From assembly GCF_027889715.1 (NCBI RefSeq), contig NZ_JAPJZH010000012.1:1-64000 (forward strand): a stretch of DNA of 64,000 nucleotides, given 5' to 3'. This document shows, one piece after another, positions 1-64,000 of this stretch. A model generated the notes under the pieces. It made no database searches. It was not told the DNA's origin and worked only from the letters and a program-made list of their open reading frames with translations. The DNA is from Allohoeflea poritis (GTDB taxonomy: Bacteria; Pseudomonadota; Alphaproteobacteria; Rhizobiales; Rhizobiaceae). The position numbers and the translations under genes are program-made. How positions within the stretch are numbered: the stretch's first letter is position 1; each line of letters opens with the position of its first letter.

Positions 1-25
1 TCGACAACCCGTTCGGCACGAGGTT

Positions 26-67
26 GTAACCCATGTCTCCGGTACAAACCGTTACCTATGTCTCCGG
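26..67. repeat. Imperfect direct repeat, 2 x 17 bp
   Basis: Positions 26-42 and 51-67 carry the same 17-mer with 15 of 17 identical bases (core ATGTCTCCGG), offset by 25 bp. They lie just past the 3' end of the tRNA at 86-162. Repeats of this look are familiar to me from the neighbourhood of IS481-type transposases in rhizobia, so this may be the terminal remnant of such an element. That link is from memory and no transposase is in the window. Confidence 0.5.
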
Positions 68-85
68 GTCGGACACAGCAAAAAA

Positions 86-162
86 TGGTGGGCCCGGAGG
101 GACTCGAACCCCCAACCAAGCGGTTATGAGCCGCCGGCTCTAACCAATTGAGCTACAGGCCC
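86..162 (-). tRNA. tRNA with CAU anticodon, probably tRNA-Ile2 (lysidine type)
   Basis: The minus strand folds as a complete cloverleaf of 77 nt including an encoded CCA (86-88). The acceptor stem GGGCCTG pairs with CGGGCCC (one T-G wobble), the D arm has GCTC/GAGC, the anticodon loop is CTCATAA and the T loop is TTCGAGT. The CAU anticodon fits Met or Ile2. The anticodon arm and variable region (GGCGGCTCATAACCGCTTGG) closely resemble E. coli ileX rather than the elongator tRNA-Met, so I favour the isoleucine tRNA whose C34 is changed to lysidine by TilS. Elongator Met is the alternative. Confidence 0.9.
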
Positions 163-294
163 CACCCGGCGCAAACCACTGGCGGGTTTGCGCGAACCGG
201 ACCCGCTTAAACCATTATCACAGCCGCGACAAGACATTGCCGCAATGGCTTCATAAGACTGAGCCGCCCGACCACTCTTATTTCGAGGTTTCCA

Positions 295-1038
295 ATGATT
301 TCGCGCCGCAGCCTTGCCTTCGCCCCTGCCCTCATCCTGGCTCTTGCCGTCCTGCCCCTGCCGGCGGCAGCCAGCGATTCCGATGCACCGAAACCCGGCA
401 TCGTCTCGGTCACCGGCGAGGGAACGGCCCGCCTCGTGCCCGACATGGCGGTGATGACGCTGACCGTCATGCGCCAGGAGAAAACCGCGCGCAGCGCGCT
501 CGACGCCAACAATTCGGCAATGGCCGCCGTGCTTGCCGCCATGCGCGCCGACGGGATCGAGGAACGCGACCTGCAGACCTCCGGCTTTTCCATCGATCCG
601 CAATATTTCTATCCCGACCGCAAGAACAACGAGCCGACGGAACCGGTCATCACCGGCTACCGTGTGATGAACACGCTGACCGTGCGCATCCGCGATCTCG
701 ACAAGCTCGGCGCCATTCTCGACAAGTCGGTGAGCCTCGGCGTCAACCAAGGCGGCCAGATCATGTTCACCAATGACGATCCGTCGGCGGCGATCACCGA
801 AGCGCGCACTGCGGCCATGAAGGATGCCGTCTCCAAGGCGACCACGCTGGTCGAGGCCGGCGGCGCGGCGCTCGGCCGCATCACCGAGATCAGCGAGCAG
901 CAGTTCCGACCGCAGCCGATGCCCGTGGCGCGCGCCGAGATGGCGCTGAAGGCAAGTTCGGACGCCGCCGTGCCGGTCGCATCGGGCGAGAACGCCTATC
1001 GCGTCAATGTGAATGTCAGTTTCGAGATCGATCAGTAG
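295..1038 (+). CDS. SIMPL domain (DUF541) periplasmic protein
   Basis: A 247-aa protein with a cleavable signal peptide (residues 1-26, hydrophobic core ending PAAAS) followed by a single SIMPL/DUF541 domain over roughly 35-245. The family is recognised by the opening GIVSVTGEGTARLVPDMA stretch and the closing YRVNVNVSFEI strand. Homologues are oligomeric periplasmic or outer-membrane-associated proteins (for example Brucella BP26 and E. coli YggE), linked to oxidative stress tolerance but without a firm biochemical role. The ATG at 295 follows CGAGG by 7 nt. The gene stands alone and converges on the terminator of the minus-strand gene downstream. Confidence 0.88.
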   Translation: MISRRSLAFAPALILALAVLPLPAAASDSDAPKPGIVSVTGEGTARLVPDMAVMTLTVMRQEKTARSALDANNSAMAAVLAAMRADGIEERDLQTSGFSIDPQYFYPDRKNNEPTEPVITGYRVMNTLTVRIRDLDKLGAILDKSVSLGVNQGGQIMFTNDDPSAAITEARTAAMKDAVSKATTLVEAGGAALGRITEISEQQFRPQPMPVARAEMALKASSDAAVPVASGENAYRVNVNVSFEIDQ

Positions 1039-1042
1039 AAAC

Positions 1043-1089
1043 AAAAAATCCCCGGCGGTGGCCTGTTCCTGCAGGCCGGTGCCGGGGAT
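1043..1089 (-). terminator. Intrinsic terminator of the 1131-1475 gene
   Basis: Read on the minus strand, ATCCCCGGC (1081-1089) pairs with GCCGGGGAT (1048-1056), with a further inner GGCCTG/CAGGCC stem. A run of six T follows (complement of 1043-1048). The gene at 295-1038 ends immediately beyond it, so the hairpin separates two converging genes. Confidence 0.8.
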
Positions 1090-1130
1090 AGCCGCTGGCT
1101 GGTGGGTGGGCGACTGCCAGCGGAACAGGC

Positions 1131-1475
1131 TTACCGGTATGCAATCACCGGGCAGTGACGGCGGTTGGCGAAGACGATCTTGGTCTTGTAGCCGTGGCGC
1201 CAGCCGCGCACGACAACGCGCTTCGGGTTGCGGCGCACGATGCGCGGGTTCTTCACACCCATGCGCCAGGCTTTGTTGACGGCGCGGCGCGGCTTGCAGA
1301 TGCCGCGGTGCGGGCGCGGTGCGGGGCCCCAGTAAGGTCCGGGTCCGTAGCCGGGCGTTCCGAAATAGATGCCGAAATCGATGTTGCCGGCTTCGGCGTT
1401 GCTCGGGGTGGCGGTGTTGGCTCCGACAGCGATCAGCGCTGTCAGCGCGGCGGCTTTGGCGATATTTGCGAACAT
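1131..1475 (-). CDS. Small basic secreted protein
   Basis: A 114-aa protein beginning MFANIAKAAALTALIAVGAN. It has a signal peptide to about residue 28 (cleavage near NAEA), a Gly/Pro/Tyr-rich segment (FGIYFGTPGYGPGPYWGP), then a very basic Arg/Lys-rich C-terminal half with two cysteines. The start is set by GGAGAG 6 nt before the ATG at 1475. A methionine four codons upstream lacks a better site. I do not recognise a named family. It resembles the many small exported proteins of Hyphomicrobiales, such as those at 40921 and 41377, and has a similar 11-bp-phased repeat upstream (1566-1581). Confidence 0.75.
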   Translation of the reverse strand: MFANIAKAAALTALIAVGANTATPSNAEAGNIDFGIYFGTPGYGPGPYWGPAPRPHRGICKPRRAVNKAWRMGVKNPRIVRRNPKRVVVRGWRHGYKTKIVFANRRHCPVIAYR

Positions 1476-1565
1476 TGTGCTCTCCATTCCATCGGTTTTG
1501 TCGATCGCTGTGTTTGCGATGATTAAACTTTAGTAATGTGAGCCTGAACGCCGCCGTAACCGGCC

Positions 1566-1581
1566 GTTCATCTGGCGTTCA
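1566..1581. promoter_or_regulatory. 11-bp-phased direct repeat GTTCA-N6-GTTCA
   Basis: GTTCA occurs at 1566-1570 and 1577-1581, exactly one helical turn apart, about 90 bp upstream of the small secreted-protein gene. An inverted copy (TGAAC) lies at 1545-1549. Similar phased repeats precede the genes at 40921 and 41377, there in the same orientation as the gene; here the orientation is opposite. OmpR-type regulators commonly bind such half-site pairs. The regulator is not identified. Confidence 0.4.
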
Positions 1582-1720
1582 TGAGAGCAATTATTCTTAA
1601 ATATTAAATATTTTCAGATACTTAAAAGAGTATTTTTCTTGAAAGGCCATTGAAAGCCGTCAATGTTCCGCCATCGCTGGAGCCGGTGCCAGTTCATGCT
1701 TGTGAGCAGATTTTCTCAAC

Positions 1721-2323
1721 TCACGCGCCATCCGGCAGCGTGCGGGTCCAGAACTGCATGGGCTTGCGGGTCTCTTCCTCGTCGCCGATATCGCGCCAGG
1801 GGAAATCGCAGACAACGCCGTCCATCTTTTCATAGCCGCGGTTCCGCCAGAACCGGTCGAGCGGCACGTAGTCCGCCGGGCGCATCGGGTGGTCCTCGGG
1901 CCGGATCACGCCGCAAAAGACGATGCGGTTGAAGCCTTCCGCGCGCGCCGCCTTTTCGCGCTCCTCGAAAAAGCGCACGCCGATGCCGCGCCCGCGATAG
2001 TCGGGCAGCAGCACCGATTCGCCGAAATAGAAGAAATCATCCGCCCTCAGCCCCTTCTTCTCGAAGGGTTCGGCGAAATCGTCGAAATGATCGGCAAGCG
2101 GCGCCGCCGTTGCCGCCCCGACGAGACGGTCACCGTCATAGGCGCCGATGATGACAGCGCCCTTGGAGGCGGCGAACTTGGAAAGATATCTGCGCTCGTA
2201 ATCGCGGTCGCCCTCATAGAGATAAGGCCATTCGTGAAAGACCGTGATGCGCAGGCCCGCCAGATCGTCAAGCGCCGCTTCCAGCGCTTCGCCCGTCAGG
2301 GTGCGGAAGGTGATCTCAGCCAT
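1721..2323 (-). CDS. GNAT family N-acetyltransferase
   Basis: A 200-aa single-domain GNAT protein. The acetyl-CoA pyrophosphate-binding motif A is clear as RGRGIG at residues 110-115, preceded by the beta strand FYFGESVLLPDY. The substrate is unknown. The long insertion before motif A (about 70-98) is not seen in minimal GNATs. The ATG at 2323 follows AGGTGG. The gene overlaps the 3' end of the SnoaL-like gene (2316-2732) by 8 bp, so the two are probably translated from one message and may act on one substrate pathway. Confidence 0.85.
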   Translation of the reverse strand: MAEITFRTLTGEALEAALDDLAGLRITVFHEWPYLYEGDRDYERRYLSKFAASKGAVIIGAYDGDRLVGAATAAPLADHFDDFAEPFEKKGLRADDFFYFGESVLLPDYRGRGIGVRFFEEREKAARAEGFNRIVFCGVIRPEDHPMRPADYVPLDRFWRNRGYEKMDGVVCDFPWRDIGDEEETRKPMQFWTRTLPDGA

Positions 2324-2732
2324 CTTTTTCCACCTGTGCGATCCAGTCGCTCAGATTGTAGTATGTGGTCACGCGCGCGATCAGCCCGTCATCGACTTCG
2401 AAGAAGATGCCGGCCGGCAGGCTGTAGCGCTGGCCGTTCGCCTTCGGCAGGCCATCGGCGGTTTTCAGATATGTGCCGTGCACGGTGAATTCAGCCGCCG
2501 CGCGCGTGCCGTCCGCCGAAACCATCACGGCGATATCGCCGAGTGTCTCCGAGTAATGTTCGCTCATCATCGCGTTGAACCAGCGGAATTTCTCCCGCCC
2601 GATCTCGCGGCCGCCCTGGTTGATGTCGTGAACAACATCCTCTGAAAGCAGCGCCAGCATCGCTTCGTTGTCGCTCGCGTTGAAGGCGTCGAGATAGGAT
2701 CGGATCAGCTTTTCGGTCGCTTCTTGCGGCAC
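2316..2732 (-). CDS. SnoaL-like / ketosteroid isomerase-related protein
   Basis: A cone-fold (NTF2-like) protein of 138 aa with the family pattern: helix LIRSYLDAFNASDNEAMLALL, then the strand pair around VVHDINQGG, and the closing FFEVDDGLIARVTTYYN strand. Members include small isomerases, cyclases and binding proteins, so the reaction cannot be assigned. I choose the GTG at 2730-2732 because it is preceded by AAGGGG 6 nt upstream. An in-frame ATG at 2759 would add nine residues but lacks a good ribosome site. It is the first gene of a two-gene unit with the GNAT gene. Confidence 0.8.
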   Translation of the reverse strand: MPQEATEKLIRSYLDAFNASDNEAMLALLSEDVVHDINQGGREIGREKFRWFNAMMSEHYSETLGDIAVMVSADGTRAAAEFTVHGTYLKTADGLPKANGQRYSLPAGIFFEVDDGLIARVTTYYNLSDWIAQVEKDG

Positions 2733-2882
2733 AGATCGCCCCTTCGATTTCGTTTGCATGCATCTGCATCTAACAGCGCGACGGGTAAATTCTAGTCGGC
2801 GTTGCGCTACTTCTCATTGACTTTGCGACAATGTTGCTTTCGGCAAAATTGAGAACAGATACGGCCAAACGGGCAGGCCTCA

Positions 2883-3173
2883 CTATTGGCCTGCGTGAAC
2901 TGGCACAAATCGAATCCAGCCAACCAAATTGGAGACGATCAGCAAACCTCCAAACATGAATACTGCTATCAGCCAATGAACAAAGGTTTTCATTCGCCGA
3001 CCAGGGCCCGGAAACCATTTGAACCCTCGAAGCCAACCGAGAACAATGTCGAAAAACATCAATATGAAAAGGAAATGGCGGAAAAACAAATAGATAAACA
3101 GCACAATCAATATGATTTGTATATACGTGTTTTCCGGTATTATCTGAAACTTAGCTCCAGATGTCCTGCTCAT
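2883..3173 (-). CDS. Small two-TM membrane protein, unrecognised
   Basis: From the ATG at 3173 the frame gives 96 aa with two strongly hydrophobic segments, about residues 18-45 (IQIILIVLFIYLFFRHFLFI and onward) and 66-86 (VHWLIAVFMFGGLLIVSNLVG), with an Arg/Lys-rich connector (GRRMK). The local base composition is visibly richer in A and T than the neighbours, which suggests recent acquisition or relaxed constraint. A longer start at 3248 is possible. The ribosome site at 3173 is weak. No homologue comes to mind, so the call rests on topology only. Confidence 0.5.
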   Translation of the reverse strand: MSRTSGAKFQIIPENTYIQIILIVLFIYLFFRHFLFILMFFDIVLGWLRGFKWFPGPGRRMKTFVHWLIAVFMFGGLLIVSNLVGWIRFVPVHAGQ

Positions 3174-3303
3174 TTTAAGGGACCTGCTCTCTTTCGTTGA
3201 ACTGAAGTGATGCAGACAAGTATATGCAGCACTAATATCTGCGCACAATTTTTTATTGAAAAGTCAGCTGCAAACAACAATTATTTGGTGTTGTTCAATC
3301 GAC

Positions 3304-3978
3304 TCAGGATGACTGCAGCGCGGCGATTTCATCCCCGAACACCGTCACCGGATCGCCCGCCTGCCATTTCGGATATTTGTCCATGATCGCGGCAAAGCGG
3401 TCCGACCGCTCGAAATCTCCCAGCCAGGCCTTCAGCGCCAGCCAGTCCTCGCCGTCGAACCAGGCGCGGTCGGCGTTGGCGAACTGGCGCACGAAGGGCA
3501 GGATCGCAAAGTCGGCGAGGCTTGGGCGGCTACCGAACAGCCAGCCCGTCTCGGCGAGACGTTCTTCGAACGCGATGAGTTCTGCCGCCGCCTTTCCACG
3601 CTCTTCCAGCCGGTCGTGGTCGGGATGGCGCGTATCGTATTTGTAGCGGTCGAGGCTCTGCTTGAACGGCCCGTCCATGTGTTCGATCAGCGCCAGCATG
3701 TCATCGAGCGATCCGGTTTCCGGGGAAAGCCAGCCTTCCGGATCGTTCCGTTCAAGCGCCCACAGCATGATGTCGAGGCTCTCATCGATAACGCCTCCAT
3801 CGGGTTCCACCAGGGCCGGCACGGTCGCCGACGGCGAGGCTTCGAGGAATTCGGGCGCCTTGTCGCGCAGCACCACCTCGCGCAATTCGACCGCCGTGCC
3901 GCTGCTGCGCAGCGCCAGCCGGGCGCGCATCGCATAGGGGCAGCGGCGGAAACTGTAGAGGATCGGCAAGGACGTCAT
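3304..3978 (-). CDS. Glutathione S-transferase family protein
   Basis: A 224-aa protein with an N-terminal thioredoxin-like GST domain (residues 1-80) and an all-alpha C-terminal domain. The motif RRCPYAMRAR, with Cys13, points to Cys-type (omega or beta-like) GSTs that reduce or deglutathionylate rather than conjugate. ATVPALVEPDGGVIDES contains the cis-proline and the glutathione-binding Glu-Ser. The C-terminal domain has the usual SLADFAILPFVRQ helix. The start at 3978 is chosen because it lies 19 bp after the CoA-transferase stop, with which the gene probably forms an operon. Confidence 0.87.
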   Translation of the reverse strand: MTSLPILYSFRRCPYAMRARLALRSSGTAVELREVVLRDKAPEFLEASPSATVPALVEPDGGVIDESLDIMLWALERNDPEGWLSPETGSLDDMLALIEHMDGPFKQSLDRYKYDTRHPDHDRLEERGKAAAELIAFEERLAETGWLFGSRPSLADFAILPFVRQFANADRAWFDGEDWLALKAWLGDFERSDRFAAIMDKYPKWQAGDPVTVFGDEIAALQSS

Positions 3979-3997
3979 CGGAACCTGTGTGTATCTG

Positions 3998-6493
3998 TCA
4001 TTCGGGCAGATATTTATCGCACCATTGCCGCGCAACAACACCCTCTTTGATCATCGCATCGATTTCATCGCCGCTGTAACCGAGACCGGAGAGGATCGCG
4101 TGCCCGTCGACGCCCGGCTTCGGCATCGGCCCCGGCACCGTGATCGCGGCTCTTTGCGGGCGGATCGCGTTGGGCGCGACGAGATCCACCCACCGCCCGC
4201 TCGGATGCCGGTCGTGGCGGATGAAGCCGAAAGTGCCTGATTTCAGATCGGCGGGCCCGGCGCTCTCACGGGCCAGATGCGCATCGCGCACCGCATGCAT
4301 CTTGTCGAGGGCATGGCAGCCGATATCGGCCTTTCGGAGCTGACCGATCCAGTGCGCCACGGGCCGGCCCGCGAAGATCTCTTCCAACGTGGCCGCGCGC
4401 ATCTGCGGCGAAGCCGAGCGGATTGCACCCAGCCCGTCGACGATTGCCAGCGCCTCGATGTCGTCCACGAACGCTGCAAGGAAAAACCAGCCATCTTCAG
4501 CAAGGTAGGCGCGGTAAAGCGGCCCCGCACCCTTGATCGTGCGACCGCTCGGCTCATCGAATGGCGGACGGCCTTCAAAATCGAACATGAAGGGCGCCTG
4601 GATAAGCTGGCCGGCGGCGCAGAGCGAGGCGCGGGCCACATCGCCCCTGCCCGTTCGCGCCCGCTGAAAGAGCGCGGCGGCGGCGGCCAGCGCACCGCAG
4701 AAACCGCCGAGTACATCGATCGTGCCGAAATGCGCATGCTCCTCCGGCGTGTCGAGCGATCCGCCGAAGCGCGCCATGACACCGGTCACCGCCTGGGCAA
4801 GATCGTCATAGCCCGGAAAATCGCTGTGCGGCCCGCGCATCGACCCGCCGTAACAGTCGAGTTGGCAAAGAATCACGCCCGGATGGGCTGCCTGCAGACG
4901 ATCCGGGTCAAGGCCGAGGCGGGCGAGCTGTCTGTCCGTCGCATTGACGGTGACGATATCGGCCCAGCCGATAAGGCGGTCCAGCGCCTGCCGGCCCTTT
5001 TCGGATTTCAGATCCATCAGCAGGCTCTGTTTGCCGCGCCCGGCCTGCATGCCGAAGATGATCCCATTCCAGGGGTCCATGGTCGGCGTCACGGGATCGA
5101 CGGAAATGACCTCCGCGCCGAAGCGCGCCAGTGTCGACGCAATGGTCGGCCCGGCAATGACATTGGTGAGGTCGAGGATCCTGATACCGTCCAGCCAGCC
5201 GCCACCGGCCGGTGCGGCCGCCGGCTCCGGTTTCGGCTCGGCGGCGATCTGCTCCGGCTCGGCAAGGCGGCGCGGGGCCTTTTTCGATGCTGTTTCCGCG
5301 TCGCCTGCAAGCCAGGCGAGATTGCCGAGCTGCCGCATAGGTCCATAGTCCGGATCGTCGACATCGATCAGCAGGCGCGCCTTTTGCGGATGTTCGGCGC
5401 TCAACCATTCCTGTGTCGTGCGCTGCGCGGCCGCCGGCGCACCGTTTTCGCCGAAGATCGTCTCCCATTCAAAGGACGGCCGGGCAAGGAACGCTTCCTT
5501 CATCAGCGACGAGACGCGGTCCGCCCAGGCCTGCGACAACGGATAGCTCGACAGTGAGCAGCCGTCCTCGCCCGGCCAATCGGCGACATCGTCATAGGCA
5601 TAGTGACGCGGCAGGCCTTCCGCGACCAGCCGGTCCCAAAGGCCGAGAATCTTCAGGACACGCTCGGGATGCACCGAGTGGGAGGCGCTGACCACATAGA
5701 TCTGCCGCCCGTCGGCGCACATATAGTTGCGGTAGAACGGGTCGAGCAGCTCCTGCAATTGCCCATAGGTCGCGTCCATTGGCAGGCCCTCGGCCCGCCG
5801 CCGCTCGATCTCTTTCTCGCGGTTCGACTTGTAGCGGTCCGGATAGTCCTCGACCTGCTGCGAATTGTAGGCAAGCCCCTCCATCAGGGCCGAAGCCAAT
5901 GGCACTTCGATGACATCCCCGCCGCCGCCTTTCTCGCGCCGGCAAAGCGCCAGCACGACGGATGCCGCGCCCAGCACCGAGGCATAGGCGGAAGCGAGCG
6001 GCAGGGGCGAGAAACTGGGTTCGATCCCCATCAGGACGCGGTTGAGGCCCATGTCGGAATATTGGCCGCACGCAGCCGCGATCACCGCCTCCCAGGCGCG
6101 GATGCCGGCACGCTGCGGATCGGTGGACGCAAAACCCGGCAGCGACAGGTATATGAGATCGGAACGGTCGATCGTGTCGGCATCGAGCCCGAACCGCGCC
6201 ATGACGCCCGGCCGGAAGTTCTCGATCACCACGTCAGCCGATGCGATCAGCCGCCGCGCTTCGGCAAGACCCGTTCCGGATTTCAGGTCAAGCGCGACAC
6301 AGCTCTTGCCGCGATTGAGCATGGCGGCGGCCGGAGATTGCCACCGCGGCCCGCCCGGCGGGTCGACATGAATGACTTCGGCGCCGAGATCGGCGAGCAT
6401 CATGGCCGCGGCGGGTCCGGCCATATATTGGCCGAAATCGATCACCCTGACACCCGCCAGCGGCCGGCCTTCGCTGTTACGCTGTTCCGTCAT
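3998..6493 (-). CDS. Tandem-domain CaiB/BaiF (class III) CoA-transferase
   Basis: A protein of 831 aa with two consecutive CoA-transferase family III domains, residues about 10-410 and 435-825. Each opens with the same signature (GVRVIDFGQYMAGPAAAMML; GIRILDLTNVIAGPTIASTL). Family III enzymes move CoA between acyl donors through an aspartyl-CoA thioester. The second half keeps an aspartate where the catalytic residue is expected (GTIDVLGGF, about residue 592). The first half shows SPLPLASAY there and looks inactive, so the fusion may act as a pseudo-dimer. The ATG at 6493 is preceded by GAGGA; a longer frame starting at 6607 would run into the repeat at 6539-6592. The acyl substrate is unknown. 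Confidence 0.88.
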   Translation of the reverse strand: MTEQRNSEGRPLAGVRVIDFGQYMAGPAAAMMLADLGAEVIHVDPPGGPRWQSPAAAMLNRGKSCVALDLKSGTGLAEARRLIASADVVIENFRPGVMARFGLDADTIDRSDLIYLSLPGFASTDPQRAGIRAWEAVIAAACGQYSDMGLNRVLMGIEPSFSPLPLASAYASVLGAASVVLALCRREKGGGGDVIEVPLASALMEGLAYNSQQVEDYPDRYKSNREKEIERRRAEGLPMDATYGQLQELLDPFYRNYMCADGRQIYVVSASHSVHPERVLKILGLWDRLVAEGLPRHYAYDDVADWPGEDGCSLSSYPLSQAWADRVSSLMKEAFLARPSFEWETIFGENGAPAAAQRTTQEWLSAEHPQKARLLIDVDDPDYGPMRQLGNLAWLAGDAETASKKAPRRLAEPEQIAAEPKPEPAAAPAGGGWLDGIRILDLTNVIAGPTIASTLARFGAEVISVDPVTPTMDPWNGIIFGMQAGRGKQSLLMDLKSEKGRQALDRLIGWADIVTVNATDRQLARLGLDPDRLQAAHPGVILCQLDCYGGSMRGPHSDFPGYDDLAQAVTGVMARFGGSLDTPEEHAHFGTIDVLGGFCGALAAAAALFQRARTGRGDVARASLCAAGQLIQAPFMFDFEGRPPFDEPSGRTIKGAGPLYRAYLAEDGWFFLAAFVDDIEALAIVDGLGAIRSASPQMRAATLEEIFAGRPVAHWIGQLRKADIGCHALDKMHAVRDAHLARESAGPADLKSGTFGFIRHDRHPSGRWVDLVAPNAIRPQRAAITVPGPMPKPGVDGHAILSGLGYSGDEIDAMIKEGVVARQWCDKYLPE

Positions 6494-6538
6494 CGTCGCC
6501 CGATCCTCGCACGTGACGGGCAAGGATAGCGGCGAACC

Positions 6539-6592
6539 GCCGGCCGCGACGTTCCCATCGCGACATCCATGCGGCCTTCGTGCCGGTTCTAT
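6539..6592. repeat. 54-bp direct repeat, copy 1
   Basis: This segment matches 7704-7757 at 48 of 54 positions in the same orientation. It begins GCCGGCCGC and contains TTCCCATCGCGACATCC. Copy 2 overlaps the last codon of yjbQ, so copy 1 looks like a displaced duplicate of the yjbQ 3' end. It sits 45 bp upstream of the CoA-transferase start. Confidence 0.85.
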
Positions 6593-6647
6593 AAGAAAAA
6601 GACCCAACAGGACCCGTGCGAACCATCACCATCGATCTGGTGAAGAT

Positions 6648-7379
6648 CTAATCATGGGACATGATTTTCGGATGCGTATGAACGCCTGCATAGGCTTCTT
6701 CAAGAAATTGAAGAGAAACGATCAAGAACGTGAGGCCCGCCTTGAGTCCACCTAGTGATTCGGACATGGCGGACTCATTCTCATTCATCCACATCTGCAC
6801 ATTGGGAACCGGAAGGCCAGCAACTTGCTCAGAATATCTATTCAGGTCGCACGTTTTCAGTGTCTTAGCATCAGACTTGACCTCGTCAAGCGCCCGATAA
6901 CCAGCTCCATCCAGCATGTTCTGAACATCTTTCAGTTGACGCCTACCAACAAATTCCTCGATGTCGTTTGCGACAGACATGAGTTCTGCATTGATTTTTT
7001 TGGAACTACCGTTTGGCGACAGACCGGCGTCGATAAACCGACTAATCTCCAACGTTACAACTTCCAGCCTGACCAGAAGGGACTCTGCATCTTTCATCGA
7101 AGGATAGCAGGCTCGTTCGACTTTCAAGGCATCAGACCTAAGATTAAGATTTATAAGTTCTCGGTGCCGGTCCTCCGTCAATTCATCAGATTTTCGCATT
7201 TGCAGAATTGTTATAAATGCCACGAATATTGCCAGACTCCCGGCAAGCAGCGGTTGCCAGTTGTACAACCACCCTCCCACCTCACCAAAGGAGGTTGGAA
7301 ACGAAGCACCCAAAAAAATGCCGGCGATAAGCGAAGTGGTGAAGTACGCTATCGCAAGAACGTTATTCACCTTGTTCAT
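6648..7379 (-). CDS. Orphan membrane-anchored protein in the repeat-bounded patch
   Basis: A 243-aa protein with two N-terminal membrane segments (about 8-28 and 40-62) followed by a cytoplasmic, mostly helical region. The segment YNWQPLLAGSLAIFVAFIT followed by charged helix (QMRKSDELTEDRHREL) resembles, from memory, small hypothetical proteins common in alphaproteobacterial prophage and accessory regions. No enzymatic motif is visible. Codon use is more A/T-rich than in neighbouring genes, which supports horizontal origin. Its strand matches the flanking genes but it lies inside the bounded patch, so it should be treated as cargo. Confidence 0.65.
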   Translation of the reverse strand: MNKVNNVLAIAYFTTSLIAGIFLGASFPTSFGEVGGWLYNWQPLLAGSLAIFVAFITILQMRKSDELTEDRHRELINLNLRSDALKVERACYPSMKDAESLLVRLEVVTLEISRFIDAGLSPNGSSKKINAELMSVANDIEEFVGRRQLKDVQNMLDGAGYRALDEVKSDAKTLKTCDLNRYSEQVAGLPVPNVQMWMNENESAMSESLGGLKAGLTFLIVSLQFLEEAYAGVHTHPKIMSHD

Positions 7380-7474
7380 CGGGCCTTATCCTCACTTGCC
7401 TTGCGGTTGCAATCTACTAGCACGTATCGGGCACTCAAAAAAAAGCTCAGTTGGAGGAAAAAGCACGGACTAGC

Positions 7475-7665
7475 ATGAACGGCGAAATGATGAAAATTCA
7501 CGCCACCATTCATGTCTCCCGCAAGCAACTCGGCTTGGACGACGACACCCCACGCGATCTTCATGAGTTGAAACCGGTAAGAGGTTTCTTCTGAAAATGT
7601 CCCGGGACGATCATTTGAAAATCTTCGTAGCGACCGAACAACGCGGCTTCAAACGGTGTGCAGGC
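7475..7665 (+). pseudogene. Decayed gemA-like (Mu gp16 / DUF1018) phage gene fragment
   Basis: An ATG at 7475, preceded by GGAGGAAAAAGC, opens a 39-codon frame containing IHVSRKQLGLDDDTPRDL. This matches the N-terminal signature of the phage regulatory protein GemA (typically IHVAKKQLGLDDDTYR). The frame stops at 7592-7594. In another frame the segment 7597-7665 encodes SRDDHLKIFVATEQRGFKR, which fits the next conserved part of the same family (a GFKR-type ending). I read this as one gene broken by a frameshift. Family assignment is from recalled motifs. Confidence 0.55.
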
Positions 7666-7703
7666 ATGCACCGAGACGGAGCCGGGAAGCACATCTGCGA
7701 AAT

Positions 7704-7757
7704 GCCGGCCGCAACGTTCCCATCGCGACATCCTTGCGGCTTTCGCGTCGGTCCTAT
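7704..7757. repeat. 54-bp direct repeat, copy 2
   Basis: Partner of 6539-6592 (48 of 54 identical). It runs from GCCGGCCGC to the TAG stop region of yjbQ (stop at 7754-7756) and forms the right boundary of the low-GC patch. Confidence 0.85.
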
Positions 7758-8167
7758 CTAGAAATGTGGAAGACGACCTTGCGGCTGTGCGGCCTTCGCC
7801 GGTGCTCGAAGAGATAGATGCCCTGCCAGGTGCCGAGCAGCATGGCCGATCCGGCGACCGGGATCGACAGGCTCACTTGCGTGAGCGCCGCCTTGATATG
7901 CGCCGGCATGTCATCCGGCCCCTCGCTCGTGTGCCGCAGCCAGCCCATGTTCTCCGGCACGATGCGGGCGAAGAACTCATCAAGATCGCGCTGCACATCC
8001 GGATCGGCGTTCTCCTGGATGACCATCGAGCAGGATGTGTGGCGCACGAAGATGGTCAGGACACCGGTATCGATGCCGGCATCGGTGACAAAGCGCGCGG
8101 CCTCGCGCGTGAACTCGTAGAGCCCCTGCCCTTCGGTCCGGATTGTGATTTCGCTCTGCACGGTCAA
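7754..8167 (-). CDS. yjbQ: YjbQ / UPF0047 family protein (secondary thiamine-phosphate synthase type)
   Basis: A 137-aa protein spanning the whole UPF0047 family. Conserved features are the TGVLTIFVRHTSCSMVIQEN strand-helix, the NMGWLRHTSEGPDDMPAHIK segment with its two histidines, and the closing GTWQGIYLFEHRRRPHSRKV. Some members show weak thiamine phosphate synthase activity in vitro, but the physiological role is unclear. The start is uncertain: TTG at 8167 or GTG at 8161, both without a clear ribosome site. They lie directly against the rpoD terminator at 8170-8193, so translation initiation may be weak or leaderless-like. Confidence 0.85.
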   Translation of the reverse strand: MTVQSEITIRTEGQGLYEFTREAARFVTDAGIDTGVLTIFVRHTSCSMVIQENADPDVQRDLDEFFARIVPENMGWLRHTSEGPDDMPAHIKAALTQVSLSIPVAGSAMLLGTWQGIYLFEHRRRPHSRKVVFHISR

Positions 8168-8169
8168 AC

Positions 8170-8193
8170 AAAAAGGCGGCCCCGCAGGCCGCC
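8170..8193 (-). terminator. Intrinsic terminator after rpoD
   Basis: On the minus strand GGCGGCC (complement of 8187-8193) and GGCCGCC (complement of 8175-8181) form a 7-bp stem with a 5-nt loop, followed by TTTTT. It lies 6 nt after the rpoD stop and only a few bases before the yjbQ start. Confidence 0.88.
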
Positions 8194-8199
8194 TTGTCT

Positions 8200-10233
<2,034 letters not shown>

Positions 10234-10750
10234 ATATCCCGTCACTTTCCTTAGCACATCACCAATATGCGGGTTGAACCAGGCAATGCCGTCTCAACCG
10301 CCCTATCCGAATCAGTTATGAACCGAGTATAGGAGTGATGTTTAATTCCCGATTAACCATGGGTGGTGACTTCATCCTGCTCATGAGCCACGCCTGCCTC
10401 ACCCGACCCGCTTTATCTGCGCCAGTGGACAACATCCCTAATTGCTTGACCAATGAAACTTCTCGCCACTCAAGGTGATTCCGTTAATTTTTCCATCCGT
10501 CAAGCTCGGAGGGGCAAAAAACCGGTTTTTTGGGGCAAATTCACCAAAAAACACGGCATTTGACCGCACACATCGCCTTGCCGGCGGAAGCAAAAACGAC
10601 AGCCCGGAAAGCATGCGCACCCGCGGCTGGATCGATCGTGGCAGTTTCATCTTATTTCAGGAGCAAGCCCGTAGCGCCTGTCCGCATTCTGCCTGGCAGG
10701 ATATTTAGGGGCCAAAGCAATCATTGCAAGGGCCGCCGCGACGGCCAATT
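10234..10750. other. Intergenic region between dnaG and rpoD
   Basis: No credible gene is seen in these 517 bp; short frames have no ribosome site or family resemblance. The region should hold the rpoD promoter(s). A perfect 16-bp palindrome AAAAAACCGGTTTTTT lies at 10516-10531, flanked on both sides by GGGGC. It could be a bidirectional terminator for dnaG read-through or a binding site. Confidence 0.5.
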
Positions 10751-12727
10751 CTATTTGCCGGCCGCGCCCCGCACACGTCCGGAAAGAACGCCGAATCCTT
10801 CGACGATCGCCTCCTGCCGTTCCAGCCTGTTATATTCCATCTGCACCGATTGCAGGGACTGCATCAGCTTCGGCACGGCCTCGCCGTCGCCGCTCTCGGT
10901 CGCCTCGGCGATATCGCGCTCCAACTCGTTTTTCTGCTGCTTGAGGGCGCGGCCGCGCTTGTAGAGCGCCAGCGCCTGGATGAAGCCTTCCCGCGCATCC
11001 TCGAACGCCGCTTCCTCCGAGGCGGTCCAGTCCCGCGTGTATCGGATCTGCTGCTTGAGCCGCGCGATGAAATCCTCATGACCGCCGCCGCTCAGATGCT
11101 GCAGCGCCGCCTCGCGGTCTGGACTGGCACCGCCGGCACAAAGATCAAGCAACTGCTCAAGGAGGATGGCGAGTTGCCGGTTCTCGAACTCGATAGCACT
11201 GACTTCGTCGAACTCGGCAATCAGCAGTTCCGGATGATTGATCACGGTCAGCGCCAGCATGCTTTCCCGCGGAGTCGGAAGCTCCGACTGACCGCGCACC
11301 ATTGTCGAGCGCGCAAGCAGATTGGTCATCGCGATGCGGCGATCCGCCTTCGCCCCGCGGCCGGCAGCCTGCCTCCGGCGGTCGCCGCCCTGAAAACCGC
11401 CACCCTTTCCGTAAGTGCCGCCCGTTGGCCGGTTGCTGTCGAGAAACGCGGCGAGCCGGTCACGCATATCCTGCGCATAATGCCTGCGCACCGTTTCATC
11501 GCCAATCACCGCCGTCACCTTGCCAAACGCCGCCTCCAGCGCGGCTCTCTTCTCGGGCGTGTCGAAGACGCCCGATGCGGTCTCACGCATCCACACCATG
11601 TCGGCAAGCGGCCGAGCCGCCTTGAGCACCGCATCGAAGGGCGCACGGCCTTCCTCGCGCACCAGATCGTCCGGGTCCTTACCCTGTGGAAGCAGTGCAA
11701 AGCGCACGGAGCGGCCGGGGCGCAGCCCGGCAAGCGCGAGATCGACGGCGCGGTAGGCGGCGCGCGTTCCGGCATCATCGCCGTCGAAACACAGAACGGG
11801 TTCCGGGGTCGCGCGCCACAGCAGTTCGAGCTGATCTTCCGTCAGCGCCGTTCCGAGCGGCGCGACGGCATTCTCGATCCCGGCCTGGTGCAGCGCGATC
11901 ACATCCATATAGCCTTCGACGGCGACGACCGTACCGGCTCCATCCGCGCCTTGCACGGCACGCCGCGCCCGGGCCAGATTGTAGAGCACCCGGCCCTTGT
12001 GAAAGAGCTCCGTCTCATTGGAATTGATGTATTTGGCCGGTATGTCCGCCGACATGGCCCGCCCGCCATAAGCGATCACCCGCTCACGCGCGCTCAGAAT
12101 CGGAAACATGATCCGGTCGCGGAAACGGTCGTAGGAAACGGCGATATCGGGGCCATGGACGACCAGGCCGCAGGCTTCGATCTGCTGTTTCTCGGCGCCC
12201 TTGGAGGCCAGAAACTCCTTGAGGATGTTTCGCCCGTCCGGCGCGTAGCCGAGACGAAAGGTCTCGATGGTTCGTCCTGAAAGGCCGCGATCGCGCAGAT
12301 AGGCGCGTGCCTTCGCGCCATCAGACGCCTGCAGCCGGTCCTGGAAGAAACGCGTGGCCATCTCCAGAACGTCGATCAGCGTCGCACGCTCCTTTTCCCG
12401 TTGCGCCGCCCTTGGATCGGGAGCGGGCAAAGCAACCCCGGCCATATCGGCGACATAGCGGACAGCCTCGGGAAACGAGAGCCCGTCGAGCTCCGTCAGG
12501 AAACGGAAGTGATCGCCGGATACACCGCAGCCGAAACAATGATACCGCCCCTTGCGATCCTCACAATGAAAACTCGGTGTCTTTTCGCCATGGAACGGGC
12601 AACAGGCCCACCAGTCACCGCGCGACACATTGGTTTTGCGCTTGTCCCACGCAACACGTTTGCCGATGACGTCCGATATCGGAACGCGATCGCGAAGCTC
12701 GTCAAGAAATGCACTGTCAAACCGCAT
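10751..12727 (-). CDS. dnaG: DNA primase DnaG
   Basis: A 658-aa primase that makes RNA primers at the replication fork with DnaB helicase. The N-terminal CHC2 zinc finger has Cys43, His46, Cys64 and Cys67 (CCPFH...HCFGC). The RNA polymerase domain with TOPRIM follows, with VVAVEGYMDVIALHQAGI holding the catalytic Glu and CFDGDDAGTRAA the metal-binding Asp pair. The C-terminal region is the helical helicase-interaction domain. The ATG at 12727 is preceded by GGAG. A GTG six codons upstream is possible. It lies upstream of rpoD on the same strand. Confidence 0.97.
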   Translation of the reverse strand: MRFDSAFLDELRDRVPISDVIGKRVAWDKRKTNVSRGDWWACCPFHGEKTPSFHCEDRKGRYHCFGCGVSGDHFRFLTELDGLSFPEAVRYVADMAGVALPAPDPRAAQREKERATLIDVLEMATRFFQDRLQASDGAKARAYLRDRGLSGRTIETFRLGYAPDGRNILKEFLASKGAEKQQIEACGLVVHGPDIAVSYDRFRDRIMFPILSARERVIAYGGRAMSADIPAKYINSNETELFHKGRVLYNLARARRAVQGADGAGTVVAVEGYMDVIALHQAGIENAVAPLGTALTEDQLELLWRATPEPVLCFDGDDAGTRAAYRAVDLALAGLRPGRSVRFALLPQGKDPDDLVREEGRAPFDAVLKAARPLADMVWMRETASGVFDTPEKRAALEAAFGKVTAVIGDETVRRHYAQDMRDRLAAFLDSNRPTGGTYGKGGGFQGGDRRRQAAGRGAKADRRIAMTNLLARSTMVRGQSELPTPRESMLALTVINHPELLIAEFDEVSAIEFENRQLAILLEQLLDLCAGGASPDREAALQHLSGGGHEDFIARLKQQIRYTRDWTASEEAAFEDAREGFIQALALYKRGRALKQQKNELERDIAEATESGDGEAVPKLMQSLQSVQMEYNRLERQEAIVEGFGVLSGRVRGAAGK

Positions 12728-12922
12728 CAATCTGTGCTCCGGCACCGCTCGACGAACCGTCGGCGAGCCACCTGGTCATTGCCGCAAGATATGCCCGGCA
12801 CCGATCCAATCGTCGGAATCGGCGCAACCGGGTTATAGCGCGTACTCGCCGGCCGCACTATCCGCCCATCCTGCCATACCCGCTATTCACAGTCCGCAAT
12901 ACCCGGAACGGGAAAACCGAAT

Positions 12923-13642
12923 CTAAATCCATCCCTTGCGGATGGATTTTGCCACCGCCTGTGTCCGGTTGACCGCGTCGAGCTTCTTCGTCGCACTGAT
13001 GAGGTAGTGATTGACCGTGTGTTCAGACAGCGACAGGATCGTTGATATCTCGCTGCTGGTCTTGCCCGCCGCCGTCCAGCGCAGGCACTCCAGTTCCCGG
13101 TCGGAAAGCGGAGACGCCTCGTCTTCCCCGTGATGGGTCAGTCGGCTGAGCCGGTCGAAGATATGGATGCTGATCATGCTCAGCTCAAGCAGTTCGCGGT
13201 TTTCGAGCGGCGGCCGGTCGCCGGCAAATCCGACGGAACCGCGCAGGCTGCGGAAATCGTGCACGGGGAAATTGACGCCCCGTACGAACCCCTTTTCCCG
13301 GAACGCCTTCATGGCCGCGGCCAATGCTTCCGATATGTCATCGGTCAGCACATCGTCGATATGCCACACCACAGGGGTCACCTGGCGCCTGATTGCTGAA
13401 GCCACGGAACTCAGATTGATCACGTCAAGCCTGTCATAGGTCTTGATCATGTCCGGCGGCCAGTTGTTGATGATACTGTGGCTTGTAAAGCTTCCGGACG
13501 CATCGCCCGGAAGCGCCAGTACCGAGAAATAGCGCAGCCCGAAGCCCTCCGTCGTTTTGCGAAGAAACTTGAAAACATCAAAAGAGGTATTCAGCGCGCT
13601 GACATCCGCGTGGATATCATCGGTCAACATTTCAGAGGACAT
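12923..13642 (-). CDS. LuxR-family regulator (LuxR solo) with altered autoinducer pocket
   Basis: A 239-aa protein with an N-terminal autoinducer-binding-like domain (about 15-165) and a C-terminal GerE/LuxR helix-turn-helix (175-235: LSDRELECLRWTAAGKTSSE, then LSLSEHTVNHYL). No luxI homologue is in the window. Of the four residues that contact acyl-homoserine lactone in TraR (W57, Y61, D70, W85), my alignment by spacing gives Met65, Tyr69, Ser78 and Trp93. The tryptophan and the aspartate that hold the lactone amide are therefore replaced. The ligand may be different or absent. The last codons form a hairpin (see 12925-12949). Confidence 0.88.
   Translation of the reverse strand: MSSEMLTDDIHADVSALNTSFDVFKFLRKTTEGFGLRYFSVLALPGDASGSFTSHSIINNWPPDMIKTYDRLDVINLSSVASAIRRQVTPVVWHIDDVLTDDISEALAAAMKAFREKGFVRGVNFPVHDFRSLRGSVGFAGDRPPLENRELLELSMISIHIFDRLSRLTHHGEDEASPLSDRELECLRWTAAGKTSSEISTILSLSEHTVNHYLISATKKLDAVNRTQAVAKSIRKGWI
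12925..12949 (-). terminator. Hairpin across the luxR stop codon
   Basis: AAATCCATCC (12925-12934) and GGATGGATTT (12940-12949) are perfect 10-bp arms around a 5-nt loop, covering the final codons and stop of the LuxR gene. On the minus strand it is followed by a broken T-rich tail (AGATTCGGTTTT). It may be a weak terminator built into the coding end or a 3'-protecting hairpin. Confidence 0.5.
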
Positions 13643-13973
13643 TTTTTCTAGACGTCAGCCTACCGCACAATTCTTCTTTTCAATCGCGGCCTGTGCCGCT
13701 TGTTGGCCTCACTCATCATTCGCCCAAGCCAACTTCCCACTTCACACACCATTTTCCATCATGTCGTACCGCCCGTTTTCATACGACCAACAAGCACCCA
13801 CGGATCACATTCCGCATCATGGAGCAAGCGATTGTGCGTCGCAATTGCAGGAAAAATGCCCTGCGGCAGATTATTTTCAATCACGCGTGGTAATTAGCCG
13901 GAAAACACACTGAAAACGAACGGGTAATTCGTTGATCGCACGGAAGTTTCGCGACACGGTTGCAGCGAATCAA

Positions 13974-14007
13974 TTCCGCACCGTCAGCGGTCACCGACGG
14001 TGCGGAA
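13974..14007. repeat. Perfect 12-bp inverted repeat in a 420-bp intergenic region
   Basis: TTCCGCACCGTC (13974-13985) and GACGGTGCGGAA (13996-14007) enclose a 10-nt loop. It lies about 60 bp after the YqeY stop on the minus strand but has no T tract in either direction. It could be a factor-assisted terminator or a dispersed palindromic unit. The rest of 13643-14065, between the LuxR start and the YqeY stop, shows nothing else I can support. Confidence 0.6.
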
Positions 14008-14065
14008 AGGTGGCTTTCCATATTGCAGCGCTTCCGGGGTGGACGCCCGAAAGCCGATGCCGGTC

Positions 14066-14521
14066 CTATTCGTGATGCAAAAGGCCCTTCACGACACCGG
14101 AGGCCTTTGAGAAATCCATTTGCCCGGCGAATCGGCTCTTGAGCGCATTCATGCATTTGCCCATGTCGCGCAGGCCGCTCGCGCCGGTTTCCTCGACCAC
14201 TGCCTGACAGGCCTTGCGCACATCGTCGTCGGACAATTGCTGCGGCAGGAACGTGCGGATGATATCAACCTCCTCACGCTCCTGTTGGGCCAGTTCAAGC
14301 CGTGCCGCCTCTTCATAGATCTGCGCCGACTCCTCGCGCTGTTTGATCATCTTGCCGAGTATCTGCATGATGTCGTCGTCGCTGACAGGGTCCTTGCCGG
14401 CTCCCCTGTTTGCGATATCACGATCTTTCACGGCCGCTTGAATGAGCCTGATCGTAGACACGCGGCGTGTATCTTTCGCTTTCAGCGCTTCCCGAAGAGA
14501 GGAAGCAAACTTCTCACGCAT
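14066..14521 (-). CDS. GatB/YqeY domain protein
   Basis: A 151-aa YqeY family protein. It starts MREKFASSLREALKAKDTRR, contains IRLIQAAVKDRDIA and ends in the YqeY tail domain (KSRFAGQMDFSKASGVVKGLL), which resembles the C-terminal tRNA-contacting domain of the amidotransferase subunit GatB. Stand-alone members are thought to be tRNA-associated, with no proven amidase activity. The ATG at 14521 is preceded by AGGAG at 9 nt. A longer frame upstream lacks a site. It is divergent from carA. Confidence 0.9.
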   Translation of the reverse strand: MREKFASSLREALKAKDTRRVSTIRLIQAAVKDRDIANRGAGKDPVSDDDIMQILGKMIKQREESAQIYEEAARLELAQQEREEVDIIRTFLPQQLSDDDVRKACQAVVEETGASGLRDMGKCMNALKSRFAGQMDFSKASGVVKGLLHHE

Positions 14522-14648
14522 TACAGTTGCTCCTGCATTTTTGCGGCGAACCATATTCGGTTCGCTTCGCCATTGCAAACAAAACTCAACGGTATAACTG
14601 TTTGATTTTGCTATATTTTAAAATCCGAAACCCCCGAGACCCTTTGCA

Positions 14649-14677
14649 TTGACGCGTTAACGGGCCTCGTTTATGTT
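14649..14677 (+). promoter_or_regulatory. Probable sigma-70 promoter of carA
   Basis: TTGACG (14649-14654) and TATGTT (14672-14677) are 17 bp apart. A start near 14684 would leave a leader of about 140 nt before the carA ATG, long enough for attenuation or an upstream peptide. A frame starting at 14689 with no clear ribosome site runs through the leader into carA. Confidence 0.55.
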
Positions 14678-14824
14678 CCCACATCTGCATGGACAATCAA
14701 ATACAGATTGAGCATCCGGGTCCAAATTTCTGGATGTTTTCGATCGCTAAAGTGGTGTGGGTGGGTGCTTTCGTCAAGTGCGCGTCCCATAGGCGGCCGA
14801 GGCAGGCCGGAGAAGAAGAAAACG

Positions 14825-16027
14825 ATGACCAATACACCGGCCTGGAACAAATCCAAACCCACCGCCCTTCTGGTGCTTGCCGACGGAACCGTGATCGAGG
14901 GTCAAGGCGTCGGTGCGACGGGCGCCATCGAAGCCGAGGTGTGTTTCAACACGGCTTTGACGGGCTATCAGGAGATCCTCACCGATCCGTCCTATTCCGG
15001 TCAGATCGTGACCTTCACCTTCCCGCATATCGGCAATATCGGCGCAAATGGCGAGGATATCGAGGACCTCAATCCGGCGGCCCGCAACGGTGCCGTGGGA
15101 GCCATCTTCAAGGCGGATATCACGGACCCTTCCAATTTTCGCGCAAGCGACCATCTCGATGAATGGCTGAAATCGCGCGGCATCATCGCCATGTGCGGCA
15201 TCGACACCCGCGCGCTGACGGTCTGGATCCGCGAGAACGGCATGCCCAACGCGGTGATTGCCCACGAGCCGGACGGACAATTCGACATCGAGGCCCTCAA
15301 GCAGCGCGCGAAGGCCTGGCACGGGCTGGTCGGCCTCGACCTGGCGATCGAAACCACCAGCGGCCAGTCATCGCGATGGGACGAAAAGCCCTGGGTGTGG
15401 AATGAAGGCTTCGGCCATAACGATGCCGGCGAAGGAGACATCCATATCGTCGCCGTCGACTTTGGCGTCAAGCGCAACATCCTTCGGCTGTTTTCGGGTC
15501 TCGGCTGCCGCGTCACCGTGGTTCCCGCATCGGCGACGGCCGAGGACATCCTTGCGCTCAATCCCGACGGCATCTTTCTGTCGAATGGTCCGGGCGACCC
15601 GGCGGCAACCGGAAAATACGCGGTCGGAACCATCCGCTCGCTGCTCGACAGCGGCATTCCTTTGTTCGGGATTTGCCTCGGCCATCAGATACTGGCGCTG
15701 GCGCTCGGCGCCCGCACGGTGAAAATGCACCAAGGCCATCATGGAGCCAATCACCCGGTGAAGGACCACACGACCGGCAAGGTCGAAATCGTGTCGATGA
15801 ACCATGGCTTCGCCGTGGACAGCGCCTCGCTGCCGTCGGATGTCGAGGAAACCCATGTCTCCCTCTTCGACGGGTCGAATTGCGGCCTGCAGGTCAAGGG
15901 CAAGCCGGTCTTTTCGGTTCAGCATCACCCCGAGGCCTCACCCGGCCCGCAGGATTCCCACTACCTGTTCCGCCGTTTCATCAATCTCATTCGCCAGCGG
16001 CGCGGCGAGGAAGCCCTCGCCGAGTAG
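14825..16027 (+). CDS. carA: Carbamoyl-phosphate synthase small (glutaminase) subunit
   Basis: A 400-aa subunit that hydrolyses glutamine and passes ammonia to CarB for carbamoyl phosphate, feeding arginine and pyrimidine synthesis. The N-terminal CPSase small-chain domain (LVLADGTVIEGQGVGATGAIEAEV) is followed by a class I glutamine amidotransferase domain. Its nucleophile Cys284 lies in PLFGICLGHQ and its His-Glu pair in FSVQHHPEAS. The ATG at 14825 has GGAGAAG upstream and matches the family start. carB is 1.5 kb downstream with two unrelated genes between, an arrangement usual in rhizobia. Confidence 0.97.
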   Translation: MTNTPAWNKSKPTALLVLADGTVIEGQGVGATGAIEAEVCFNTALTGYQEILTDPSYSGQIVTFTFPHIGNIGANGEDIEDLNPAARNGAVGAIFKADITDPSNFRASDHLDEWLKSRGIIAMCGIDTRALTVWIRENGMPNAVIAHEPDGQFDIEALKQRAKAWHGLVGLDLAIETTSGQSSRWDEKPWVWNEGFGHNDAGEGDIHIVAVDFGVKRNILRLFSGLGCRVTVVPASATAEDILALNPDGIFLSNGPGDPAATGKYAVGTIRSLLDSGIPLFGICLGHQILALALGARTVKMHQGHHGANHPVKDHTTGKVEIVSMNHGFAVDSASLPSDVEETHVSLFDGSNCGLQVKGKPVFSVQHHPEASPGPQDSHYLFRRFINLIRQRRGEEALAE

Positions 16028-16030
16028 AGG

Positions 16031-16942
16031 CTACACCTCTCCGTCGAACGTGTCGCAATCGGCGGTCCGACCGCTGTCGAACCCGCGCGCGAACCAATTT
16101 GTTCGCTGCTCCGATGTGCCGTGATTGAAGCTCTCGGGCACCACGTAACCACGGGCGCGCAGCTGAATCGTATCGTCACCGACCTGATGCGCGACATTGA
16201 GCGCCTCTTCGATATCGCCCTTTTCCACCAGGCCTTTCTGCTGCGTATGGTGTGCCCAGATACCCGCGAAGCAGTCCGCCTGAAGTTCGACTCGCACAGA
16301 CATCTGGTTTTCCTCGGACTTGCTCAGGCTCCTGCGTACGCGGTTGAATTCCGGCAGCACACCGATCAGGTTCTGCACGTGGTGACCCACCTCATGCGCA
16401 ATGACATAGGCCTGCGCGAAATCACCGGCGGCACCGAAGCGATTGGCAAGTTCGTTGTAGAATGCAAGATCGATATAGATCTTCTGATCGCCGGGGCAGT
16501 AGAAGGGACCGGTCGCCGAGCTTGCCCGACCGCACGCTGAGCTTACCCGCCCCTCGAACAGAACAAGCGTCGGCTCGCTGTAGCGCACGCCGCTGGCGCT
16601 GAACAGCATGGCCCAGGTGTCCTCCGTCTCGGCAAGCACGGTTGCCACGAACTGGGTCATCTCGTCCTGCCGCTGCGGTGAAAGCTGTTCTCCACCAGAG
16701 GGCTCAACCCGTTCGATTGAAGGCGAGAGCCCGCCTTCACTCAAGAGGATGGCCGGATCGATGCCCAGATATTGCAGGACAAAATAGCCGACAACCAGCA
16801 ATATGATGGCGGAAATTCCCCCGCCGGATTTGCCGCCAATCCGCCGCGATCCGCCGGGCAGCCGCACGTTTCCCGACCGACCGAAGGTGCGCCCGCGCCG
16901 GTCCTCGATGTTACTGCTTTGACGTCGCCCTTTCCATCGCAT
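16031..16942 (-). CDS. Neutral zinc metallopeptidase (YpfJ family)
   Basis: A 303-aa protein with a short basic cytoplasmic N terminus (RRQSSNIEDRRG), one membrane anchor at about 44-62 (ISAIILLVVGYFVLQYLGI) and a periplasmic domain. The zinc-binding HExxH motif is plain in VIAHEVGHHVQN, and a downstream Glu in RVELQADCFAG is the likely third ligand, as in the YpfJ family. The natural substrate is unknown. The gene converges on carA with only 3 bp between the stops. Confidence 0.92.
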   Translation of the reverse strand: MRWKGRRQSSNIEDRRGRTFGRSGNVRLPGGSRRIGGKSGGGISAIILLVVGYFVLQYLGIDPAILLSEGGLSPSIERVEPSGGEQLSPQRQDEMTQFVATVLAETEDTWAMLFSASGVRYSEPTLVLFEGRVSSACGRASSATGPFYCPGDQKIYIDLAFYNELANRFGAAGDFAQAYVIAHEVGHHVQNLIGVLPEFNRVRRSLSKSEENQMSVRVELQADCFAGIWAHHTQQKGLVEKGDIEEALNVAHQVGDDTIQLRARGYVVPESFNHGTSEQRTNWFARGFDSGRTADCDTFDGEV

Positions 16943-17069
16943 CGGGCTGCTCCTCGCAATTTTGAGAACGGTTGGCGGTTAACCTTTGCGGCAAGTTGCT
17001 TGCACAGCCACTAGCGTATTTGAATGTATGTCATAAATATACGATAAAACGCCGCAGGTTGCGGCAGTT

Positions 17070-17321
17070 TTGGCTTACAATCGTGATGGAATTACAACAT
17101 TGAAACCGGAAGACTTCAGGCGTTGGCGTAAGGCACTGGGGTTAAATCAGAAAGACGCCGCCAAAGCGCTGGGACTGAAAAAGAGGGTCATCCAGTATTA
17201 CGAGAAGGGCAAGCGGGACGGCCGTGCCGTCGAAATTCCCCTTTCCGTTGCCCTTGCCTGCTATGCGATTGCCAATGGCGTCCACAGCTACGATGCGTCG
17301 GATCTGACGACCGAGGCCTGA
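17070..17321 (+). CDS. Small helix-turn-helix (XRE-type) regulator
   Basis: An 83-aa protein that is almost entirely one HTH domain: DFRRWRKALGLNQKDAAKALGLKKRVIQYYEKGKRDG is a typical Cro/C1-type fold. Both candidate starts are TTG (17070 and 17100, the latter giving LKPEDFRRW), so its expression may be low. The upstream sequence is unusually A/T-rich with an imperfect palindrome around ATGTCATAAATATAC. Similar one-domain proteins are core genes in many Hyphomicrobiales, with no known target. It precedes carB by 180 bp. Confidence 0.75.
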   Translation: MAYNRDGITTLKPEDFRRWRKALGLNQKDAAKALGLKKRVIQYYEKGKRDGRAVEIPLSVALACYAIANGVHSYDASDLTTEA

Positions 17322-17502
17322 CCTGCGGCGGCCGATCGGCAGCTCCTGTGAACGACTGCCGAAAAGGCATGAAAAACAACTTCGAGCGGGGTTTCCCTGC
17401 TCCGGCCTTTGTCCTATAAGCCGGCCTTAGCCTTGATCAGAATCCTGCATGGAATGCCCGCTACAGGAGCATCAGCCATGCCTGCCCGCCGGAAACGCCG
17501 CT

Positions 17503-20991
<3,489 letters not shown>

Positions 20992-21004
20992 GTCAGGCCG
21001 CCGA

Positions 21005-22048
21005 TCACTGTTTGGGATCGTTCGGCGTCAGCACCGTTCCGACGGAGTGTTTCGCCAGTTCAGTTGCCCAGTACCAGCAGAAGCCGACCAATCCGGCGGC
21101 GCCACAGCAGAACGCCGCGAAACTCGTTACCTGACAAAACAGGTAGAGGCCCAGCAGCATGGCATATTTGAGGATCATCGCCGTTGCGCTGGCCACGACA
21201 ATCGTGCCGATCGGAACGCCGATGGCCCAGCCGCCAAAGCCCTCGGGAAGATAGATGCCCCTTTGCCTGTCTCCGAACAACGGCCCGTAAAGGGCGAGGA
21301 AGCCGATCAATCCCGCGCCCAGCTGCAGGATGGCCCAGAAATAGCTGATACCGCCCGATGCCGTCAGCCGGGCCCACGTGTAGTAGATCGCAAATAGCGG
21401 TGCGCTGAGCACTTCGCCGACGCCGCGGCGGTCGTTCGACGGTGGTGAGCTGGACACCATTGGAAGCTCCGCCTGCAGCTCCAATGTCCGCTGAATTCCA
21501 GCCTCCCAGCCGGCGCATTCCCGTTCGAACTTTTCCTGGAATTCCCGTTGCGCGGCCTCGCATTGATCGTATGTCGGCGACCCGAGTTGATCGAGGCAGG
21601 ACCGGCGGCTCAGACTCAGATTGCGGCAATAGTCGGCGTTGATTGCTGGCGAACTGTCGGAGACAGGCTCCGCGACACTTTGCTTCTTTGTCTGCTCGGC
21701 GACGGGCAGCAACCTGCATTGGTGCCCGCTTTTCCCGGTGGATTGACCGGGCTCGTCCTCCCTGGTGGCCGGTTGCAGCACCGGTACCTCGATGACCGGA
21801 CCCCGTCCTGTCGATGCAAGCTCCAGAACATCGCTGAAATAATTTGTGGCAAGCGCAAGCGGCGCCATGGTGCTGACCGAGTTGAACCAGCCCTGCTGGA
21901 GCTCAAGCGCCGCATCATAGGTCGATTTGGTTGTCAGATATTCGAATGCGCGACCGATACCAAGCGATATGACGAACGCCGCAAGGAAAAAGAGCACCTT
22001 CCGCAGGAAGGAGCTTTTGCGCGGCGCGGCTTCTGGCTGATCCGACAT
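21005..22048 (-). CDS. Unrecognised multi-pass membrane protein
   Basis: A 347-aa protein starting MSDQPEAAPRKSS. One membrane segment lies near residues 18-36 (VLFFLAAFVISLGIGRAF), then a large soluble region of about 180 residues with several cysteines (DYCRNLSLSRRSCLDQLG, QCEAAQREF, ERECAGW) that may form disulfides in the periplasm. At least three or four hydrophobic segments follow in the C-terminal third. No known family is apparent. The start at 22048 is chosen because GGAG and AAAAGG precede it. It is divergent from the equally orphan gene at 22227, and the two may be functionally linked. Confidence 0.65.
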   Translation of the reverse strand: MSDQPEAAPRKSSFLRKVLFFLAAFVISLGIGRAFEYLTTKSTYDAALELQQGWFNSVSTMAPLALATNYFSDVLELASTGRGPVIEVPVLQPATREDEPGQSTGKSGHQCRLLPVAEQTKKQSVAEPVSDSSPAINADYCRNLSLSRRSCLDQLGSPTYDQCEAAQREFQEKFERECAGWEAGIQRTLELQAELPMVSSSPPSNDRRGVGEVLSAPLFAIYYTWARLTASGGISYFWAILQLGAGLIGFLALYGPLFGDRQRGIYLPEGFGGWAIGVPIGTIVVASATAMILKYAMLLGLYLFCQVTSFAAFCCGAAGLVGFCWYWATELAKHSVGTVLTPNDPKQ

Positions 22049-22226
22049 CCTTTTCAGCTCCGGTTTCAACGCCATTGAACGGAACCGGACAATCCGGCTT
22101 CCCGTCACCCGGTTATGCATCGTAGTTTAGCAACAAAGACGAGAACGCGAAATCTGGTGCACAACGGCGCTGTTGGGCCCTATAAAAGGGAAACTGCGGC
22201 AGCAGCAAAGCAGCGGGACAAGATCC

Positions 22227-22880
22227 ATGTATGAAGGGTTTCCCGGCGGCTTGAATCTATCGGCCGTCAACTGGAAGAAGAACGACGATCCGAACCTGCC
22301 GGGCGATGAGACCGTGTTCAGCCCGCAGGGTTTTCTGCTCGACGAACCAACGGTGGCATTTCCCTGGCGCGACAGCGCGCCGGACCGGTACTACGGTGCC
22401 CAGGAACCATCGGCCAATCCCATCCTGAACGCGCCCCTGCAGGAGCCGAGTGGCGGAACGATCTATTTCGAAACCACCGATGCCGGCAGGATTGAATCCG
22501 CGCTGGCTGCCATGGGGGTCAGGCTGGATTCCAAGGATTATGCCGCCTTCGCTGCAAGTTCCCCGAACCCCGTCGAGAGCCGTTATGTGGACCAGATCAA
22601 ATTCGTTTGGCACGGCGCATTGCGTTCGCTGTTCAAGGTGGACGATGACAAGATTCCACCCGACCAAACGCTGACACTGAGGCAGGCGCTGACACAATTT
22701 GTCAAAGAGCAGGATGCCAAATGGAACGAGCCGGGCAGACCCTTCAGCACGCGATTGCGGGGCGCGGCTGGAGGCGACGGCGAGTGGGCAAAGGAAGCAC
22801 TTGCTTTCGGCTTCCACGTCGAAAACAGCTTCTGGCAGATTTACAGGATCTGGAGCCGGGCCTGGCTGGTCACCAAGTAA
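22227..22880 (+). CDS. Unrecognised soluble protein
   Basis: A 217-aa protein without signal peptide or membrane segment, starting MYEGFPGGLNLSAVNWKKND. It is rich in Pro, Trp and acidic residues (FPWRDSAPDRYYG; FVWHGALRSLFKVDDDK; SFWQIYRIWSRAWLV), with a compact C-terminal part from about residue 95. I do not recognise a domain. The ATG at 22227 has only a weak ribosome site (GCGGGACAAG). It is divergent from the membrane protein at 21005-22048 with a 178-bp shared upstream region, an arrangement that often marks co-regulated genes. Confidence 0.6.
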   Translation: MYEGFPGGLNLSAVNWKKNDDPNLPGDETVFSPQGFLLDEPTVAFPWRDSAPDRYYGAQEPSANPILNAPLQEPSGGTIYFETTDAGRIESALAAMGVRLDSKDYAAFAASSPNPVESRYVDQIKFVWHGALRSLFKVDDDKIPPDQTLTLRQALTQFVKEQDAKWNEPGRPFSTRLRGAAGGDGEWAKEALAFGFHVENSFWQIYRIWSRAWLVTK

Positions 22881-22961
22881 TTGTGCACGCAAAGCGTGCA
22901 AAACCCTCCAAACAGGCGCGCCTGCGGTTTGCATGCGCGGATTAACGGATTAACGAAAAAA

Positions 22962-23088
22962 CTGGCAAATTCGTCACATTTGCTGCTATGTTTGCGTCAT
23001 TGAGTTGTTGAGCGGTTCCGAACCCTCCGGTTCGGGAGCCGTTTTCTTTTGCGCTGTTGCACCGCCTCCCAGGTGCGAAAAGCGCCAA
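22962..23088 (+). promoter_or_regulatory. greA leader with intrinsic terminator (attenuator-like)
   Basis: A weak promoter (CTGGCA 22962-22967, 18 bp, CTATGT 22986-22991) would start RNA near 22998. The leader then contains a GC-rich hairpin at 23013-23041 (CGGTTCCGAACC / GGTTCGGGAGCCG) followed by TTTTCTTTT, which is an intrinsic terminator shape. A second hairpin at 23051-23088 (TTGCACC / GGTGCGA, closed by GCGCT / AGCGC) ends just before the greA ribosome site. E. coli greA also has a leader terminator that yields the small RNA GraL, so a similar layout is plausible here. The terminator could alternatively belong to the upstream gene. Confidence 0.55.
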
Positions 23089-23104
23089 AAAGAAGGAGAA
23101 GGAC

Positions 23105-23581
23105 ATGGTTGAAAAAGTCCCCATGACCCAAAGTGGCTTTGGCAAGTTGACCGATGAATTGCGCTGGCGCCAGCAGGAAGAACGGCCGCGCATAATCGAG
23201 GCGATCGCGGAAGCGCGCGCCCATGGCGACCTGTCGGAAAATGCCGAATATCACGCCGCCAAGGAGGCGCAGAGCCACAATGAGGGCCGCATCGCCGAAC
23301 TGGAAGACCTGACGGCCCGTGCCGAGGTCATCGATCTGACGAAGATGTCGGGCGATACCATCAAATTCGGGGCCACCGTCAAGCTCGTCGACGAGGACAC
23401 GGACGAGGAAAAGACCTACCAGATCGTCGGCGACCAGGAAGCCGATGTCCGCGAAGGGCGTATTTCGCTGTCATCGCCGATTGCCCGCGCGCTCATCAGC
23501 AAACAGGTCGGCGACAGTATCGAGGTGAATGCTCCGGGCGGCGCAAAGGCCTACGAGATCCTCGAAGTGCGCTGGGGCTGA
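23105..23581 (+). CDS. greA: Transcription elongation factor GreA
   Basis: A 158-aa factor that enters the RNA polymerase secondary channel and stimulates cleavage of backtracked RNA. The N-terminal coiled coil (residues about 8-75) carries the tip acids in [20 protein letters not shown]. The C-terminal FKBP-like domain ends [13 protein letters not shown]. The ATG at 23105 follows AAGGAGAAGGAC, an excellent site. The leader contains a terminator-like hairpin (22962-23088). lpsB follows after 85 bp, the same neighbour as in Sinorhizobium. Confidence 0.98.
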
Positions 23582-23666
23582 ACGTAGGTTTTCCCGCTCA
23601 ACGCCTGTGCTATGGGGTTTTCGCCGCAAGCGCCGTTTGCGGCGGACGCCGCGGGAGCTGCCGACC

Positions 23667-24719
23667 ATGTCCGATCAACCGGAACTGATGGTAACCAACA
23701 TGCACCGGAACTTCACCGGTGTGTCGGCGACCGCGGCTGCCGTCGCCCGCCAGCAGGCCACACGCTATGCCATGAGGATCGTCGGCCGTGCGCTCACCGG
23801 CTGCCCCGCCCCGGTGTCGGTTCGCCAGGCCTTTCGGCTTTCGCGCACGCCGGCCGACGGACGGCCCTTTGTGCTTTGGCATGTACGCCGCAACAATGAG
23901 ATGCGGGCCGCAATTTGGGCACGCGACGTGCTCAAGCTGCCGGTCCGCACCGTCTTCACCTCGGCTGCCCAGCGGCGCCATTCGGCATTCCCGCGCTGGC
24001 TGATCGCACGAATGGATGCGGTGATCGCGACAACGCAGGAAGCGGCCGCCCTGGTGCCAAATGTCCATTCCGTGGTTCACCACGGTGTCGACACGGAGCG
24101 ATTTCATCCGGCCGCCGACCGCGATGCGGCATGGCGCGACACGGGCTATCCGGGACGATTCGGCATTGCCACGATCGGACGCATCCGCCCCGAAAAGGGC
24201 ACCGATGTCTTTGTCGATGCGATGATAAAGCTGTTGCCCGACTTCCCCGACGCCGCCGCTCTGGTCATCGGCAAGGCGACGCCGCAGCACCGTGGTTTTG
24301 CCGCCGAGCTGCGACAGCGGGTGGAAGCCGCAGGCCTTTCCCAACGCATCGTCTTCACTGGCGAACTCGCCGCCGATCACTTGCCGGCGCTGGTCAGGAG
24401 CCTGTCGCTTCTCATCGCACCGCCGCGTTACGAGGGATACGGAATGACGCCGCTGGAGGCGATGGCCAGTGCGGTTCCGATCGTCGCCAGCGACACCGGA
24501 TTTTTTTCCGCCTTCATCGGTGAAGATCGCGCCGGAACGGTCGTACACGCCGCGGATGCGGACCGGGTTGCCTCAGCGGCACGCGACCTGATGCAAAATC
24601 CCATGGAACTGGCGCTCAAGGCCGGCAATGCGCGGCACCGCGCCGAAGAGCTGTTCGGAATCGGGAGCGAAGTCGAGGGCATCCACAAGGTCTATGAGGC
24701 TGTCTGGGGCGCCGGGTGA
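23667..24719 (+). CDS. lpsB: LPS core glycosyltransferase LpsB/LpcC type (GT4)
   Basis: A 350-aa GT-B fold glycosyltransferase. The C-terminal donor domain is typical of family 4: IGRIRPEKGTDVFVDAMIKL, then the EX7E region ...PRYEGYGMTPLEAMASAVPIVAS. Length and the position directly after greA match S. meliloti LpsB and R. leguminosarum LpcC, which add a core sugar (mannose) to lipid A-Kdo. The ATG at 23667 has GGGAG upstream. In Sinorhizobium, as I recall, lpsE, lpsD and lpsC come next; here a MITE and a GFA gene occupy that place. Confidence 0.85.
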   Translation: MSDQPELMVTNMHRNFTGVSATAAAVARQQATRYAMRIVGRALTGCPAPVSVRQAFRLSRTPADGRPFVLWHVRRNNEMRAAIWARDVLKLPVRTVFTSAAQRRHSAFPRWLIARMDAVIATTQEAAALVPNVHSVVHHGVDTERFHPAADRDAAWRDTGYPGRFGIATIGRIRPEKGTDVFVDAMIKLLPDFPDAAALVIGKATPQHRGFAAELRQRVEAAGLSQRIVFTGELAADHLPALVRSLSLLIAPPRYEGYGMTPLEAMASAVPIVASDTGFFSAFIGEDRAGTVVHAADADRVASAARDLMQNPMELALKAGNARHRAEELFGIGSEVEGIHKVYEAVWGAG

Positions 24720-24756
24720 AGCAAGTCGGCCGTTGAGAATTGGGTTCAACTGTGCC

Positions 24757-24970
24757 TAGAGCGTGTCTGACTTAGATTGAAGCATTTGACCGTAGCGATT
24801 TTGGTCACTAGCCAGGCGGGTTGCGCGCCGTGGTGCCAACCCACCACAAGCGCGAGCCAACGACGCCAGGGGCCAAAATCGCCCGGCCCGATCATCTCTG
24901 AGTTTCAACACGATAGGCCTTTCAAGGGTGGGGAAAATCAAATGCTTTAATCTAAGCCAAACACGCTCTA
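24757..24970. mobile_element. MITE, 214 bp with 33-bp terminal inverted repeats
   Basis: The ends 24757-24789 and 24938-24970 are inverted repeats with 30 of 33 matches (outer TAGAGCGTGT, inner AAGCATTTGA). Both ends carry TA at the outermost position, consistent with the TA target duplication of IS630/Tc1-type transposition. Inside, GCGATTTTGG (24797-24806) and its near complement at 24872-24883 frame a second imperfect palindrome of about 90 bp. There is no coding capacity. An 18-bp piece matching the same end is found at 43254-43271. Confidence 0.85.
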
Positions 24971-25012
24971 ATCTCCTCCTGATCGCAGTTAATTCGTTGC
25001 TGGAGATGCGGG

Positions 25013-25510
25013 ATGTCAGGGATGCGGGGCGGATGCTTGTGCGGTGCGTTGAGGTACGAAGTTCATAACCAGCCGTCGCGGACGACCATTTGTCATTGCA
25101 AGTTTTGTCAGAGGGCAACCGGCGGCGCCTATCTGGTGGAGCCCATCTTCGATGCGTCGGAATTTTCGATGACCGAGGGCCGGCCCAAACAATACAAGCA
25201 CATATCGGAAGGCAGCGGAAAGGACGTATACATACATTTTTGCGATACCTGCGGCACCAAGCTGTTCCTGACATTCGAACGTTTCGAAGGGATCGTGGGT
25301 CTCTACGGAGGCACATTGGACGATCCGAACTGGCTGGAAATCACGCCGCAGAATTCGAAACATATCTTTTTGGGCGTTGCGCAGAAGGGAACGATCATCC
25401 CGCCCCACGTAAACACCTTTGTGGAACACGCAACGAAAAACGACGGATCGCCGCTAGAACCGACAGTGTTCGATCAACCGCATGCCATTGGAAAAACTGA
25501 TCCGCAATAA
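25013..25510 (+). CDS. GFA family zinc-binding protein
   Basis: A 165-aa member of the GFA family (named after glutathione-dependent formaldehyde-activating enzyme). The cysteine set is intact: GGCLCGALRYE, then CHCKFCQRATGG, then FCDTCGTKLF, forming the two zinc sites of the Mss4-like beta fold. Members are mostly uncharacterised and formaldehyde activity is doubtful for the family. An ATG at 25022 (MRGGCLCG) is an equally good start. The gene lies between the MITE and lrp, at the place where lpsEDC sits in Sinorhizobium, and is convergent with lrp (14-bp gap). Confidence 0.87.
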   Translation: MSGMRGGCLCGALRYEVHNQPSRTTICHCKFCQRATGGAYLVEPIFDASEFSMTEGRPKQYKHISEGSGKDVYIHFCDTCGTKLFLTFERFEGIVGLYGGTLDDPNWLEITPQNSKHIFLGVAQKGTIIPPHVNTFVEHATKNDGSPLEPTVFDQPHAIGKTDPQ

Positions 25511-25524
25511 CGGGGCTTTGGAAT

Positions 25525-26016
25525 TCAGATATTCGGCAACCCGCCACCCAGATCGATCGGCCCCTCGTTCTTGACCTGCCTTATGGTAAGCATCGTGCGA
25601 ACCGTGTCGACATTGTCGGCAGCCGTCAGTTCGTCGATGACGAAATCCTGGAAGGTCGCCAGATCCGTGGCAACGCAGTGCAGCAGGAAATCCGATTCGC
25701 CCGAGACCATCCACGACTGGCGCACGATCGGCCACTGCAGTGTCTTTTCGGCGAAGGCCCGCAGATTGACTTCCGATTGGAGTGTCAGGCCGATCATGCA
25801 GAAGGCGACCAGATCGTAACCGAGCGACGGCGCGTTCAGGGTGGCGCGATAGCCCTCGATAATGCCGGCTTCCTCCAGTTTGCGCAGCCGCCGCAGGCAG
25901 GGCGGCGCGGATATGCCGACCCGCTCGGACAGCTCGACATTGGTCATGCGCCCGTCATCTTGAAGTTCACGCAGGATCTTGAGATCGATCGCATCGAGTT
26001 CGGCGCGTATGGCCAT
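25525..26016 (-). CDS. Lrp/AsnC family transcriptional regulator
   Basis: A 163-aa protein with an N-terminal winged HTH (LDAIDLKILRELQDDGRMTNVELSERVGISAPPCLRRLRKLEEAGII) and a C-terminal RAM effector-binding domain (about 75-145, GESDFLLHCVATDLATFQDFV). Position between lpsB and trxB matches the lrp gene of the S. meliloti lps locus (called lrp3 in some work). Ligands are typically amino acids. It is divergent from trxB; the 240-bp shared region carries the trxB promoter. Confidence 0.92.
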   Translation of the reverse strand: MAIRAELDAIDLKILRELQDDGRMTNVELSERVGISAPPCLRRLRKLEEAGIIEGYRATLNAPSLGYDLVAFCMIGLTLQSEVNLRAFAEKTLQWPIVRQSWMVSGESDFLLHCVATDLATFQDFVIDELTAADNVDTVRTMLTIRQVKNEGPIDLGGGLPNI

Positions 26017-26192
26017 GGCGTTGCCTCTCGTGATTCATAAAAGTGGCGAACCGCCATGATCTGATCAGTTGTTGCGCGCTGACGCAAGAATATTTCACCG
26101 CGCGGACGTGCATGACAGCTGTGTGAAAGCCGTGCCCTCCCCTTGCAACGCCCGCGCCCTACTTCGTACATTCGGCTAACATTGGTGCGGAC

Positions 26193-26222
26193 CTTGCACA
26201 TGGGGTGCCCGACCGCCTATCT
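26193..26222 (+). promoter_or_regulatory. Probable sigma-70 promoter of trxB-lsrB
   Basis: CTTGCA (26193-26198) and CTATCT (26217-26222) are 18 bp apart, close to the rhizobial consensus CTTGAC-N17-CTATAT, and lie 35 bp before the trxB ATG. Confidence 0.55.
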
Positions 26223-26256
26223 AGGCCACACAATTTGAGCAACAGGGAAATCGATA

Positions 26257-27222
26257 ATGACGATTCGCCATGCACGCGTCCTGATCATCGGCTCGGGACC
26301 CGCCGGTTACACAGCGGCCATCTATGCTTCGCGCGCCATGCTCGAGCCGGTCCTGATCGCCGGCATGGAACAGGGCGGTCAGCTCATGATCACGACGGAC
26401 GTTGAGAACTATCCGGGCTATGCCGAGACCGTTCAGGGTCCCTGGATGATGGAGCAGATGCTCAAACAGGCCGAAAATGTCGGGGCCGACATCGTCAACG
26501 ATCTCGTGACCGACGTGAATCTCGATGTCCGACCTTTCCATATCAAGACCGATTCCGGCCAGGAATACACGTGCGATTCATTGATCATCGCCACCGGCGC
26601 CCAGGCCAAGTGGCTAGGGATCGAATCGGAACAGACATTCATGGGCTTCGGCGTATCGGCCTGCGCCACCTGCGACGGTTTCTTCTACCGCAACAAGAAG
26701 GTTGTGGTCGTCGGCGGCGGCAACACGGCGGTCGAGGAAGCGCTGTATCTTTCGAATCTCGCCGAGCGGGTCACGCTGGTGCATCGCCGCGACGAGCTGC
26801 GCGCCGAAAAGATCCTGCAGAAGCGGCTGATGGCGAAGGACAATATCGACATCGTCTGGGACAGCCAGCTTGAGGAAATCACCGGCGAGACCACGACACC
26901 GCCATCGGTCACCGGCGTGCGCCTGAAGAACGTCAAGACCGGTGAGATCACCGCGCACGCGACGGACGGTGTTTTCATCGCCATCGGCCACGCGCCTTCC
27001 GTTGCGTTGTTTGAAGGCAAGCTCAAGCAGAAATCCAACGGTTATCTTTGGACGGCGCCCGATTCCACGGCAACGGATGTGGACGGTGTTTACGCTGCCG
27101 GCGACGTGACCGACGACATCTACCGGCAGGCGGTTACCGCCGCCGGGATGGGATGCATGGCCGCGCTCGAGGCCGAGAAGTTCCTCGCGGAGCTTGAACC
27201 GATGGCGGACGCCGCGGAATAA
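26257..27222 (+). CDS. trxB: Thioredoxin-disulfide reductase
   Basis: A 321-aa flavoprotein that reduces thioredoxin with NADPH in the cytoplasm. It has the FAD Rossmann motif GSGPAGYTAAIY, the redox-active pair Cys136-Ala-Thr-Cys139 in SACATCDGFF, the NADPH-binding VVVGGGNTAVEEALYL and the closing FAD motif YAAGDVTDD. Length is normal. The gene is followed after 25 bp by lsrB on the same strand, as in Sinorhizobium and Agrobacterium, so the two are probably one operon. Confidence 0.97.
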   Translation: MTIRHARVLIIGSGPAGYTAAIYASRAMLEPVLIAGMEQGGQLMITTDVENYPGYAETVQGPWMMEQMLKQAENVGADIVNDLVTDVNLDVRPFHIKTDSGQEYTCDSLIIATGAQAKWLGIESEQTFMGFGVSACATCDGFFYRNKKVVVVGGGNTAVEEALYLSNLAERVTLVHRRDELRAEKILQKRLMAKDNIDIVWDSQLEEITGETTTPPSVTGVRLKNVKTGEITAHATDGVFIAIGHAPSVALFEGKLKQKSNGYLWTAPDSTATDVDGVYAAGDVTDDIYRQAVTAAGMGCMAALEAEKFLAELEPMADAAE

Positions 27223-27247
27223 CGGGGCGCCGAAAGGAAACAGCGAC

Positions 27248-28144
27248 ATGCCGCTCGACTGGGACAAACTGCGCATCTTCCACGCCGCGGCCGAGGCCGG
27301 ATCCTTTACCCATGCGGCCGAGAAACTGCACCTGTCGCAATCGGCGATTTCCCGCCAGGTCAGTGCGCTGGAACAGGATATCGGCGTGCCGCTTTTCCAC
27401 CGGCATGCCCGGGGCCTGATCCTGACGGAACAGGGCGAACTGCTTTACCGCACCGCCCATGATGTCCTGCTCAAGCTCGAGGCGGTGCGCGTGCGGCTGT
27501 CGGAAACAACCGACAAGCCGAGCGGCAAGCTGCGGGTCACGACGACGGTCGGCCTCGGCTCCGGCTGGCTCACCGACCGCATGCAGGAATTCATGGAGCT
27601 TTACCCGGACATCGAGGTGCAACTGCTTCTCGACAATGAGGAACTCGACGTGAGCATGCGGCACGCCGATTGCGCGATCCGCCTGCGCCAGCCGCAGCAG
27701 CCGGACCTGATCCAGCGCAAGCTGTTCACCGTGCACATGCATGTCTACGCCTCGCCCGCCTATCTCAACCGCTACGGCAAGCCGGAACATGTCAGCGATT
27801 TCGACGGGCACCGCATCATCACTTTCGGCGAGCCGGCGCCCAACTATCTGCTGGACGTCAACTGGCTCGAAGTGGCCGGACGCCCGGCCAGCAACCCGCG
27901 CTCGCCGCACCTGCAGATCAACAACATGCCGTCGATCAAGCGGGCCGCCCAGCTCGGCATAGGTCTTGCCATGCTGCCGGATTACATGGTCGGCCACGAT
28001 GCGGGCCTCGTACAGCTCGACATCGATGCGGACGTTCCCTCCTTCTCCGGCTTTTTCTGCTATCCGGAAGAGCTGCGCGGCTCGGCAAAGCTCAAGGCTT
28101 TCCGCGATTTCCTCATCTCCAAGGCGCGCAACTGGAAATATTGA
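27248..28144 (+). CDS. lsrB: LysR-type regulator LsrB/VtlR
   Basis: A 298-aa LysR protein with an N-terminal winged HTH (LRIFHAAAEAGSFTHAAEKLHLSQSAISRQVSALEQDIGVPLF) and a type 2 periplasmic-binding effector domain. Position directly after trxB and length identify it as the LsrB/VtlR orthologue. In S. meliloti this regulator is redox-responsive and affects LPS, glutathione and symbiosis; in Brucella it is needed for virulence. The ATG at 27248 follows AAGGAAA. One of its reported targets in S. meliloti is the lrp3-lpsCDE group, whose lps part is missing here. Confidence 0.87.
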   Translation: MPLDWDKLRIFHAAAEAGSFTHAAEKLHLSQSAISRQVSALEQDIGVPLFHRHARGLILTEQGELLYRTAHDVLLKLEAVRVRLSETTDKPSGKLRVTTTVGLGSGWLTDRMQEFMELYPDIEVQLLLDNEELDVSMRHADCAIRLRQPQQPDLIQRKLFTVHMHVYASPAYLNRYGKPEHVSDFDGHRIITFGEPAPNYLLDVNWLEVAGRPASNPRSPHLQINNMPSIKRAAQLGIGLAMLPDYMVGHDAGLVQLDIDADVPSFSGFFCYPEELRGSAKLKAFRDFLISKARNWKY

Positions 28145-28264
28145 GGCCTTCGCCTGACCGCCCTGCCGGTCAGACCGCGCGGCAGCGACGTCCACATCGA
28201 CCGCAGCAGATTTCAATTGCGAAGCGACCTGTCAGTTGCTAGATGAATCGCGATGGTTTCCCGA

Positions 28265-28436
28265 GCCGCATGCGCGGCGACGGAATGAGAAAGGGAACAT
28301 GGTGCGGTGTAGCCATCAGGCGCCAACTCCATGACTGCCCCCGCAACTGTAGGCGGAGAGCGACGCTGAAAAGCCACTGGCATTTGCCGGGAAGGACAGC
28401 CGAGCATTGACCCGCAAGTCAGGAAACCTGCCATCA
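28265..28436 (+). ncRNA. Cobalamin riboswitch
   Basis: The conserved elements appear in order: GGGAACATGGTG, the CCCCCGCAACTGTA box, GCCACTG (28374-28380 region), GGGAAGGACAGCC and the closing GCAAGTCAGGAAACCTGCC. This is the AdoCbl-binding aptamer. Downstream, CCGGG and CCCGG pair right next to the GGAAGGAGG ribosome site at 28468-28476, so ligand binding probably controls translation initiation of the first small frame at 28481 and, by coupling, of the transport genes. Confidence 0.95.
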
Positions 28437-28480
28437 GAACTTCAACCGAACCGGGCGGGGTGTCCCGGAAGGAGGCTTTG

Positions 28481-28585
28481 ATGACACGTTTCTTCGTGTT
28501 CAGGAACATTGCGATTCGCTTCCCGCTTCCCCGCTCTGACGGAGGCAGCGATGGCACGATCCGACGAAACAATTCGGCTTGTTGA
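28481..28585 (+). CDS. Micro-ORF 1 after the riboswitch (34 aa)
   Basis: An ATG at 28481 follows a near-perfect ribosome site (GGAAGGAGG, 5 nt) and opens a 34-codon frame, MTRFFVFRNIAIRFPLPRSD and onward, rich in Arg and Phe. It overlaps the start of the next micro-ORF by 35 bp in a different frame. The strong site placed exactly at the riboswitch output suggests it is translated and gated by cobalamin. It may be a leader peptide for translational coupling or the stump of a lost gene. No homologue is recognised. Confidence 0.5.
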   Translation: MTRFFVFRNIAIRFPLPRSDGGSDGTIRRNNSAC

Positions 28586-28637
28586 CGACGGACGCCCGCA
28601 AAGGTCCAGCCGGATCATTGCAGGGCTCTCAAGCTGA
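28551..28637 (+). CDS. Micro-ORF 2, coupled to the ABC ATPase (28 aa)
   Basis: An ATG at 28551 follows GGAGG by 5 nt and opens a 28-codon frame beginning MARSDETIRLVDDGRPQRSS. Its TGA (28635-28637) overlaps the ATPase ATG (28637-28639) as TGATG, the standard geometry for termination-reinitiation coupling. The ATPase has no strong ribosome site of its own, so this frame may deliver ribosomes to it. Sequence conservation is unknown. Confidence 0.5.
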   Translation: MARSDETIRLVDDGRPQRSSRIIAGLSS

Positions 28638-29434
28638 TGCACGCTCCCGCCCCAGTGCTTGAGGTCAGCGGCCTCAGCCACCGTGCGCGCAACGGCGATG
28701 TGTTGATCGACGACATCTCCTTTGCCGTGTCGCGCGGAAGCATTCTCGCGATTGCCGGTCCGAACGGCGCCGGCAAATCGACCCTGCTGCGGCTGATCTC
28801 CGGCCTCGGTGAATTGCGGCCTGGCCAGGTTCGGCTCAACGGCAGGGACCTTTCAAGACTGCCGGCCCGCGAACGGGCAAAAGACGTTGCCTTTGTCGGT
28901 CAACTGGAAAGCCCCGATGGCAGGCTGCGGCTCGAGGACTACGTGGCCCTGGGACGGCTGCCGCTGCGCGGCGAACTTCCCGAACAGGATCACCGCGACG
29001 CCGTCGCGAATGCGCTGCGGGCAACGCAGATGGAGCGGTTTGCGGACGCACCTTTCGGCCGGCTGTCCGGCGGCGAACGGCAAAGGGCCCATATTGCGCG
29101 CGCCATCGCGCAAAACCCGAAGCTGCTGTTTCTGGATGAGCCCACCAATCACCTCGATCCCGACGCCAAGGGCAAGATCCTGTCGTTGATCGTCGGGCTC
29201 GGCATCACGGTTGTGCTGATCGTGCACGAGATCGCGCTGATTCCCGAATTCGCCACCCAGGTCGCCGTCCTCGAACAGACCCGGTTGCGGGCCTTTGGTT
29301 CGGCTGACGATGTCCTCACGCCACAGCTCATCCGCGACGTGTTCGGCGTCGAACTGATCCAGGTCCGGCATCCGAGCGAAGCAAGAACCCTGTCCGTCCT
29401 CGATATTCCGATTTCACGAAACACCAACCACTGA
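28637..29434 (+). CDS. ABC transporter ATP-binding protein, cobalamin (BtuD-like)
   Basis: A 265-aa ATPase subunit for an inner-membrane importer. Walker A is GPNGAGKST at 41-49, the ABC signature is LSGGERQRAHIARAIA and Walker B is KLLFLDEPTNHLD, followed by the H-loop VLIVHEIA. It belongs to the iron-siderophore/B12 group. The cobalamin riboswitch upstream indicates corrinoid uptake, with partners at 29450 (binding protein) and 30399 (permease). It starts by TGATG overlap with the micro-ORF upstream. Confidence 0.92.
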   Translation: MHAPAPVLEVSGLSHRARNGDVLIDDISFAVSRGSILAIAGPNGAGKSTLLRLISGLGELRPGQVRLNGRDLSRLPARERAKDVAFVGQLESPDGRLRLEDYVALGRLPLRGELPEQDHRDAVANALRATQMERFADAPFGRLSGGERQRAHIARAIAQNPKLLFLDEPTNHLDPDAKGKILSLIVGLGITVVLIVHEIALIPEFATQVAVLEQTRLRAFGSADDVLTPQLIRDVFGVELIQVRHPSEARTLSVLDIPISRNTNH

Positions 29435-29449
29435 AAAAGAGAAAATGTC

Positions 29450-30397
29450 ATGAAATCAGTCTTCCTTTCATTGGCTGCACTCTGCATCGCCCTTCCGGCG
29501 GCTGCGGATCCGGTGATCGTCGACAATTGCGGCGACAAGCTTACCTTCGAGACCACGCCGGGGCGGATCGTCGTGCACGACATGAACATGACCGACATGG
29601 CCTTTGCGCTGGGATTGCAGGACCGTATTGTCGGCCTGACAGGCATCACCGGCTGGTACAAGACGAGCCCGGATTTCGACAGCCTTCGCGGCGACATTCC
29701 GGAGTTGGCACCCAAATATCCGACGGTCGAGAACCTCGTCGCCGTCGATCCCGACCTGTTTTTCGCCGGCTGGTATTACGGCATGAAACCGGGCGGCGAC
29801 GTGACGCCCGATACGCTGGAGCCCTTCGGGATCAAGACGCTCGTGCTTACGGAAAGCTGCATCCATCTCGACAAGAACCGCCCGGAAGCAAGCATGGAAT
29901 TGCTGTTCGACGACGTGTTGCGCCTTGGCCGCATCATGGACGTTGAAGAGCGCGCCGGCAAACTGGTCGCCGATTGGCGCAAGGAGCTTTCGGATATCAA
30001 GGCGGATGTCGGCGATGCCGACAGCAAGCGGGTGTTTCTTCTTGACGGCCCGGCCGACGCGCCCTTCACGGCGGGGCGCTTTGCCATTCCCGATGCGATG
30101 ATCGCCGCGGCCGGTGGCGAGAACGTCACCCATGACATGGACACGAGCTGGGGCCGCTCCTCCTGGGAGGCCGTTGCGGCGGCCGATCCGGAGTTCCTCA
30201 TCCTGCTCGACTATCAGACCGGCAACGGGGCGGCCGACACATTCGCCTTCCTTCAGTCCCACCCGGTGATGTCCCAGACCAGGGCGGTGAAGAACGGCCA
30301 GTGGATCGGGCTGCGCTATGAGGAACTGACGCCGGGACCGGCCAATATCTCGGCCATCCGAAAGATCGCCGAAGCCATGCACCCGGAACGGTTCTGA
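29450..30397 (+). CDS. ABC transporter periplasmic binding protein, cobalamin (BtuF-like)
   Basis: A 315-aa class III (helical-backbone) binding protein with a signal peptide to about residue 19 (ALCIALPAAA). The two lobes are joined by the long helix at about 150-175. Typical pieces are PGRIVVHDMNMTDMAFALG, NLVAVDPDLFFAG and SWEAVAAADPEFLILLDY. The riboswitch-controlled operon argues for cobalamin or cobinamide rather than a siderophore, though the family alone cannot decide. The stop is followed after 1 bp by the permease GTG. Confidence 0.9.
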   Translation: MKSVFLSLAALCIALPAAADPVIVDNCGDKLTFETTPGRIVVHDMNMTDMAFALGLQDRIVGLTGITGWYKTSPDFDSLRGDIPELAPKYPTVENLVAVDPDLFFAGWYYGMKPGGDVTPDTLEPFGIKTLVLTESCIHLDKNRPEASMELLFDDVLRLGRIMDVEERAGKLVADWRKELSDIKADVGDADSKRVFLLDGPADAPFTAGRFAIPDAMIAAAGGENVTHDMDTSWGRSSWEAVAAADPEFLILLDYQTGNGAADTFAFLQSHPVMSQTRAVKNGQWIGLRYEELTPGPANISAIRKIAEAMHPERF

Positions 30398-30398
30398 A

Positions 30399-31406
30399 GT
30401 GTCGCGCTTCGCACTATGCATCTGCATAGGGGCGATCCTTCAGATCGCCCTGCTCCTTCTGTCGGTCGCTTACGGTTCGGCCGATATATCGTTGCAGGAG
30501 GTTACCGGGTCGATCCTTCGCGGCATCGGACTGCTCGGTGGCGAAGCCTCGCCGATGGACCGCATCGTCTTCGACCTCCGGCTGCCGCGAGCGCTGTTTT
30601 CCCTCCTGATCGGCGCGGGCCTCGGCGTCGTCGGCGTCGTGCTTCAGACGGCAACGCGCAACGATCTGGCCGATCCGTTCCTGTTCGGCCTTTCCTCGGG
30701 CGCCGCGACCGGAGCGGTGTTCGTCATAACCATTACCGGCGATGTGCTCGGTTTCTGGACCTTGCCGCTCGCCGCATTCAGCGGCGGCATGCTGGCGACG
30801 GCAATCGTGCTTGGACTGGTCGCCCGCCTGCGCACATCGGCGCCGGAGAAACTGATCCTGGCCGGGCTCGCCGTCTCGTTCCTTTTCTCGGCGCTGACCA
30901 ATTTCCTGGTGTTTTCAGGCGACCACCGTGCCGCCCATTCCGTCATATTCTGGATGCTCGGCGGCCTCGGTCTCGCGCGCTGGAGCACCCTGCCCCTGGT
31001 TATTCTGGGCGCTGCGGCCATCATTGCCTTCACCATGCTTTCGCATCGCAAGCTTGACGCGCTTCTGGCCGGCGATGCGACGGCAAACAGCCTTGGCGTG
31101 CCGGTGACGGCTTTGCGCCGCTATGCATTCATAGCGGCGGCATTTGCAACGGCCATCTTTGTCTCGGTTTCCGGCGTGATCGGCTTTATCGGCCTGATGG
31201 TTCCGCATATCGCAAGGGCGCTGGTCGGTGCATTGCATCTGCGCCTGTCGATCGTCGCCGCCATCATAGGCGGTGCGCTTCTGACGGCCTCCGATCTGCT
31301 GGCGCGCGTGCTGCTCGCGCCGCAGGAACTTCCGGTCGGCGTCATCACGACATCATTGGGCGCCGTGTTCGTATTCACATTGCTGATGATGGAAAGGCCG
31401 CGTTAG
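30399..31406 (+). CDS. ABC transporter permease, FecCD/BtuC family
   Basis: A 335-aa polytopic permease with about nine to ten membrane segments. Family motifs include LRLPRALFSLLIGAGLGVVG, GLSSGAATGAVF, and the ATPase-contacting loop with SGVIGFIGLMVPHIARALVG. It starts with GTG at 30399, 1 bp after the binding-protein stop, so translation is coupled. With 28637 and 29450 it forms a complete corrinoid importer. A TonB-dependent outer-membrane receptor is not present in the window. Confidence 0.92.
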   Translation: MSRFALCICIGAILQIALLLLSVAYGSADISLQEVTGSILRGIGLLGGEASPMDRIVFDLRLPRALFSLLIGAGLGVVGVVLQTATRNDLADPFLFGLSSGAATGAVFVITITGDVLGFWTLPLAAFSGGMLATAIVLGLVARLRTSAPEKLILAGLAVSFLFSALTNFLVFSGDHRAAHSVIFWMLGGLGLARWSTLPLVILGAAAIIAFTMLSHRKLDALLAGDATANSLGVPVTALRRYAFIAAAFATAIFVSVSGVIGFIGLMVPHIARALVGALHLRLSIVAAIIGGALLTASDLLARVLLAPQELPVGVITTSLGAVFVFTLLMMERPR

Positions 31407-31481
31407 GCCCAGCATCCGGTTCCTAAAGCGTCACGGCGCGGTTATCCTCGAAATCAGTTCCGTTTTTCAAGGAGTCTGATT

Positions 31482-32876
31482 TTGACAGACAGCCTTTCAG
31501 CATCTGCCTCCAACGGGGCAGCATCCGGCTCGGCAGACGAGACACCGGACACAAATGACGTCAGCAACAAATTCGCCGAAGCCGCGCTCGAACGCCACAA
31601 GCGCGAAGGGGTCGAACTTGCCGTCAAGGCCCGCTGGGTCGCAATGGCCGCCATCGCCATCATGCTTCCCATCGTCAATTTCGATCTTTCGGTCGTGTAC
31701 TATGTCGTCTTTCTCATCGTCTTCAGCCTCATCGGATGGGTGCATCTTCGCGTCGCCCGGGTTGGCCGCTCGCGCGCGGAACTGCTTCTGATTTTCTGCG
31801 ATCTGGCCCTGATGACAATTGTCGTGGTCGTTCCCAATCCGCTTTCCGACAATGACTGGCCGCAGGCGACGCAGTATCGCTTCGAGGGCTTCCTTTATTT
31901 CTACGTTCTGTTGGCCGGCGGCGCGCTCGCTTATTCCTGGCAGACCGTGCGCTGGATAGGGATGCTGACCGTTGGCCTGTGGCTCCTGGCGCTTGGTATC
32001 GCCTGGCTGTTGTCGAGCGAGAATGTCGCCATGTCCGATGCCGTGATCGCGGCATTTGCGCCGGATCTCGAACTCGCATCCTTCCTCAACCCGAACAACT
32101 ATCTGGCCTATATCAGGGTGCAGGAGGTCGTCGTCTTCATGATCGTGGCCGTCACCCTGTCCATGGTGGTGCGCCGCTACGGCAATCTTCTCATGGGTCA
32201 CGCGGCGCTTGAACGCGAACGGGCCAATCTCGCCCGCTACTTTTCGCCCAACGTCGTTGAGGAACTGTCCAACAATGACGAGCCGCTGAAGCAGATCCGC
32301 ACGCAGGATGTCGCGGTCCTGTTCGTCGATATTGTCGGCTTCACGAATTACGCGGCCAGCAGGAGCTCCGAGGAGGTTATCGTGACGCTCAGGCAGTTCC
32401 ATCAGCGCATGGAACAGGAAGTGTTCCGGCACAATGGCACGCTCGACAAATATCTCGGCGACGGGTTGATGGCGACATTCGGAACGCCCTTTGCCAGCGA
32501 CAAGGACGCCTTCAATGCACTGCGTTGCGCGCGCGCCATGATCGCATCGGTCGCCGCCTGGAACAGGGAACGCGAGGCCGCCGGCGAACCGCCGGTCCGG
32601 GCAAGTTTCGGACTGCATTACGGACCCGCCGTCCTCGGAGACATCGGCGCCAACCGGCTGGAGTTCGCGGTCATCGGCAACACCGTCAATGTCGCAAGCC
32701 GTGTCGAGGCGCTGACGCGCGGACTGTCCGTCAAGCTCGCCGCCACGGACGAGTTGCTCAAGCGCGTTCAGAACGAGGTCAATGGCGAGGACAGGGCCGT
32801 CTCCGATCTGGTGCCGCACAGCGACGTGGCGATCCGGGGCCTCGACCACAAGATCACCGTCTGGACGCTTTCATGA
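31482..32876 (+). CDS. Membrane-bound class III adenylate cyclase
   Basis: A 464-aa protein with about six membrane segments (55-245) and a C-terminal class III cyclase domain (about 275-460). Metal-binding aspartates are in AVLFVDIVGFT and KYLGDGLMATFG. The transition-state Asn and Arg are in NTVNVASRVEAL. The Lys in DKYLGDG is the base-specifying residue and points to ATP. The second base-specifying position, usually Asp in VIGDTVN, is Asn here, so activity or specificity should be tested. The TTG start at 31482 has AAGGAG upstream. Confidence 0.9.
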   Translation: MTDSLSASASNGAASGSADETPDTNDVSNKFAEAALERHKREGVELAVKARWVAMAAIAIMLPIVNFDLSVVYYVVFLIVFSLIGWVHLRVARVGRSRAELLLIFCDLALMTIVVVVPNPLSDNDWPQATQYRFEGFLYFYVLLAGGALAYSWQTVRWIGMLTVGLWLLALGIAWLLSSENVAMSDAVIAAFAPDLELASFLNPNNYLAYIRVQEVVVFMIVAVTLSMVVRRYGNLLMGHAALERERANLARYFSPNVVEELSNNDEPLKQIRTQDVAVLFVDIVGFTNYAASRSSEEVIVTLRQFHQRMEQEVFRHNGTLDKYLGDGLMATFGTPFASDKDAFNALRCARAMIASVAAWNREREAAGEPPVRASFGLHYGPAVLGDIGANRLEFAVIGNTVNVASRVEALTRGLSVKLAATDELLKRVQNEVNGEDRAVSDLVPHSDVAIRGLDHKITVWTLS

Positions 32877-33007
32877 CGCGGCGGGAGATCGTGCAAGGCA
32901 TCGACGTAACAAGGCCGGGATATCGGAACATCCAGCCTTGCACTGAGCGCATAGCTGCCATGCGCTGCACCATCTTGCATTTCGCACGTTAAGTAAACAT
33001 ATCTCCA

Positions 33008-33137
33008 GAAGCCGGTGAGTACGGATGGACTATTCCTCCCAGTACCATCTTCACCGGCTGTGTTCCCCTCTGGAGGTTTCGTTTTAAACCTTCTGATTCT
33101 ACGGGCCTGAGAGCAATCTCGAGGCCCGTTTTTTTTT
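33008..33137 (+). ncRNA. Candidate trans-acting sRNA (alpha-r14/suhB-like)
   Basis: A complete transcription unit lies in the 264-bp gap between the cyclase and msrP. The promoter is CTTGCA (32974-32979), 17 bp, ACATAT (32997-33002). The RNA would fold as a long hairpin (AGCCGGTGA 33010-33018 with TCACCGGCT 33051-33059), a small GGTTT/AAACC hairpin near 33074-33090, and an intrinsic terminator (CGGGCCT 33102-33108 with AGGCCCG 33122-33128, then nine T). The apical loop shows TTCCTCCC at 33033-33040, able to pair with ribosome-binding sites. This layout recalls the rhizobial alpha-r14/suhB RNA family; the family assignment is from memory. Confidence 0.65.
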
Positions 33138-33140
33138 GCT

Positions 33141-34112
33141 CTACATAAAGAGTTTCTCGCCCTTCATGTCCTTGTAGAGATGTGCGACCTGCTCGCCATA
33201 GCCGTTGAACATCTGCGTCTGCACGTAAAGCCCCGTATGCAGCACACGCTCCTGTTTCTGGCTCCAGCGCGCATGCGGGACGCCCGGATTGACGTTTGCC
33301 CAGAATCCGTATTCGGCCGGACCGACCTCCTCCCAGAAGCTGACCGGACGGGTATCCGTAAAGCTGATGCGCTTGATCGACTTGATTGACTTGAAGCCGT
33401 ATTTCCATGGCAGTGCCAGGCGGATCGGCGCCCCTAACTGCTTGGCCAGCGGCTTGCCGTAGGCACCGGTGACGAGGAATGCCAGATCGTTGCCGGCCTC
33501 CTCGATCGTTACGCCCTCCACGTAAGGCCAGGGATACCAGCGCTGCTTCTGGCCGGTCGCGACTTGAGGATCGAGAAACGTCTCGAACCGCACATATTTG
33601 GCCGAAGACAACGGCTTGGCGAGCGCGACGAGATCCGCAAGGGCAAATCCCGTCCAGGGCACCGTCATCGACCATGCCTCGACACAGCGGTGCCGGTAGA
33701 GCCGCTCCTCGAGCGGAATCTTGCGCACGAGGTCTTCGAAACCGATGGTCATGGGCTGCTCGACGAGCCCGTCGATCTCGATATCCCAGGGGCTGGTCCT
33801 GAGCGCCTGCGCTGCCTTCCAGATCTGCTTGTGCGAGCCGAATTCGTAGAAATTGTTGTAGGTCAGGTTGACATCTTCCGGCGTTATCTCCCGGTCGATC
33901 ATGTAAGCTTCGTTGCGCTCGGCCGGATAAAGATCGGCGGTCGGGTCTTCCGCGGCAAAGCCCCTGCCCGGCCGCAACGCGACGGCTGTTGCCAGGCCGA
34001 GACCGGCCATGCCGAGGCCCTTGACGATCTGCCGCCGGTTGAAGAATACGTCCTCGGGCGTCGCCTGGCTTTCGCCGATCGCCCAGTCTTTTCGCTTGAT
34101 GATGTGCGCCAA
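33141..34112 (-). CDS. msrP: Protein-methionine-sulfoxide reductase catalytic subunit MsrP (YedY)
   Basis: A 323-aa molybdopterin enzyme that repairs oxidised methionines of periplasmic proteins. The Tat signal contains NRRQIVKGLGMAGLGL. The molybdenum-ligating cysteine is in RLYRHRCVEAWSM. The sulfite-oxidase fold follows to KDMKGEKLFM. I choose the TTG at 34112, preceded by GGAGGACAGG, because it gives the family-typical N terminus before the Tat motif; the ATG at 34142 would add ten residues. The heme partner MsrQ (YedZ) is usually adjacent but is not found in this window. Confidence 0.92.
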   Translation of the reverse strand: MAHIIKRKDWAIGESQATPEDVFFNRRQIVKGLGMAGLGLATAVALRPGRGFAAEDPTADLYPAERNEAYMIDREITPEDVNLTYNNFYEFGSHKQIWKAAQALRTSPWDIEIDGLVEQPMTIGFEDLVRKIPLEERLYRHRCVEAWSMTVPWTGFALADLVALAKPLSSAKYVRFETFLDPQVATGQKQRWYPWPYVEGVTIEEAGNDLAFLVTGAYGKPLAKQLGAPIRLALPWKYGFKSIKSIKRISFTDTRPVSFWEEVGPAEYGFWANVNPGVPHARWSQKQERVLHTGLYVQTQMFNGYGEQVAHLYKDMKGEKLFM

Positions 34113-34246
34113 TTCCTGTCCTCCACAAAGGCACGGAAGCATTCCCCGAAAACCGCTCCGTTCGTGCGCAGATCATATGTCCACTGCAAAGACCTACAAC
34201 TCATACATATTCACAATCCAGTGTGCTCGCCCGGACACCGGCAAAG

Positions 34247-34274
34247 AAAAAGCCAGCGCTGCAGCCGGCTTTTT
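34247..34274 (-). terminator. Intrinsic terminator after the YCII gene
   Basis: AAAAAGCC (34247-34254) and GGCTTTTT (34267-34274) form a symmetrical hairpin with T runs on both strands. It lies 41 bp after the YCII stop on the minus strand and upstream of msrP, so it insulates msrP from read-through. Confidence 0.8.
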
Positions 34275-34315
34275 CTCTTTTCTTGGCCGCGCTGACGCCG
34301 CGGCGGCTTGTGGCC

Positions 34316-34627
34316 CTACATTTCCATCGCTTCGGCGACCTCGATGCTGCCGCCGCCCTCCAGGATGGGACATCCCTTGGCCATCTCCACCGCCGCATCG
34401 ATATTGTCGGCGCTCACGATCGAATAGCCGGACAGCGGATTCGACCCGCCGCCATCGCTCACGCCTCCAGACGCAACCGTCTTCGATGCGCCAACCGGGG
34501 CGCCGCCATCGACAACGGCCGCACCGAGTGTCTCAAACCATGCATTCCACGCGGCCATGACCTTGGCGCCCTCTTCCGGGGACTCCGGGGGTTTGCCCCC
34601 ATGATAGGCAAATACGAAATTCGGCAT
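34316..34627 (-). CDS. YCII-related domain protein
   Basis: A 103-aa protein of the YciI-like (DGPF) family: MPNFVFAYHGGKPPESPEEG, MAAWNAWFETLG, and a closing GYSIVSADNIDAAVEMAKGCPIL. Members have a dimeric ferredoxin-like fold with His-Asp pairs and are often placed near extracytoplasmic sigma factors or ArsR regulators, which are not present here. The ATG at 34627 has GGGAGG 7 nt upstream. A 12-bp dyad (34664-34693) overlaps the promoter region. Confidence 0.87.
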   Translation of the reverse strand: MPNFVFAYHGGKPPESPEEGAKVMAAWNAWFETLGAAVVDGGAPVGASKTVASGGVSDGGGSNPLSGYSIVSADNIDAAVEMAKGCPILEGGGSIEVAEAMEM

Positions 34628-34663
34628 GCCATTTCCTCCCATCGTGCGATCATATTAACAAGG

Positions 34664-34693
34664 CAGTTATTTAACATAAAAGTTATATAACTG
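34664..34693. promoter_or_regulatory. Dyad upstream of the YCII gene
   Basis: CAGTTATTTAAC (34664-34675) and GTTATATAACTG (34682-34693) are inverted repeats matching at 11 of 12 positions, separated by 6 bp, within a conspicuously A/T-rich stretch 37-66 bp upstream of the start. This is an operator candidate for an unlinked dimeric repressor; YCII genes elsewhere often sit beside ArsR-type regulators. Confidence 0.5.
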
Positions 34694-34747
34694 AGCTGTC
34701 AATGCGTCACAGCCTGCGCTGCCGACCGGCGACAGGGGGCCGTCCGT

Positions 34748-36013
<1,266 letters not shown>

Positions 36014-36098
36014 CTATGTCGAATCACAGCGAGAAGTTCAACCCGGCCGGCGCCGGCAATTGCGGTCCGGCGGTCCGGGGCAACGTCTGGGAGCCGGG

Positions 36099-36905
36099 AT
36101 GGCCGGACACAACGATAGCGGCCGGATCCTGCCGGAGGCCAATGGCACGTGCACGGGATCCTTCGGACCGTTCGTGCTGAAAACGGCGCTTCAGCCGATC
36201 CTCGGCCGCGAAAGTTCGGGCATGCTCGTCTTGCGTGGCCTGGAGGGCCTCCTGCGCCTGTTCCTGAATGGCCGGCCGTTCGGCACGGCCGAGTTCCTGG
36301 CGCGTGTCGGGCAGAGCGAGCGCGTGGCGCTCGACGCGCTTTGCAGGCAGATACACCTGATCAACGCATCTGCCGAACCGAGCAGCGACGCGCTGTTGTT
36401 TCTCAATTTCGACCCCAGCATCTATGAGAGCAACCGGCAGATCGCCGCACAGGTCAGCCGCCTGCAGACCGATGTCGGCACCAACGGCTTTTCGCCCCGA
36501 AACATTGTTTGCGAAATGACCGAACAGCCCATCCTGTCCCCGGCCCGCATGCGCTATCTGACGGAAAGCCTGAGAGAAGGCGGCTTCAGGATCGCCGTCG
36601 ATGATTTTGGCGCTGAATCGTCCGATTCGCGCCGGGTCGATCAGATTCGTCCGGAATTCATTAAGTTCGATGCTAAATGGGTGGCACGGCTCATGGAAAG
36701 CCCGAGCGGATTTGACACGCTGAAGGATGCAGTCGCGCGCTTCCGCCAGGGCGGCGCCGCCATCGTTATCGAAGGGCTTGAGCAGGATTTCCAGGTCGAT
36801 CTCGCCTGGGGCGCGGGAGCCGATCTCGTGCAGGGCTACGCACTTGCGCGCCCGCAACTGACGCCGACGAATTTCTCCCGGCTTTTCCGCCGCGGCGCGG
36901 CCTGA
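36099..36905 (+). CDS. EAL domain protein (putative c-di-GMP phosphodiesterase)
   Basis: A 268-aa protein that is essentially one EAL domain with a short N-terminal tail, without GGDEF, PAS or membrane segments. Catalytic-site motifs are largely present: ExLxR as EGLLR, LNFDP for the Asn ligand, CEMTEQ for the EMTE motif, VDDFGAE for DDFGxG (Gly replaced by Glu), FIKFDAKW, VIEGLEQ and QGYALARP. It is therefore probably active, though the altered DDFG loop may weaken metal binding. The ATG at 36099 has GGGAG upstream. Confidence 0.88.
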   Translation: MAGHNDSGRILPEANGTCTGSFGPFVLKTALQPILGRESSGMLVLRGLEGLLRLFLNGRPFGTAEFLARVGQSERVALDALCRQIHLINASAEPSSDALLFLNFDPSIYESNRQIAAQVSRLQTDVGTNGFSPRNIVCEMTEQPILSPARMRYLTESLREGGFRIAVDDFGAESSDSRRVDQIRPEFIKFDAKWVARLMESPSGFDTLKDAVARFRQGGAAIVIEGLEQDFQVDLAWGAGADLVQGYALARPQLTPTNFSRLFRRGAA

Positions 36906-37148
36906 TATCGGGGTTCCGGGCCGACATTGCCACCTTATGGCGAACCAATGCCCGCCACACTTTAAACACGACAACTGTCCGTGTCTGCCAAATTTCCGTC
37001 GCCCTGACGTCCATTTCCCGCTGTTTCCTCGCGATACCGGCTGGACCGGCACCGGCGCGCCGCGGGCACCGCTGTCACCCCACCCCACGACCAGCGGCAA
37101 CAGTTCGCGGCGCGCCACTTGACCCGAGATGCGGATCGGAGAAGGACC

Positions 37149-37406
37149 ATGGAACTCGACGCTGATTATCTGGACCGGCGCAAGGATGCCTTGCGCGCAC
37201 GCTGGAGGTTCAAACTGGCCGCACTTGCCGTCTGTGCCTGCGTCGCCATGCTGGGCGATCTTGTTGTCGAGGCCAGATCGCTCGACGACCCGGAGCCGGC
37301 CGGAAAGGCTCCGGTGACAGCCATTATCGCGCATGCTCCCGCTGACCATCAGACCGATCCGGCCTTTAAACGTACAGAATCGACCCTATCTTTTCGCCAA
37401 CGATAG
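37149..37406 (+). CDS. Small single-TM protein, unrecognised
   Basis: An 85-aa protein starting MELDADYLDRRKDALRARWR, with one membrane segment at about 22-42 (KLAALAVCACVAMLGDLVV) and a polar tail. GAGAAGGACC lies directly before the ATG at 37149. It ends 31 bp before the PQQ-type dehydrogenase and may share its transcript. No family recognised. The 243 bp upstream (36906-37148) hold no other gene. Confidence 0.55.
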   Translation: MELDADYLDRRKDALRARWRFKLAALAVCACVAMLGDLVVEARSLDDPEPAGKAPVTAIIAHAPADHQTDPAFKRTESTLSFRQR

Positions 37407-37437
37407 TCTCAAGCGAGATAGGACGAGGCAGAACGAT

Positions 37438-38568
37438 ATGCGCAAATCTGGTCTGGCCGTTTCCATGATTGCGGCATTGATATTTGCCGCACCGGCCGGC
37501 GCGGCGGATTCCTATGCGACGCAGAAGGTCGGTATCAATGTCGAGACCGTGGCAACCGGTCTGGAGCATCCCTGGGGTGTGGCGGTGCTGCCCGACGGTG
37601 CCTATCTCGTCACGGAACGGCCCGGCCGATTGCGACTGGTCGAGGACGGCAAGCTTTCCGCGCCGGTAGCCGGACTTCCGAAAATAGCCGCCGGAGGCCA
37701 GGGCGGCCTGCTCGACGTTGCATTGTCCAACGATTTCGGCAGGAGCGGCGTGATCTATTTCACCTATTCCGAACCTGGCCGGGGCGGCGCGGGCACCGCG
37801 CTGACGCGGGCAAAACTTGTGCGCGACGGATCGCAACCGCGGCTCGAGGATGTCACGGTGCTGTTTTCGATGGATCGCAAGTCACGCGGTGGCCGCCATT
37901 TCGGCTCGCGCATTGCGGTCGCCGATGACGGCAGCCTCTATTTCACGATCGGCGATCGCGGCGACGGCGACCGGGCGCAGGATCCGATGGATCATGCCGG
38001 CGCCGTGCTGCGCATCAACCCGGACGGCTCGATCCCCGCGGACAACCCTTATGCGGGCGCGGACAATGCCAAGCCCGAATTGTGGTCCAAGGGGCACCGC
38101 AATGCGCAGGGAATCGATTTCGACACCGCCACCAACACGCTCTACACCGTCGAGCACGGCGCGCGCGGCGGCGACGAGATCAACCGCCCGGAACCCGGTC
38201 TCAACTACGGCTGGCCGGTTATCTCCTACGGTCGGCACTATTCCGGCGGCAAGATCGGCATCGGCACCGAGGCCACCGGTTACCAGCAGCCGATCCACTA
38301 TTGGGACCCGTCGATCGCGCCCGGCGGCATGGTCGTCTATCGCGGCGCCATGTTCCCCGAATGGGATGGCGATTTCCTGGTAACGGCCCTGAAGGACAGC
38401 ATGCTGGTTCGCGTGGACCGCGACAAGGCCGGCGACATTGTGGGTGAGGAAAATCTGCTGCAGGACCGCTACGGGCGCATGCGCGACGTGATCACCGCCC
38501 CCGACGGTGCGCTTCTGGTCCTGACAGATGAGCCCGATGGCGCTATTTTGCGCATATCACGTCAGTAA
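37438..38568 (+). CDS. PQQ-dependent sugar dehydrogenase (YliI/Asd type)
   Basis: A 376-aa periplasmic six-bladed beta-propeller of the soluble aldose sugar dehydrogenase group. The signal peptide ends near GAADS (about residue 22). Family landmarks are GLEHPWGVAVLPDG, LVTERPGRLRLV, GQGGLLDVALS, GGRHFGSRI, GDRGDGDRAQDPMDHAGAV, GHRNAQGIDFD and HGARGGDEIN, which hold the catalytic His and PQQ/calcium contacts. It would oxidise aldoses in the periplasm if PQQ is available; no PQQ synthesis genes lie in the window. GAGG precedes the ATG at 37438. Confidence 0.92.
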   Translation: MRKSGLAVSMIAALIFAAPAGAADSYATQKVGINVETVATGLEHPWGVAVLPDGAYLVTERPGRLRLVEDGKLSAPVAGLPKIAAGGQGGLLDVALSNDFGRSGVIYFTYSEPGRGGAGTALTRAKLVRDGSQPRLEDVTVLFSMDRKSRGGRHFGSRIAVADDGSLYFTIGDRGDGDRAQDPMDHAGAVLRINPDGSIPADNPYAGADNAKPELWSKGHRNAQGIDFDTATNTLYTVEHGARGGDEINRPEPGLNYGWPVISYGRHYSGGKIGIGTEATGYQQPIHYWDPSIAPGGMVVYRGAMFPEWDGDFLVTALKDSMLVRVDRDKAGDIVGEENLLQDRYGRMRDVITAPDGALLVLTDEPDGAILRISRQ

Positions 38569-38580
38569 CCGGGGTCACCA

Positions 38581-39078
38581 TTGAAAACACTGCTTGTTGC
38601 GGTCGCGGTTGTCGCGGCCATCATCCTGTGCGCCGCCATCGTCTTTTTTGCCTATGGGCGCGAGAAGACGTGGATGCGCCTCGCCGGTTCTCCGGACCGT
38701 GGCCGGCTCGATCTGGTTGAGATCAGGCGCAGCCCGACCGCCAATGACGCCCTCGCCTGCACGGCGCGCCTGCGTGACGATTGCGATTTCGAGGTTCCGG
38801 CGATCGACGCCGCGCCGGCGGACATTGCCGCACGGTTGGCCGGGCGCATCGAAGACGCCGACCCTCTCGCGCGGCGCGTCGATGATGGTGACGATCCCGC
38901 GCACCTGCGCTATGTCACCTACTCGCCGGCCATGCGGTTTCCGGATCTCATAAGCATTGAGCTGGTGCCCTTGGATGACGGCCGAACGGGTGTGATCGCC
39001 TATGCGCGCGCCCAACTCGGCCGCCTCGACTTCGGCGCCAACCTGGAACGGCTGAAGCTTTACCTGAAAGACCTGTAG
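38581..39078 (+). CDS. DUF1499 domain protein
   Basis: A 165-aa protein with an N-terminal membrane anchor (about 3-26, LLVAVAVVAAIILCAAIVFF) and a periplasmic DUF1499 domain. Its pattern is visible in NDALACTARLRDDCDFEVP, YVTYSPAMRFPDLISIELVP and GVIAYARAQLGRLDFGANLERLKLYL. Function unknown. It starts with TTG at 38581, 12 bp after the dehydrogenase stop, which suggests an operon. Confidence 0.82.
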   Translation: MKTLLVAVAVVAAIILCAAIVFFAYGREKTWMRLAGSPDRGRLDLVEIRRSPTANDALACTARLRDDCDFEVPAIDAAPADIAARLAGRIEDADPLARRVDDGDDPAHLRYVTYSPAMRFPDLISIELVPLDDGRTGVIAYARAQLGRLDFGANLERLKLYLKDL

Positions 39079-39192
39079 CGCCGGCACGGCAGCGTTGCCT
39101 GACGGCCTCTTGCGACCGGAAAAATACGCTGATAGAGCAGGTCTTCGGATCCGGTCATCACACCCGGATTGCTTCTTTCAGGATTGTTTTCA

Positions 39193-40092
39193 ATGAACCG
39201 CACAAAGGCGAATCTGCTTCTGTTGCTGGCCGGAGCCGTCTGGGGAATGGGTTTTGTGGCGCAGAGCACCGCCATGGAGGCCATCGGCCCCATGCTCTTC
39301 GTCAGCCTGCGGTTTGTGCTGGCGACACTGGCCGTCTTGCCCTTTGCGCTGCGCGAGACCCGAAAGGCTGAAAAGTCCCTTACCCGCTCCGACTGGACCG
39401 GATTTGTCTGGATCGGAATTGTGCTGTTCGCCGGCATGGCGTTTCAGCAGGTGGGCCTGTTGACGACCACCGTCACCAATGCCGGATTCCTGACCGGCCT
39501 TTATGTTGTTTTCGTCCCGCTACTGGTTGTCATCATCCTGCGCCAGCGGCCGCATCCCGTGATCTGGCCCGCCGCCCTGTTGGCCTTTGCCGGTATCTGG
39601 CTGCTCAGCGGCGGCGGCATGACCGCATTGAACCAGGGCGACATGCTGGTGATCGTCTGCGCCGTCTTCTGGGCCGCCCAGGTGATTCTTATCGGCATAT
39701 ACGGCACCCGGACTGGGCGGCCGCTGACAATGTCCGCGGTCCAGTTTGCCGTCTGCGCCGTCCTCGGCTTCCTCGCAGCGGTCGCATTCGAGCCGGTAAA
39801 CTGGCAGGCCGTCATGGATGCAGCCCCTGAAATCGTCTATGCCGGCGTCTTTTCCAGCGGGCTCGCATTTTCGCTTCAAGCCATAGGACAGCGCTATACC
39901 ACCTCCGCCCAGGCAGCGATCTTTCTGTCGTCGGAATCCCTTTTCGCTGCCCTGTTCGGTGCGCTGCTGCTGGGCGAACGCATTGCCGGCTTCGGTTATC
40001 TGGGATGCTTGTTTATATTTGCAGCAATACTTGCCGTAGAAATAATACCTGCAACCACAAGTAGGAGACGCGGCAAGGAGCGGACAACGTGA
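39193..40092 (+). CDS. EamA/DMT family transporter
   Basis: A 299-aa inner-membrane protein with about ten hydrophobic segments and two EamA repeats (residues 5-135 and 148-285). The repeats open with LLLLLAGAVWGMGFVAQ and MLVIVCAVFWAAQVILIG, typical of the drug/metabolite transporter superfamily. The substrate cannot be told from sequence. The start at 39193 (MNRTKANLL) has CAGGA upstream. Confidence 0.9.
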   Translation: MNRTKANLLLLLAGAVWGMGFVAQSTAMEAIGPMLFVSLRFVLATLAVLPFALRETRKAEKSLTRSDWTGFVWIGIVLFAGMAFQQVGLLTTTVTNAGFLTGLYVVFVPLLVVIILRQRPHPVIWPAALLAFAGIWLLSGGGMTALNQGDMLVIVCAVFWAAQVILIGIYGTRTGRPLTMSAVQFAVCAVLGFLAAVAFEPVNWQAVMDAAPEIVYAGVFSSGLAFSLQAIGQRYTTSAQAAIFLSSESLFAALFGALLLGERIAGFGYLGCLFIFAAILAVEIIPATTSRRRGKERTT

Positions 40093-40513
40093 CATTTAGC
40101 CGCCTATGCTCCGCCCGCGTCGTGCATGCGCATTAACCTGCGCTTTACCTTGATTTTACTTGGTTTTTTCCGCAGCAAGGGACAACGAATCGCCGCATTG
40201 CCGGTGCGCTTGTACAAGCCTGTGAGTTGCAATACGAAACCGTCACAAAACTTTTTCTTGCTTATTTGTTCCGGCTGGCTCACTGTGTGGCCCGTTCGGG
40301 CAATTTGCGAACATGGGAAAACCTACTGATAGCGATGCGGACCGGAGACGCATAAAAATCCGGGTGATCGAAACGCGTGCTGCAAAAGCATCAGGGATCA
40401 CGATAAACAGGGACCTTTCCGCAATTTTCGAGAACTGCCTGCCCCACCCGCCTTGCGGGTGAAACCGAGGACGCGCGGGCGTGACGCCGGCGGACAACAG
40501 AGGACCTGACAGC
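40093..40513. other. Intergenic region and probable long leader of the cold-shock gene
   Basis: No gene can be supported in these 420 bp. The region probably includes a long 5' untranslated leader, a usual feature of cold-shock genes. A hairpin CACCCGC-CTTG-CGGGTG is seen at about 40447-40463, 50 bp before the start codon. Confidence 0.45.
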
Positions 40514-40729
40514 ATGGCCGAGACTGGCACTGTAAAGTTTTTCAATACCGACAAGGGCTTCGGCTTCATCAAGCCGGACACTGGTGAGTCGGATATTTTT
40601 GTACACATTTCGGCTCTGAAGGATTCGGGCCTTGAAACACTTCTGGAAAACCAGAAGGTCAGCTTCGAAACCGAACCGGATCGTCGCGGCAAGGGGCCCA
40701 AGGCCGTCAATCTGACGATCGTCGAATAG
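40514..40729 (+). CDS. Cold-shock protein, CspA family
   Basis: A 71-aa single-domain OB-fold protein that binds single-stranded RNA and DNA. RNP1 is KGFGFI at 14-19 and RNP2 is DIFVHIS at 27-33. The ATG at 40514 gives the family start MAETGTVKFFN, with GAGGACC upstream. The upstream gap of 420 bp is consistent with a structured cold-inducible leader. Confidence 0.95.
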   Translation: MAETGTVKFFNTDKGFGFIKPDTGESDIFVHISALKDSGLETLLENQKVSFETEPDRRGKGPKAVNLTIVE

Positions 40730-40828
40730 TCCGGCAAGGCCGGGGCGAACAGTGTTGTCCGGTCGGCGGCCGGGCGACACAATGGCAAAAGCAGTACATT
40801 AATTTTATTTAATAATTCAACGACTTCC

Positions 40829-40844
40829 ATTCAGTTCACGTTCA
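40829..40844 (+). promoter_or_regulatory. 11-bp-phased direct repeat ATTCA-N6-GTTCA
   Basis: ATTCA at 40829-40833 and GTTCA at 40840-40844 are spaced exactly 11 bp, about 77 bp before the start of the secreted protein at 40921. The motif is shared with 41289-41304 and 1566-1581. Confidence 0.45.
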
Positions 40845-40920
40845 TCCGCCAGGCGATAGCTTCCGATCCAGACCGAGGGATTTCATGCCCTCGACCAAAT
40901 CAGACACAGGATCGGATACG

Positions 40921-41214
40921 ATGAACATCTTGACCAAAACAGCAGTGGCGACAGCGGCCGTAATCGCAACGGCCGTCGTTCCCGTGAGCAGCGCAATGGC
41001 TGCCGGAAAACCGGCACCTGTCAGCGGCAAGCACCATGTCCACAAGGGCGGCCCGGGCTACTACAAGAAAGGCCCCCGGGTGCACTATCCGCGCGGCCAC
41101 TACAAGAAGCCGCCGGTGGTCGTCCACAAGGGCAAGAACAACGCGGCGGCGATGGGCCTGCTCGGCTTTGCCGCCGGTGCCATCATTGGCGGCGCACTGG
41201 CCAATGGCTCCTAA
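40921..41214 (+). CDS. Small secreted His/Lys/Gly-rich protein, short BA14K relative
   Basis: A 97-aa exported protein: signal peptide to about residue 26 (AVVPVSSAMA), a His/Lys/Gly/Tyr-rich segment (KHHVHKGGPGYYKKGPRVHYPRGHYKK), then a glycine-zipper membrane stretch (AAAMGLLGFAAGAIIGGALA). The layout matches the N-terminal two thirds of the BA14K protein at 41377 (signal, basic His-rich linker, ALLLGVLGLAAGAIIAGAI), but the C-terminal BA14K domain is absent. It may be a shortened paralogue from tandem duplication. Confidence 0.75.
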   Translation: MNILTKTAVATAAVIATAVVPVSSAMAAGKPAPVSGKHHVHKGGPGYYKKGPRVHYPRGHYKKPPVVVHKGKNNAAAMGLLGFAAGAIIGGALANGS

Positions 41215-41234
41215 AAACAAACAGAAACTTTGCG

Positions 41235-41273
41235 ACGGGCGCGCGGAGTAATCCGCAGCGCCCGTTTCCTTTT
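41235..41273 (+). terminator. Intrinsic terminator after 40921-41214
   Basis: ACGGGCGC-GCGGA pairs with TCCGC-A-GCGCCCGT (one bulged A) around a GTAA tetraloop, followed by TTCCTTTT. Clear plus-strand terminator. Confidence 0.88.
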
Positions 41274-41288
41274 GCCGTCTTCGGTTCC

Positions 41289-41304
41289 GTTCAGCTTGCG
41301 TTCA
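41289..41304 (+). promoter_or_regulatory. 11-bp-phased direct repeat GTTCA-N6-GTTCA
   Basis: GTTCA at 41289-41293 and 41300-41304, 11 bp apart, about 75 bp upstream of the BA14K gene start. Same arrangement and distance as at 40829-40844. Confidence 0.5.
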
Positions 41305-41376
41305 GGCAGCGCCTCCTAGGTTGAGGCCAACATCACAACGCAACGCATTCGCAAGCCACCGAGAGGAACATGGAAG

Positions 41377-41877
41377 ATGGGAAATCCGGTTAAAGTACTC
41401 GTCGCCACCCTTGCCGTCGCCGCCGTCGCGGCCGCTCCGCTGTCGCAGGCCTATGCGCACGACCGCGGCCGCCCGCATCATCATGGTGGCTGGAACGGCC
41501 ACAAGCACAAGCACCACAAGCGCCATCGCAAACCGGTCATTGTAGAAAAGAACAATGATGACGCCCTGCTTCTCGGCGTTCTCGGCCTTGCCGCTGGTGC
41601 GATCATCGCCGGCGCAATCCTGAGCGAGCCGCCACGCCCGGCGCCGCAGCCGGACTACTACCCGCAACCGGACTATTATCCGCCGGCGCCCAACAACCAT
41701 TCCTATTCGCCGAACTACTATCCGCCCGCGCCGTCTTCGGTGAACACGGCCGGAGCCATCGAACCGTGGACCGACGAATGGTACCGCTACTGCGCACGGC
41801 GCTACCGCTCATTCGATCCGACCACCGGAACGTTTCGCGGCTATGACGGCTACGACCATTTCTGCGTCGCGCGCTAG
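41377..41877 (+). CDS. BA14K family protein
   Basis: A 166-aa exported protein: signal peptide to about residue 27 (LSQAYA), a His/Lys-rich stretch, a glycine-zipper hydrophobic segment (about 66-82), a Pro/Tyr-rich repeat region (PQPDYYPQPDYYPPAP), and the C-terminal BA14K domain EWYRYCARRYRSFDPTTGTF with HFC near the end. The family is named after the Brucella abortus 14-kDa immunoreactive protein, which has lectin-like activity and affects LPS presentation. Likely anchored in the envelope. Confidence 0.9.
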   Translation: MGNPVKVLVATLAVAAVAAAPLSQAYAHDRGRPHHHGGWNGHKHKHHKRHRKPVIVEKNNDDALLLGVLGLAAGAIIAGAILSEPPRPAPQPDYYPQPDYYPPAPNNHSYSPNYYPPAPSSVNTAGAIEPWTDEWYRYCARRYRSFDPTTGTFRGYDGYDHFCVAR

Positions 41878-41885
41878 GGCCTGCC

Positions 41886-42416
41886 TTAGTCAATACCGAG
41901 AGCGCGAAGTTTCTTGGAAGCACGGGATGCGACGGACTTTCGCGCATCGGCACTCAAACGCTCCAGGTGCGGACGCAGCCAATTGAGCAGATCTGCGTCC
42001 GCGCCGGCCCATTTCGATAATGTTTCCATGCTGTTGTTGAGCACGATCCAGTCATCGTGATTCTCAAGATTCCGCTTCATGATCGCGAGCGCGGCGGACC
42101 GCTGCTTCTCGTCCATGTCCCCGGATAGCCGGTCGAAGAGCTGTGCCAATGTCCACTGCGCCGAGGCCTGGTCAAGCGCCCCGATCTCTTCGATGAAGCG
42201 GTCGATATAGGGAACGAGAAGGTCGTGCTTCTCCGCTTCGACCCGCTTCATGGCATTGGAGGTCCGAAGCCGAACGACTTCGTTGTTGCTCCGATAGCAA
42301 CCGAAGAGCTCATCGAAACGACCTGTTTCGGAAAGCACCAGATCGACGACCTCGACGGTTCTCCCGAGTGAATTGGGATGCCCGCCGGTCAGCATGTCTT
42401 CAAAGGTCTCGGCCAT
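41886..42416 (-). CDS. All-helical protein, ARM/HEAT-like, unrecognised
   Basis: A 176-aa soluble protein that appears entirely alpha-helical, with repeated helical pairs (VVRLRTSNAMKRVEAEKHDLLVPYIDRFIEEI; SAQWTLAQLFDRL; RSAALAIMKRNLENHDDWIVLNNSMETL) reminiscent of HEAT or ARM units. That pattern is also seen in the DNA alkylation repair superfamily, but no catalytic motif is visible. The stop is 8 bp from the BA14K stop (convergent). Confidence 0.7.
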   Translation of the reverse strand: MAETFEDMLTGGHPNSLGRTVEVVDLVLSETGRFDELFGCYRSNNEVVRLRTSNAMKRVEAEKHDLLVPYIDRFIEEIGALDQASAQWTLAQLFDRLSGDMDEKQRSAALAIMKRNLENHDDWIVLNNSMETLSKWAGADADLLNWLRPHLERLSADARKSVASRASKKLRALGID

Positions 42417-42495
42417 TTCGTGGTTCGCCCGGTTGGCTGCAGTCCAACCGGTACCTTATGGCTCCTTGAAGGCCGCCGCTAGACCGCTTTTCGGC

Positions 42496-43143
42496 CTAGA
42501 TCCCCTTGAGGAACGGATTGGTGAGACGCTCCTCGCCGATCCGCCCGCCCGGCCCGTGACCGCAAATGAAGCCGACATCATCGCCCAGGGGCAGGACCTT
42601 GTCGCGGATCGAGTCCAGCAATTGCTGATGATTGCCGCCCGGCAGATCCGTGCGGCCGATGGAGCCACGGAACAGAACATCGCCGACATGGGCAAACCCG
42701 GCATTCCTGTTGAAGAAGATAACATGGCCGGGTGCATGGCCGGGGCAGTGATAGACCTCGAATGCGTGCTCGCCGAAGGAGACCGTCTCGCCCTCCTCGA
42801 GCCACCGGTCAGGGGTCACATTGCGCACCGCATCTTCAACCCCGAACATCCGCGCCTGGTCTTCCAGGCCCTGCAGCAGATTAAGATCATCCTTGTGCGG
42901 CCCGACAATTTCGACACCGAGCGCGTCCTTCAGATCCATGGCGCCGCCCGCGTGGTCGATATGCCCGTGTGTCAGCCAGATCGCCTCGATCTCGATCCCG
43001 TTCTTTTCCAGGACCTCTTGAATCGCCGCCACATCACCGCCCGGGTCGACCACCACACCGCGCTTTGTGTCGCCGTCGAACAGAATCGTGCAATTTTGCT
43101 GAAATGCGGTAACCGGAACGATGCCGGCCTGGATCTGGCCCAT
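42496..43143 (-). CDS. Metallo-beta-lactamase fold hydrolase (GloB-like)
   Basis: A 215-aa enzyme of the hydroxyacylglutathione hydrolase-like group. The metal-binding motif THGHIDHAGG is complete. Further ligands are His in CPGHAPGHV, Asp in HVGDVLFRGSIGR and His in FICGHGPGG. At about 215 residues it lacks the extra C-terminal domain of true glyoxalase II, so a general thioester or lactone hydrolase role is more likely. Single gene; upstream gap carries the ilvE terminator. Confidence 0.88.
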   Translation of the reverse strand: MGQIQAGIVPVTAFQQNCTILFDGDTKRGVVVDPGGDVAAIQEVLEKNGIEIEAIWLTHGHIDHAGGAMDLKDALGVEIVGPHKDDLNLLQGLEDQARMFGVEDAVRNVTPDRWLEEGETVSFGEHAFEVYHCPGHAPGHVIFFNRNAGFAHVGDVLFRGSIGRTDLPGGNHQQLLDSIRDKVLPLGDDVGFICGHGPGGRIGEERLTNPFLKGI

Positions 43144-43210
43144 GGTGGTTTTCCGTTGTTGGAGAAGTTGCTCAGGCTATTTGCCACGCGGCGCGCCGGA
43201 ATTGCAAACA

Positions 43211-43242
43211 AAAGGGTGCGCGGCAAAGGCTGACGCGCACCC
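43211..43242 (-). terminator. Intrinsic terminator after ilvE
   Basis: On the minus strand GGGTGCGC (complement of 43235-43242) and GCGCACCC (complement of 43214-43221) form an 8-bp stem followed by TTTTGTTTG. Confidence 0.85.
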
Positions 43243-43253
43243 TGCAGAATTTC

Positions 43254-43271
43254 TAGAGCGTGTCTGGCTTA
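43254..43271. repeat. MITE-end fragment at the ilvE stop codon
   Basis: These 18 bases (TAGAGCGTGTCTGGCTTA) match the right terminal repeat of the MITE at 24757-24970 with one difference and overlap the TAA stop of ilvE (43269-43271). Only this end is present; the rest of an element is not seen. Either a solo remnant or a hot-spot sequence. Confidence 0.6.
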
Positions 43272-44156
43272 GGCAGCTTCGCGAACCGGCTGGACCGCCT
43301 TCGTGTAGTCGTTCACCAGATTGGTGGTGATTTCGCCGACCGTAAACGTGTAGGGGCCGATCTCGGATACCGGCGTCACCTCGGCCGCCGTTCCGGTCAG
43401 GAAGCATTCCTCGAATTCTTCCATCTCTTCCGGCATGATCGCCCGTTCGACGATCTCGTAGCCGCGTTTGCGGGCAAGATCGATGACGGTGCGCCGGGTG
43501 ATGCCGTCCAGGAAGCAATCCGGCGTCGGCGTATGGATGACCCCGTCCTTGACGAAGAAGACATTCGCGCCCGTTGCCTCGGCCACGCGGCCGCGCCAGT
43601 CGAGCATCAGCGCATCGGCATAGCCCTTGCTCTCCGCCTCGTGCTTGGACAGCGTGCAGATCATGTAAAGGCCGGCCGCCTTGGATTCGCTCGGGATCGT
43701 TCTCGGGTCCGGGCGGCGATATTTGGCCATGTCGAGCCGGATACCCTTCAGCCGTTCCTCCGGCTTGAAATAGGACGGCCACTGCCAGATGGCGATGGCC
43801 AGGTTGATGCGGTTCTGCTGGGCGGATACGCCCATCATCTCGCTGCCGCGCCATGCGATCGGCCGCACATAGGCATCCTCGAAACCCTGGCGCTGCAGAA
43901 GCTCGTTGCAAGCGTCATCGATTTCCTCGACGCTGTAGGGAATCTCGAACCCCAGCAGTTCCGCCGATTTGTGCAACCGCTCGGTGTGCTCGCGCAGCTT
44001 GAAGATCTCGCCGCCATAGGCCCGTTCGCCCTCGAACACGGAACTCGCATAATGCAGGCCGTGCGACAACACGTGCAGCTTCGCATCCTTCCACGGAACG
44101 AACTCGCCATTGTACCAAATCTCGCCCTCAAGCTGATCGAAGGGGACCGATGCCAT
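43269..44156 (-). CDS. ilvE: Branched-chain amino acid aminotransferase
   Basis: A 295-aa fold type IV PLP enzyme making the last step of Val, Leu and Ile synthesis. The catalytic lysine is Lys159 in TIPSESKAAGLY. Other landmarks are LHVLSHGLHYASSVFEGERAY and GRVAEATGANVFFVKDG, with ECFLTGTAAEVTPV near the end. GGAGG lies 6 nt before the ATG at 44156. Its stop codon sits inside a MITE-end sequence (43254-43271), so the last residues may have been altered by that event. Confidence 0.95.
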   Translation of the reverse strand: MASVPFDQLEGEIWYNGEFVPWKDAKLHVLSHGLHYASSVFEGERAYGGEIFKLREHTERLHKSAELLGFEIPYSVEEIDDACNELLQRQGFEDAYVRPIAWRGSEMMGVSAQQNRINLAIAIWQWPSYFKPEERLKGIRLDMAKYRRPDPRTIPSESKAAGLYMICTLSKHEAESKGYADALMLDWRGRVAEATGANVFFVKDGVIHTPTPDCFLDGITRRTVIDLARKRGYEIVERAIMPEEMEEFEECFLTGTAAEVTPVSEIGPYTFTVGEITTNLVNDYTKAVQPVREAA

Positions 44157-44300
44157 TGCGTTACCTCCAGCGCCTCGCGCTTCATTCGATATGTTATTCG
44201 CCGGGTATGAGAAAAGCCCGATAATATCCGGAATTGAGACGTTGGGCGCATATGCGCCGCGAAAACGCCAATACCGTGCCGATTAGGGGGTTTTACATCC

Positions 44301-44355
44301 TTGACGTGGAAAGAGGCTACCAATAGCATCAAATTATGTCAACAAGGCTGACATA
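44301..44355 (+). promoter_or_regulatory. Promoter and dyad operator of the MarR gene
   Basis: TTGACG (44301-44306) and TAGCAT (44324-44329) with a 17-bp spacer form a good sigma-70 promoter. TATGTCA (44335-44341) and TGACATA (44349-44355) are perfect 7-bp inverted repeats separated by 7 bp, placed right at the expected transcription start. This is the usual position of a MarR autoregulatory operator. Confidence 0.65.
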
Positions 44356-44374
44356 TTTGAAAGGGAAGAACGCA

Positions 44375-44857
44375 ATGGCGTCCGAAAGGGCACGAAAATT
44401 ACCCGATGCCGACACGATCACGGGCCCCATGTCGGAAAGCGACGGCATCGATTTCGATATCATCGAGATGCTGTATTTCGCCTATCGCGACTTCACCTCG
44501 GATCCCGATGCGATCCTGGCCCGTTTCGGCTTCGGGCGCGCGCATCACCGGGTCGTCCATTTCGTCAACCGGCAGCCTGGCATGACGGTTGCCGACCTGC
44601 TCGACACGCTCAAGATCACCAAGCAAAGTCTTGCCAGGGTTCTGAAACAACTGATCGATTCCGGCTATATCCATCAGGTCGAAGGCCCCAACGACCGCCG
44701 CCAACGGCGGCTTTACCCCACCCGCAAAGGCCGGGAACTGGCGCTGGAACTGGCACGGCCACAGTCTCGCCGCATAACCGAAGCACTAAGGGGTATTGAT
44801 ACACAGGGGCAAGAACTGATCAGACGGTTCCTCAAGGGAATGGTCAATCGGGATTGA
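44375..44857 (+). CDS. MarR family regulator (PetP-like)
   Basis: A 160-aa winged-HTH regulator: DIIEMLYFAYRDFTSD..., HTH MTVADLLDTLKITKQSLARVLKQL, wing DRRQRRLYPTRKGREL. Together with the response regulator 37 bp downstream it matches the petP-petR pair of alphaproteobacteria; in Rhodobacter capsulatus these are needed for cytochrome bc1 gene expression. The start at 44375 has AAGGGAAG upstream. A dyad at the promoter suggests self-repression. Divergent from ilvE. Confidence 0.88.
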   Translation: MASERARKLPDADTITGPMSESDGIDFDIIEMLYFAYRDFTSDPDAILARFGFGRAHHRVVHFVNRQPGMTVADLLDTLKITKQSLARVLKQLIDSGYIHQVEGPNDRRQRRLYPTRKGRELALELARPQSRRITEALRGIDTQGQELIRRFLKGMVNRD

Positions 44858-44894
44858 CGCCGATAGGCTTTGAAGAATTGCATAAGGAGGCGGC

Positions 44895-45593
44895 ATGCAG
44901 GCTGAATTGCTTTCTGACAATGCTGCGCATCTGCTCGTCGTGGATGATGATACGCGCATTCGCGACCTGCTGAACCGGTATTTGAGCGACAAGGGTTTCC
45001 GGGTCACGACCGCCGCCGATGCCGCCGAGGCCCGGCGCAAGCTCAACGGGCTCGAATTCGACCTGCTTGTTGTCGATGTGATGATGCCGGGCGAGACCGG
45101 GGTTGCCTTGACCAAATGGCTGCGCGAACTGCGCGATGTGCCGATCCTCATGCTGACGGCGCTGGCCGAGATCAACAGCCGCCTCGAAGGGCTGGAGGCC
45201 GGTGCCGACGATTACCTCGCCAAACCCTTCGATCCGCGCGAGCTCGTGTTGCGGATCAACAATATCCTCAAGCGCGGCGGACCGCCGGAAATCCCGCAGA
45301 TCGAGCAGATCGTTTTCGGCCCCTACACATTCGGTCTCGCGCGGCGCGAATTGAAGAAAGGCGCGGAAGTGGTGCGCCTGACCGACCGCGAACAGGAAAT
45401 CATGGTTCAGTTCGCCCAGCGCCCGGGCGAGACGATCCCCAGGCACGAGCTGGTCGGCCAGGATATCGATATCGGCGAGCGCACCATCGACGTCCAGATC
45501 AACCGCTTGCGCCGCAAGATCGAGGAAGATCCCGCCAATCCCATGTGGCTGCAGACCGTGCGCGGCATCGGATACCGGTTGAGCGTCGAGTAG
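44895..45593 (+). CDS. OmpR-family response regulator (PetR-like)
   Basis: A 232-aa regulator with a receiver domain (phospho-acceptor Asp61 in LLVVDVMMPGE, acidic pair Asp17-Asp18, Lys in LAKPFDPREL) and an OmpR-type winged helix (about 135-230; RTIDVQINRLRRKIEEDP, QTVRGIGYRL). AAGGAGGC precedes the ATG. The sensor kinase at 45771 follows after 177 bp. PetR-like by neighbourhood; R. capsulatus petPR lacks an adjacent kinase, so the analogy is partial. Confidence 0.92.
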   Translation: MQAELLSDNAAHLLVVDDDTRIRDLLNRYLSDKGFRVTTAADAAEARRKLNGLEFDLLVVDVMMPGETGVALTKWLRELRDVPILMLTALAEINSRLEGLEAGADDYLAKPFDPRELVLRINNILKRGGPPEIPQIEQIVFGPYTFGLARRELKKGAEVVRLTDREQEIMVQFAQRPGETIPRHELVGQDIDIGERTIDVQINRLRRKIEEDPANPMWLQTVRGIGYRLSVE

Positions 45594-45770
45594 CGTCGTC
45601 GCCCTTTATTCTGCCAGGACGGATACGGGTTTTTTCCTGACCGGACGGGGATTTATCCTGCACGGATCGCTCTAAACGGGTCGAAATCCGCTTTCCCTGA
45701 TATAAGATGGTTTCATCCGGACCTTCCGGCACCATTTACGGTGCGAAAGGACTGTTAACGGGAATGCCTG

Positions 45771-47153
45771 ATGACGACCATTGACTCCATTCGGCGCGAT
45801 CACGAGCGGTACCCGCCAAAGGGCTACCGGCGTTTCACACGCTGGTTCACGCGTCGCATTCCGACGGGTCTGTATGGCCGCACGCTGCTGATCATCATCC
45901 TGCCGATGGTCATCCTGCAGTCCGTGATCGCCTTCGTCTTCATGGAACGTCACTGGCAGACCGTGACCCAGAGGCTTTCGACGGCGGTCACCCGGGACAT
46001 CGCCGCGATTATCGACGTCATCGAAACCTACCCCCAGGACGCGAATTACGACGAGATAACCCGGATGGCGCGGGACCGCCTTGAGCTTAACATTGCCATC
46101 GAGCCTGACGGCACTTTGCCGCCGCCGCGTTCCAAGCCTTTCTTTTCGATCCTGGATTCGATCCTCAGCGAGGAGATCACCCGTCAGGTAAAACGCCCGT
46201 TCTGGATCGACACGGTCGGCGATTCCAACCTGGTCGAGATCCGTATCCTGCTTGACGACAAGGTCTTGCGCATCTTTGCCCGCCGCAGTCAGGCCTATGC
46301 CTCCAACACGCATATTTTCCTTCTCTGGATGGTCGGAACGTCCCTGGTGCTGCTGATCATCGCGATCCTTTTCCTGCGCGGACAGATCCGCCCGATTCTC
46401 AGCCTGGCCGACGCGGCCGAAAGCTTCGGCAAGGGCCAGAAAATGCCGGAGGACTTCCGCCCGCGCGGTGCCGACGAGATCCGGCGGGCCGGCCTCGCCT
46501 TCATCCGCATGCGCGAGCGGATCGAGCGGCAGATCGAGCAGCGCACGGCGATGCTGACCGGCGTCAGCCACGACCTGCGCACCATCCTGACCCGCTTCCG
46601 GCTGCAACTCGCCCTTGTCGGTGACGAGGCCGAAACCACCCGTCTCAATGACGATATCGACGACATGCAGTCGATGCTGGAGGGCTATCTTTCATTCGCA
46701 CGCGGCGAGGCCCAGGAGGATGTCGGTGAACTCGATCTAAACAGGCTTTTCGACAAGCTGAACGAGCACGCGCATGTACATGGCCGGAATCTGGCCTGCA
46801 CGCTCAACGGACAACCGCTGATCAAGGTCCGGCCGAACGCCTTCTCGCGCCTTGTCATCAACCTTGTCTCGAATGCCTGCCGGCACGCACAGAACGTCAC
46901 CGTCGAAGCGAATGTGCGCACCGGGTGGCTGACGGTGACGATTGACGATGACGGCCCCGGAATTCCGCCGGAACTGCGCGAGGATGTCTTCAAGCCGTTT
47001 TTCCGCCTCGACGAATCGCGCAACCAGGACAAGGGCGGCACGGGGCTCGGTCTTGCAATCGCACTCGACATCGCCCGCAGCCATGGCGGCGATATCTCAC
47101 TCGCCGACAGCCCCATGGGCGGCCTGCGGGCCGTCGTACGGGTTCCCGCGTAG
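45771..47153 (+). CDS. EnvZ-type sensor histidine kinase
   Basis: A 460-aa kinase with two membrane segments (about 36-58 and 184-203), a periplasmic sensor region of about 125 residues, a HAMP linker, a dimerisation domain with the phospho-acceptor His near 267 (SHDLRTILTR) and an HATPase_c domain (N box LVSNACRH, G1 DDDGPGIP, G2 GGTGLGLAI). The H box has Ile where EnvZ has Pro (SHDLRTP). Loss of that proline usually affects phosphatase activity. The 177-bp gap before it contains a repeated, T-rich sequence of unclear role (about 45617-45655). Confidence 0.93.
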   Translation: MTTIDSIRRDHERYPPKGYRRFTRWFTRRIPTGLYGRTLLIIILPMVILQSVIAFVFMERHWQTVTQRLSTAVTRDIAAIIDVIETYPQDANYDEITRMARDRLELNIAIEPDGTLPPPRSKPFFSILDSILSEEITRQVKRPFWIDTVGDSNLVEIRILLDDKVLRIFARRSQAYASNTHIFLLWMVGTSLVLLIIAILFLRGQIRPILSLADAAESFGKGQKMPEDFRPRGADEIRRAGLAFIRMRERIERQIEQRTAMLTGVSHDLRTILTRFRLQLALVGDEAETTRLNDDIDDMQSMLEGYLSFARGEAQEDVGELDLNRLFDKLNEHAHVHGRNLACTLNGQPLIKVRPNAFSRLVINLVSNACRHAQNVTVEANVRTGWLTVTIDDDGPGIPPELREDVFKPFFRLDESRNQDKGGTGLGLAIALDIARSHGGDISLADSPMGGLRAVVRVPA

Positions 47154-47158
47154 TAGAT

Positions 47159-47500
47159 TCAGAAGAGTTTGCCGCCGTTCGGCACCGTCTTGTCGATGGC
47201 CGCAAGCACGACTTCGCCGTCCTCGTCGGGAAAGCCGAGCACCAGGACCTCCGACATCATCGGCCCGATCTGGCGTGGCGGGAAATTGACCACAGCAATC
47301 ACCTGCCGGCCGACAAGATCCTGCGGCGCATAATGCTTCGTGATCTGTGCCGAAGACTTGCGCACGCCGATCTGCGGGCCGAAATCGACCTTCAGCCTGA
47401 TCGCCGGTTTGCGGGCTTCCGGGAAAGGTTCAGCTTCGACAATGGTCCCGACCCTGATGTCGACCTTCTCGAAATCGGACCAGGCGATCTGCTCAGACAT
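47159..47500 (-). CDS. csaA: CsaA-like tRNA-binding protein
   Basis: A 113-aa OB-fold protein of the CsaA/Trbp111 type (tRNA-binding domain as in the C terminus of MetRS). Key segments are [42 protein letters not shown] and [21 protein letters not shown]. CsaA is described as a chaperone with export-linked function in Bacillus, but the tRNA-binding fold is what sequence supports. It ends 5 bp from the kinase stop and starts 3 bp after proC, so proC-csaA is an operon. Confidence 0.92.
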
Positions 47501-47503
47501 GGC

Positions 47504-48319
47504 TCACCCGTGTTCCGCCAGCTCATGGGCGCGTTTCTTCGCCGCCGCGATCGCCTCGTCAAACAGCGCCTGCAGCGCGTCATCGCGCATCAGCACATCG
47601 AGAGCCGCCGCCGTCGTGCCGCCCGGTGACGTCACGCTCTTTCGGAACGCGGCCGCATGGTCGGCCGACTGGTGCAGCAATTCGCCGGCGCCCGAGACGG
47701 TCGCGCGCGCCAGCCGCATCGCCATCGCGTCTTCAAGGCCCGCTTTTCGGCCGGCCTCGGCCATGCATTCGACAAGAAAAAAGACATAGGCCGGCCCGCT
47801 GCCGGAGAGCGCCGTTACCGCATCGATCTGATCTTCGGTCTCGACCCATTCAACCGGACCGGTCACCATCAGCAATTCGTTGGCAAATGAGCGCTGTTCG
47901 TCGCTGACCCTGTCATTGGCGACCGCCGCAGTAATCCCGCGGCCGATCATCGCAGCCATGTTGGGCATCGAGCGAACGATGGCGACATCGCCGAGATGAC
48001 GGGCCATGGTCCCGATCGTCGTTCCCGCGGCGATGGAAATGCAAACCGTGTCCGGTCCGATCAGCGGCTTCAGGCCGGGAAGCACGGACCCCATCATTTG
48101 CGGTTTGACGGCCACAATCAAAGCGCCGGCGGTCACATCGCCCGGCACGGCAGGACAGTGGCGTATGCCCTCCGATTTCAAGAGTTCGGCCATCGCCGGA
48201 GCGGGTGACGGATCGACGACAATGATCGCGCCCGGTTCGGTGCCGGACGCGAGCCATCCGCGCATCATCGCACCACCCATGTTGCCGGCGCCCACAAGGA
48301 CGACGGGACCGGATGTCAT
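47504..48319 (-). CDS. proC: Pyrroline-5-carboxylate reductase
   Basis: A 271-aa NAD(P)H-dependent reductase catalysing the last step of proline synthesis. The Rossmann motif VLVGAGNMGGAMMRGW is at the N terminus. IVRSMPNMAAMIGRGITA and the family signature VTALSGSGPAYVFFLVECMAEAGRKAGL are intact, and the C-terminal dimerisation helices include SVTSPGGTTAAALDVL. Normal length. Confidence 0.97.
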   Translation of the reverse strand: MTSGPVVLVGAGNMGGAMMRGWLASGTEPGAIIVVDPSPAPAMAELLKSEGIRHCPAVPGDVTAGALIVAVKPQMMGSVLPGLKPLIGPDTVCISIAAGTTIGTMARHLGDVAIVRSMPNMAAMIGRGITAAVANDRVSDEQRSFANELLMVTGPVEWVETEDQIDAVTALSGSGPAYVFFLVECMAEAGRKAGLEDAMAMRLARATVSGAGELLHQSADHAAAFRKSVTSPGGTTAAALDVLMRDDALQALFDEAIAAAKKRAHELAEHG

Positions 48320-48347
48320 GATTTCGGACCTCGCTGGTCTGTTACTG

Positions 48348-48848
48348 TCAGGCCTCTCCGACGGTCTCGAAAAGGACCGTTTCGGTGGCGCTCTTGGCGT
48401 CCATACCTGACCAGATCACAAACTGAAAGGCCTGAAAATACAATTCGCAGGTTTCCAGCGCGCTCGACAACAGCACCTCGACCTGCTGGTTTGTCGGCTC
48501 GGCGCCGCCTGACAGGAGCAGCGATTGCCGGAAGATAATCACGTCCTCCTGCTGCCAGAAATCGAAGTGCCCCATCAGGATCTGCCCGTTGAGCAGATGC
48601 AGAAGCTTGACCACTTCGCTGACCCTGTTGTCAGGCACCTTGATATCGAATGCGCAGGCAAGATGGAGGGCCTCGAAATCCTCCATCCATGAAAAGGAAA
48701 CGTGGTATTCCGACCAGCGCCCCTCAACGGTCATGGCGATTTCATCCTCGCCGGACCGCTCAAACGACCAGTCATTGTTGGCCGCCACGTACTCAATCAT
48801 GTCAACAGGATTGAGTTCGCGCTCATATTCAAATTCCATAAGGCTCAT
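48348..48848 (-). CDS. YbjN domain protein
   Basis: A 166-aa YbjN (DUF1790) family protein, MSLMEFEYERELNPVDMIEYVAANNDWSFERSGEDE. Its fold resembles type III secretion chaperones, and YbjN in E. coli influences motility, biofilm and stress responses. The ATG at 48848 has GGAGAAAAGG upstream. It lies 28 bp upstream of proC on the same strand, a conserved neighbourhood in Hyphomicrobiales, so the unit is ybjN-proC-csaA. Confidence 0.88.
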   Translation of the reverse strand: MSLMEFEYERELNPVDMIEYVAANNDWSFERSGEDEIAMTVEGRWSEYHVSFSWMEDFEALHLACAFDIKVPDNRVSEVVKLLHLLNGQILMGHFDFWQQEDVIIFRQSLLLSGGAEPTNQQVEVLLSSALETCELYFQAFQFVIWSGMDAKSATETVLFETVGEA

Positions 48849-49175
48849 GCCGCACCTTTTCTCCCCGAATCTCAATGTTCACAGGCGCAAAAAATCCTCG
48901 CCGCGCCCACGCTGAACCCGGAAGCAACTTACGCACACTACAAACTAGAACCGGACCGCCTGCCACTCGCCCACAAAGACAGTTAAGGCCCTCTTCGAAT
49001 CATCATTTAAAATCAGTGTATAACGGCAGAGTCACAGCGCCACCCCTTAAATGCAGGGACATCGAAATCCGATGTGGATACGCGGTGAATCAATTCCCGA
49101 GCACCCGAGTCTAAGGGATTCTGGGAAAAGGTATTTTCCTCACAGAATTGTGGACGTGGCGATACGACAAAAAAA
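48849..49175. other. Intergenic region, no gene seen
   Basis: These 327 bp between the YbjN start and the UbiK stop contain no supportable gene. The stretch near 49000-49060 is A/T-rich and may hold the promoter of the ybjN-proC-csaA unit. I see no clear terminator for ubiK. Confidence 0.4.
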
Positions 49176-49490
49176 TTACGAGGCCTTGCCGGCTCCGGTG
49201 CTTTTCTTCCGTGTCGCTTTCGGTTTCGCCCCGCCTTCGAGCTCCGCTACCCGTTTCTCCAGGGCGTCGATCCGTGCCGAAAGCGCATCGTTCTCGTCGC
49301 GCGCACGGGCCGCCATCTCCCGAACGGCCTCGAATTCCTCGCGCTGGACGACATCCATATTGTTGAGAACCCGTTCGGCTTGCGCGCGTAGCGCCGTCTC
49401 GACTTCGTCGCGCAGGCCCTGGGCGGCGCCCGCCGCATCCGTCATCAGCCTGGCGAAATCATCCAGAATTCGATTGGGGCCTGTGGTCAT
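49176..49490 (-). CDS. ubiK: UbiK/BMFP accessory factor
   Basis: A 104-aa protein of the membrane fusogenic (BMFP) family, homologous to E. coli UbiK, an accessory factor for aerobic ubiquinone synthesis. It has an amphipathic N-terminal helix (NRILDDFARLMTDAAGAAQGL) and a coiled coil (REEFEAVREMAARARDENDALSARIDALEKRVAELEG) with a basic tail. The ATG at 49490 has GAGG upstream; longer frames lack a site. Divergent from lgt, as in other Hyphomicrobiales. Confidence 0.9.
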   Translation of the reverse strand: MTTGPNRILDDFARLMTDAAGAAQGLRDEVETALRAQAERVLNNMDVVQREEFEAVREMAARARDENDALSARIDALEKRVAELEGGAKPKATRKKSTGAGKAS

Positions 49491-49629
49491 CTTGCTGCCT
49501 CGCTTTTGCTGGTAACGCACCATCCTTCGATATAGTGAGTTAAGGATTCGGACCGGACGACGCAACCCTTGACCATGGCGGCAGCCACCGGCATGGTCCG
49601 GCCCGTCCGCATAAAGATTTGGATTCGAC

Positions 49630-50490
49630 ATGGACCCCGTACTGGCCGCGCTGCCTTTCCCGAACATTGATCCGGTGCTGTTTTCCATCGGCCCACTCGC
49701 CGTGCACTGGTACGGGCTTGCCTATGTGGTGGGCATTCTCCTGGGCTGGCGCTACGCCCGCATCCTTGCCGGCACGAACCGGCTCTGGTTCGATGGCCGG
49801 CCGGCAATGCGGGTTTCGGATATTGACGATTTCCTGATCTGGGGAGCGGTCGGCATCGTGCTTGGCGGCCGGCTCGGCTACATTTTCTTCTATGATTTTG
49901 CCGCCTTCATGCACAATCCCTTGCGCATGTTCGAAATCTGGAAGGGCGGCATGTCGTTCCATGGCGGGCTTCTGGGCACCATCATCGCCATGATCTTTTT
50001 TGCCCGCAAACGCGGCATTTCAGTCTGGAGCCTGTTTGATGTCATTGCCGCCTCGGCCCCGATCGGACTTTTCCTCGGCCGTATCGCGAACTTCGTCAAC
50101 GGGGAGCTGTGGGGACGCGTCAGCGACGTTCCCTGGGCGGTGATTTTCCCGACCGGAGGCCCCGAGCCGCGCCATCCCTCCCAGCTCTATGAAGCTTTGC
50201 TCGAAGGCCCGCTGCTTTTCTTCGCGCTCTATCTTCTAATTTTCCGTTTCGGCAAGCTCCAGCGGCCGCGCTATATCGGCGGCGCTTTTCTGCTCGGATA
50301 CGGCGCCTGCCGCATCCTTGTCGAATTCTTCCGCGAACCGGACGCCCATATCGGCTACCTGCTCGGCGGCTGGCTGACCATGGGCATGGTCCTTTCGATT
50401 CCCATGCTGCTGATCGGCCTCGTCGCCATGGCCTATGCTAAACCGCCGACCCAGCCGGCGCCGGTCGGGGACAGCGGAAGCAGCCATTGA
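49630..50490 (+). CDS. lgt: Prolipoprotein diacylglyceryl transferase
   Basis: A 286-aa inner-membrane enzyme that attaches diacylglycerol to the lipobox cysteine of prolipoproteins. It has seven hydrophobic segments and the conserved [22 protein letters not shown] and the family signature [18 protein letters not shown], plus [12 protein letters not shown] near the third quarter. The stop overlaps the TTG start of the next gene (TTGA). Confidence 0.97.
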
Positions 50491-51599
50491 CAACGCCGCT
50501 GGCAAAGAAACTGCGCCGCCTGATCGAAGCAACCGGGCCGATCAGCGTCGCCGACTATTTCTCGGCTTGCCTCGGCGATCCGGAATTCGGCTACTACCGC
50601 ACGCGCGAGCCGTTCGGCGCCGCCGGCGATTTCATCACCGCGCCTGAGGTCAGCCAGCTTTTCGGCGAGATGATCGGCATTTTCCTGGTGTCGGCCTGGC
50701 AGGCCCACGGCAGGCCGGACACGGTCCGGCTCATTGAAATCGGGCCAGGACGCGGGACCCTGATGGCCGATGCCCAACGCGTTATCCAGAAGCTTGCGCC
50801 GGATTTCACCGAAACCGCGAGCGCGCATCTTGTCGAAACCAGCGAGAGACTGACGCAGATACAGCGGGAGACGCTTGCAAATGCGCCCATCGATTGCCGC
50901 TGGCATTCCACGCTGACGGATGTTCCGGAGGGCTTCACCCTGCTTTTCTGCAACGAACTCTTCGATGCATTGCCGATTCGCCAGTTCATCAACACGGATG
51001 CCGGCTTTCAGGAGCGGCTTGTGACTGTCGGCGATGACGGCACGCTTGCCTTTGGCGTCGGAACCGCAGCAATCGAACCCGATGCCCTGCCGGGTCCGGC
51101 CCGGCCCGGCGACATATTCGAGATCGCCCCCGCGCGCGAGGCCGTCATGGCCGAAATCGCCGCGCGGCTGCGACACTGCAGCGGAACGGCGCTTGTCGTG
51201 GATTACGGCCATCTGAAAAGCGGCTTTGGCGACACGCTGCAGGCGGTAAGGCGGCAGGCTTTCGCCGATGTCCTGGAGGCGCCGGGCGAGTGCGACCTGA
51301 CCAGCCACGTGGATTTCGAGGCACTTGCCGCAGCAGCGGCGTCCGAGGGCGTCAAAATCTGGCCAGCCATGACCCAGGGCACTTTTTTGCTGGAACTCGG
51401 GTTGCTGCAGCGCGCCGGCGCCCTGGGTTCCGGCGCAAGCGCGGCAATGCAGGAAGAAATCCACAATTCGGTTGAGCGCCTGGCGGGCACCGGCCAGGGT
51501 CAGATGGGAAGCCTTTTCAAGGTCTTGTGCGTGAGCGGCAGCGACATTCCCCTTGCCCCGTTCGCACGCGGAACCGGCGCATCGGAAGGTCCGTCTTAA
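50487..51599 (+). CDS. SAM-dependent methyltransferase, MidA/NDUFAF7 family
   Basis: A 370-aa class I methyltransferase of the MidA family. Its mitochondrial homologue NDUFAF7 methylates an arginine of a complex I subunit, so a role in NADH dehydrogenase assembly is plausible. Motifs: [36 protein letters not shown]-binding [14 protein letters not shown], and [14 protein letters not shown]. The TTG start overlaps the lgt stop by 4 bp, so translation is coupled to lgt, as in many Hyphomicrobiales. Confidence 0.92.
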
Positions 51600-51677
51600 A
51601 AGCACTCCAATCCTGTGATTGACAGACAAGCCCAGTTTGATCACCATCCCGCCGGATGAAAAGCCGAGAGGCCAGCC

Positions 51678-52478
51678 ATGCTCGACCGTGAGCGACCCGA
51701 ACCGATCACCAGTCCGCTTCTGGACGAAAGCTGCGCCGGTACAGCCATCCGCCACGGGTTTTTCACGCGGCATGGCGGCGTATCCAGGGGCATCTATGAG
51801 GGGCTGAATGTCGGGCTGGGCTCGAACGATGAGCGCGCCCATGTGGTGGAAAACCGCACACGCGTCTGCAGTTGGTTCCCGCTGCCAGCGGAGAGGCTCG
51901 CAACGCCGCATCAGATCCATTCAACCGATGTCATCGTCGTCGATGAAAAATATGAGGGCGAACGTCCCAAAGCCGACGCGATGGTCACGGCGGCGCCCGG
52001 CATCATTGTCGGCGTCCTGACCGCCGATTGCGGTCCGATCCTGATGGCCGACCCGCAAGCGGGTGTCGTCGCCGCCGCCCATGCCGGATGGCGCGGCGCC
52101 CTTTACGGCATCATCGGCAATACGGTCGCAGCGATGGAAGCTTGCGGCGCTGCGCGCGAGCGCATCGTCGCCTCCATCGGCCCCAGCATAAGCGGCCCGA
52201 ACTACGAGGTCGGCCCCGAATTCGTCGAACGGTTCGTAGCTGAGGACGCGCAGAACGTCGTGTACTTCACGCCGTCCGAACGCGACGGCCACAGCAATTT
52301 CGACCTGCAGTCCTATATACTTGCGCGCCTGGCCGAAGCCGGCGTAGCCGCGCAGTATAGCGGCCGCTGCACCTATGCCGATGAGGCGATGTTCTTTTCA
52401 TACCGCCGCACCACACATCGCGGCGAGCCCGATTACGGGCGACAGATTTCAGCAATAAGCATTGTCGATGGAGGATAG
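51678..52478 (+). CDS. pgeF: Peptidoglycan editing factor PgeF (YfiH, laccase-domain)
   Basis: A 266-aa Cu/Zn-binding protein of the former polyphenol oxidase (DUF152) family. In E. coli PgeF removes wrongly inserted L-Ser from peptidoglycan precursors. Conserved: HGFFTRHGGVS, HQIHSTDV, LTADCGPIL, AAAHAGWRGAL, IGPSISGPNYEV and CTYADEAMFFSYRR, which contain the metal-binding His and Cys residues. The stop overlaps the ribosome-site region of the next gene. Confidence 0.95.
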   Translation: MLDRERPEPITSPLLDESCAGTAIRHGFFTRHGGVSRGIYEGLNVGLGSNDERAHVVENRTRVCSWFPLPAERLATPHQIHSTDVIVVDEKYEGERPKADAMVTAAPGIIVGVLTADCGPILMADPQAGVVAAAHAGWRGALYGIIGNTVAAMEACGAARERIVASIGPSISGPNYEVGPEFVERFVAEDAQNVVYFTPSERDGHSNFDLQSYILARLAEAGVAAQYSGRCTYADEAMFFSYRRTTHRGEPDYGRQISAISIVDGG

Positions 52479-52479
52479 G

Positions 52480-53631
52480 GTGACCCAGCATTTTGACATG
52501 GAAGAATTCCGCTGGCGAAAACGCCGCCTCATCGACGCCATGCAGGACAACGAGCTCGACGCCATGCTGCTCTTCGCCCAGGAGAGCATGTACTGGCTGA
52601 CCGGCTACGATACGTTCGGATTCTGCTTCTTCCAGACATTGATCGTCACCTCCGACGGCTCGATGCGCCTGCTCACCCGCTCGGCTGATCTGCGACAGGC
52701 GCGCCACACCTCGATCATCGAGGACATCTCCGTGTGGACGGACCGTGCCAATGCGGATCCGACTATGGAGCTGAAGAACCTGCTCAACGACATGGACCTG
52801 CTCGGATGCCGCATCGGGGTCGAATATGATACGCACGGACTGACCGGAGCCAACTGCCGCAGGCTCGACAACCAACTGCAATCCTTCGCCGACCTGGTCG
52901 ACGCATCGGGTGTTGTTTCAAGCCTGCGGCTCATCAAGAGCCCCGCCGAGATCGACTACATCAAGACTGCGGCCGGCCTTGCCGATGCGGCGCTGGACGC
53001 CGCCCTGCCGCTGATCAAGCCCGGCGCGGACGAAGCCGATATTCTTTCTGCCATGCAGGGCGCGGTCTTTTCCGGCGGCGGTGATTATCCCGGCAACGAG
53101 TTCATCATCGGTTCGGGCCGCGATGCGCTCCTGTGCCGATACAAATCCGGCCGGCGCAAGCTTGAAGAGAACGATCAGCTGACCCTGGAATGGGCCGGTG
53201 TCTTCGCCCGCTACCATGCCGCGATGATGCGCACCGTCATTGTCGGCAAGCCGAGCGAACGGCATCTCGAGCTCTACGACGTGTGCCGGGAGGCGCTTGA
53301 GGAAATCGAACAGGTTCTGCGTCCGGGTCACAATTTCGGCGATGTGTTCGCTACCCATGCAAAGGTCATGGAAGATCGCGGACTGACCCGCCACCGGCTG
53401 AATGCGTGCGGCTATTCGCTGGGCGCCCGCTTCACGCCGAGCTGGATGGAACGCGAGATGTTCTATTCCGGAAACGAACAAAACATCAGGGCGGATATGT
53501 CATTGTTTGTACATATGATTATTATGGACTCTGAATCCGGGACAGCCATGACGCTCGGACACACCTATTTGACCACCGATGACGACCCGGTTGCGCTTTC
53601 GGCCCACAACCTGGATCTGATCGTCAAATAG
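52480..53631 (+). CDS. M24-fold (pita-bread) protein without metal ligands, creatinase/DoeA-like
   Basis: A 383-aa protein with an N-terminal creatinase-like domain (to about 150) and a C-terminal pita-bread domain. The five metal ligands of M24 aminopeptidases (D, D, H, E, E) are all replaced: LTLEWAGVFARYHAAMMRT, CGYSLGARFTP, FVHMIIMD and the last segment lack them. The GYSLG motif and overall form recall creatinase and ectoine hydrolase DoeA, which work without metal. I start at GTG 52480, 5 nt after GGAGG and 1 bp after the pgeF stop; ATG 52498 is an alternative. Confidence 0.82.
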   Translation: MTQHFDMEEFRWRKRRLIDAMQDNELDAMLLFAQESMYWLTGYDTFGFCFFQTLIVTSDGSMRLLTRSADLRQARHTSIIEDISVWTDRANADPTMELKNLLNDMDLLGCRIGVEYDTHGLTGANCRRLDNQLQSFADLVDASGVVSSLRLIKSPAEIDYIKTAAGLADAALDAALPLIKPGADEADILSAMQGAVFSGGGDYPGNEFIIGSGRDALLCRYKSGRRKLEENDQLTLEWAGVFARYHAAMMRTVIVGKPSERHLELYDVCREALEEIEQVLRPGHNFGDVFATHAKVMEDRGLTRHRLNACGYSLGARFTPSWMEREMFYSGNEQNIRADMSLFVHMIIMDSESGTAMTLGHTYLTTDDDPVALSAHNLDLIVK

Positions 53632-53655
53632 GCAGCCGTCGGAAGAGGTTGTAAC

Positions 53656-54300
53656 TTGCGTAGGAAGACTGTTGTCACAATACTGGTCGCCCTGTTCGCG
53701 CTGCAGCTCGCGGGTTGCACGACGGCCCGGTTGACGGACGCCTCACTGCTGCGTCCCAATGCGGATGTCGGGACGCAGGACCCGCTGACATCGGTCAACC
53801 CCGACGACCCGGCTGAGCCCGTCGATCAGATCGGCTCCGATCAGCCGGCCATTCCGACGGAGCAGACGACAACCAACTCAACACCGGCGCGGTCCAGTTC
53901 CACGGCAAGTCTCGCGCCGCGCAACGGCGCATCGAACATCAGCTTCACACCGGTCATCGGCGCCCCGGTCAGCGCCGTGCGGCCGCTCTCGCGTCAGCTC
54001 GGTTCGGAAGCCCGCGCCCGCGGTCTGGTCATTCTCAATTCCGGTGACGGAAACAGCAATCACATCCTCAAGGGCTACTTTTCCGCCTTCACCGACGGCG
54101 ACAAGACGACCGTCGCCTTTGTCTGGGACGTTCTCGATGGCGGTGGAAACCGCCTGCATCGTATTCGCGGCCAGGAAATCGCGCAGGGCACCGCCGCCGA
54201 TCCCTGGAATGTCGTCCAGGATGCGACCATGGAAACGATCGCAGCCCGCACCATCGCCGAGTACATTGCCTGGCGCAGCCAGCCCGGTTCGGGTGGTTAG
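53656..54300 (+). CDS. Lipoprotein of unknown function
   Basis: A 214-aa predicted lipoprotein: signal peptide with lipobox LAGC (Cys21), a Ser/Thr/Pro-rich linker to about residue 85, and a small C-terminal domain (SRQLGSEARARGLVILNSGDG..., HILKGYFSAFTDGDKTTVAFVWDVLDGGGNRLHRIRGQE). It starts with TTG at 53656, with AGAGG 7 nt upstream, 24 bp after the M24 gene. It is probably co-transcribed and is processed by the lgt product encoded nearby. Confidence 0.83.
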   Translation: MRRKTVVTILVALFALQLAGCTTARLTDASLLRPNADVGTQDPLTSVNPDDPAEPVDQIGSDQPAIPTEQTTTNSTPARSSSTASLAPRNGASNISFTPVIGAPVSAVRPLSRQLGSEARARGLVILNSGDGNSNHILKGYFSAFTDGDKTTVAFVWDVLDGGGNRLHRIRGQEIAQGTAADPWNVVQDATMETIAARTIAEYIAWRSQPGSGG

Positions 54301-54446
54301 AGCGCAGGGCGGAAATATGGCACCTTGGCGACGGGGGAAGTGGCTGAATTCTGGGTAAAATCCACGAATGATCGGGATGAGACTTGCATTCGCGCGCGGG
54401 GCCGCTAAAACGCCGGCCATCGGGGTACCAGCATAGGCAGCGCGCC

Positions 54447-55379
54447 ATGAAACTTTTTTCGGGCAATTCGAACAGGGTCCTCGCAGAAGCCATCTGCAAT
54501 TATCTCAACATTCCGCTCGGCAATGCCACGGTCCGGCGCTTCGCCGACCAGGAGATTTTCGTCGAGATCAAGGAAAATGTACGCGGTGAGGACGTCTTCA
54601 TCATCCAGTCGACCGCCTATCCGGCAAACGACCATCTGATGGAGCTTCTCATCATGACGGACGCGGCCCGGCGCGCCTCGGCAAGACGCATTACGGCGGT
54701 GCTGCCCTATTACGGCTATGCCCGTCAGGACCGCAAACCCGGCGCCCGCACGCCGATCTCGGCCAAGCTGGTGGCCAACCTGATCACCGAGGCCGGCGCC
54801 AACCGTGTGTTGACGCTTGATCTGCATGCCGGCCAGATCCAGGGTTTTTTCGACATTCCGACGGACAATCTCTTCGCGGTTCCCATCCTCGCCCGGGATA
54901 TCAAGGAAACCTATGATGTCTCCAACATCATGGTCGTCTCGCCCGATACCGGCGGCGTCGTGCGTGCACGCGCTCTGGCCAAGCGGCTCGATTCCCTGCT
55001 GGCGATCGTCGACAAGCGCCGCGATCGGCCCGGCGAATCCGAAGTCATGAACGTTATCGGCGATGTGTCGGGAAAAGACTGCATTCTGATCGATGACATT
55101 GTCGATTCCGGCGGCACTTTGTGTAACGCGGCAGAAGCCCTGCTCGAAAACGGCGCGACAAGCGTCACCGCCTATATAACCCACGGTGTCCTGTCTGGCG
55201 GCGCGGTTGCCCGGGTTACCGCGTCAAAGCTCAAGGAACTGGTGATTACCGATTCCATCCAGCCCACGACTGCGGTCCAGAACGCCCACAATATCCGCGT
55301 CATCACCACGGCCAATCTGATCGGCGAGGCGATCAGCCGCACCGCATCGGAAGAATCGGTCTCCAGCCTGTTCGATTGA
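54447..55379 (+). CDS. prs: Ribose-phosphate pyrophosphokinase
   Basis: A 310-aa enzyme that makes PRPP from ribose 5-phosphate and ATP for nucleotide, histidine and tryptophan synthesis. Signatures are intact: [44 protein letters not shown], the metal-binding [20 protein letters not shown] and the PRPP loop [18 protein letters not shown]. The ATG at 54447 gives the family start MKLFSGNSN. Confidence 0.97.
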
Positions 55380-55383
55380 TTGT

Positions 55384-55965
55384 TTAGAGTATCCGCCGGT
55401 TCAGCAACTCGCCCAGCAGGTTTTTCCAGTCGGCGTTTTGATCGCCCGTCTTGCTCATTGCCTGCGCACCGAGATAAAGCCGCGTGATAATGGCCGCCTT
55501 GCGATCCCGGGATTCCGTGTCGAACGGGTTTATGCCCGGAACATCGCCAAGTGCATTGTAGATCGCGGACTGAAGCCTGTTGGACATGGCGGCGGTCTTT
55601 TCCGCGACGGCGGAATCGTGCGGTCCCAGTTCCACCATCGCATTGCAGACGAAACAGCCGCGCGGAGCAACGCCTTCTCCGCACCCGGTCTGCTCGAAGA
55701 GCCGCAGGATCCGGGATGTACCGTCCCCTATGGAGCGGTCGCTCAACAGCGCGACCGCGGAACCGATGCAGGTGCGGTCATAGTGATCCAGCGCCGCCAG
55801 ATAGGCCGAGTGCTTGTCTCCGAACGCCTTATAGAAGGATCCCCTGGAAACGCCCATCGCATGCAGCAGTTCCGGCAGGTTCGTTGCCGTATATCCCAGG
55901 CGCCAGAAAATCTGCATAGCGCCGTCGACAGCGGTGTCCATGTCGAATTCTCTTGGGCGGGCCAT
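55384..55965 (-). CDS. TetR family regulator
   Basis: A 193-aa repressor with N-terminal HTH (MDTAVDGAMQIFWRLGYTATNLPELLHAMGVSRGSFYKAFGDKHSAYLAAL) and an all-helical ligand domain containing several Cys (DRTCIGSAV, TGCGEGVAPRGCFVCNA), which could sense thiol-reactive compounds as in NemR-like proteins. It is divergent from the YHS protein gene. A palindrome at 56071-56080 in the shared region is a candidate operator. The stop lies 4 bp from the prs stop. Confidence 0.9.
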   Translation of the reverse strand: MARPREFDMDTAVDGAMQIFWRLGYTATNLPELLHAMGVSRGSFYKAFGDKHSAYLAALDHYDRTCIGSAVALLSDRSIGDGTSRILRLFEQTGCGEGVAPRGCFVCNAMVELGPHDSAVAEKTAAMSNRLQSAIYNALGDVPGINPFDTESRDRKAAIITRLYLGAQAMSKTGDQNADWKNLLGELLNRRIL

Positions 55966-56070
55966 GGTTGCGCAGCTCTGCTCCTGCCAGTCGAAACAAG
56001 ACGTTTCTATCAGTCATAAGAGCGCAGCACGATTTTTCAATCAAGTTTCGCTCACATTCATTTGTTTTGT

Positions 56071-56080
56071 ACCAATTGGT
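56071..56080. promoter_or_regulatory. Palindrome ACCAATTGGT, candidate TetR operator
   Basis: A perfect 10-bp palindrome lies in the 194-bp region between the divergent tetR and YHS genes, 80-90 bp before the YHS start and in the position expected for a repressor site. Confidence 0.45.
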
Positions 56081-56159
56081 TCCAAACTATACAACACATC
56101 TCAACCGGAGCTTTTCAGATCCGTTCCGGCCCTGAACCCGATGAACCGAGGAGACCGAT

Positions 56160-56639
56160 ATGTTCAAAGTCCTGAAGACAACCCTTGCAGGTGTCGCACT
56201 TTCCGCCGCACTTCTGACATCCGCACTGGCCGCAGGCGTAGATGTCAACGCAACGACCACCGGCCTTGCCTTGCGCGGCTATGACCCGGTCGCCTATTTC
56301 ACCGCGGGCGCACCGACACCGGGCGATTTCCAGATCACCGCCGAGCACAACGGTGCCACCTACCGTTTCGCAAATGAAGAAAACAAGGCGCTCTTTGTCG
56401 CCAATCCGGATGCATACGCACCGGCCTATGGCGGCTATTGCGCCTTCGGCACCGCAATGGGCTTCAAGTTCGACGGCGATCCGCATCTGTGGCGCATTGT
56501 CGACAACAAGCTCTATCTGAACCTGGCGCCGGGCATCCAGGAACGCTGGGAAGCAGACCGCGCCAACCTGATCACCGCTGCCGATGAGCAGTGGGTTTCG
56601 ATCTCGGAAAAAACTCCGGAAGAACTGCAGGCCGAATAA
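56160..56639 (+). CDS. Secreted YHS domain protein
   Basis: A 159-aa exported protein: signal peptide to about residue 24 (LLTSALAAG), then one YHS domain ([19 protein letters not shown]..., [30 protein letters not shown]) and a helical tail. YHS domains are linked to metal binding; periplasmic members of this kind are found across proteobacteria without a proven role. GAGGAG lies 8 nt before the ATG. Probably controlled by the divergent TetR regulator. Confidence 0.9.
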
Positions 56640-56694
56640 ACCGGTCTGACCCGACCCCGTCCGCGGCGTTCCTCCCTCCGCCCGGACCCCTGCG

Positions 56695-56720
56695 AGCGGC
56701 GCCCTCCCCGGCGCCGCTTT
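56695..56720 (+). terminator. Hairpin after the YHS gene
   Basis: AGCGGCGCC (56695-56703) and GGCGCCGCT (56710-56718) are perfect 9-bp arms around CTCCCC, followed by TT and then mixed sequence. The weak T tract makes it a less efficient intrinsic terminator. Confidence 0.6.
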
Positions 56721-56723
56721 GCG

Positions 56724-56752
56724 CTTGCATCGCACAAATCCCTCCGCTATAT
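56724..56752 (+). promoter_or_regulatory. Promoter of rplY
   Basis: CTTGCA (56724-56729), 17 bp, CTATAT (56747-56752): nearly the full rhizobial sigma-70 consensus. Transcription should start near 56759, giving a leader of about 117 nt for rplY-pth-ychF. Confidence 0.75.
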
Positions 56753-56875
56753 AGCGCGCGTCCGCGTAGACACCCTTGGAGGCAACGCGGCGGGGCGGCC
56801 ACTGGCCGCTCGATGTTTTTACGGGCTTTGAACCGTCCGGGAAACACTCCAGATAGTACCTCGAAAGGACAAGCC

Positions 56876-57553
56876 ATGAGCAATTATGAGCTCGTTGCCG
56901 AGGCGCGCGAACGGGTTGGTAAGGGGTCCGCCCGCGAACTTCGCCGCAACGGTAAGATTCCCGCCGTCATCTACGGTGGCAAGGAACCCCCTGTTTCCAT
57001 CGCCCTTCCCTACAAGGAAGTGACGATGAAGATCCACGGCGGTGGATTTTTGACGACCATCGCGACCATCGATGTCGACGGCAAGAAGATCCAGGTTCTG
57101 CCCAAGGACTACCAGCTCGACCCGGTTCGCGATTTCACCATGCATGTGGATTTCCTGCGCATTTCCAAGGACACCGTGGTGACCGTTGAAGTGCCTGTTC
57201 AGTTCATCAACGAGGAAGAGTCGCCCGGCCTCAAGCGCGGCGGCGTTCTCAATGTCGTCCGTCACGCGGTCGAAGTTGTTTGCCCGGCCAACAACATTCC
57301 GGAGAACTTCATCGGCGACCTGACGGGTCTCGATCTCGGCGACGGTATCCACATATCCAACATCACCCTGCCGGATGATGTCGAGCTGACGATCACCGAC
57401 CGCGACTTCACCATCGCGACGATTGCCGCGCCTGCCGGCCTCAAGAGCGAGGAAGAGGAGCAGGAAGGCGAAGAAGCCGTCGATGCAGCCGGCGAAGAGG
57501 CGGCCGAAGGCGGCGACGAAGACGCAGCCGAAGGAGGCGACGGGGAGGAATAG
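56876..57553 (+). CDS. rplY: 50S ribosomal protein L25 (CTC type)
   Basis: A 225-aa long-form L25 that binds 5S rRNA. The N-terminal L25 domain (residues 1-95, [25 protein letters not shown]) is followed by the TL5/CTC beta domain, and the protein ends in an acidic Glu/Gly/Ala tail (about 190-225) typical of alphaproteobacteria. The ATG at 56876 has AAAGGAC upstream. First gene of rplY-pth-ychF. Confidence 0.96.
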
Positions 57554-57586
57554 TCCCCGCCCGCCGCATTACGGAGACCGGTGCAC

Positions 57587-58300
57587 ATGCTGCTCGTTGC
57601 AGGCCTTGGCAATCCCGGCTCCCGCCATGCGGGCAATCGCCACAATATCGGATACATGGCGGCGGACGCGATTGCCCGCCGCCATTCCTTTTCGAACTGG
57701 TCGAAAAAGTTCCGCGGCGAGATCGCCGAGGGCCACATGGCCGGCGAGAAAGTGCTGCTGATCAAGCCGCAGACCTACATGAACCTTTCCGGCGAGAGCA
57801 TCGGCGAGGCCATGCGGTTCTACAAGCTGGCACCCTCCGATCTCATCGTCATCTACGACGAACTGGACCTCGCGCCGGGCAAGGTGCGGATCAAGACCGG
57901 CGGCGGCCATGGCGGCCACAACGGCATCAGGTCCATCGACTCCCATTGCGGCAAGGACTATCGGCGCCTGCGTCTTGGCATCGGCCATCCCGGTCACAAG
58001 GAACGGGTCAACAGCCATGTGCTCGGCGACTTCGCCAAGGCCGACCGCGAGTGGGTCGAGACGCTGCTGGAGGCGGTTGCCGATAATTTCCCGATGCTGA
58101 TCGAGGGCGATGATTCGGGCTTCCTCAACAAGATCGCTGTGGCGCTGGGCAACAGCGCCCCGGGCAACGGCAAGAAAAACGCAGACCCGCAAAAGGGCCA
58201 GTCGCATATTCGCGCCGCGCGGCCAAAAACAGCTCCCGAGCCACCGAAATCGGGACCCATGGCGGATATGCTGAAAAAACTGTTTGGAAACAAGGATTAA
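57587..58300 (+). CDS. pth: Peptidyl-tRNA hydrolase
   Basis: A 237-aa enzyme that releases stalled peptidyl-tRNA. Catalytic His19 is in [12 protein letters not shown], with Asp in [32 protein letters not shown]-terminal extension of about 45 residues, basic and Pro-rich ([20 protein letters not shown]), is common in Hyphomicrobiales. I prefer ATG 57587 (GGAGA 10 nt upstream) over GTG 57581. Ends 3 bp before ychF. Confidence 0.97.
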
Positions 58301-58303
58301 GCA

Positions 58304-59407
58304 ATGGGTTTCAAGTGCGGCATCGTCGGCCTGCCCAATGTGGGCAAGTCCACCCTCTTCAACGCCCTGACCAAGACCGCTGCCGCGCAGGCCGCCAATT
58401 ATCCGTTCTGCACGATCGAGCCCAACACGGGCGAAGTCGCCGTGCCCGACGCCCGGCTCGGCAAGATAGCCGAGATCGCCAAGTCAAAAGAGATCATTCC
58501 GACCCGTATATCCTTCGTCGACATCGCCGGCCTCGTGCGCGGCGCGTCGAAGGGCGAAGGTCTGGGCAACCAGTTTCTCGCCAATATCCGCGAAGTGGAT
58601 GCGATCGTCCATGTGCTGCGTTGTTTCGAAGACGACGACATTACCCATGTCGAAGGCAAGATCGATCCGGTTGCCGACGCCGACACGATCGAGACGGAAC
58701 TGATGCTGGCCGATCTTGAAAGCCTTGAGCGGCGAACCGAACAGACGCGCAAGCGCGCCACCGGCAGGGAAAAGGAAGCGCTGCTCATCCTTCCGATGAT
58801 GGAAAAGGCCCTTGAACTGCTGCAGAACGGCAAGCCGGCGCGTCTGCTGCTTGACGGCATCGCGGCCGAGGACCTGCGTCTGCTCCAGTCGCTCAACCTT
58901 CTGACATCCAAGCCTGTCCTCTACGTCTGCAATGTCGACGAGGCGCATGCCGCAAGCGGCAATGAACAGACCGGGGCCGTCGCCGCGATGGCGGCCGGAC
59001 AGAATGCGCAGACGGTCATCATCTCGGCGGAAATCGAGTCCCAGCTCGCGCAGTTGGAGGCCGAGGAAGCGGTCGAATTCCTGTCCGAGCTCGGACTTGA
59101 AGAAGCCGGTCTCGACCGGCTGATCCGCGCCGGCTATAAGCTCCTCGACCTGATCACCTTCTTTACCGCCGGCCCGAAGGAATCGCGCGCTTGGACCGTC
59201 AAGCGCGGTGCCAAGGCACCCCAGGCGGCCGGCGTGATCCACACCGACTTCGAGCGCGGCTTCATCCGCGCCCAGACCATTGCCTATGACGATTTCGTCG
59301 CCTTCAGCGGTGAGGTGGGCGCACGCGACGCCGGCAAGGCCCGCGACGAAGGCAAGGAATATGTCGTCCAGGACGGCGACGTCATGCTCTTCAAGTTCAA
59401 CACCTAG
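58304..59407 (+). CDS. ychF: Redox-regulated ATPase YchF
   Basis: A 367-aa Obg-family P-loop protein with G1 GLPNVGKSTLFNALT, G3 DIAGLVRGASKGEGLGNQFL, a coiled-coil insertion (about 130-205) and the C-terminal TGS domain (DLITFFTAGPKESRAWTVK...). The G4 position reads NVDE instead of NKxD, which is why family members prefer ATP. It is ribosome-associated and a negative regulator of the oxidative stress response in E. coli. Operon with pth. Confidence 0.97.
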   Translation: MGFKCGIVGLPNVGKSTLFNALTKTAAAQAANYPFCTIEPNTGEVAVPDARLGKIAEIAKSKEIIPTRISFVDIAGLVRGASKGEGLGNQFLANIREVDAIVHVLRCFEDDDITHVEGKIDPVADADTIETELMLADLESLERRTEQTRKRATGREKEALLILPMMEKALELLQNGKPARLLLDGIAAEDLRLLQSLNLLTSKPVLYVCNVDEAHAASGNEQTGAVAAMAAGQNAQTVIISAEIESQLAQLEAEEAVEFLSELGLEEAGLDRLIRAGYKLLDLITFFTAGPKESRAWTVKRGAKAPQAAGVIHTDFERGFIRAQTIAYDDFVAFSGEVGARDAGKARDEGKEYVVQDGDVMLFKFNT

Positions 59408-59455
59408 AGCAGAGGCTGTTGCAACGGCACTCCCGCCATTGCACAGTTGCGCTCC

Positions 59456-60043
59456 ATGAACACACAGACCCATGTGCTGCTGGCCGCCGCGATCCTGGCA
59501 AAGCCCGGCAAGCCGGCCCGCAACACGGCGGTCATTGTCGGCGCGCTCGTTCCGGACCTTGCCATATACACGCTGTTCATCTGGTCCAAAATCGCCGGCA
59601 TACCCGAGCGCAGGGTCTGGTCGGAGCTTTATTACAATCCGCCCTGGTCGGACGCCGTAACCGTCGGCAATTCGGCGCCGCTCTACATCCTGATCCTGTT
59701 GATCGGTCTGCTCGCCTCGAAATGGTATCGTCCTGCGATTTTGCTGGCCGTATTCGCCATTGCCGCATTGCTTCACCTGGCCGCCGACCTGCCGGTGCAT
59801 GTCGATGACGCCCATGCCCATCTGTGGCCGCTTTCGGACTGGCGCTTCCGCTCTCCGGTGTCCTATTGGAACCCGAACCATAACGGCGATATCTTCACGA
59901 TCGTCGAGGCAGGCATCGGCATCGTGCTCAGCATTATCCTCTGGCGGCGCTTCCATGCCCTTTGGGTCCGCGCGCTTCTGGTGCTCGCCATTGTCGCCTA
60001 TCTTGGCCCGCCGCTCTATTTCGGCCTGTTCGCGCAACTTTGA
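59456..60043 (+). CDS. Membrane protein with conserved His/Asp, YdjM-like
   Basis: A 195-aa protein with about five hydrophobic segments and conserved polar residues at their edges: MNTQTHVLLAAAI at the N terminus, VGALVPDLAIY, LLHLAADLPVHVDDAHAHLWPLS. The TH, PD and H-x4-D-x3-H pattern is reminiscent of YdjM/YbcI-type membrane-bound putative metal-dependent hydrolases. Databases sometimes call such proteins cobalamin-related, which nothing here supports. The start is at ATG 59456; no strong ribosome site. Confidence 0.7.
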   Translation: MNTQTHVLLAAAILAKPGKPARNTAVIVGALVPDLAIYTLFIWSKIAGIPERRVWSELYYNPPWSDAVTVGNSAPLYILILLIGLLASKWYRPAILLAVFAIAALLHLAADLPVHVDDAHAHLWPLSDWRFRSPVSYWNPNHNGDIFTIVEAGIGIVLSIILWRRFHALWVRALLVLAIVAYLGPPLYFGLFAQL

Positions 60044-60081
60044 GGCTGACATTCGGGGCAGATCGCGGCATAAGGTCAACC

Positions 60082-60564
60082 ATGAACAATCAGCAAGACC
60101 AAGAAAAGAAACTGGCCTTTGAGGACTTCAAGCCCGGAAGCCGGTTCGAACTCGGCCCCTACCCGGTCAGCGCCGAGGAGATCATAGCCTTTGCCAGCGA
60201 GTTCGACCCGCAACCCATGCATCTCGACGAGGCCGCCGGAAAGGCAAGCATCCTCGGCGGGCTCTCCGCCTCCGGCTGGCACACCTGCTCGATGATCATG
60301 CGCATGTTCATCGACGGCTATATCGGCAACTCGACCTCGCAGGGCGCACCGGGAGTCGATTCCTGCGAATGGAAACGGCCCGTGCTTGCCGGCGACACGC
60401 TTAGCGGAACCTCGACCGTCAAATCGGCGCGGCGCCTGCAGTCGCGTCCCGGCATCGGCGCCGTCGAATTTCGCCATGAGATCTGCAACCAGCGCGGCGA
60501 GCTTGTCTGCGCGTCGGAAAACACCGGGTTTTTTGCCTGCCGAAACGAGGGAGACCCCCAATGA
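60082..60564 (+). CDS. MaoC-like dehydratase, first of a pair
   Basis: A 160-aa hot-dog fold protein. The hydratase motif is ASEFDPQPMHLDEAAGKASILGGLSASGWH, holding the catalytic Asp and His. These enzymes hydrate or dehydrate (R)-3-hydroxyacyl-CoA or related thioesters. It overlaps the next MaoC gene by ATGA (60561-60564), so the two are translated together and probably form a heterodimer or act in sequence. Confidence 0.9.
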   Translation: MNNQQDQEKKLAFEDFKPGSRFELGPYPVSAEEIIAFASEFDPQPMHLDEAAGKASILGGLSASGWHTCSMIMRMFIDGYIGNSTSQGAPGVDSCEWKRPVLAGDTLSGTSTVKSARRLQSRPGIGAVEFRHEICNQRGELVCASENTGFFACRNEGDPQ

Positions 60565-61028
60565 GCGGTCTCGACGCCTTCGAGATCGGCCATCGCGCGG
60601 ATCTCGGCACCTACACATTCACGCCCGAGGCCATCATCGCATTCGCCCGAAAATTCGATCCGCAGCCCTTCCATCTGGACGAGGAGGCCGCCCGGCACAC
60701 GATGCTCGGCGCCCTTTGTGCTTCCGGCTGGCACACGACGGCGGTCTGGATGAAAAAGAACATCGAATACCGCGACCGCTGGCTGGCCGAGCTCGAAGCG
60801 AGCGGCAAACAGGCACCGGTCATGGGACCGTCGCCCGGTTTCCGGAACCTGAAATGGCTGAGACCCGTCTATGCCGGCGACACGATCCGCTATTTCAACA
60901 CCTTCCTGTCGGCAAGGCAGCGCAAGACGAAGCCGGAATGGGGCATCGTCGAACTGAATTCCGAGGGTTTCAACCAGAATGGCGAACAGGTGATCGCCTT
61001 CGACAGCGCCGTGCTGGTGCGCATCTGA
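60561..61028 (+). CDS. MaoC-like dehydratase, second of a pair
   Basis: A 155-aa paralogue of the preceding gene, with ARKFDPQPFHLDEEAARHTMLGALCASGWHT as its hydratase motif and the common C-terminal LKWLRPVYAGDTIRYFN strand. Both copies retain the Asp-His motif, unlike many eukaryotic pairs where one half is inactive. Starts by 4-bp overlap. Tandem MaoC pairs in this position downstream of ychF are usual in Hyphomicrobiales. Confidence 0.9.
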   Translation: MSGLDAFEIGHRADLGTYTFTPEAIIAFARKFDPQPFHLDEEAARHTMLGALCASGWHTTAVWMKKNIEYRDRWLAELEASGKQAPVMGPSPGFRNLKWLRPVYAGDTIRYFNTFLSARQRKTKPEWGIVELNSEGFNQNGEQVIAFDSAVLVRI

Positions 61029-61057
61029 AAACAGGCCCCGGCAAAACCACCCTGCAG

Positions 61058-61522
61058 CTATGGCCTTGACGCAACGCGCGCCAGGGCATTGCGGGCAATC
61101 AGGATGTGAAACGGCATGATAACGGCCAGATAAAGCCGTCCGCCGATATTGTGCGGATGCGCCCAGGTTGCGAGCGACACCCGTCCGTTTTCGGAAAAGA
61201 CCGAAACGCGGAAGTCGAGATGCTTGTCGTTGAACCCGGCAATCAGTTCCGATGCCGTTTCCGCCTCCACCGGGAACGGCCCGATCTTGTCGACCGCCGC
61301 CGGCCCGTCATTGGACAACCCGAAGGGCGCGGTCAACACGCGCCGCAAAAGAACCAGAAACCGCGCCCAACCCGGAAATGCCGTGATGATCTCAGCCGCC
61401 GGGCGCGGCGGCATCGGGGATTCGACGCTGTAACAGTCAAGAAAATCGCCATGCGCCATGCGGCCATGCAGGATGCTGCCGACCGGCAGGGCGGAAGCCG
61501 TGACCCTTGGTCTGTGTTCCAT
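61058..61522 (-). CDS. DUF2867 domain protein
   Basis: A 154-aa protein of the DUF2867 family: LDCYSVESP, FPGWARFLVLLRRVLTAPFGL, DKHLDFRVSVFSENGRVSLATWAHPHNIGGRLYLAVIMPFHILIAR. Function unknown; in several bacteria it is fused to or adjacent to NAD-dependent epimerases. Single gene here, convergent with the MaoC pair. Confidence 0.85.
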   Translation of the reverse strand: MEHRPRVTASALPVGSILHGRMAHGDFLDCYSVESPMPPRPAAEIITAFPGWARFLVLLRRVLTAPFGLSNDGPAAVDKIGPFPVEAETASELIAGFNDKHLDFRVSVFSENGRVSLATWAHPHNIGGRLYLAVIMPFHILIARNALARVASRP

Positions 61523-61626
61523 GGTTCCGGTTACCCTTGATCGCTTCAGGTGAGCAAACGGCTCGCCCTTTATCGAAATGGGATCGGACCCTTGACCGAC
61601 AACGTGTCAAAACGACCCATCGCCCG

Positions 61627-62688
61627 TCATTCGTAGCCCGTCATTTCCAGATAACCTTGGCCGCGCCGGCTGCCCTCGGCGGTAACGGGGCCTTCCCAAT
61701 AGGGAACAAGCGTCTCCATCCAGCTTTGCGGATTGATGGCCCTGACCGTGATATCGAGGTCACGCTCTGCGAGCTGCAATCGCCATTCGACCGGCACATC
61801 CCGGCCCGCGACCCGCCGCACACGCCCCGGCGTCATCTTCAAAACACCGTCGCCATAGGCTGTCGTTTTGCCGCCCGGTTCGATCCAGGTGGCCGATGTG
61901 TAGGCGTCCGTGCTGCGGCTGCGCAGCCGGAAGCCCATGAGCTTCGCGCCGTCGTCGAAATGCAGCGACAGCCAGTCCCAGCCGGTCTGGTCCGGATCGA
62001 GTGGTTGCGACGACCACTCGCGGTCGAGCCAGGCCCGGCCACTGACTGTGAACCGGCCGGACGGCAGGGTGATCGTGCCGGTGACCGTGTAGAAGGGCTG
62101 CGAATAATAATAGCTTGCCTGTCCGGAAGCCGATTTGACCGACAGGCCGTTGTCGCCGTGCAGCACCAGCGGTCCGGACGCGGTAAGCGCGATATCGTAA
62201 GAAAAATCCGGGCCACGGGCGAATACCCGAAGCGCCGAGAGCGAATCGTTACCCGGCGCTGCCAGGCTGGTCATCCGCCAGTCGTCGATCCAGGCCGAGA
62301 ACGGAACAGCGGTCACCCCGGCCTGGCCGATTCCGCCGCGGGAAAAGCGCTCGGTTGAAAAATGATCCTCTCCGGTCGTTACGCCGGCATGCGCCATCCA
62401 TGTCTGGGATGCGGACCAGCCCTTCCCTGCGGTGGGACGTAGCGCGGACCGGAAAAGGGTCCATTGCAGCCCGAAATCAGCGCCGTTTTCGTCTTTCAGA
62501 TTGGCCGTCAGGTACCACCACTCGATGCGGAAGTCGGGATGCGGTCCGTGATCCTGCGGAAACACAAGTTCCCGCCCGGGTTCTGGCACCGAAAATCCCT
62601 CGGCATCCGTACCGAGGCCCGCAAAACCCTGCGCCCTCACGCCGCATGTCATGAGGAGAAACAGCAAGAGGAGAATTCTAACGCTCAT
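61627..62688 (-). CDS. AttH/CrtC-like lipocalin family protein, secreted
   Basis: A 353-aa exported protein: signal peptide ending near VRAQG (residue 20), then two lipocalin-like halves of the AttH/CrtC (carotenoid 1,2-hydratase) type. Typical pieces are FPQDHGPHPDFRIEWWYLTANL, WMAHAGVTTGEDHF and AWLDREWSSQPLDPDQTGWDWLSLHFDDGAKLMGFRLR. In bacteria this domain commonly accompanies an FtsX-type ABC system (Agrobacterium attEFGH), as it does here. It starts inside the 3' end of the permease gene (11-bp overlap). Confidence 0.88.
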   Translation of the reverse strand: MSVRILLLLFLLMTCGVRAQGFAGLGTDAEGFSVPEPGRELVFPQDHGPHPDFRIEWWYLTANLKDENGADFGLQWTLFRSALRPTAGKGWSASQTWMAHAGVTTGEDHFSTERFSRGGIGQAGVTAVPFSAWIDDWRMTSLAAPGNDSLSALRVFARGPDFSYDIALTASGPLVLHGDNGLSVKSASGQASYYYSQPFYTVTGTITLPSGRFTVSGRAWLDREWSSQPLDPDQTGWDWLSLHFDDGAKLMGFRLRSRSTDAYTSATWIEPGGKTTAYGDGVLKMTPGRVRRVAGRDVPVEWRLQLAERDLDITVRAINPQSWMETLVPYWEGPVTAEGSRRGQGYLEMTGYE

Positions 62689-64000
62689 GAACGAAGACCT
62701 TGAGAAAATTCGCCGGCTGGGTCCGCGCCAGTCGCCAGACCGGTATGGCGGCGGCAACGCCGGCCGCCAACACGGCCATTGCCAGAAGCTGGAACCACGC
62801 GGCGGGAAAGATATGCATCGGAAGACGCCAGCCGAACGCCTCGACATTGACAATGGCAAGAAGCACCCAGGCGAGAAGCAGCCCGACCGGCAACGCCAGG
62901 AGCCAGGTCAGAACCGCAAGCGCCAGCGTTCGCAGCATCTCAAGCCGTGCAAGCTCCGCGCGGGTCGTTCCGACGGCCCACACCGGAGCAAGCTGCATCA
63001 GACGCATCGAAGACAGCGTCAGCAGATTGGCAAAGATGGCGAAGGCGGCAATGCCAAGCGTGAATATGTTGAGCGCTCCCGTGACCAGGAAGGTGCGGTC
63101 GAAAATCTGGAGCGAGAACCGTTTCAGATCGGCCTGATTGAGTATATTGCCCGGCGGAAGACCGAACTCGTCGACAAGCGCCTCGGCCAGCGCCTGCGCG
63201 TCCCGCGGCGGCACACGCACGGCATGGCGCAGTTTCGCGATGTCGGGAAAGGACGCCATGAGCCGGTCATGCTGCACGATCATCTGCCCGGTCGGATTGC
63301 CGTAATCGGAATAGACCCCGACAATCTCCTCCGCCCAATCCGGCGTTATGGCAATGCGGTCGCCCAGCCGGTGGCCACCGCGCCTGTACATCTGCTCGTT
63401 GATCAATGCGCCCTCGCCCGCCGCCACCCTGTCCCAGACATCCTCAAGGCTTTCCAGCAGCGGCCAGTGGTCCCGGTAGGTCGCATGGTCGACGATGCCG
63501 TAGACGAAGACAGGTGCCCCGCCGATGTCGACCTCAAGACTTCGCATCGGCAACACCGCATCCGCCCGGCCGGCGAGGAACGACCGCAATTCCTCCGCCT
63601 GCGCCTCATTGTCTGCCGATACGTAGAGTTCCGAGGCAAGGCGCTGGTCCAGCCAGCCGGTGAACGTATACCGGAATGACGAGACCATGGTGCCGACGCC
63701 GATATTGGCGGCCAGCGCGAGCATCAGCGCCATGAGCGCCAGCGAAAGGTTGGGCACCTGCTGGCGCATATCGGCCCACACCCACTCGGCCATGACGGAT
63801 CGGGATGCGCGCGCGCCCAGCGCGAGGACAAGGGACAGGAAAGCCGGCAGAAGCAGCGCGGCGCCGAGAAGCAGCGCACCCAGCGTCAAGAAGCCTGCCG
63901 TCAGACCGCGTCCGAACCAGGCCAGCAAAAGCGCGGCCAGCAAAAGCACCAGGCCGCCCAATGTGGTCCAGACCGTGTTCTTCCGGCTCGCCATTGCCCA
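62678..64000 (-). CDS. FtsX-type ABC transporter permease, 5' end outside the window
   Basis: The reading frame is open to the window edge; at least 440 residues are visible. It shows three or more N-terminal hydrophobic segments (with WTTLGGLVLLLAALLLAWFG), a large periplasmic domain (SSFRYTFTGWLDQRLASELYVSADN to about residue 300) and a C-terminal FtsX domain with three membrane segments ending VFVHER. It pairs with the lipocalin-like gene. The ATPase partner should lie beyond 64000 on the minus strand. Likely an envelope lipid or lipoprotein handling system. Confidence 0.9.
   Translation of the reverse strand, partial: WAMASRKNTVWTTLGGLVLLLAALLLAWFGRGLTAGFLTLGALLLGAALLLPAFLSLVLALGARASRSVMAEWVWADMRQQVPNLSLALMALMLALAANIGVGTMVSSFRYTFTGWLDQRLASELYVSADNEAQAEELRSFLAGRADAVLPMRSLEVDIGGAPVFVYGIVDHATYRDHWPLLESLEDVWDRVAAGEGALINEQMYRRGGHRLGDRIAITPDWAEEIVGVYSDYGNPTGQMIVQHDRLMASFPDIAKLRHAVRVPPRDAQALAEALVDEFGLPPGNILNQADLKRFSLQIFDRTFLVTGALNIFTLGIAAFAIFANLLTLSSMRLMQLAPVWAVGTTRAELARLEMLRTLALAVLTWLLALPVGLLLAWVLLAIVNVEAFGWRLPMHIFPAAWFQLLAMAVLAAGVAAAIPVWRLARTQPANFLKVFVHER

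Follow-up and report, generated by a model that had tools for sequence, protein, structure and literature searches.

How did about 1.1 kb of apparently phage-derived DNA come to lie between two direct repeats beside yjbQ, where no integrase is encoded? The question arises in a 64,000-nucleotide stretch of an Allohoeflea poritis genome (hereafter the window), for which the original prediction had described a low-GC patch with a gemA remnant and an orphan membrane-protein gene, and had proposed that phage-derived DNA inserted at the 3' end of yjbQ, duplicated the target end and then decayed. The locus comprises the following features.

3998–6607, minus strand: host open frame at the left border, named CoA-transferase in the original prediction and by eye, collinear in Nitratireductor sp. 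XY-223
6539–6592, no strand: left copy of the duplicated host unit, from the repeat alignment; similarity perhaps continues to about 6533
6584–6592, plus strand: 9-bp stretch common to the host site (XY-223) and the DUF3164 Arg-Phe-Tyr codons, a probable microhomology at the left junction
6584–6651, plus strand: remnant tail of a phage DUF3164 gene, its last ~23 codons with one frameshift, from two six-frame ranks
6648–7379, minus strand: intact gene for a 243-aa membrane protein, an open frame whose product has two hydrophobic segments near its N-terminus followed by a long C-terminal part
7475–7697, plus strand: 5' part of a phage gemA with one frameshift and its 3' part missing, from profile and shuffle tests; similarity is secure up to about 7653 and weaker from there to about 7690
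7704–7757, no strand: right copy of the duplicated host unit, from the repeat alignment; its final 4 bp overlap the yjbQ stop
7754–8167, minus strand: yjbQ (UPF0047), host gene at the right border (PF01894, E = 9.1e-39)

The start of the CoA-transferase-like frame at 6607 is a mechanical assignment and falls within the insert.

The duplicated host unit and its single-copy counterpart

The two copies of the unit are identical at 48 of 54 positions, in agreement with the original prediction, and their alignment score of 105 compares with a maximum of 45 among 200 dinucleotide shuffles. A repeat search returned an extended pair of 74 nt (6519–6592 and 7684–7757, 82%) that contains the 54-bp pair. 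A longer repeat was nevertheless rejected, as similarity in the flanks beyond the unit was at shuffle level, with 112 and 115 of 1000 shuffles reaching the respective scores. The GC content between the copies (6593–7697) is 48.9% vs 60.8% for the window, confirming the low-GC patch. Another patch of low GC (44%) lies at 2751–3250, where the minus strand has an open frame for a hydrophobic 121-aa product (2883–3248).

The nearest relative found, Nitratireductor sp. XY-223, carries the same site without the insert. Window positions 3318–6592 match 8688–5408 of the XY-223 locus at 83% and positions 7700–8200 match 5466–4965 at 85%, the two matches overlapping by the 59 bases that constitute its single unit (5408–5466). 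Both host flanks are thus in register, and neither flank score was reached by any of 200 shuffles; by eye, the right copy and XY-223 have a few further bases in common, to about 7698. The comparison of the yjbQ to CoA-transferase interval, which could have revealed the segment without repeats in a relative, instead revealed an empty site with one copy of the unit, and the proposed insertion with duplication of a host stretch is thereby upheld. Either the source lineage gained about 1.1 kb together with a second unit, or XY-223 lost both precisely; a gain is the simpler reading, since the seven other genomes of the genus gave no match to the membrane-protein gene, and the capture is most simply dated after the split from XY-223. 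Three other genomes of the genus have a yjbQ match followed within about 80 bases by the next gene past the CoA-transferase-like frame (window about 3332–3968, GST-like by eye); they lack this spacer and therefore provide no test of the insertion site.

The predicted position at the 3' end of yjbQ holds insofar as the repeat adjoins the gene. The duplicated DNA itself is nearly all downstream spacer, with only 4 bp inside yjbQ, so that the site combines direct repeats at a gene end and a one-copy empty counterpart with a unit that is almost wholly intergenic. The six differences between the copies, polarised on XY-223 by eye, fall three to the right copy and one to the left, with two unassigned to a side, a split compatible with decay and equally with two different att sites. 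Within the repeats lies an identical core of 20 bp that is also common to XY-223. Among 394 genomes, an exact 19-bp core occurred at two places in the source genome and one in a further genome of the genus, G002, and at no further place; with up to two mismatches, 106 of the 394 had a match, clearly above the reversed-pattern control. A dispersed repeat, which the original prediction had named as a way to be wrong, was rejected on the basis of these three exact places, as was a regulatory unit. A phage bearing the same core was likewise discarded, as viral contigs contained no exact 18-bp match to it.

Phage genes between the repeats

The gemA remnant was assessed with a home-made profile built from 10 rhizobial GemA proteins, which were picked by motif in 10 of 18 fetched loci. 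Among the six-frame pieces of the window, 7421–7591 matched at E = 8.9e-8 and the next piece at E = 0.44, indicating that the predicted gemA similarity is real. The RGFKR piece in the second frame, which had been part of the same claim, fared less clearly: it was absent from the match list up to the limit of E = 50, and when tested alone it scored above all 2000 shuffles, barely (4.8 vs 4.6 bits). The suggested search of the broken frame against PF06252 returned no match for the short pieces, and none was found in the source genome; two PHROG profiles of unknown function matched at E = 0.003–0.005. The source genome also had no match to GemA and MuA profiles at E ≤ 0.001. The segment is thus a broken remnant and not a GemA gene, and the fragment extends over roughly the first third of gemA.

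The 243-aa protein has hydrophobic stretches at about residues 6–27 and 41–62. A profile search with the product of 6648–7379, as had been recommended, yielded no Pfam, NCBIfam, PHROGs or PADLOC family at useful scores (zero families for both NCBIfam and PADLOC). The 393 other genomes of the family yielded relatives at 22 places, distributed over 19 genomes, with 28–46% identity over the matched part and 37% for the best of them. Viral contigs contained no relative in a single-protein query, and plasmids gave two weak records. Out of 50,697 phage records, Sinorhizobium phage Aussie (OR786373) was the only one matched (E up to 0.01).

We inspected the surroundings of these relatives in stretches of 18–19 kb per genome, two of them only about 10 kb owing to a contig end. 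In 10 of the 19 loci, gemA is the divergent neighbour within about 2 kb (split or short in L133, L135 and L143). DUF3164 lies within the fetched stretch in eight, oriented as in the window, and a MuA relative above 30 bits in seven. One such locus, L131, has MuA (PF02914), MuB (PF09077), DUF3164 (PF11363) and GemA (PF06252) as Pfam-identified neighbours. In phage Aussie the order runs from transposases A and B through gp15, with a DUF3164-type tail, and the antisense gp16 and gp17 to GemA. Phage and insert thus have in common the order of a DUF3164-type gene, antisense membrane gene(s) and GemA in the same divergent orientation; unlike Aussie, the insert measures only about 1.1 kb, has both DUF3164 and gemA broken and lacks transposase, repressor and structural genes. 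The membrane-protein gene, which had been called an orphan, is therefore better described as phage cargo: going by gene order in the 10 loci and in Aussie, it belongs with gemA to the same phage segment. A literature search found nothing on phage Aussie, nor anything joining transposable phages, GemA, Mu-like and Rhizobi.

Six Mu-like loci (L148, L149, L151, L153, L154 and L157) have a gap between DUF3164 and gemA of 0.7 to 3.1 kb with differing open frames, and this gap is a variable cargo spot in those loci. Two diverged, adjacent copies of the membrane gene occur in three of the 19 relative loci and in phage Aussie (gp16–gp17); the paired copies lie at L133:8719–10573, L142:8332–10069, L143:7616–9394 and L181:8977–10412. 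Within the genus, G005 carries a Mu-like prophage with MuA, DUF3164 and gemA (contig C62, L183–L185) on the 46-kb contig that also holds yjbQ; its 1.2-kb gap between DUF3164 and gemA contained no membrane-gene relative by profile.

For nine of the 19 relative loci, the fetched stretch lacked gemA. In L129 the relative sits beside a tyrosine integrase and tRNA-Cys, and in L145 it is bracketed by a tRNA-Thr gene and, 3.9 kb away, a 95% identical 60-bp duplicate of that gene's end. These tRNA sites and the loci without gemA indicate that the family rides several kinds of element, Mu-like phages not being the only carriers of the membrane gene. A direct-repeat test round eight relative regions recovered the tRNA-end pair in L145 and, in L140, a 23-nt pair of 78% that we judged to be chance. 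The 3.9-kb mini-island of L145 (7264–11261) also holds an MtlR/DUF4145-like gene, and Pfam saw no integrase in the one frame tested.

The DUF3164 tail and the left junction

The order of the membrane gene and gemA in Mu-like phages predicts a plus-strand DUF3164 gene at the insert's left end, and a C-terminal remnant of one was found there on the predicted strand. Two pieces were scored in six frames against the conserved C-terminus of DUF3164 (PF11363; ...RFY...[VI]TIDLAK), which we counted as present. Each of them, RFYKKKTQQDPCE at 6584 and TITIDLVKI followed by a stop at 6622, ranked second of 127,912 positions, one unrelated position outscoring the tail piece each time. The pieces are collinear to within one base, with a one-base shift in register between them. 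A home-made profile of the whole gene gave a non-significant E = 5.8 for the 18-aa piece, as expected for only 18 residues. The tail is assigned on its position, its strand and the two ranks, and it adds a third phage gene to the gemA piece and membrane gene that the original prediction had recognised.

With a DUF3164 tail on the left, gemA on the right and the order seen in the relatives, the insert is best read as one contiguous internal piece of about 1.1 kb from the early region of a Mu-like transposable phage. The genes at its two ends break off at the repeats or close to them. At the left border, the final 9 bp of the unit are native host sequence, being also present in XY-223, and at the same time equal the expected Arg-Phe-Tyr codons of DUF3164, exactly so in two of 15 phage relatives (L131 and L139). 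This border is probably a microhomology junction, a reading drawn from the codons of relatives, with the donor phage itself unsampled. The right junction showed no firm match between host and phage, and gemA similarity is weak past 7653.

We further compared the units with the 3' ends of the 15 DUF3164 genes. The left unit scored better than the right unit in 12 of 15 and, relative to the XY-223 unit, higher in seven and equal in eight; it exceeded the 95% background in only three. A phage origin of the repeat itself was not adopted, and these scores are read as the 9-bp overlap and nothing more.

Proposed route of capture and its alternatives

The gene content, order and orientation of the insert and the empty site are observed; for the route by which it arrived, we favour, with moderate confidence, the illegitimate capture of an internal Mu-like phage fragment in the spacer that separates yjbQ from the CoA-transferase-like gene by microhomology-guided template switching, the membrane gene being probably kept. 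Where host and phage gene match over a short stretch, repair or replication synthesis would have switched from the host strand to the phage, read through about 1.1 kb there and rejoined the host 54–60 bp upstream of the exit point, thereby duplicating that stretch. The two cut phage genes would have decayed afterwards, while the membrane-protein gene stayed open and was probably retained. A template switch with return to the host 54–60 bp upstream would account for the fragment, the junction and the duplication together. In E. coli, junctions at short matches and template switches have been reported (PMC3161906). Microhomologies of a few bp, duplications and switching to another fork are described there, as in the route favoured here; the events described rearrange resident DNA, unlike the foreign phage DNA inserted at this locus. 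Template switching into phage DNA in the source organism is our inference. A literature search on short-patch double illegitimate recombination found no reports.

Other routes were weighed against the same observations. If a staggered break with overhangs of about 54–60 nt had been filled and a stray phage fragment ligated between its ends, the arbitrary fragment ends, the duplication and the absence of a recombinase would all follow. NHEJ in Sinorhizobium meliloti reportedly takes part in the acquisition of heterologous DNA (Dupuy and colleagues, 2019), which we counted in favour of such end joining. Ku (PF02735) was, however, not found in the source genome, which weakens the classical form of this pathway, and the 9-bp match at the left junction is not needed by it; on balance we regard break capture as unlikely, though the strongest competitor. 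Among eight genomes of the genus, Ku was matched only in G002 (contig C44, 251315–251860), with no match in the source genome and the six others searched, so that NHEJ is patchy in the genus. The gene-end insertion by an integrase that had been considered in the original prediction would make the units attL and attR of an element of which only the gemA-bearing stretch survived deletion of the integrase and most of the remainder. The position at a gene end, the imperfect 54-bp repeats with their 20-bp identical core also found in XY-223, and the distant relatives of the membrane gene at tRNA-site elements (L129 and L145) speak for this scenario, which we nonetheless consider improbable. From an integrase one would expect the ends of an element and not a pair of adjacent phage genes that are both cut. 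The insert ends inside the two genes found on either side of the membrane gene in Mu-like phages, so that any deletions would have needed to halt at the repeat on either side. No integrase frame was seen between the repeats, as had been noted; among the PF00589 matches listed for the source genome (six of 10), all are on other contigs, and the core has no other exact copy in the 394 genomes and no exact 18-bp match in viral contigs.

Least credible of all is a Mu-like prophage that integrated by means of its own transposase and later lost DNA to deletions at either side, a scenario to which we assign very little weight even though the gene content, including the local order of DUF3164, antisense accessory gene and gemA, is that of Mu-like phages and G005 carries such a prophage on the same contig as yjbQ. 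Mu transposition gives a 5-bp target duplication at the phage termini; here the duplication spans 54–60 bp and the borders lie within phage genes. The source genome had no match to the MuA transposase (PF02914), and a second host unit would not have survived deletions that extended to both host borders. The comparison with the empty site also disfavours this origin. Taken together, the cut within phage genes at both ends and the 54–60-bp duplication argue against integrase and Mu transposition alike.

The predicted contrast between a decayed gemA and a neighbour that stayed open was borne out. The two remnants contain two indels in about 246 nt. For an unconstrained frame of 729 nt, the probability of no indel would be about 0.003 at this rate and 0.05 at half of it, values that rest on only two indels, and at 5.8% substitution 27% of neutral replicates would remain free of stop codons. 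That the membrane gene was retained is thus suggested and not proven.

As to what that function might be, SLATT domains are two-TM effector domains linked to nucleotide-signalling systems, and the window protein likewise has two N-terminal hydrophobic segments. The profiles NF033634 and NF033632 (NCBIfam) gave weak matches in four and three of 12 aligned members, respectively (best E 0.0013 and 0.0038), confined to the relatives and not extending to the window protein. With PADLOC, four families each had one weak match to a member among the relatives. Matches of the helical C-terminal part to solved structures were weak and were not used (best E = 0.0029 to yeast chains KLLA0F05247p, followed by ribosomal uL29/L35). 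A role of the protein in membrane-based exclusion or as an abortive effector is a guess.

More generally, we tentatively raise, as a doubtful possibility, that phage accessory genes can be taken up independently of a recombinase: through template switching at short matches, a gene-sized internal fragment would be copied into a spacer, its landing site would be duplicated in the manner of an att site or a transposon, and a cargo gene for a two-helix membrane protein, from an unnamed family at the variable spot between DUF3164 and gemA, would be kept for its own function. The present case is unusual in detail and built of known parts. When a short foreign islet has direct repeats and lacks a recombinase, it is readily taken for a decayed integrase island; here, the gene order reveals a transposable-phage fragment with arbitrary internal ends, which suggests recombinase-free capture and offers an example with two readable junctions. 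It also draws attention to a group of membrane proteins for which neither Pfam, NCBIfam nor PHROG offers a named family at a useful score, and which occupies both a variable spot of Mu-like phages and elements at tRNA sites and is a candidate for superinfection exclusion or defence.
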